Source: Asterionellopsis glacialis
Taxonomy: Eukaryota > Bacillariophyta > Plagiogrammaphyceae > Rhaphoneidales > Asterionellopsidaceae
Direction: 5' to 3'
Assembly (NCBI GenBank): GCA_014885115.2
Contig: WKLE02003192.1
Coordinates: 1 to 27,491 of the forward strand
Length of the DNA: 27,491 nt
Positions 1 to 27,491 of the stretch are shown piece after piece. Numbering within the stretch: position 1 is the stretch's first letter; each line of letters opens with the position of its first letter. A program made the translations under genes and the position numbers. The notes under the pieces are model-generated. The model had not been told where the DNA came from, made no database searches, and saw nothing but the letters and a program-made list of their open reading frames with translations.

Positions 1-1346
1 GGTGTTCCACTGCGTAGGTTTAGGGTTTTTGTAAGTACTGGCCTTCCCCCGTTTGACAAAATCTTTAAGGATGATTGTTGCAGTAGTACCGGTGTTGAGT
101 AGGATCCATATTGGAATGAGCTTGCCATCTCAGTTTATTATCTTGCCTACTACTTCTGTAGTGTGATGCGTAGACTTTTTCTTTTTTACTTTTAGCTGAC
201 TGCACAGCATATTGTACAATTGTTCTACGTTAGGGAAAAGGTTGGATTCAGTATAAGGAGTAGGCGTAAAGTAATCGGAAAATTCTTCACTACTATTTTT
301 ACATTTAATTTTACTATGTTGAGTAAAGTATGAACTAGGTTCATTATCGGAGGAAGAATCGGATTCATACTGCACTTTACATTTCTTTTTATTTACTATC
401 TTTCAATACTTTGAGCAAGCTAATCATCACGTTTACCTGTTCCTGCATGTAAGTCTTGGATTTGCCCAAATCCTTCTTTTTTGACTTGTCCACAGTACAT
501 TTGTTGGTGCTATAGTTGTTCATACGGCAGTTGCTACACCACTTACAAGTGCGTTGGCGCTTGTTATCACTTCCATTGTTATTGCAATCAGAATTCTTTT
601 CTGTTCATTCACGCTTGCAATTCTTCTTGGTCTCCTGTTTAGGTTTTTCTGACTTAGATAGTTGACAATCTATATTATTGCATACCTCTAACTTCTTGAA
701 GTAGTCCACACTATCTTCCCACAAGAGATCATGAGGGTCAAGGTTGCTAGCAAGTAGGGCGGATTACCACTTAAGTGGTTTTGCCTGATCTAATATATCA
801 ACAAGTTTGTCATCGTCAAATTTTTGAATATTTTTACCATTGTGATCCATTAGATAATATGGTAAATATTCATTCAACTGGCAAAGCCTCGTGACAAACT
901 CTCGCAATGTGAAGTCGTCGGTCATCACTAAGTGATAGCAAAGGTAGTTCTTCTGGTGCCTTGCCACATGCCTAGACGAGAAGAAATTCTCATCTACGTC
1001 ATTCAGTACCAATTCAAAGATCTGTTCAGGATCTTTTTGGGCTGGTTTCTTGAGGCTTGCATTTTTGCTCTGGCAATTAGTATTTGCTTTGCTCTGCCCT
1101 TCAAAAGGGTGAGCGCCATGGAAGTTTTGGATGAGGCTTTAGTAAGGGGATAATCCCTCTCAACCTCAGCAAACTCAATCCTCCACTGGATCCACTCTTC
1201 AGCAGATCCATCCTCATTTGTTTGACTCTCTTTTCAATGGTCTCAGAATCTGAGCCTTCATCAGAGGGATCGATTTGGACCTCAATGGTCTTGTACAAAT
1301 CTTTGTCATCGTCTTTCGACTTCAATCTCTCCGTCTTCATTTTCAC
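1..1346 (-). mobile_element. Decayed LTR-retrotransposon gag-protease fragment
   Basis: On the minus strand several reading-frame pieces line up as one broken polyprotein. The order is: an acidic gag N-terminus (about 1346-1200); a segment containing EEWIQWRIEFAEVERDYPL (about 1195-1030); a segment ending FDDDKLVDILDQAKPLKW (about 1035-764); a spacer; and a zinc-knuckle-like piece CKWCSNC...NKC near 500-565. A piece running to a TGA at 130-132 follows, and in the same frame after it comes a retropepsin-like stretch, ILLNTGTTATIILKDFV, that runs off the left edge. At least three frameshifts (near 1200, 1030 and 770) and stops near 400, 610 and 130 separate the pieces. Gag followed by protease is known for Ty1/copia and Ty3/gypsy elements. 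No reverse transcriptase is in view, so I do not choose a superfamily. The usual catalytic Asp of D-T/S-G is Asn. This is a dead copy. Confidence 0.75.
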
Positions 1347-1766
1347 GAAGGGAATTGCAGGAGGATTCAGCAGAGTCTGCTGTTAACTCAACTCCTGAGC
1401 TTTCTTCTGAAACTCGTTGGAGGAGTAGAAGGTCTTCATGTCTTGAAGTTAAATCCTCTGAAAGAGGGAGTAATGTTACTATGCCCTATGCCACTAGTGC
1501 CAACGGCGGCACAACACAACAATCAGATAATCAACACATAAAAGAAAAGAAGACTTTTATTTGGTGGTGAAAATTATGAGCTAATTTAAAGAGCTAGTTT
1601 TATGCTGGAGAAATCCGGCAATTTAGTAAGAAGTAAATATTCAGTCATGGTCAATACACCCTGAGATTGCACTAGGCAGGCAAAAAAAAACATAGAATCA
1701 CTCAACAATCATACACACTCCCTGTAATAATTCATGAATTTTGGCTCCTGTTCCAAAGTGGGGGAG
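1347..1766. other. Gene-poor stretch between gag remnant and foldback repeat
   Basis: I see no supportable gene. A purine-rich GAAAGAGGGAG followed by TAATGTTACTATGCC near 1460-1485 looks like a polypurine tract next to an LTR starting TGTTA, but it would belong to a plus-strand element and no second LTR copy is visible. Open frames here start at non-ATG codons and resemble no family I know. Confidence 0.3.
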
Positions 1767-1918
1767 CTAAATCTAAATCCAAATTTTTGCGTTCAAGTTA
1801 TGCACTATGAACCTTGGGTGAGAGGGACGGACAGGCCTGAATCTAAATCTAAATTTTGGGCATGCGTTTAAGGGGGTGCATAACTGAAACGCAGTCCCAA
1901 ATTTGGATTTAGATTTAG
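1767..1918. repeat. Foldback inverted repeat (MITE-like)
   Basis: The 20-base word CTAAATCTAAATCCAAATTT at 1767-1786 has its exact reverse complement at 1899-1918. Inside it, 1789-1805 and 1876-1892 (around GTTATGCAC / GTGCATAAC) are also nearly complementary, giving imperfect arms of about 40 bases. The centre holds a further partial copy (ATCTAAATCTAAATTTTGGG near 1835-1860), and another GTTTAAGTTATGCACGGG follows at about 1938. No open frame lies inside, so it is either a small non-autonomous foldback element or a nested terminal repeat. Target-site duplications were not resolved. Confidence 0.6.
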
Positions 1919-2159
1919 GTACCATAACCTATTAAGGGTTTAAGTTATGCACGGGTCGCATGGGTACTTGCTTGGTGCTGGTGAGCATTTGAAACAAGCC
2001 TGTTTTTCAGGACAATCTAGAGAGAGTTTCCTGTTATCTTCTGTCCCCCGGACATTCGGACTGGACTTTTTAGGACCCCCTGCTGCGGTACTCGACATAC
2101 AGACCACTTCATTTTTTGGACCCGTACCTGTAGTCGGTGACGTACGCGATATGAGAAAG

Positions 2160-2340
2160 GTGGCTAAGCTTACAGGTACCTTGGTACCGGTACCAGGGTA
2201 CCTGGTAGGACTACCAGGTACCTGGTATCCCTGGTAGGACTAGAGAGGTCTTACCGTAGGACTACCGTACCTGGTAACAGGGTAGTGTCGTACCAGTAGG
2301 ATTCTACCGTACGTACGTACCTGGGTACAGGCAGTGCATC
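2160..2340. repeat. GGTACC/TACCGG palindrome-rich island
   Basis: This stretch is dense in short self-complementary words: GGTACC several times, ACCGGT, CTACCAGGTACCTGGTA and CGTACGTACGTACC, mixed with repeated AGGACTA and CTAGAGAG. These words can fold into many alternative hairpins. The same vocabulary returns at 6071-6350 and more sparsely at 23840-23940 and 24400-24415. No coding frame is convincing. Confidence 0.6.
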
Positions 2341-2703
2341 CTCTAGAGCGTTACCCTGAAAGTGAAAAGCAACGCAGTCAGTCAGTGAGTCAATCACCCT
2401 CAGTCAAACGGACGGAGCAAGGAGCGTGTGTGATTCCCAATACGAAATCCCTAATCTCATTCCCTTGTCCCAGCCGTTGCTTCGCACGCCACAGAAAAAA
2501 TCTCCTCAGATCTGGGGCTTTCTAGGACTACCGCACCGTACTCGTCCTGTGTGGAGCGCTACAGAATGGAGAAAGAACAAACATCAAAAATTCCAATTAC
2601 ATCTCAAAAACATCACCATCGTTCCAGAGAGACTTAAAGCAGAAGATAGACAAGCACATTTTAGTACTTGGGGAGTTCCATTATCTTAATTTTATAGCAT
2701 ACA
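2341..2703 (+). other. 5' flank of the PPR gene
   Basis: About 360 bases between the palindrome island and the PPR start codon. Open frames here have no recognisable content. The region presumably holds the promoter and 5' untranslated region of the downstream gene, but I see no clear TATA box. Confidence 0.3.
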
Positions 2704-5499
2704 ATGAAACGCAGCTACTCTCATTCCAATCCTCTTTGGAAATTTGCTACCATTGTATTTCTACTTTCTGGGGTATCGAAAGGCTTTCAAACGGTTCCTG
2801 TTCCAAGCAGACGAACAACCATCACATCAATTCTAAGCTCATCATCAGTGTCACCTGACTGTGATTCTTCTCATTCAGACAAGCAAAAAGCGAGAAACCC
2901 GTCTCGGAACCATGCTAAGAGAAGCGGGTCACGGTCTACACCGGAGCGTAATAAAAACAACAGCAGCAGATCCCGACGAGAGAATACTGTTGCGTCATCA
3001 TCGTCACAATCTTCTTCACAAAGTTCTTACCAAACATCCACTTCGTCACAGAGACGCCATGCTACTGTGCAATTTAACAAATGGTTACATCGAAGTGTTC
3101 GTACTAAAGGGTTTAGAGCTCATCAGGCCGAAAAGGCCTTGCGTGAACGTATTGATCAGCAACAGCCATTTGACAATATTTCATTTAACATTTGTCTTAA
3201 TGCATGGGCCCATGAACGATCTAGGGAAGGAGCGCAACGCGCTGATAGGTTGTTTCAACTACTCAAAGATGTTTATCATGAACAAAATTCGCCACATTTC
3301 CTAAGGCCTGATACATACACCTATGCAGCAGTTCTAAATGCTCATGCCAAGAGTGGGGGGGGACGAGATGTAGCGTTACGCGCAGAACAAATATTACAAC
3401 AGGCAGAAGATTCAATACTAATAAGATCGGATGTTTGCTATAATGCAGTTATGGATGCATGGTCATCTAGTAGATCACCCGAAGCCGGTGACAGAGCAGA
3501 AGCACTATTGAAACGACTAGAACAGCATGAGCATATCCAGCCAACACGATGGGCATACAATGCTGTAATCAAGGCATGGGCAAAAACACCACTCTCAACT
3601 GATGGTGGCAATGGAAGGCTTTCCAATTCAAATAATAGCAATGCTCATAAGGCGCAAGCAATCTTAGACCGAATGCAATATCTATTTGAATCAGGTGAAA
3701 ATTTGCAGGTGAAACCTGACAAATACAGTTTTACAACTACGATCGATGCTTGGGCCAAAAGCAATGCCCCCGACGCCGCAGATCGCGCAGAATCTTTGCT
3801 GCGAACAATGGAGCAACGCCATGCAGAATCTTTGGGTGAACCTCAGAATAGTAAGCGGCACCGAAAGGAAGCTGTAGATGTGCAACCAGATGTAATAACG
3901 TACACTACTGTGCTAGCTGCATATGCAAAAAGTAGTACGGTTCGGTTAGATCCGCACGTTGCGTCGTGGAAGGCCATGGATTTGCTTCAACGATTAGAAC
4001 GTTACTCTTCGTCCAAACCTAATGGCTATACGTACAATGCTCTCATTCACTTATTTGCAAAACACGAAGCTCCTGAACATGCCGAGTCAATTCTTCGTCA
4101 AATGATAGACATGTACAAAAGTGGAAACAAAGATGTTAGACCAGATAAGGTAACTTATACAACTGTCATTTCAAGTTATGCGAATCGAGGAACTAGATCT
4201 GCCGCCGAGCATGCCGAGGCATTGTTGGATGAAATGGAAGATCTTTACATATCTTCCCAGGATGACCGATACTTACCAAATGCTCAAACATTTGCTTCTG
4301 TGTTGAATGCTTACGCAAAAAGTGGTGCTACAGATGCACAAGACCGAGCAGACCGACTATTGCAACGTATGGATGCTCTTTATAAACGAACAGGAAAAAG
4401 AGAAGATCTCAAACCAAATACTATAGTTTTTAGTCAGATGTTTCAAATTCTATCGAACAGTGGTCATATTTCAGCTGCCGATCATGCGGAACGGCTACTA
4501 TCTCGAATGCAACAATTGCACGATGAATATGGGTATAGAGATATGCGTCCTAACGCAACCACATATGCATACCTGATTAATGCTTACACAAAATCAGGAT
4601 CACCAAAAGCAGCCGATCGAGCGACCGAGGTATTACAATTTGTTGAGTCTCGGTATGCTGCCGGGGAAGAGAATCTTAAACCTACGAATTTACTGTATAG
4701 TGCTGTTTTGCAATCGTATGCCAAGACTGCGTCAAAATCAGCTACTGAACGTGCGGAAAGTCTTCTTCAACGGAATAAAAAGCTTTTTTATGAAGAGGGG
4801 GTAGAATATGCCAAACCATCCGTCCTGTGTTATAATGCTGTCATGGATGCTTGGGCCAGAAGTGGTGATCCACGCGCAGCGCAACGAGGCGAAGAGCTCC
4901 TTTACGAGATGGAATCACTGAGCAAAGCAGGCGACGTTGACATGAAACCGAGGACACGAAGCTACAATGCAGTTATCTTTGCATGGAAGAATAGTAATGC
5001 ACCGAACGCTACAGACCACGCAGAGGCAATACTCAAGCAAATGAATGAAAAATGCAAGGAAGGAGACTCGGAATGTAGACCAGATCGAGTAACTATTAAT
5101 TCAATTATCAGTGTTTGGGCAAAAAGTGAACAAGAAGGTGCGGCAGAGCGAGCTGCGTCGTTTTTAAGGTTCATGGAAAAAATGTGCAACCTTGGTGACC
5201 CAGGCCTCAAGCCTGACAAGTACAGCTACAATTCAGTGATTGACGCCTTCGCAAGGAGCAGTGATTTGTCAAATGCTGCTCACCGTGCCAACGAACTGTA
5301 TCTACAAATGAAAAAATTATACGAAGCAGGCGATGCTGAAATGAAACCTGATATCATTACATATACGTCTCTTGAAAACGCATGGAGCAAAAGCAAAGAC
5401 CCCGCAGCACCTCAGCATTTAATTGAGCTACGGGAGTTGATGAGTAACCAGCAAGGATCAGGCAACCTTAAGCACAGCAAAGATGGTGCTTTGGAGTAG
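2704..5499 (+). CDS. Pentatricopeptide repeat (PPR) protein, probably plastid-targeted
   Basis: A single uninterrupted exon encodes 931 residues. The N-terminus has a basic start, a hydrophobic core at about 11-24 and the junction SKG-FQTVP near 27/28. This resembles the signal peptide plus phenylalanine of diatom plastid presequences, though it is a poorer match than A-FAP. A Ser/Arg-rich low-complexity segment follows (about 40-125). From about residue 156 to 920 I count 17 tandem PPR units of the pattern (K/R)P-D-x-x-T/S-Y-x-x-V-I-x-A-W/Y-A-K-S ... AADRAExLLxxM. PPR proteins bind single-stranded RNA in organelles for processing, stability or translation. Most units are 44-46 residues, longer than the canonical 35, because of an acidic/Gly insert between the second helix and the next P-D. 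There is no C-terminal E, DYW or SMR domain. The RNA target is unknown. Confidence 0.9.
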   Translation: MKRSYSHSNPLWKFATIVFLLSGVSKGFQTVPVPSRRTTITSILSSSSVSPDCDSSHSDKQKARNPSRNHAKRSGSRSTPERNKNNSSRSRRENTVASSSSQSSSQSSYQTSTSSQRRHATVQFNKWLHRSVRTKGFRAHQAEKALRERIDQQQPFDNISFNICLNAWAHERSREGAQRADRLFQLLKDVYHEQNSPHFLRPDTYTYAAVLNAHAKSGGGRDVALRAEQILQQAEDSILIRSDVCYNAVMDAWSSSRSPEAGDRAEALLKRLEQHEHIQPTRWAYNAVIKAWAKTPLSTDGGNGRLSNSNNSNAHKAQAILDRMQYLFESGENLQVKPDKYSFTTTIDAWAKSNAPDAADRAESLLRTMEQRHAESLGEPQNSKRHRKEAVDVQPDVITYTTVLAAYAKSSTVRLDPHVASWKAMDLLQRLERYSSSKPNGYTYNALIHLFAKHEAPEHAESILRQMIDMYKSGNKDVRPDKVTYTTVISSYANRGTRSAAEHAEALLDEMEDLYISSQDDRYLPNAQTFASVLNAYAKSGATDAQDRADRLLQRMDALYKRTGKREDLKPNTIVFSQMFQILSNSGHISAADHAERLLSRMQQLHDEYGYRDMRPNATTYAYLINAYTKSGSPKAADRATEVLQFVESRYAAGEENLKPTNLLYSAVLQSYAKTASKSATERAESLLQRNKKLFYEEGVEYAKPSVLCYNAVMDAWARSGDPRAAQRGEELLYEMESLSKAGDVDMKPRTRSYNAVIFAWKNSNAPNATDHAEAILKQMNEKCKEGDSECRPDRVTINSIISVWAKSEQEGAAERAASFLRFMEKMCNLGDPGLKPDKYSYNSVIDAFARSSDLSNAAHRANELYLQMKKLYEAGDAEMKPDIITYTSLENAWSKSKDPAAPQHLIELRELMSNQQGSGNLKHSKDGALE

Positions 5500-6070
5500 T
5501 TTGCAGATGTAAGTTTTTGGACACAAATATAATTGAAATAATTGCTCTTATTGCCGGGCAATTGTGCTACTTTTTTACAAAACAGGATCAATAGGACTGC
5601 ATCCTGATGAAATTGATTTTATGAAAAGTTTTGACCCGCCTTTACAAGTGCACTTTATTCATATTCACCTTTCTTATTCTCGATCTAAAATCTCCTGCAG
5701 CATTACAATTCGTAAAAGTATACCTTATATAGTATCAACTTTCATCTTCTGAAACGCTATTGATACGGACTAACTTTATTTAAAAGCTAATCCAAAATAC
5801 TATTCTAGAATCCTTTACTTTTGATGTTTCCAGTTTATCATCATTCTACTAGGTCACACTTCTTAGATTTTTTTACCACACAAACTGTTCTAAATTTGGA
5901 AAATACTTTAGGCATGTTGTATTGTCATATCATTCAAACGTGTGATTCTGATTTTTTATGGTGAGACATACCGCTCTAGTATTTCCTGTGTTAACAACTT
6001 TAGCAAGTGGTTGTACCTTCTTTTAACATTCCTTCAGAAGCTCCTTTTCACTTTCCTCTGAAGGGCAAGT
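5500..6070. other. 3' flank of the PPR gene, no gene seen
   Basis: AT-rich sequence with only short spurious open frames. It holds the 3' end of the PPR transcript; no polyadenylation signal can be assigned with confidence. Confidence 0.4.
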
Positions 6071-6350
6071 CATCTAGAGATCTAGATATCTAGTCTCTAG
6101 TCTAGTCTAGTCTAGTCTAGTCTAGTCTAATCTAGAACCTTTACAGAGCGAGGTGCCTCTAGACTAGTAAGGTGCCGGTAGGTCCTAGAGAGACTAAACT
6201 CTAGTCTAGAGAGAGAGATTTTGTATAGAGATGTTCCATAGAGGCGAGATGTGAAGGCGCTACTCGATTCAGGGACTAAAAAATGACGTACCTAACTTGA
6301 TGTGTAGTCCTACCGGTACACTGTGCCATCTCGTACCTGGTACCGGTACC
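6071..6350. repeat. TCTAG microsatellite and palindrome island
   Basis: Six perfect TCTAG units occupy 6096-6125, followed by TCTAA and another TCTAG. Around them lie more TCTAGA/CTAGAGAG words, including an inverted CTCTAGTCTAGAG near 6190-6204. The right part, 6300-6350, carries CCTACCGGTAC and GGTACCGGTACC, the vocabulary seen at 2160-2340. The PPR gene therefore sits between two related palindrome-rich islands. Confidence 0.65.
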
Positions 6351-6724
6351 AAGAAAATAAAGGGGGGTCCCCTGAAAGGTAAGTCCTAGTTTGAACGGGT
6401 TACATGCACACTGAAGTGGTCATCGACACCAGGAAAGATGCGCCCTCCTTTATCCCCCTCTCTAGAGACTAACAAGAAAATTACAGTGAACCAAACGCAT
6501 GTAATGACAACTAATGAAACCCGAATAATCAAATTCAGATTTGAGTAGAGATCATCCATGGGAAATTCGGCTCCGATATGTGTGTCCTATCTTCTCTGCT
6601 AAGGCTTTATACAGGTGAACACTACATAAACAAATCAAAAACAGTAGAAAAGTCAAGTTTGCTTTGAAAGCAATACGTTATTGCCAAAAATATAATATGA
6701 TCTATTTCAAATTAGATAGATAAT
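6351..6724. other. 3' flank of the minus-strand FCP gene, no gene seen
   Basis: Intergenic DNA with a G6/C4 hairpin (GGGGGGTCCCC) at about 6361-6372. It includes the likely 3' untranslated region of the FCP gene that ends at 6725. No coding frame is supported. Confidence 0.35.
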
Positions 6725-7486
6725 TTAGAACATGGGGTTTCCGGTAAGGGCAGGGACGGATCCTGGGATGTTGTTAGCGGCAATGAAAGACATGATGGAG
6801 ATCATGGCAAGACGTCCGTTGTTGAGCTCACGGTTTTGCTTCATTGCGATGGTTCCGGCATCAACTCCAGAGAAGTCAACTGGGGGGAAAACAATGGTGG
6901 GCATGGATCCTCCCTTGGTGTAGTGGGTTCCCTTAGATTCGGTAACAAGTTCGGCAATGAAGATGGTTCCGATGATTTGGGCCTTACCGGCATCAGGAAC
7001 GGCCTCCCAGGCATCGAAGGGCTTCATGCTGGAGAGGGATTCGAAGGAGATATCCTTAGAAAGCATACCAGGGAAGTGGATTCCAGAAGCTTGGACGATG
7101 TATCCAGTGGTGGCAAGCATGGCAACACGGGAGTGCTTGAGCTCAGCAGCGCGGAACCAAAGAAGGGTCTCATCGGATCCAACGGTGGCAAGTCCAAGAG
7201 GATCGAATCCCTTCAAAGGAGCGGTGGCACCGGGAAGGTCATCCAAAGCCATGGAGACAGAGGTGGCAACATTCTGTAGGTAACGACAACGGCAAAAAAC
7301 AGTGAGAAACAAAACAGAACTATTTTCATCACCTCAGTGAACTTGCCCAGAATCATCAATCCTTCACAACAAAGGCCACAGATTCAGCAGTGTCCGTCAT
7401 TTCCGTTCGTTCCGTACCTTTTGGGTGGCAGGGGCGAAAGCAGCGGCAGAGCCGGCGAGGGCGAGGAGAGTAGCGGCAACCTTCAT
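6725..7486 (-). CDS. Fucoxanthin chlorophyll a/c-binding protein, one intron
   Basis: Two exons on the minus strand: 7486-7418 (23 codons) and 7273-6725, joined in phase 0 over a 144-bp GT-AG intron (donor GTACGG at 7417, acceptor TACAG ending at 7274). The product is 205 residues, the same length as its neighbour at 7892-8509. Residues 1-16 form a signal peptide followed by FAP (SAAA-FAP), the diatom plastid import signal. The mature part has the three-helix LHC fold. Helix 1 carries ELKHSR (Glu67, His70, Arg72), helix 2 lies near 109-124, and helix 3 carries RELNNGR (Glu162, Asn165, Arg167); these supply chlorophyll ligands and inter-helix ion pairs. It binds chlorophyll a/c and fucoxanthin in thylakoids. 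The Lhcf/Lhcr/Lhcx subclass was not settled, though it lacks obvious Lhcx features. TTATATAAGG about 140 bases upstream could be its TATA box. Confidence 0.95.
7274..7417 (-). other. Spliceosomal intron in the FCP gene
   Basis: 144 bp, beginning GTACGG and ending CCTACAG on the minus strand, in phase 0 after codon 23. Removing it makes the two FCP paralogues align without a gap through residue 205, which fixes both splice sites. The neighbouring paralogue has no intron at this place. Confidence 0.92.
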
Positions 7487-7891
7487 CTTGACTTGGACTA
7501 GTTACTTTGAATAGTGGGAAGCAAGTTGAAAACAAACAGAAAGCATGTCCTGTGCGTCGCTAACCCGTGCGGGGATATGCTGATAATCAAATATTGTTTG
7601 AGTTTTGAAGAGATTCCTTTCCTTATATAATTTTACTTAATTAGACGGAATCTTAAAATTTATTTTTTTCGCTTCTTCGCAGTTGCATTTCTTTTTGGAA
7701 AAGATTTGCTTCCTCAACTTCAAAATCGCGATCCTTTCTCAGGAGTTCAACCACACGAGAAAACATCCACGTCGACTGTAGAACGTACATACTTCACGTA
7801 CTGATCTATGACGTAATCTCCTAGTTCACAACGGGCCAAGAGACGTGCTAACAACATATTCCATTTTTTGTTCTAGAAAATATTTGTCACG
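7487..7891. promoter_or_regulatory. Shared divergent promoter region of two FCP genes
   Basis: 405 bp separate the two ATG codons, so both promoters and 5' untranslated regions lie here. On the minus strand TTATATAAGG at about 7621-7630 is a good TATA box for the left gene. TGACGTAA at 7809-7816 matches the TGACGT core bound by bZIP factors; related elements are known in CO2/cAMP-responsive diatom promoters. Function here is inferred. No clear TATA box serves the right gene. Confidence 0.55.
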
Positions 7892-8509
7892 ATGAAGGTT
7901 GCCGCTCTTACCCTTGCTCTCGCCGGTTCTGCCGCTGCTTTCGCCCCTGCTGCCAAGCAGGCCTCCACCACTGCTCTCTCCATGGGAATTGAGGACATGC
8001 CTGGTGCCACCGCCCCTTTCAAGGGTTTCGACCCCCTTGGCCTTGCCGATCTTGGATCTGAATCCACCCTTGCTTGGTTCCGTGCTGCTGAGCTCAAACA
8101 CTCCCGTGTTGCCATGCTTGCCACCACTGGATACCTTGTCCAAGCTGCCGGAATCCACTTCCCTGGTATGCTTGCCAAGGATGTCTCCTTCGAATCCCTC
8201 TCCAGCATGAAGCCCTTCGATGCCTGGACTGCTGTCCCAGAGGCCGGCAAGTGGCAAATCATCGGAACTATCTTCCTTGCTGAAATCATCACTGAATCCA
8301 AGGGAACCCACTACACCAAGGGAGGTGACCTTCCCACCATTGTCTTCCCTCCTATCGACTTCTCCTCTGTTGATGCTGACACCCTTGCCACCAAGCAATC
8401 TCGTGAGCTTAACAACGGACGTCTTGCCATGATCTCCATCATGTCTTTCGTTGCTGCCGCCAACATCCCAGGATCCGTCCCTGCCCTTACCGGAAACCCC
8501 ATGTTCTAA
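7892..8509 (+). CDS. Fucoxanthin chlorophyll a/c-binding protein, intronless
   Basis: 205 residues in one exon. It starts MKVAALTLALAGSAAAFAP, a signal peptide (1-16) with cleavage before Phe17, the diatom plastid targeting signature. LHC motifs are ELKHSR at 67-72 in helix 1 and RELNNGR at 161-167 in helix 3, with a hydrophobic helix 2 near 109-124 and a conserved end GSVPALTGNPMF. It is an antenna protein of the thylakoid membrane. It is closely similar to the divergently transcribed gene at 6725-7486 and surely a duplicate of it. Codon use is strongly biased to C-ending codons (GCC, ACC, TTC), unlike most other genes here, which suggests very high expression. Confidence 0.96.
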   Translation: MKVAALTLALAGSAAAFAPAAKQASTTALSMGIEDMPGATAPFKGFDPLGLADLGSESTLAWFRAAELKHSRVAMLATTGYLVQAAGIHFPGMLAKDVSFESLSSMKPFDAWTAVPEAGKWQIIGTIFLAEIITESKGTHYTKGGDLPTIVFPPIDFSSVDADTLATKQSRELNNGRLAMISIMSFVAAANIPGSVPALTGNPMF

Positions 8510-9392
8510 ATTAGTTGAAGTATCAACAGAATTGGGAACTTTTTAAATTTTTTCTTCGCAAGCTTCAAGCGATTGGTGTTTGGGATGTAAAATAACATAT
8601 TTCAGCTTATGTGTGGTTGGAACATGTGGAGCTAATAACTCATGTAATAGAAACCTTCATCCTATTATATATACGATACAGGAATTTTTGTTTAGAGTTT
8701 TCATTGTTGTATTTACTTGATCTAGAGATATATTTTATTCTTTGGTATTACTCTTTTCTTGCGAAATCTCATCAAAGGATATCTTTATGTTCCATAAAAG
8801 ATCAGAACCTTTGAACAGAACTTCAAGGAAACATTCCACTTTCATCACTTGACTACGTTTAGGACCTGAACGCAGACGTAACTTGTTCAACAAACTGCCT
8901 CAACGGTCATGTCACTTGCATTGAGAAGATTCGTCTTCGGTCCAAGAGCACTGTAGTCGCTCTACCTCTATCTTGAAACGTCTAAAATGTCACTTGTATA
9001 ATATGGAGCTGTATTAGATTTTTGATAAGACTACACAAACGACGCAGTAGCAAATCTAAAATCCGGGTTTCTAAAGAGATATGATCACGAATCACGAGGC
9101 ATGTGTGCTACATAGCCCGACATCAAGCGGGCGTCGTCCAGACGACTGACGTCTTTCAAGAAATTCTTTGGGAGTAGAGTCGAAAAGGGAGAAAAGATGA
9201 TGACAAAATCATGCAGAAACATACATACGGATCTGTGGGATCTTCTCACTCTCTCCGCCACATCACGAGACTTGATCTGAGTCTCACTCTCACTCTCTTT
9301 CTCCGACTCAACAAACTAAAAATCTTACATATTTTTTGAAAAGTAGAACCCAGAGTCAACCAAATCATCGGTATCGTATAATATTTTTCAAT
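8510..9392. other. Intergenic region between FCP and EF-P genes
   Basis: About 880 bases with no supportable gene. It holds the FCP 3' untranslated region and the EF-P promoter. The segment GTCGTCCAGACGAC near 9134-9147 can form a small hairpin, and a CT-rich tract (TCTCACTCTCACTCTC) at about 9281-9300 precedes the EF-P gene. A frame opening at 9336 begins with TTG and joins the EF-P frame, but it would put 19 polar residues in front of the signal peptide. Confidence 0.4.
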
Positions 9393-10070
9393 ATGATGCG
9401 ATTTACGTTTTTGTTTTTGACTAGCTTGATTGCCTCATCTACGGCATTTGCACCTCCTGGTGCTTCTAGCACAACTGCCTTTGTCAAGAGCAGATTCTCA
9501 TCACCTACTGCACTTTCAATGGTTGCTATCGATACATCAGATATTAAAAATGGGTTAACAGTTGAAATCGACGGTGAACCCTACAAGGTATTGAATTTTT
9601 CAATTATGAAACAAGCTCGTGGTGCAGCAAAGACAACAATTAAATTTAAAAATTTAATGCGTGGTAATACTATTGAAAACACCTACCGATCTGGAGAAAA
9701 GTTCGAAACCGCCATGATTGAAAAATCTACTGCTCAATTCACCTACAAGGATGAATCGGAGAACTTTTTCTTTATGGATTCTCAAACCTTTGAAGAAATT
9801 GTTGTGGACGGAAAAATGGCTGACGGGAAGGATGATATGATTGATGAAGGAATGGAAGTAACACTTGTCAACTTCAAGGGAAATGTAATTGAAATTGTCC
9901 TCCCCAAAAGTGCTACCTACACTGTTACTGAAACCGCACCCAACATGGAGGGTAAAGATAAGCCTGCTACTCTTTCATCGGGAGCTGTCATTAGTGTTCC
10001 AGGATATGTGGAGGTTGGGGAATCAATTAAAGTTGATACAGACAAACGTGAATTTTTGGGAAGAGCATAG
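9393..10070 (+). CDS. efp: Plastid elongation factor P
   Basis: 225 residues from the ATG at 9393. This start is chosen because the upstream extension of the frame lacks an ATG and would bury the signal peptide. Residues 1-18 are hydrophobic and end TA-FAPP, a diatom plastid presequence; a Ser/Thr-rich transit segment runs to about 43. The rest is a full three-domain bacterial-type EF-P. Domain I contains NGLTVEIDGEPYKVLNFS and the exposed loop KQARGAAK; the last domain contains KPATLSSGAVISVPGYVEVGE. EF-P binds stalled ribosomes and promotes peptide bonds at proline stretches, here in plastid translation. The loop-tip residue aligned with E. coli Lys34 is Arg76. That resembles the arginine type rhamnosylated by EarP in some bacteria, though the surrounding sequence differs. 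Confidence 0.93.
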   Translation: MMRFTFLFLTSLIASSTAFAPPGASSTTAFVKSRFSSPTALSMVAIDTSDIKNGLTVEIDGEPYKVLNFSIMKQARGAAKTTIKFKNLMRGNTIENTYRSGEKFETAMIEKSTAQFTYKDESENFFFMDSQTFEEIVVDGKMADGKDDMIDEGMEVTLVNFKGNVIEIVLPKSATYTVTETAPNMEGKDKPATLSSGAVISVPGYVEVGESIKVDTDKREFLGRA

Positions 10071-10592
10071 GCTCTTTAATACTATAGGCACTCAAGAGTT
10101 TTTTCGATAGTTACACGTGTTCACGGGTTATTGCTACTTATCAGCACTTACGCTTGTTTACTATGCATATACACGGTTCGAAGTCGCCAAAACTCTACAC
10201 TGTAAGGAGTTGAATATATAATAACTTTCCTAGAAGACATCCTTCAGTAGAGACATTTGATAGCTATACTAAATCATAATGTTGAAGTTGTTTATTGATA
10301 GATGCATTCCTTTATATATTCTTGTTGAGGTCCGTGCTGTTGTAAAAGTATTGAAAGAGTGAAACTCTTCATCCGTCAATGAGACTTTTCACCTACTTCA
10401 GTACATCTCTGATACGTACAACTATCTTGCAACAAACCGAGCGAAGGTCGACGAAAGGGTGTTTGAATCATAGATGGCATTCGTTCAGGCTTAACAAAAT
10501 TTTCAATGTCCCCATCATTCTTACTACTTCCATTAGGAAGAAAATGTTTTAGTGAGGCACCAAGGGATAGAGTGACACTGGTGGTGTCATCA
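10071..10592. other. Convergent 3' region
   Basis: It lies between the ends of the EF-P gene (plus) and the coiled-coil gene (minus). On the minus strand an open frame continues to 10376 in another phase just beyond the stop of the coiled-coil gene, with a similar Ser/Thr/Asp-rich composition. It may be a missed 3' exon or a frameshifted tail. Otherwise no gene is seen. Confidence 0.35.
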
Positions 10593-11720
10593 CTAGATAT
10601 GGTTGAAGTAGAATCTATGTCGTTTACTTGGGGTGACAAAGGCAGGAATTTGATGACTTATAACTGGAGAAGTAGCAGAATTTTGTAATCTACTCGTACT
10701 CGCAGTGTCACTACCACTATCAAAGCTGTGTTCTTCAAAGGAAGATAACGACGGAGAAGGAACGCAACCCATAGTATTACTACTAATAATGTTGGTGGTG
10801 GTGATGGGAATGTCCAGTTCACCATTGAACAATGAATTTTTCCATAAATACCGACTAAGTTTATGAATTTCCTTGCGTTGTTCATCAATGACGGGTGAGG
10901 CATTCCGTTGAATGAATGATATTTCAGCCCAAATGTTTTCAATTCTAGAAAGCAAACGACTTTCCATCAGAATCTTTCTATCTATTTCTCTACTTGATGT
11001 ACGGGAAGACCATCGTTGAAGAGTCTGATATTCATTGTCTAACAAATCAAGTTGATGTTGTGACATGGCAACGCCATGCAAACTACGAAGAATTTCAGTT
11101 GTCAGAGAAAGGATGGCAGACTGCGATGAAGAGGTGCTAATGTCAGTAGTTGTATACTGATGATGAGGGGATATTTCTTGTTGAAGAAAGTTGGAATACA
11201 CATAAAAATTGTGCCGAAGGAACCCATTTTGCTTGCTGCTGTTGCTGTTCGGTAGCGTGTAATTTGGCTGATTTGCACTGGCCCCGATGCTGACAGCAGC
11301 ACCACTACATGAACATGCACGCCATATTTGAGATGCAATTTTATGATAATGTTGGTATTTCAATTGATAATTACGTTTTGCCTTTCGTTGTTCTAGTATA
11401 CGGACACGTTGACGTTCTTTACTTTTCATACGAATGTCTTTTAATTCCCATTCTAGTCGTGTGATATCGTCCTCCAACGTACATTCTTTTTTGTTCTGAC
11501 GACTCTGATGATGATTACTCTTTTGTTCCATTGTTCTGTTTATGTTGGACAGTGTAGGATTACAACTCCTAGAAATCGTGTCGAGTTCAAGTTGTTCTTG
11601 TTGGTGGTGACCGTATTTCATGGTGATGTGTCTTTCTTCGTTATCCTTTAAAGTCTTTTTCGTTTGTACGTTTCGAGTTGGTACAGTAATGCTTCCATGT
11701 CTTGATTGGGACAGAACCAT
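10593..11720 (-). CDS. Hypothetical protein with coiled coil
   Basis: 375 residues from an ATG at 11720. I do not recognise a family. The N-terminal 80 residues are polar and rich in Gln, His and Asn. Residues about 81-133 form a charged helix with coiled-coil character (TLEDDITRLEWELKDIRMKS and a following Arg/Lys/Gln-rich part). A second helical stretch spans about 200-300, with QLDLLDNEYQTLQRW and IENIWAEISFI. The tail is Ser-rich. No signal peptide or membrane segment is seen. The stop at 10593 may not be the real end, because another frame open to 10376 has a matching composition. The length and sustained amphipathic pattern support coding; the function is unknown. Confidence 0.7.
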   Translation of the reverse strand: MVLSQSRHGSITVPTRNVQTKKTLKDNEERHITMKYGHHQQEQLELDTISRSCNPTLSNINRTMEQKSNHHQSRQNKKECTLEDDITRLEWELKDIRMKSKERQRVRILEQRKAKRNYQLKYQHYHKIASQIWRACSCSGAAVSIGASANQPNYTLPNSNSSKQNGFLRHNFYVYSNFLQQEISPHHQYTTTDISTSSSQSAILSLTTEILRSLHGVAMSQHQLDLLDNEYQTLQRWSSRTSSREIDRKILMESRLLSRIENIWAEISFIQRNASPVIDEQRKEIHKLSRYLWKNSLFNGELDIPITTTNIISSNTMGCVPSPSLSSFEEHSFDSGSDTASTSRLQNSATSPVISHQIPAFVTPSKRHRFYFNHI

Positions 11721-12853
11721 TTACATAAAGAAGGCAGCACCGAACAGATTTTCCAGAATTCAAATTCTTTTGGAAAAAAGTGAACGGCAAAAGGACTAGA
11801 CTCGCAGAGCGGACCCACGCCGCATAAATCTAGAGAGTAAAAAAGCGGCGGCGGTGCAGCGGCATCCAGAGAGTCACGAATTCGGCGCGAACCACGACTG
11901 GAGCGAAAAAAAAGATTTATCTAACTGACATACAGTATTGGAACCAAGTTGTCCTGTGTCTCTCGAACCATATATCTGCATTGGTTCTGTAGCACATACA
12001 CGAGCTCCGCGCCGCTTTGACTTTCTTTCCAACCCTTCACCTTGCCTTCACAAATCTTACATTCAGATGGTAACTACACCCCATAAGGACATTATCCATC
12101 ATACAAGCATGCATGCAGGCAGGCAGGCAGGCAAGTAAGCAAGTAGTCCACAATGTGAAAAAAGTCTTCACGAAAGGGTAGATTGACTTTAGAGAGAGAA
12201 GACGTAGGAGTGTATAATTTAAATAGATCGAAGTAAATGAAGGTGCGAACTACTTGCAGAGAATGTTCGTGCAATCGAGAAGTTATTTCTTCTTTTTAAA
12301 AGAACAACATTTACCATGCTCATTACGCTCAAGAAGGAGATGGGAAAAGAACAAACAAATGAGTCCCGAATGAAGTTGAACCAGTAGCTCCATCAAATGC
12401 AAATAAATAACATCGACGACTTTGATTTATTGCAGTATTTCATAGTTGAGTTCATCAAGGTGAGGAGAATGAATGACGCACTTCAACTCAGCATCGAAAG
12501 TTTGTGTACTCGTACGAGTACAGTACTCGCTGCCGTTGCGGTAGTAAGTATTGATCATTGTCATTTTATTCACAAACAATCATAAAAATCTACAGTCATT
12601 GCATGTTTGCAACGATACTATCCCCCTCTTCTTTTCTCTCATTTTCTAGAGAAGAATATACTGTTGACATGTTTGAAGCAGTTTCAAAGTCAATTTTGAT
12701 GCTGCATTAAATTATATTATATTGCTGTAATACTCATATTATGTCTATATGCATTTACAAACTCCCACAAAATCTGTTTATGAATTTTGAAAGCATTCGA
12801 CTATTTTAGTCTCATACTCTCCCTCGCTGTTCTTTTTGTTTTGTTGTGTCTGT
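11721..12853. other. Intergenic region with small repeats
   Basis: About 1.1 kb without a supportable gene. It contains a GCAG/AGGC tetranucleotide repeat at about 12114-12134 next to GCATGCATGC, an 18-base perfect palindrome at 12505-12522, and an AT-rich stretch near 12705-12760. Short open frames on both strands have no recognisable content. It includes the promoter of the coiled-coil gene and the 3' untranslated region of the Msp1-like gene. Confidence 0.4.
12114..12134. repeat. GCAG tetranucleotide microsatellite
   Basis: About five units of GCAG/AGGC directly after GCATGCAT, decaying into GCAAGTAAGCAAGTAG. A simple sequence repeat with no visible role. Confidence 0.8.
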
Positions 12854-14263
12854 TTAATCAAGATTTGGTACTTCATCACTATGATTACTACTGCCATTTT
12901 CATTGACTTCCGATAAGAGTCTCATGAAAGATCGAAATTGTTTTGCCATTTCTTGAGCATTGTTATCGTCGTCTTCAACAGCAGGTTGTTGTTGTTCCGC
13001 TGCTCTCCCATAGGACTGTGCCGCATATCCAGTACGTTTGACTTTGTTAAAGGCTGTTATCAAATCAGCACGTGATAATGGTCGTACCTTGACTCCCGGT
13101 GGTGGTCCCAAGGATGACGATGATGATTGTCCATTATTTGCAGTACCATTTTTCTTAGTCTTTCCATTATTTTTTGGTTTTGGTGGTAATGTACCCATAA
13201 CTGCACGCTTGGAGGTTTCTGCCATTACCTCACGGATAGGTTCCATTGCCGCAGCACGGCATAATTCCTTTAAATCACTACCTGAATATCCCTGGGTAGA
13301 CTTTGCCAAGTCAGGTAAGAATCGAATCGCCTCCTTGGTGATGGATTGCTTTTGTAACAATAATTCTAAAATCGATTGACGCCCCTTGGCATCCGGTAGG
13401 GGAATACAAAATTGTCTGGGCAATCGTCGTAAAATGGCAGCATCGACATTATGTGGACGATTCGTGGCACCCAAAACTAATATAGGACAATCTTGTGACG
13501 TTGTCAAACCATCCCACAAGGTTAAGAATTCCGACTTGATGGCACCCGACGCACCACCACCTTCTAACCCTTCACGTGGATTTAAAAAAGTATCCAATTC
13601 ATCAATAAAAATAACACTGGGTGCTAATTTTTCTGCCAAACTAAAGGTTGCTGCAATTAATTTATTGGATTCACCAAACCATTTGTCCATGATTTTCGAT
13701 AATTTTACGGCAATAAAGGTTGCCTTGGCTTCCTTGGCAATACTTTTGGCCAATAATGTTTTACCCGTCCCCGGACGTCCATAGAGTAATATACCACGTG
13801 TGGGCCGTACCAAAGGTGAGTCGGTCGTGAACAAATCAGGACGGACCAAGGGCAACACCGCCAACTCCCATAATTCACGTTTAATACCATCCATCCCCCC
13901 CACATCGGCAAATGTATTTTCCAATTTCGATGGATCCACTACATCTTCCGCTATAGCTTGTTCGTATTCATTCAGCGGGGGTAAATCCTGCGGCTCTTCC
14001 CCATTTTCGGAAGCACGTTCATCTACTATCTTTTGCAATCTTCCACGTGCTTCCTCATTCGTTGGACGTGACAGTTGTTGTTGCTGTATCTTTTTCGATA
14101 TGTAATTACTTAAATAATACGATCCAATACTTAAAATACCAATCTGTATGACTGATACGACAATTTCAGTTACAAAGTCATTGTTGCTGTTGTTTTTGCT
14201 CACGTGATGTTTCTTTTGCGACGATGAGACAGCCGAAGATGTAGCTATTGCAGAAGCCGCCAT
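12854..14263 (-). CDS. Msp1/ATAD1-type membrane AAA ATPase
   Basis: 469 residues in one exon. An N-terminal Ser-rich segment is followed by one membrane helix at about 32-52 (IVVSVIQIGILSIGSYYL), then a linker and an AAA module. The module carries the family signature ENTFADVGGMDGIKREL (115-131), Walker A GRPGTGKT (162-169), pore loop KWFGES (194-199), Walker B VIFIDE (217-222), sensor GATNRP (265-270) and Arg fingers in AAILRRLPRQF (about 275-285). Msp1/ATAD1 proteins sit in the outer mitochondrial and peroxisomal membranes as hexamers and pull out mistargeted tail-anchored proteins. Oddities are an Arg where most relatives have Pro in Walker A (GPPG to GRPG) and a low-complexity Lys/Asn/Ser/Pro insert at about 350-385. 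The family call is strong; the membrane of residence is inferred. Confidence 0.9.
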   Translation of the reverse strand: MAASAIATSSAVSSSQKKHHVSKNNSNNDFVTEIVVSVIQIGILSIGSYYLSNYISKKIQQQQLSRPTNEEARGRLQKIVDERASENGEEPQDLPPLNEYEQAIAEDVVDPSKLENTFADVGGMDGIKRELWELAVLPLVRPDLFTTDSPLVRPTRGILLYGRPGTGKTLLAKSIAKEAKATFIAVKLSKIMDKWFGESNKLIAATFSLAEKLAPSVIFIDELDTFLNPREGLEGGGASGAIKSEFLTLWDGLTTSQDCPILVLGATNRPHNVDAAILRRLPRQFCIPLPDAKGRQSILELLLQKQSITKEAIRFLPDLAKSTQGYSGSDLKELCRAAAMEPIREVMAETSKRAVMGTLPPKPKNNGKTKKNGTANNGQSSSSSLGPPPGVKVRPLSRADLITAFNKVKRTGYAAQSYGRAAEQQQPAVEDDDNNAQEMAKQFRSFMRLLSEVNENGSSNHSDEVPNLD

Positions 14264-14764
14264 GGTAATTAATAAATCTAGTTAGGAAACTTTTGTAGTT
14301 TACAGATGGACGGTCTGAAGACAAACGAGAGTAATGTGACTGAACTTTCAATGACAGAGGATTCATACGTCGTACCTCCCTTCAAGAGAATCGATGTGTG
14401 TTTTTCATTTATTTATTTTATCACGATCAAGCGAGAGCCGAACACACGGCGAAAACAGAGAAAAGGGGCAACAGGCAGACTGTAGATGCTACGAGTACAG
14501 TCACTGTCGAAGTGACTCCAACTCCCACCAAACACACGAAAAGTCCCAGTCCTGGCCTGTTGTTATGTCCCCTGCCTTGTTTCCGTTTGATCTGGACTGT
14601 CTGTCTGTGACGCGACCCCCCGCCTATTTCAACCCAAAACCGTCGTAAAAGATGAGCTCATAACCTAGAAAGTTCCTAAAAAAGCAGTTACAGGGCAGGA
14701 ACTGCCGGGTGGTCAGGAACTGCCGGGTGGTCTGTGTCTATGATTAAATCTGCAAAAGAGAACT
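14264..14764. other. Region between the Msp1-like gene and the tRNA
   Basis: About 500 bases with no supported coding frame. It holds the Msp1-like promoter and, near the tRNA end, two tandem 18-base repeats at 14697-14732. Confidence 0.4.
14697..14732. repeat. Two tandem 18-bp direct repeats
   Basis: AGGAACTGCCGGGTGGTC occurs at 14697-14714 and again, identical, at 14715-14732. The pair lies about 30 bases beyond the trailer side of the permuted tRNA gene. No function is assigned. Confidence 0.85.
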
Positions 14765-14863
14765 CCGTAGTCAGGCGCCTTACCATTGGGCCAACAAGTC
14801 ATATTTGAAACCTGCCCGGGATTCGAACCCGGAATCTCCTGATTTCTGATGCTCTCGCTTGCA
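14752..14863 (-). promoter_or_regulatory. Leader-trailer stem of the permuted pre-tRNA
   Basis: Sequence before the 3' half (minus strand, 14863-14851, TGCAAGCGAGAGC) pairs with sequence after the 5' half (14763-14751, GTTCTCTTTTGCA). Of 13 positions, 12 pair (two G-U) and one is a C-U mismatch. Between this stem and the anticodon stem lies an 8 x 7 internal loop where the exon junction must be, a relaxed version of the bulge-helix-bulge cut by tRNA splicing endonuclease. The TTTT within the trailer could be the RNA polymerase III terminator; even then most of the stem would remain. Confidence 0.7.
14765..14843 (-). tRNA. Circularly permuted tRNA-Arg(ACG) gene
   Basis: Read on the minus strand, the 3' half comes first. 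14843-14808 holds A38, the anticodon-stem strand TCAGG, variable loop AGATT, T arm CCGGG-TTCGAAT-CCCGG, acceptor strand GCAGGTT and discriminator T. A 7-nt spacer (14807-14801, CAAATAT) follows. Then comes the 5' half, 14800-14765: acceptor strand GACTTGT, TG, D arm GCC-CAATGGTAA-GGC, G26, anticodon-stem strand CCTGA and loop CTACGG, with anticodon ACG at 14768-14766. Joined in normal order the halves give a 72-nt cloverleaf. The anticodon stem pairs 5/5, the T stem 5/5, the D stem 3/3 and the acceptor 7/7 (three G-U). Variable loop AGATT and D arm match the usual eukaryotic tRNA-Arg pattern. No T arm follows the 5' half and no D arm precedes the 3' half, so this is not a normal tRNA with an intron. 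A34 would become inosine and read CGU, CGC and CGA. The exact splice point in the loop is inferred. Confidence 0.85.
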
Positions 14864-14880
14864 TTGCCGGTGCTTATCAA

Positions 14881-14890
14881 AATATATAAT
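14881..14890 (-). promoter_or_regulatory. TATA-like element upstream of the permuted tRNA
   Basis: ATTATATATT on the minus strand lies about 20-25 bases before the leader stem, a spacing suitable for an upstream TATA element of an RNA polymerase III gene. The internal B box (GGTTCGAATCC) and A box (TGGCCCAATGG) are present but in inverted order because of the permutation. In AT-rich DNA such a motif can arise by chance. Confidence 0.35.
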
Positions 14891-15184
14891 AGCTGTAAAA
14901 TTATTTCTTGTTTTTTTTTTGGATGGCGGAAAGACGCGCATACGTACTCCCACCGCAAGAAACTGCGATATTGCTCACAGGGAACAAATCCCACTTGGGG
15001 GGTTGTGGTTGTGAGTAGTGATGTTGGGGGTGCAACGTTTTCCTTCCACGAGGCAGTTCAAAAGACTGCTCTCTCTACTAGAGAGACTAAACTAACTCTA
15101 CGCAAAGCTTCACGCACATACACACATCAACACCACCCACAAAACTCACACGACACATCTTGTGGAATTGTTCTGGACAGGACC
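14891..15184. other. 5' flank of the small secretory protein gene
   Basis: Contains a T10 run near 14911-14920 and an ACTAGAGAGACT word near 15077-15088. An open frame upstream of 15185 runs back through the tRNA to 14849, but the sequence before 15185 has no protein character. Confidence 0.3.
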
Positions 15185-15847
15185 ATGTCCGAACGAAAGA
15201 TGAGCAAAATGGTTGCTACCGGTATGGTAGCAGCAGCTCTACTTGCTGCTGTGCCGGAGGTAACAAGTGCAGCTACGTTGGGCGTAAGCAATAATAATAA
15301 TATGGCATTCATTCGTAGATCGCCAACTACGAATGTTCGTCAGTGGGATGTCCTTCGTGGTGGTGCTACTTTGGCAGATGATGATGAAGATGAATATGAC
15401 GAATATGATGAATACGACTCAGAAGAAGAAGAGGAGGAAGAGGAAGTTGTAGTTGTGAAAAAGTCTAGTAAAAAGGCTTCTCTTGCAAAATCAGCTGTCA
15501 AAGCTTCCGCAAAAGCAAAGGCCAAGAAAACTGCAGCCTCCAAGAAGGTTGTAAACTCTGCCATGACAAAAAAGACTAGTACATCAATTCTGAAAATGCT
15601 ACATGTCCCCTACATCATCCGAGCATCTTTGAATCCATTCATGCTTATTGCCATGACAAAGGGATACTTTGCATCACTCTTCAATCTAAATTATATGAAG
15701 GAAGATGAATCACAGGGATTGCGATCAGCATTAGAAGAAAAGGCGAAAAGGGCTGCGGCTGCTGGCGGTGGAAGTAAGAAGGGTAAGAGAACTATGAGAC
15801 CCGGACAAGCTAAAACACTTTCAGACTTGCCTCAATTAAATACCTGA
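15185..15847 (+). CDS. Small secretory-pathway protein with acidic and Lys-rich blocks
   Basis: 220 residues from the ATG at 15185. This start is preferred over the in-frame ATG at 14849, which lies inside the tRNA locus, because it places a signal peptide at residues 1-29 (VAAALLAAVPEVTSA). After a short linker with VRQWDVLRGGA come an Asp/Glu/Tyr block (about 65-87), a Val-Val-Val-Val step and a Lys/Ala/Ser block (about 92-121) with KASAKAKAKK-type spacing. A hydrophobic stretch follows at about 137-165 (VPYIIRASLNPFMLIAMTKG) and then a basic tail. I do not recognise a family. The secretory signal with Lys/Ser-rich and acidic blocks recalls diatom wall and silica-associated proteins in style only. 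The hydrophobic stretch could instead be a membrane anchor. Confidence 0.75.
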   Translation: MSERKMSKMVATGMVAAALLAAVPEVTSAATLGVSNNNNMAFIRRSPTTNVRQWDVLRGGATLADDDEDEYDEYDEYDSEEEEEEEEVVVVKKSSKKASLAKSAVKASAKAKAKKTAASKKVVNSAMTKKTSTSILKMLHVPYIIRASLNPFMLIAMTKGYFASLFNLNYMKEDESQGLRSALEEKAKRAAAAGGGSKKGKRTMRPGQAKTLSDLPQLNT

Positions 15848-16584
15848 GGTTAAGGAGGGACGGCCAAGCATTTAAACTGAACACGGAATTGTGAGCTTTT
15901 TTATAATCATTATCGCATGAGAAGTCCTTTGTCAAGAAACAAGCATGAATATATATGCATGTATATTTATTTTGGTTGTATTCTTGAGAATGACGAAGCT
16001 GTGCCTAACCACCCCATGGATGGAGGCATAGCTTTTGAGAAAACAAAAGACTTAAAAAACCTAATTGAGCTACTTCTCTCGAATCGAAAGAAAAAAGAGG
16101 GAAAACACATTTTGTGCATTCAGTATGATGGCCTCGTCTCTCCAAAACTAACATAAACTTTTTATAAAGTATTGTATTTACAACCTTTTTATAAATTCTT
16201 TTCATTAGAAAATTGAATTCGGCTTTCTTTCTTGATGCGTACTTCAAGTTACAAAATCCATTGATGTGTATCCTTTTAATAGAGTACGCGTATATTGATT
16301 CAACTTTTAAGCTGTCCGACTATGTTACCACGAGCAAAGTAGACCATACCCCCACTAGTTTCCGATGGTATGAAATCTAGAAATGTTATGTGCATCTCGT
16401 TAGTAAAGCTTGAACACCCTTTTGAATGACAAGTATTAAAGACAACTTTGATATGTTCAAATTTAAGAAAGAAGTTCCAATATGTTCCCATTAATTGATA
16501 TCCGTAAGATACGTTGGTAAGTACTTATCAGTATTCTCATTAGTATAAGCTACCTAGTGTTGATACCTAATTGCATTAGGCATA
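15848..16584. other. Intergenic region, no gene seen
   Basis: About 740 AT-rich bases between two convergent units. Short frames on both strands (for example 15917-16156) lack recognisable content. It probably holds only 3' untranslated sequence. Confidence 0.4.
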
Positions 16585-17301
16585 TCATTCGTCAATGCCA
16601 AAGCTTTCTAGGAACTTCCATTCATCAGGTCCAGGAGGTGTCCAACCCTGCACACGAACACCAAAAGTTGATCTTGTAGATATCAAACGATGCCACTGGT
16701 ATCAACAAATTCAATGCAGCCCCCCCCCCCCCAAGAAAGTTCATGTCTAAAACGGTGCATCGAGACTCCATAGCAAGGATCGTATCAACAAACGAAGGAC
16801 TTGTAGAAGAAGCATCGGGAAAGAAGCTGGCGTAAGCCGGCAGAAGATGAAGGCCTCCAATGTTGTACCACTCTAACCCCAAGACTTTTTTGTTGGAGAG
16901 TGTAACATCAAAGCCCGAGGCCACTTGGGTTTTCTCTTGCGATAAGAATTGCACAACGTTCTGGGTAAGAGAACGTGCAATATCCGGAACTCGAGATTTG
17001 GCTTCTCTCTAGGACTAAAATCAGGACCAAATGATTCAATTATTACATGCTTCTCCATCCAAAGTTTCCTTATATCATCAACGAGCGCCTGAACTAATCT
17101 ATGCCCATCCGTATCTTTTGGGTCGCAGTACGGAGATGGGTTTTTGCTCTCGATCATTACCCGGCCACTCACTTTATCTGCAGTGCGAGCATAGACAGAG
17201 GCGATTTGGAGCATGTGCTTCAGAAGTGGAATGTGATTAAGCTTACATTTCTCGCACGCAAAAATCTCACCATTTTTTAAATCACTTTTTGGGACAACCA
17301 C
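16585..17301 (-). pseudogene. GDPD-like phosphodiesterase pseudogene or fragment
   Basis: Minus-strand coding-like sequence is spread over three frames. The first (17301 to about 16990) has NHIPLLKHMLQIAS, GRVMIESKNPSPYC, LVQALVDDIRKLW and HVIIESFGPDFS. These match in order the 'IPTLEEVL', 'IEIK.P' and 'SF' landmarks of glycerophosphodiester phosphodiesterases, which hydrolyse glycerophosphodiesters on a TIM barrel. The second frame (about 17000-16700) continues as RVPDIARSLTQNVVQFLSQ through LGLEWYNIGGLHLLPAYASF. The third ends VQGWTPPGPDEWKFLESFG and stops at 16585. The frame changes near 17000 and again between a 13-G run (16720-16732 on the plus strand as C13) and about 16670. The first frame begins at a GTG after a stop, so the N-terminal part with the catalytic His is missing. 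Short introns seem less likely because no good splice pairs preserve the motifs. Family call is moderate. Confidence 0.5.
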
Positions 17302-18290
17302 AGCTCAGATAATGGTTCTAAACATTAAAGTAAGAAGGAACTGAACAAAAATCTCAAAACTCATTTGGACTTAGTTTATCAGACGGAGAATTGATCTGGG
17401 GGGGGGGGGGTGTTAGAGAGTTGCGCTGAAAACAAACTCTTTCGTGCGGAATATTGAAGAAGATCATTTCGGAAAAACCGTTCTCAAACGAGACACATTA
17501 TCGTAAATTGAAACCTGGTTTGGAAGTTCTATTCAATAAGAACGAAAGAACATGCGACAATCCCAGTCTTTTTTAGAAAACCCCTTTTTTAGAAAAAGTG
17601 TCGTCTACACCAACGAGAGAGGTGGCGCAAACGGAATTTGAGAGTTCAATGGTGAAAGGGTTAAATGAAAAGATTCGAACCTGTCGGAGTCGAACATTTA
17701 ATTTTACCCAGAAGAAAATCACAAATATATTCAAAACGCTATAAGTAGGTCCAAAGCGAACATATTGTTATATAATAAAAATTTGATGATGTCTTAATTA
17801 ACAAGTACCATAGATTCAAAGTTGAAATAATTAATTTAACAGATCCTTATGAAAAATTATTGCATAGATATGTCAATTTAGGGACTTCACATCTATTCGT
17901 CTGCCGCAGAAAGTCGAAGGTTGTTCAGTAGTGTCTTATATGCTCAAATACATTACCACTCACAGTGGACGTACAATTTTAACGAGCCTCATGAACAAAT
18001 TAACAATTATTACGTTACCAGGTACTCCGAAAGATTCTCAGCTAGTAGGAAATTGTTAGTAAAAAAGATAGTTTCTTGTAGTTTGAGCTCTACTGGAGAA
18101 ATACGTCACTTGCCACGGCACACTTTGAAATCATAAAGCAATAAATAAAAAATTTGGATTTCAAAATAATAGAAGAGGAAAAGACGACGACTGATGTTTT
18201 TTTTTTCGGCAGCAGCCTGTTCCTTCGTTCTAGATCTATTGCATTCGCGATTTTCCACGAGTAAAGTCATATAAAAAGACTATTGCAATC
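17302..18290. other. Intergenic region with a G13 run
   Basis: About 1 kb with no supported gene. A run of 13 G lies at 17398-17410. A hairpin-forming stretch at 17658-17709 contains GATTCGAACCTG and AGTCGAAC, which resemble tRNA T arms but lack the rest of a cloverleaf. TATAAAAA at 18270-18277 is only about 20 bases from the GH81 start codon, so its role as a TATA box is doubtful. Confidence 0.4.
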
Positions 18291-21200
18291 ATGGCGCCGC
18301 CAGAATACGGTGCAATCAACAAGGATGAAGACTTGGAATTGGAAGCTGTTCAGGTTAGTGAAGCTTCATCGCATGCTGTGCCCCCCAAGAAAAAAAATTG
18401 CGCTGTCGTAGGACTGATTCTTCTCGGTGTATCAATTTTTGTGAAAACTCGGAATGATTCTCTCAATCGTGGTTCGATTACTTCCAAATCTGATAACCAC
18501 ATTGAAATACCGACATCGACTGCCCCTCTTTCGACTGAGTCACCAGAGGATGATATTGGCCTCTTGACTGTTGATAGAGATGAAATCGCTTTCCCTTCTA
18601 AAATCTGGGGTGAGCATTTGGGCAAACCTCTACCAACCAATAGCTGGTATCAGAATTTTGTAGCTCACAACGCTGAAAGCCCCAACGACAATGCTAGAAT
18701 ATATACGGTTCCGTATATGATCGATAATGCACCATCTGGGTTGACAGGATTACGTGTTCACTGGCCAGTGATGAAAGTGAGCGACGGAGACATACAGATG
18801 ATTTATAATTACAACAACGGACTTAGCTTAGGAACGAAGTCCGAGTCCGTGGGGCAGGATTACACTGTCGCCGACGACGAAGAATTGAGCCCTTTGGCTG
18901 TAAGTCTCAAGTGGGGCAAGTTCATGTCAACCCGTCTTCTCCAAGGTATGCCCTATACTACCATGAACTACTTTCGTGGAACGTTGCCTTCAATCACAAG
19001 TAGACATCTCCTCGCCTCCCCTCCGATTGTCGACAACAAAGAAGAATTCGAATGTGGAACGACTATCACTGCCCAGAGAGAAGTTCAACTGCATTTCAAG
19101 GATAGTGACTTTACGTGGATTGTATTCTTCAGCCGTCCAGTACAGCTCAAGTGCAAATCTGCGTCTTTTGATGAGAACAACCCTGGGTTCATCCCTGATC
19201 TTATGTTCGAGATGAATGTTGTAAACTATAAAAAGGATACAACGAATCCCCTAACCGTCCGGTTGATCTTGGCTGAAGAGTGCACAAGCGGAAAAGGCGA
19301 TATCATCCAACATTGCCAAGACAAAAAAGAATTAGCCGATCGTAATGGATACATTTCATTGCTCCGGGAACGAGTTCATCTTACACCTGGAAATCCACAT
19401 ATTGATTTTAAATTTTTATCCGAAAAAAATGAAAATAAGGCCAAAATTACTTTTGACTGGAACTCAAGTGTTGTTGAGGGTGGTTCGAAAAACAGTGATG
19501 AACAACTACTAATGTTTGCTCTCCCTCACCATCAATCCAATCTTGAAGAGAGCTCATCAGATTCTATAACAGATTACTGTGTCAGGACATTCCATGGTAG
19601 GACTTGTCTCATCGAGGCAAGTAAGTGGGCTCATCTGGAAGAACTTGGTACTCCGCAGTCTTTTAATGCTGCCCGCCCTCCCGAAGCTTGGGCCATTCCT
19701 GCATTAGCAAAGGCAGTCACGAAAGACATTAAATTTCAACTTTCAGATAACCTGAAGAGAGGTGCAGCTGATACATACTTTAGTGGAAAACTTCTAGCAA
19801 GGATGGCACGAGTTATTGCCATCGCGTCAGAGCTACGAGAACTTGCATCTAGCTCCCCCGACAAGATCCTCGAGACTTATAATGATGTAGACATGAAAAG
19901 CTACACACTCTCTGTAAAGGCAGTCAAGCAAGAAAATCTCCCCACGGAGAAAGAAATCGAAAGTGCTGTAAGAGAACTGAAGAAAGGTGTTCAAGTTTGG
20001 GTAAATGGAATGGCAGAAGCTCCATACGTATACGACAGTAGCTGGGGAGGTCTCGTGAATTGTGGGTGCGAATACAGAGGTGAAGGTCAATTTGGATTCT
20101 GTAAGAATACGTATCCAGACTGTCCCGCACTGATGGATGTTAACAAGGACTTTGGGAATGGTGCGTATCCTTTTTTTCTGATTTACCAGGTCTGTGCAAT
20201 ATTCTCTTCTTGTTTCTCACGTTTTTCTACATGTTTAATCTGATTCTTCGCTGTATCTTCATCCCCATAACAAATTAGGGTTCTACAATGTAAGTTTTGA
20301 AAGTCTTCTTTTTGTTGCCGATTCTGAATAGCCCTTCTCTTTGTCATCTCATGTGTTTCCTTTTTTCATTTTCCCCTCTTTCTCCCATTTGTGATGTAGG
20401 ACCATCATTATCATTATGGATATCATGTATATGCTGCTGCGGTTGCCGCAAAGTACGACCCTGCATGGGGCGTGCGGTTCTTTGATAACATTCTCCTTTA
20501 TATTCGTGATTTTGCTAACCCATCATCTGAAGACCCTTACTTTATCCAATTCCGACACAAGGATTGGTTTCTTGGATCTTCCTGGGCAAGTGGGATCATA
20601 TCCAGTGAAAATTCGCCTCATGGAAGAGACGAAGAATCATCAAGTGAGGCAATTTCTGCTTATGAAGCTGTTGCTTTGTATGGTCAAGTCATGGTAAGTT
20701 TTCTTCTACTGGTGTTGTCCCCTGTGTGGTGCACCAAGCATTCTCTGCACTAAAAATTACTTTTTTGTACTTCTTGACCATTCACTTAATCAAAGATGGA
20801 AGCATTTGGCGAAGATGATTCTATTGGATATGAGGTTGCTCAAAACATTCGTGATTTTGGGACTCTCCTGACAGTGACAGAAGTAAAGGCTGCCAATCGG
20901 TATTGGCATGTTTGGTCTAGTGACACTCACGTCAATACCTACCCCAAGGGATACACAAAGCCTGTTGTGGGTATGTTGCACCAAAGTATGGCGTCCATGC
21001 AAACATGGTTTGCCAAAGAAGATTTCGTCTCGTACGGGATTCAGCTGTTACCATTTACACCTGCTGCTGAAAGCAGAGACGATCCTGAGTGGGCAGCCAA
21101 GGTATATCCGTTGTACAAAAAGGGTTGTGACGCCGAACCAGACTTCTGCAAAGACAATGGTTGGTACGTCTATGGTACTATGGCAAGGCTTCAATGTACA

Positions 21201-21468
21201 TGACTGACTGTTTGTTCAGAAGATTTTCTAATCTCTTATCTCATATGCACGGTTCTCTTTTTCTTACCACCTTATTTTCTATTATGTATGTTTATTTAGG
21301 ACCATTATTGAATGTGGTTTATATGCAACTGCAGGATATCGCAAAGAAGCATTTGAACAAGCTCAAAAAATCCCTGAAAATGTTTATGCATCTGATGGAG
21401 GATTAGGAAATTCAATTTCTAATACTCTTTGGTATATTTCAACTCGTAAAGAGGTTACCAAAAACTAG
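18291..21468 (+). CDS. GH81 endo-1,3-beta-glucanase, membrane-anchored, five exons
   Basis: Exons 18291-20160, 20279-20289, 20400-20693, 20796-21163 and 21300-21468 join to 903 residues; all introns are GT-AG (118, 110, 102 and 136 bp). The N-terminus is cytosolic-like and acidic, and a short hydrophobic segment at about 37-51 (CAVVGLILLGVSIFV) suggests a signal anchor. The family landmarks of glycoside hydrolase 81 follow: GKPLPTNSWYQNF near 110, LLQGMPYTTM near 220, TYFSGKLLARMARV near 495, YDSSWGGLV near 582, DHHYHYGYHVYAA at 628-640, and GRDEESSSEAISAY at 702-715, where Glu706 and Glu710 are the likely catalytic base positions with Asp628 as acid. The end carries SNTLWYISTR. GH81 enzymes cut beta-1,3-glucans by inversion. 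In a diatom the natural substrate is chrysolaminarin or callose-like glucan. The tail YGAI at 7-10 fits a YxxPhi sorting signal, compatible with vacuolar delivery, which is inferred. Confidence 0.93.
20279..20289 (+). other. 11-nt micro-exon of the GH81 gene
   Basis: GGTTCTACAAT is flanked by TTAG on the left and GTAAGTTT on the right. With the last base of exon 1 it encodes Gly-Phe-Tyr-Asn, exactly what is needed between DFGN and DHHYHYGY in GH81 enzymes. Without it the reading frame is lost. Confidence 0.9.
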
Positions 21469-22077
21469 TAATATGGTTATGATTCTATTCTATTTTGAAA
21501 AGATTTGTTTGTTACAAATATATTTGTACTAGAGGGAAAGTACTGCACACAAAAACTACGACGAAAAGCGTTATATCCCGGGAAAGAATAACACAAGTGT
21601 AACCTCGAATATTTTTGTACATAAATAGTAATATTTTGTTTTGTTGATTCTTTCTAGAAAGAAATCGTGCTTTTATCTCTACTGCATACTTTAGTTTGTA
21701 GAACGGGAATCTCACGATTGAGGTTACATCAATCTTTGGTTAATATCAAGAAGGGGAATACCATTCTCACATTGATTGGTGAAGGTAAGTGTGTTGACGA
21801 AAGGAATGTGTAAGGAACTGTCTACGGGGATGTCATGTTTCTCATAGTGTCTTGCGTGTTTTTGGCACCAAACAGGTTTCTAGAATTTCACACGAAACGA
21901 AAACAATGGTTGTGCTGTGACATGAAAGTCACGTACTAAGGTAGAAATGAATGAACAGAACACTTGTGTACGTAGGAAATATTGTAGTCAATAATGAAAG
22001 ATATATAGTATAGATGGTTCTATAAGTTATTATGATTACATTTGCTTGCCGCTCTCTTTTTGTGAGAGAACAGGGAC
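21469..22077. other. 3' flank, no gene seen
   Basis: About 600 bases between the ends of the GH81 gene (plus) and the Q/S-rich gene (minus), which converge here. No supported coding frame or RNA. Confidence 0.45.
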
Positions 22078-22614
22078 TTAAAAGTTACTTGATCCATCCA
22101 TACTTTCACGACGAGGATAGGCTGCTTTCAACAACTGTTCTCTACGTTGTCTCCTAGATCTGCGTTCCAAGTTTCGTGTAGATATTGTGCTCTTTGATGT
22201 TGTGAAACTACATACGGAATCATCATCCTCAGAAGAGCATGAAGAATGCCCACCATTCGAGTAATCCATTCCACCGGGATAACGAAATCTCTCTGGAACG
22301 AAATGTTCAGGTTGTGGTGTACATTGTGGTGATGTGTACGTAGGTGCATCGTATTCTCTTTGTTGTTGGAAAACCGATTGATCTTGATGTTGACCGTCTT
22401 GTTGTTGTGAGTCACCATAGTGTGCTTTCATTTCTTGAATGCATTTGAGCAATTGGCGATCTTGCATATGCTTGACACGATCAGCTTTGACGCGTTCTGC
22501 TTCTAGTTCATTTTCTAAGTTCATTGCCAACTTCTTTTTTATGTTGGAAAAGGCTTGGGATACTTGAAAGATCATGGTAATATTGTTTGATGTTGTGGAA
22601 TTGGAGACGCACAT
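22078..22614 (-). CDS. Hypothetical Q/S-rich protein with coiled coil
   Basis: 178 residues from an ATG at 22614; a second in-frame ATG at residue 14 is an alternative start. Residues about 15-67 form a charged helix (KKKLAMNLENELEAERVKAD and on) with coiled-coil character. A Gln-rich part (about 70-86), a Pro/Tyr part, an acidic Ser/Cys patch (SSCSSEDDDSVCS) and a basic tail with RRSRRQRREQ follow. No signal peptide or membrane segment is seen. I recognise no family. It could be a small nuclear or cytosolic adaptor, which is only a guess. Confidence 0.55.
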   Translation of the reverse strand: MCVSNSTTSNNITMIFQVSQAFSNIKKKLAMNLENELEAERVKADRVKHMQDRQLLKCIQEMKAHYGDSQQQDGQHQDQSVFQQQREYDAPTYTSPQCTPQPEHFVPERFRYPGGMDYSNGGHSSCSSEDDDSVCSFTTSKSTISTRNLERRSRRQRREQLLKAAYPRRESMDGSSNF

Positions 22615-22781
22615 GCGAGGAGGTGATTTGTGTTTTTATGGGAAAACCTAAACACGAAAGAAAAAGTGCTGCAGTGGCTGTGTTTAGTACGGCGAAACTA
22701 AGTACCGGGTAGTGTTGTGTTTTTTTGGCAAAACTACGCCAACAACATAAGGTGATGTCGTTAGCGGACTATAATTGAAAC

Positions 22782-22949
22782 ATGGATTCTATGCTACAAC
22801 AGGCTCTTAGAATCCTACGAATTCCTGGTACTGGTCCACTTGCGACTAATACATTGTATGAAAAAGTGGTGTTTCTCAATGGAAGAAGACATTGGAATGA
22901 GATTGGTCATCGAGAGTACCGATCGTTTACCGGTCATCTGATAAATTAG
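22782..22949 (+). CDS. Possible 55-residue small ORF
   Basis: ATG at 22782 to TAG at 22947-22949, transcribed away from the gene at 22078-22614. It starts MDSMLQQALRILRIPGTGPL and contains FLNGRRHWNEIGHREYR. Composition is protein-like, but there is no family match and it is short enough to be chance. Confidence 0.2.
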   Translation: MDSMLQQALRILRIPGTGPLATNTLYEKVVFLNGRRHWNEIGHREYRSFTGHLIN

Positions 22950-24162
22950 TTTTCCCCTCTAAATCTGTCTGAGATTTGGTCCCACTTCAATAAGGTTCGA
23001 CAACTCAATTGCCTTCTACCCCAAATCTACTATCGAACATCAGAAAAGTTCGGCCTGTACTATACATCAAAACAACACTTTTGGCGATATATTTGTAAGA
23101 ATGATATCCTGATGAGGAAGACAAATATACAATAATTGTACAATCAGAAAACCTAAATAAAATTATATGAAAAAATTCTCACAATGAACTAGAGAACGAT
23201 CAAAGACACATTCCTTGAACATGGCCTTCATCCATTCGTTGCGAAATATAACCAATCAAAATCATGCTTGTGCGGGATTCGTAAAAAAAGACCAATGAAA
23301 ATACAGTAATTCAGAATAGTATTGAATCAGATGCACGGTTTTAATTTTTTTTAATATGAATGGTCATAATCCTCTCAACGATGAGCAAGTCGTAAAAATT
23401 GGTATCGGTTAAATATAAGAAATCATTACGCCGAAACTTTTGAAAGCTCGAAGTCCATCGAACATACGGGAAAATGTAGAATATACTAATAGACCTAAAA
23501 AACTTTCTGATTAGGCCATTAGTTTCCCAATATTACACTTTTAAATGATCTAGTTCATGCGCCACGTACAATGGTCCATCTGTATGAATATGACAGAAAT
23601 GCCTGACAACACTTTCGTCCAATAATATTATGAAAATGAATTTATTACAGCTTAACTTAAATGGAATAAAGAGGATTGTGATTTCATGGAACGCTTTGAG
23701 ATGCTCGTTGTTGAAGGGAAAAGATACCAAATAGAACGATTCTAATGATAGTATGAACAAATACAGTTCATATGATACACCGTACGTTTTATCACAATTG
23801 TTGATAGTGTATGCATATCCCAATCACTATAACGAATGTTGTACCAGGTAATGAATATAACAGGTACATATTCATTTTCAATTTACTGTTCCGGAAGTTC
23901 ACTGGTACTGGATACATTGTACCAGGTACAGTAATATACCCTAATTTACAGTATTAATGATAGTTGAGTGTTCAAGGTTTCTTTCTATTGTACGCATACT
24001 TCTTGTAGGACGTACAACAATCGAGAAAAGCGTTTTTGGGAAATATACTTTACAAAAATGTTGATATTTTACGACGTGCGAAATATTTCATTTATTAATA
24101 CCTATTATCTAGTACATACTGGGAAAAAGCTAATGTACAGGAAACTCTACTACTACATGGAT
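22950..24162. other. Gene-poor AT-rich region
   Basis: No supported gene. ACCAGGTA and GGTACTGG-type words at about 23844-23930 echo the palindrome islands near the PPR gene. Short minus-strand frames (for example 23533-23823) show no known motif. Confidence 0.4.
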
Positions 24163-24466
24163 TATTCTTCTGAAAACACGCAGAACTGCAATAAAGAATG
24201 TTTAACTTCATTTGGGAGTAAAATTTCGACCTGATTTGCTCAAGTATCAACGTAATGTACAACAAACATATCGCTATTTGGCCGACCGAGTAGCATGACC
24301 GGTTGTATTCTTCTGAAAATACGCAGAACTGCAATAAAGAATGTTGAACTTTGGGAATACAATTTCGACCTGATTTGCTCAAGTATCAACTTCATGTATT
24401 TAATACCAGGTACAACAAACATATTATCATATCGCTATTTGGCCGACCGAGTAGCATGACCGGTTG
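24163..24466. repeat. Tandem duplication of a ~143/161-bp unit
   Basis: Unit 1 (24163-24305) and unit 2 (24306-24466) share TATTCTTCTGAAAA, GCAGAACTGCAATAAAGAATG, TTTCGACCTGATTTGCTCAA and CGCTATTTGGCCGACCGAGT, and both end GCATGACCGGTTG. Unit 2 differs by small deletions and insertions, including an added TAATACCAGGTAC. The copies have diverged, so the duplication is not very recent. Confidence 0.85.
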
Positions 24467-24861
24467 TTGACAATGTCCCACGCAGCTCGTTTCCCCTTGA
24501 TTCTAAGATTACCTTCAATGCCGGAGAAATTTCTTATCGTGCACAGCTTGCACTTGTACTCTAGTCCTCTAGGGAGGTAACTGGAAAATGGGGAAAGTAC
24601 AAAATTACATGTGCCGGTGGTATGTTGGCTGTTCAAAACTTTCAGGACCAAAGTTGGCGGGCCTGGTGTACCTAGTACATGGTGTCTTCTTTTTACAAGT
24701 TGCTCTTTCGTAGTCCCAGATAGAAGCCGCTGATGGGTCAGCGCTAGCCGAAAATTCTCGTGCAGTCTTGCGAATGAAAATTCGCTGTATGGAGGACGTA
24801 TGTAGGATCTACTCTTGTGCTCTGTTCCGAGAAAATGAAAGAAAGACCTGTGTATTCGCAC
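24467..24861 (-). other. Open frame of unknown origin, possible transposon remnant
   Basis: A minus-strand frame of about 130 codons opens at a GTG (24861) and runs into the tandem repeat. It contains YLPRGLEYKCKLCTIRNFSG with a C-x-x-C pair and basic stretches, which is protein-like, and it adjoins repeats. There is no ATG start and no confident family match. It may be the end of a transposase-like gene or simple chance. Confidence 0.25.
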
Positions 24862-25411
24862 AAAAAGTCATTCTACTGAATCACGAATAGTTCTTACATA
24901 TGTGATGACGTATTATGGCACCAGCAGAAGAACCAATTTTTCGTCAATCAGTACGACAAATACGGAGTCCCGCTCTTCCACTAGTATTTTAGTATTTATA
25001 ATGTTGGAGAAAATTAGATAGGCCTATCATCACTTTATACCGTAGTATTTGCTTCATGTAGCTGCGGCGACCCCGGGAGCTGGCTCCACCAACCTCTTTT
25101 ATGATTTTAACAACGGACTGGCCCTGCCAAATATTGTTTATGTTGTAGACATAAGTAGTTACTGTACCTAGCAACAGATAAGTTCAAGACAGGTGACTTG
25201 AACACATCTCCAATCATCACCCTTTCTCTGGCAAAAAAAAAGTAGTCCTATTTATTCCTCGCTGATTATCTTTCTTACTGTTTGCAAAACGTCGCGAATA
25301 AAATCTCCTCTCCGGCATACATAAGACGACGAAAGCACACCGAATAAACTCAACAAACGCGAATCATCTCATCCTATCATAAGGCTTTCACTCAGTATCA
25401 ATCAAGCCATC
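24862..25411. other. 5' flank of the C-terminal unknown gene
   Basis: About 550 bases with no supported gene; a stretch around 25075-25095 is rich in CCCGGGAGC/GCTCC. It presumably contains the promoter of the downstream gene. Confidence 0.35.
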
Positions 25412-27427
25412 ATGGGGAAACAATCACGTCGCTCCAAGAAGAATTTAAAGTTAGCAGTAGCAACTGCATTTCACTCAAGCCTTCCGTTAAAATCATCGCG
25501 CCATACTGAGACTACGGCAGCTTCCATCTCAACTACTTCAAGTTCCAGTAATTTCGACCATGGTGATGATTCTACCCCTCGAAAATTGTCGAACAAACCC
25601 GTCATGGAGGCAAGTACAGACACACCCGTCAAAAGAATGAATGACTCGATGGAAGAAAAATCTCTGCCAGACCGCATCAGTAGTCCGAGTACAGTTACTA
25701 CGGCTGCTACAGGCGGCACTGACATGTTTAGCAACAGTAGTACCTCAATTGATTGCCATGGAAGTCTACCATCGTCTTCTTCCTCCTTGGCCGAACTTTC
25801 GAGTACAGAAGCATCAGACGAGCAAGTACAGCACCAGCATCAGGAGCACGGCTACTCTCGTAAAATGATCGATCCTTGTACGTGTCAAACAATTCAAGGT
25901 GATCCACATGAAATCAATTTATTCTTGCCGAAATGTCTTCCATGCATTTGTCGTCAGCATTTACGTACCTTGGAGGAACAATACGAGGGACATGCGCCAA
26001 ATCCAGACGAATTGATGAATTTGCAGCTTGAAGGTATTGTGCGACCATGGCAATCTGAATTCTTACAACATGTAGGCATTTATACAGTGTCTGACCTTTC
26101 TAGAGTGTACAAGCTGGATGGTGTTGCTCTTTCTCACTATATGAGAAAATGGTGCAAACGTCGCAAAATTTGGGTAGCCAATGACGAAGCATGCTTTTTG
26201 GCACTTCACATTTGGACAAGAACATGTCAAAATCTCGAACATATTTTGAATGTCACATATGATTTGACATATCCGCACAAGCAACCCACAATGAGACTTC
26301 CTGCACAATTTTATGGATTCACCAATGGCAACAATTGTGCAGCTCTCCCCCCGCATATGACAGAATTGCCATCTTTTGGTATTCGTACTGAAATAGAAGA
26401 TCATCAGAAATATGATGCACTTCTTGCCGGTGACGATGACGAACAAGAGGAAGACCATGAATATGAATTAAGTCCCGATGACGAATGGTGGAAAATTCAA
26501 CCCAAGATTGAACAACAATTGAAGGAACTCGAAGAAATTGAAAAAAGACGACAACAACGAATTGCAGTAGAACAGGCATTGACATTCAAGGATACAAGAT
26601 GGGAAGAATTTGCAGAATTGGAGTCTTTGGGAGAAACTGTTACATCAGCATCTGCCACGACAACATCCTCTGCATCATCTCACAAATCAGGATTTTCCTT
26701 TCGCTTGACCAAAATCACTCGTGACGATAAAAAAATAATGAAGAGTCAGAGTGAACGTGGTGAACGCAAAAGTGCATCTTTTCGTGGACTTTATGACAAA
26801 GTTCTTAAAAATCTTGAAACGGAAGCAACAGATGCTAATGAGTATTCTATTTATCACAAGGCTCTCAAGGAGACGAGGAGTCATAAATCTTTGAGTGACA
26901 ATTTGAGTGTCAATAGTTCTGCAAGCCATGGTAGCAGCAATCTTCACAAGAGTCACGTGAAAAGCATTGATTGCAATGATTCATCGTGTGATAGTAGTCA
27001 ACTATCTTTTTTGACTACTGAAGATGAATTATCATCCACCTTTTGCTCCTCCTCTGGTATTGAAGCTAGTACCCCTATTGAAGAAGTTTCGGATGACAGT
27101 GACCATAGTCATGATACGTTAGATTATGAAGTTGAATTGCTCACGTCATCACAGGACCCTGAAAAAATCCATCAAAAGACACTCTTCACCAAAGGAGGAC
27201 GCCGTCGTATCTATATGGAAGACTTGGATGATGATGGCAATGATACTGACGATTTGAGTATCACTGATGATGGCAATATTATTGAATCTCTTGCTGCATT
27301 GTCATCCACAAATCGCAAACGTCATCCCTGGGATTCATCCTTGAGAAATCGTGCTAGTGATCATTACCAACGAGAACAATCCGATGATACTCCTACACTT
27401 TTAGAAGTAGATCGTGCAGAAATTTAA
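25412..27427 (+). CDS. Hypothetical 671-residue protein with Cys cluster and helical domain
   Basis: One exon, ATG at 25412. The N-terminal 150 residues are basic and then Ser/Thr-rich and likely disordered. A cysteine cluster follows at Cys156, 158, 175, 178 and 180 (CTC, then 16 residues, then CLPCIC), with His183 after it: a possible metal site. Residues about 190-275 form a compact helical region (RPWQSEFLQHVGIYTVSDL, then YKLDGVALSHYMRKW) that has the look of a SAM-like domain. A Glu/Asp-rich segment, a coiled-coil stretch near 360-395 (KELEEIEKRRQQRIAVEQAL) and a long Ser/Asp-rich tail complete the protein. No signal peptide or membrane segment is seen. I do not recognise the family; a regulatory or scaffold role is conceivable but unsupported. 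Confidence 0.8.
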   Translation: MGKQSRRSKKNLKLAVATAFHSSLPLKSSRHTETTAASISTTSSSSNFDHGDDSTPRKLSNKPVMEASTDTPVKRMNDSMEEKSLPDRISSPSTVTTAATGGTDMFSNSSTSIDCHGSLPSSSSSLAELSSTEASDEQVQHQHQEHGYSRKMIDPCTCQTIQGDPHEINLFLPKCLPCICRQHLRTLEEQYEGHAPNPDELMNLQLEGIVRPWQSEFLQHVGIYTVSDLSRVYKLDGVALSHYMRKWCKRRKIWVANDEACFLALHIWTRTCQNLEHILNVTYDLTYPHKQPTMRLPAQFYGFTNGNNCAALPPHMTELPSFGIRTEIEDHQKYDALLAGDDDEQEEDHEYELSPDDEWWKIQPKIEQQLKELEEIEKRRQQRIAVEQALTFKDTRWEEFAELESLGETVTSASATTTSSASSHKSGFSFRLTKITRDDKKIMKSQSERGERKSASFRGLYDKVLKNLETEATDANEYSIYHKALKETRSHKSLSDNLSVNSSASHGSSNLHKSHVKSIDCNDSSCDSSQLSFLTTEDELSSTFCSSSGIEASTPIEEVSDDSDHSHDTLDYEVELLTSSQDPEKIHQKTLFTKGGRRRIYMEDLDDDGNDTDDLSITDDGNIIESLAALSSTNRKRHPWDSSLRNRASDHYQREQSDDTPTLLEVDRAEI

Positions 27428-27491
27428 GAAAACTTATATTACATTTCATAATCACAATGGAGAAAGGCAATCCTCATTATCATCATATAAT

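What the first reader, a model, noticed from the sequence alone, without database searches (positions are those of the whole stretch)
14765..14843. Circularly permuted tRNA-Arg(ACG) gene in a diatom
The 3' half of a tRNA (minus strand 14843-14808) lies upstream of its 5' half (14800-14765), separated by only 7 nt. Rejoined, the halves give complete acceptor, D, anticodon and T stems with a typical tRNA-Arg variable loop. Neither half has its normal partner on the expected side. Permuted tRNA genes are established in cyanidiophyte red algae (Cyanidioschyzon), prasinophyte green algae, a nucleomorph and an archaeon; I know of no diatom example. If real, the precursor must be spliced, circularised and opened at the spacer.
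Basis: partly seen in the sequence, partly recalled or inferred. Interest (0 to 1): 0.95.

Follow-up and report, generated by a model that had tools for sequence, protein, structure and literature searches.

The report
Swapped-halves arginine tRNA genes in diatom
In a diatom genome the two halves of a predicted arginine tRNA gene lie in swapped order at three separate places with letter-for-letter identical halves, so the RNA is likely spliced into a circle and then reopened to give the working tRNA.

Summary
On the minus strand, 14843-14808 is a tRNA 3' half, 14807-14801 a 7-nt spacer, 14800-14765 the 5' half; rejoined they are called tRNA-Arg(ACG). A covariance model made only from artificially rotated ordinary tRNAs of this genome finds the place at 61.3 bits, E 2.5e-15. 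The genome holds three such Arg loci on three diatom contigs: halves 72/72 identical, spacers different, flanks far less alike. The rejoined sequence hits only the six separate halves, no contiguous copy. A second permuted isoacceptor, tRNA-Ile(UAU), has three copies on contig C441, two in a 205-bp tandem. Leaders and trailers can pair around a 37/38 junction, and a T run starts 7-10 nt after each 5' half; a TATA-like element seen in 9 of 52 ordinary tRNA genes precedes two of the three Arg copies. tRNA-splicing endonuclease domains and RtcB are encoded. Likely type II permuted tRNA genes, matured through a circular RNA; every RNA step is untested. The kind is known in red and green algae, nucleomorphs and an archaeon; the held library listed no diatom or stramenopile report.

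The parts
14874..14888 (-). TATA-like element TATATATTTTGATAA, predicted pol III promoter element 31-45 nt upstream of the 3' half
   Evidence: Position. TATTTTGAT occurs in -60..-20 of 9 of 52 ordinary tRNA genes here against a shuffled mean of 0.07 and 0 of 52 in -100..-61; it is also upstream of the L002 copy, not of the L003 copy.
14851..14856 (-). leader arm GAGAGC, can pair with trailer arm GTTCTC
   Evidence: Free minimum-energy fold shows the pairing; duplex -8.8 kcal/mol, 0 of 58 ordinary tRNA flank pairs and 43 of 2000 shuffles as stable.
14844..14850 (-). end of the leader up to the predicted 3' splice site (ATCAGAA before A38); G(-3) could pair with C32
   Evidence: Sequence; GAA|A is kept in all three Arg copies.
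14808..14843 (-). tRNA-Arg 3' half, positions 38-73 (anticodon stem 3' strand, T arm, acceptor 3' strand)
14819..14829 (-). B box region (T arm) GGTTCGAATCC, here upstream of the A box
   Evidence: Position; what the boxes are is from PMC3978253 section 5.
14801..14807 (-). 7-nt intervening sequence CAAATAT, predicted to be cut out by RNase P and tRNase Z
   Evidence: the other Arg copies have CACTAT and CGTCCT. No run of four T.
14765..14800 (-). tRNA-Arg 5' half, positions 1-37 (acceptor 5' strand, D arm, anticodon)
14783..14794 (-). A box region (D arm) TTGGCCCAATGG, downstream of the B box
   Evidence: Position.
14766..14768 (-). anticodon ACG
14758..14763 (-). trailer arm GTTCTC, partner of the leader arm; the predicted 5' splice site lies just before A14764
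14754..14757 (-). TTTT, predicted pol III terminator
   Evidence: 55 of 60 ordinary tRNA genes here have TTTT within 30 nt.

Best explanation
The window carries a circularly permuted tRNA-Arg(ACG) gene, one of three dispersed copies with identical halves, and its product likely matures through a circular RNA. Predicted steps: RNA polymerase III starts upstream of the 3' half near a TATA-like element and stops at TTTT after the 5' half. The leader and trailer pair next to the anticodon stem and present a relaxed bulge-helix-bulge substrate. The tRNA-splicing endonuclease would cut after G37 and before A38, and a ligase (an RtcB gene is present) would join G37 to A38 into a circle. RNase P and tRNase Z would remove the 6-7 nt spacer in the acceptor loop, CCA would be added, and A34 would become inosine (recalled as usual for this anticodon) so that the tRNA reads CGU, CGC and CGA. 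Shown: the gene order, the cloverleaf of the rejoined halves, three Arg loci, a second permuted isoacceptor (Ile-UAU), no contiguous gene found in the draft genome, and endonuclease and RtcB family matches. Inferred: every RNA step.
For: Rejoined halves are called tRNA-Arg(acg) by ARAGORN. Independent rotated-tRNA model: window 61.3, L061 57.9, L063 57.8, Ile copies 57.4, 54.2, 54.2 bits, the only six matches up to E 10 in 51,492 bases. Halves are 72/72 identical at three loci, while the best-conserved flank, 60 nt upstream of loci 1 and 2, aligns at 43 of 63 columns and the other flank pairs at 26-33 identical columns of 62-71; this points to selection on both halves. The rejoined query finds only six separate halves. 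The contiguous arm CTGACTACGGATCAG has no exact match and one place with 1 mismatch; at up to 3 mismatches 456 places against 432 for the reversed control. ARAGORN on the tRNA loci in hand shows Arg TCG and CCG but no ACG. CGT and CGC make up 95 of 223 Arg codons of ten window ORFs, ATA 33 of 202 Ile codons. Flank pairing: best duplexes -8.8, -4.9, -5.4 (Arg) and -7.3, -10.2, -10.6 (Ile) kcal/mol; 0, 6, 4, 2, 0, 0 of 58 ordinary flank pairs are as stable. PF01974 matches on two contigs over the cut-off; RtcB matches in three stretches on one contig. Tyr(GTA) has a canonical 37/38 intron here (my re-reading of ARAGORN's 'Ile gat').
Against: No RNA evidence was available. Against letter shuffles the leader-trailer pairings of Arg2 and Arg3 are unremarkable (333 and 517 of 2000 as stable; Arg1 43, Ile1 181, Ile2 58, Ile3 53). 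The free minimum-energy folds of Arg2 and Arg3 are not the permuted cloverleaf (0.9 and 1.6 kcal/mol better), nor those of Ile1 and Ile2 (3.6 and 3.4); Ile3 was not folded. Locus 3 lacks the TATTTTGAT element, which only 9 of 52 ordinary genes have. Position 73 is T in all three Arg copies, A in the other Arg tRNAs seen. Loci 1 and 2 are related 60 nt upstream too, so they are not independent events. The main RtcB stretch reads through one TAG. The assembly is a draft of 1503 contigs and RF00005 scored only 63 of 1479 candidates, so an ordinary gene may be missed.
Confidence: 0.87

Rival explanations
1. The locus is what is left of two tandem ordinary tRNA-Arg genes whose outer halves decayed, and it makes no tRNA.
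For: Tandem duplication with loss of outer halves is a proposed origin of permuted genes (PMC3978253 section 10). Two ordinary tandem Arg(TCG) genes give a strong hit with the rotated model R1 (60.4 bits).
Against: Three loci keep both halves 72/72 identical while flanks have diverged; no outer halves within 600 nt beyond chance; spacers of 6-7 nt; no other gene for this tRNA found.
Confidence: 0.06
2. The two halves are split genes whose separate transcripts are joined in trans.
For: Leader and trailer are complementary, as in split tRNA genes.
Against: Only 6-7 nt separate the Arg halves, with no run of four T and no room for a promoter; the order is the same in all six copies.
Confidence: 0.03
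3. Assembly rearrangement or contamination made the swapped order.
For: Draft assembly of 1503 contigs of unnamed origin.
Against: Same order on three contigs with diverged flanks and in three Ile copies; the three Arg contigs carry genes whose visibly named relatives are diatoms.
Confidence: 0.02

Closest known systems
Type II (37/38) permuted tRNA genes of prasinophyte green algae (Ostreococcus, Micromonas)
   Same: 3' half upstream, junction 37/38, AT-rich upstream region in some, spacers of 11-64 bp (Table 1 and sections 4, 5, 8 of PMC3978253)
   Different: Listed isotypes there are Ser, Leu, Cys, Arg(TCT), Asn, iMet; here Arg(ACG) and Ile(UAU), three copies each, in a diatom, Arg spacers 6-7 nt
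Permuted tRNA genes of Cyanidioschyzon merolae
   Same: TATA-like element within 50 bp upstream of most, T stretch downstream, spacers 7-74 nt; circular intermediate shown there
   Different: C. merolae also uses D-loop and T-arm junctions; only 37/38 seen here. Its tRNA-Ile(UAU) has three introns (abstract of PMC9602550 in the listing)
Nucleomorph permuted tRNA-Ser genes of Bigelowiella natans and Amorphochlora amoebiformis
   Same: 37/38 junction and 5-bp spacers in B. natans; both genes also in A. amoebiformis
   Different: Remnant genome of a green algal endosymbiont; here contigs that carry diatom nuclear-type genes
Permuted tRNAs of Thermofilum pendens
   Same: 3' half upstream of the 5' half, same strand, short spacer
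   Different: Junction 59/60, CCA encoded, canonical introns in addition, archaeal
Permuted tRNA genes of Auxenochlorella
   Same: Permuted genes were found after an incomplete tRNAscan-SE set (passage)
   Different: Green alga; isotypes are in a supplementary figure that I did not see

Membership tests
Circularly permuted tRNA gene | 3' half upstream of 5' half on the same strand, separated by a short spacer (1-74 nt in the known cases of PMC3978253) | tested here: met
   7 nt in the window; 6 and 6 at the other Arg loci
Circularly permuted tRNA gene | Rejoined halves form one full cloverleaf with conserved tRNA features | tested here: met
   ARAGORN Arg(acg); R2 61.3 bits. One D-stem pair (C13-A22) is not formed
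Circularly permuted tRNA gene | Outer partner halves absent | tested here: met
   within 600 nt; the one weak match is treated as chance
Circularly permuted tRNA gene | Leader and trailer form a bulge-helix-bulge-like motif at the junction | tested here: inconclusive
   Pairing possible at all six copies; weak against shuffles at Arg2 and Arg3, and only Arg1 shows it in the free fold as a permuted cloverleaf
Circularly permuted tRNA gene | Upstream TATA-like or AT-rich element and downstream T stretch, no terminator in the spacer | tested here: met
   the specific TATTTTGAT element is missing at locus 3, where I see only a TTTAAATA stretch
Circularly permuted tRNA gene | Linear precursor and circular RNA intermediate | not testable with these tools
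   No RNA reads available
Circularly permuted tRNA gene | Mature, CCA-tailed, charged tRNA | not testable with these tools
   No RNA reads or assays
Type II (37/38) subclass | Junction between positions 37 and 38 | tested here: met
   5' half ends at G37, 3' half starts at A38; an A also follows G37 at all three Arg loci, so a 38/39 junction would give the same product
Ordinary intron-containing tRNA gene | 5' half upstream of the 3' half in one gene | tested here: not met
   no such arrangement found for Arg(ACG)
Split (trans-spliced) tRNA gene | Halves in separate transcription units | tested here: not met
   6-7 nt apart, no run of four T between; no transcript was seen

The most novel reading that the evidence does not exclude
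This diatom makes all of its tRNA-Arg(ICG) and tRNA-Ile(UAU), needed for CGU/CGC and AUA codons, only from permuted genes through circular RNAs; these genes multiply by dispersal (Arg) and in tandem (Ile), where two permuted copies side by side enclose an ordinary-looking intron-containing gene, a direct view of how permuted and ordinary forms interconvert. It would be the first case in stramenopiles.
Probability: 0.6. Interest if true: 0.82.

Novelty: new member of a known kind. Interest (0 to 1): 0.7.

Why it matters
Permuted tRNA genes have been described in a few red and green algae, nucleomorphs and one archaeon. Two permuted isoacceptors, three copies each, in a diatom add a distant lineage and suggest independent or repeated origins. 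Both would serve codons that no other tRNA seen here is expected to read well, so translation in this cell would depend on circular tRNA precursors. ARAGORN and Rfam missed the gene in the window, and ARAGORN read a tandem pair as one intron-bearing gene, so such genes may be overlooked in other diatoms.

Tried and rejected
Hunt for more permuted tRNAs: fixed 11-base T-arm patterns gave 50, 84 and 94 places (some occur in two lists, some on both strands). I read 66 short stretches around places not yet in hand (20, 6, 20 and 20). Left unread: three places on C348 and most of the other unseen places; those read from the latter two I chose by eye. The 66 gave three Pro(AGG) genes, two tRNA-like entries called His, and no new permuted gene by model R1, ARAGORN or eye (Rfam on 20 of them). 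The list of permuted isotypes may therefore be incomplete. Model R1 contains the three Arg copies, so its scores for them are not independent; on 64 sources it had 106 matches, mostly weak ones (30.4 bits or less) at ordinary tRNAs.

Contamination or assembly artefact: rejected. Remnant of a tandem duplication at locus 3: the weak match to the 5' half 496 nt upstream is inside an ORF and was judged chance. Relatives in other collections: exact 5'-half patterns had 0 matches in viral contigs (Arg, Ile) and 0 in genome contigs (Arg); these are viral and prokaryotic collections, so this says little. Family PF09511 gave nothing, but its controls gave nothing either. Two look-ups were not held: the 2010 prasinophyte report and PMC3728597; the 2007 report was not looked up. 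A first codon count had one ORF out of frame and the first flank comparison was without gaps; one search replaces both.

Full report
What is there. Neither ARAGORN nor Rfam reports a tRNA in the window. Rejoined, the 72 nt are called tRNA-Arg(acg) by ARAGORN: acceptor 7 of 7 pairs, T stem and anticodon stem 5 each, D stem 3 pairs with C13-A22 unpaired, a five-base variable loop.

Is it chance? I rotated 14 ordinary tRNAs of this genome at 37/38, built a covariance model from them alone (R2), and searched the window, two 10-kb stretches with the other Arg loci and the Ile locus, 51,492 bases. The six matches up to E 10 were the six permuted copies, the window first at 61.3 bits, E 2.5e-15. An earlier model (R1) included the three Arg copies and is not independent for them; on 64 sources it had 106 matches up to E 10, among them 60.4 bits for a pair of ordinary tandem Arg(TCG) genes and 30.4 bits or less at ordinary tRNAs. 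So such a model alone cannot tell permuted from tandem genes; the 6-7 nt spacers and the missing outer halves do.

Three Arg loci. BLAST of the own genome finds the same arrangement on contigs C1021 (window), C835 and C211. The halves are identical in all 72 positions; spacers are CAAATAT, CACTAT, CGTCCT. With gaps allowed, the 60 nt upstream of loci 1 and 2 align at 43 of 63 columns (0 of 500 shuffles as good), so these two share an origin that includes the promoter region; the other eight flank comparisons have 26-33 identical columns of 62-71, with 22 to 480 of 500 shuffles as good. All three contigs carry genes whose visibly named relatives in the listings are diatoms: EF-P in the window, acireductone dioxygenase on C835, a prolyl-hydroxylase-like protein on C211 (many rows have no name and some names are cut off). 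The species is not known.

No ordinary gene found. The rejoined sequence matches only the six separate halves. The contiguous anticodon arm CTGACTACGGATCAG has no exact match and one place with 1 mismatch; with up to 3 mismatches there are 456 places against 432 for the reversed control. ARAGORN reported 72 tRNA entries in 64 sequences in hand (some loci overlap), with Arg TCG and CCG but not ACG. The limits: RF00005 scored 63 of 1479 candidates, and the assembly is a draft. In ten window ORFs CGT and CGC are 95 of 223 Arg codons and ATA 33 of 202 Ile codons.

A second permuted isoacceptor. ARAGORN read a tRNA-Ile(TAT) with a 109-nt intron on C441. The sequence shows three 3' half-spacer-5' half units: L086:1411-1497, 1806-1901 and 2011-2106. 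Copies 2 and 3 form a 205-bp tandem; copy 1 ends about 300 nt before copy 2, has a different spacer, and has C where copies 2 and 3 have T at acceptor position 5, both able to pair with G68. The 'intron' holds TTTTT shortly after the 5' half, so a pol III transcript would be expected to stop there. Only C441 matched the query. The middle of the tandem can still be read as an ordinary gene; copy 1 cannot.

Flanks. Leader and trailer can pair: GAGAGC/GTTCTC in the window, GAAAC/GTTTC and GAAGCG/CGCATC (5 of 6) at the other Arg loci, AAGC/GCTT and AACAC/GTGTT at Ile. Against 58 ordinary tRNA flank pairs, 0, 6, 4, 2, 0, 0 were as stable; against 2000 shuffles 43, 333, 517, 181, 58, 53 were, so Arg2 and Arg3 are weak alone. 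The window precursor's free fold is the permuted cloverleaf with that helix; for Arg2, Arg3, Ile1 and Ile2 the permuted fold lies 0.9, 1.6, 3.6 and 3.4 kcal/mol above the free minimum. In the three Arg copies C32 could pair with G(-3), leaving AA|A bulged, as it could in the Tyr intron here; in Ile the G is one base further (my reading). The junction fits 37/38, though an A on both sides makes 38/39 equally possible by sequence.

Promoter and terminator. TATTTTGAT occurs at -60..-20 in 9 of 52 ordinary tRNA genes, shuffled mean 0.07, and in 0 of 52 at -100..-61; it is at -41 and -39 of the window and L002 copies, absent at L003. TTTT follows within 30 nt in 55 of 60 ordinary genes; a run of at least four T starts 7-10 nt after G37 in all six permuted copies. 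The B box precedes the A box.

Machinery. PF01974 (tRNA-splicing endonuclease) matches on two contigs over the cut-off. RtcB matches in three stretches on one contig, the longest reading through one TAG; whether these are exons was not worked out. PF09511 is uninformative.

Comparison. The 2014 review PMC3978253 (outline with abstract, sections 5, 6, 8 and the first parts of 4 and 10 read) counts 34 permuted genes in six algae and one archaeon, most with junction 37/38 in green algae, with TATA-like and T-stretch flanks in C. merolae and a circular intermediate. Passages only were seen of PMC12636532 (Auxenochlorella), PMC4090602, PMC3218864, PMC13353863, PMC8007984, PMC4494063 and PMC8450103; none of these passages names a diatom with permuted tRNA genes. 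Searches for permuted tRNA with diatom, Phaeodactylum, stramenopile and alga from 2015, for circularly permuted with tRNA gene and Thalassiosira, and for the bare term list no such report by title or abstract; the library lacks most subscription papers, so priority is not settled.

Verdict. A real, new occurrence of a known kind, in a lineage where I found no report, with two isoacceptors and six copies. The RNA steps are inferred from algae in which they were shown.

Noticed in passing
L086 (G000:C441:7500-11500), 1411-2106: Three permuted tRNA-Ile(UAU) copies, two in a 205-bp tandem that ARAGORN reads as one intron-bearing gene.
   Followed up: yes
L115 and L132: tRNA-like heads (called His GTG) followed by much the same tail sequence, perhaps a tRNA-derived SINE family; L144 has a similar head.
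   Followed up: no
L054:101-189: ARAGORN's Ile(gat) is better read as Tyr(GTA) with a short canonical 37/38 intron.
   Followed up: partly
L035 (G000:C120:5280-5290): Extra 3'-end fragment of tRNA-Ser about 80 nt downstream of a full tRNA-Ser(AGA).
   Followed up: no
upstream of ordinary tRNA genes, G000: A recurrent TATTTTGAT element around -29 to -41 (9 of 52 genes), a candidate pol III promoter element of this diatom.
   Followed up: partly
L005, L020, window Arg copies: The Arg tRNAs seen (TCG twice, CCG, ACG) have a G1-U72 pair; the permuted ones have T73, the others A73.
   Followed up: no
L015:2816-2887 / L058: Asn-like tRNA with one base missing in the anticodon loop, probably a pseudogene.
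   Followed up: no
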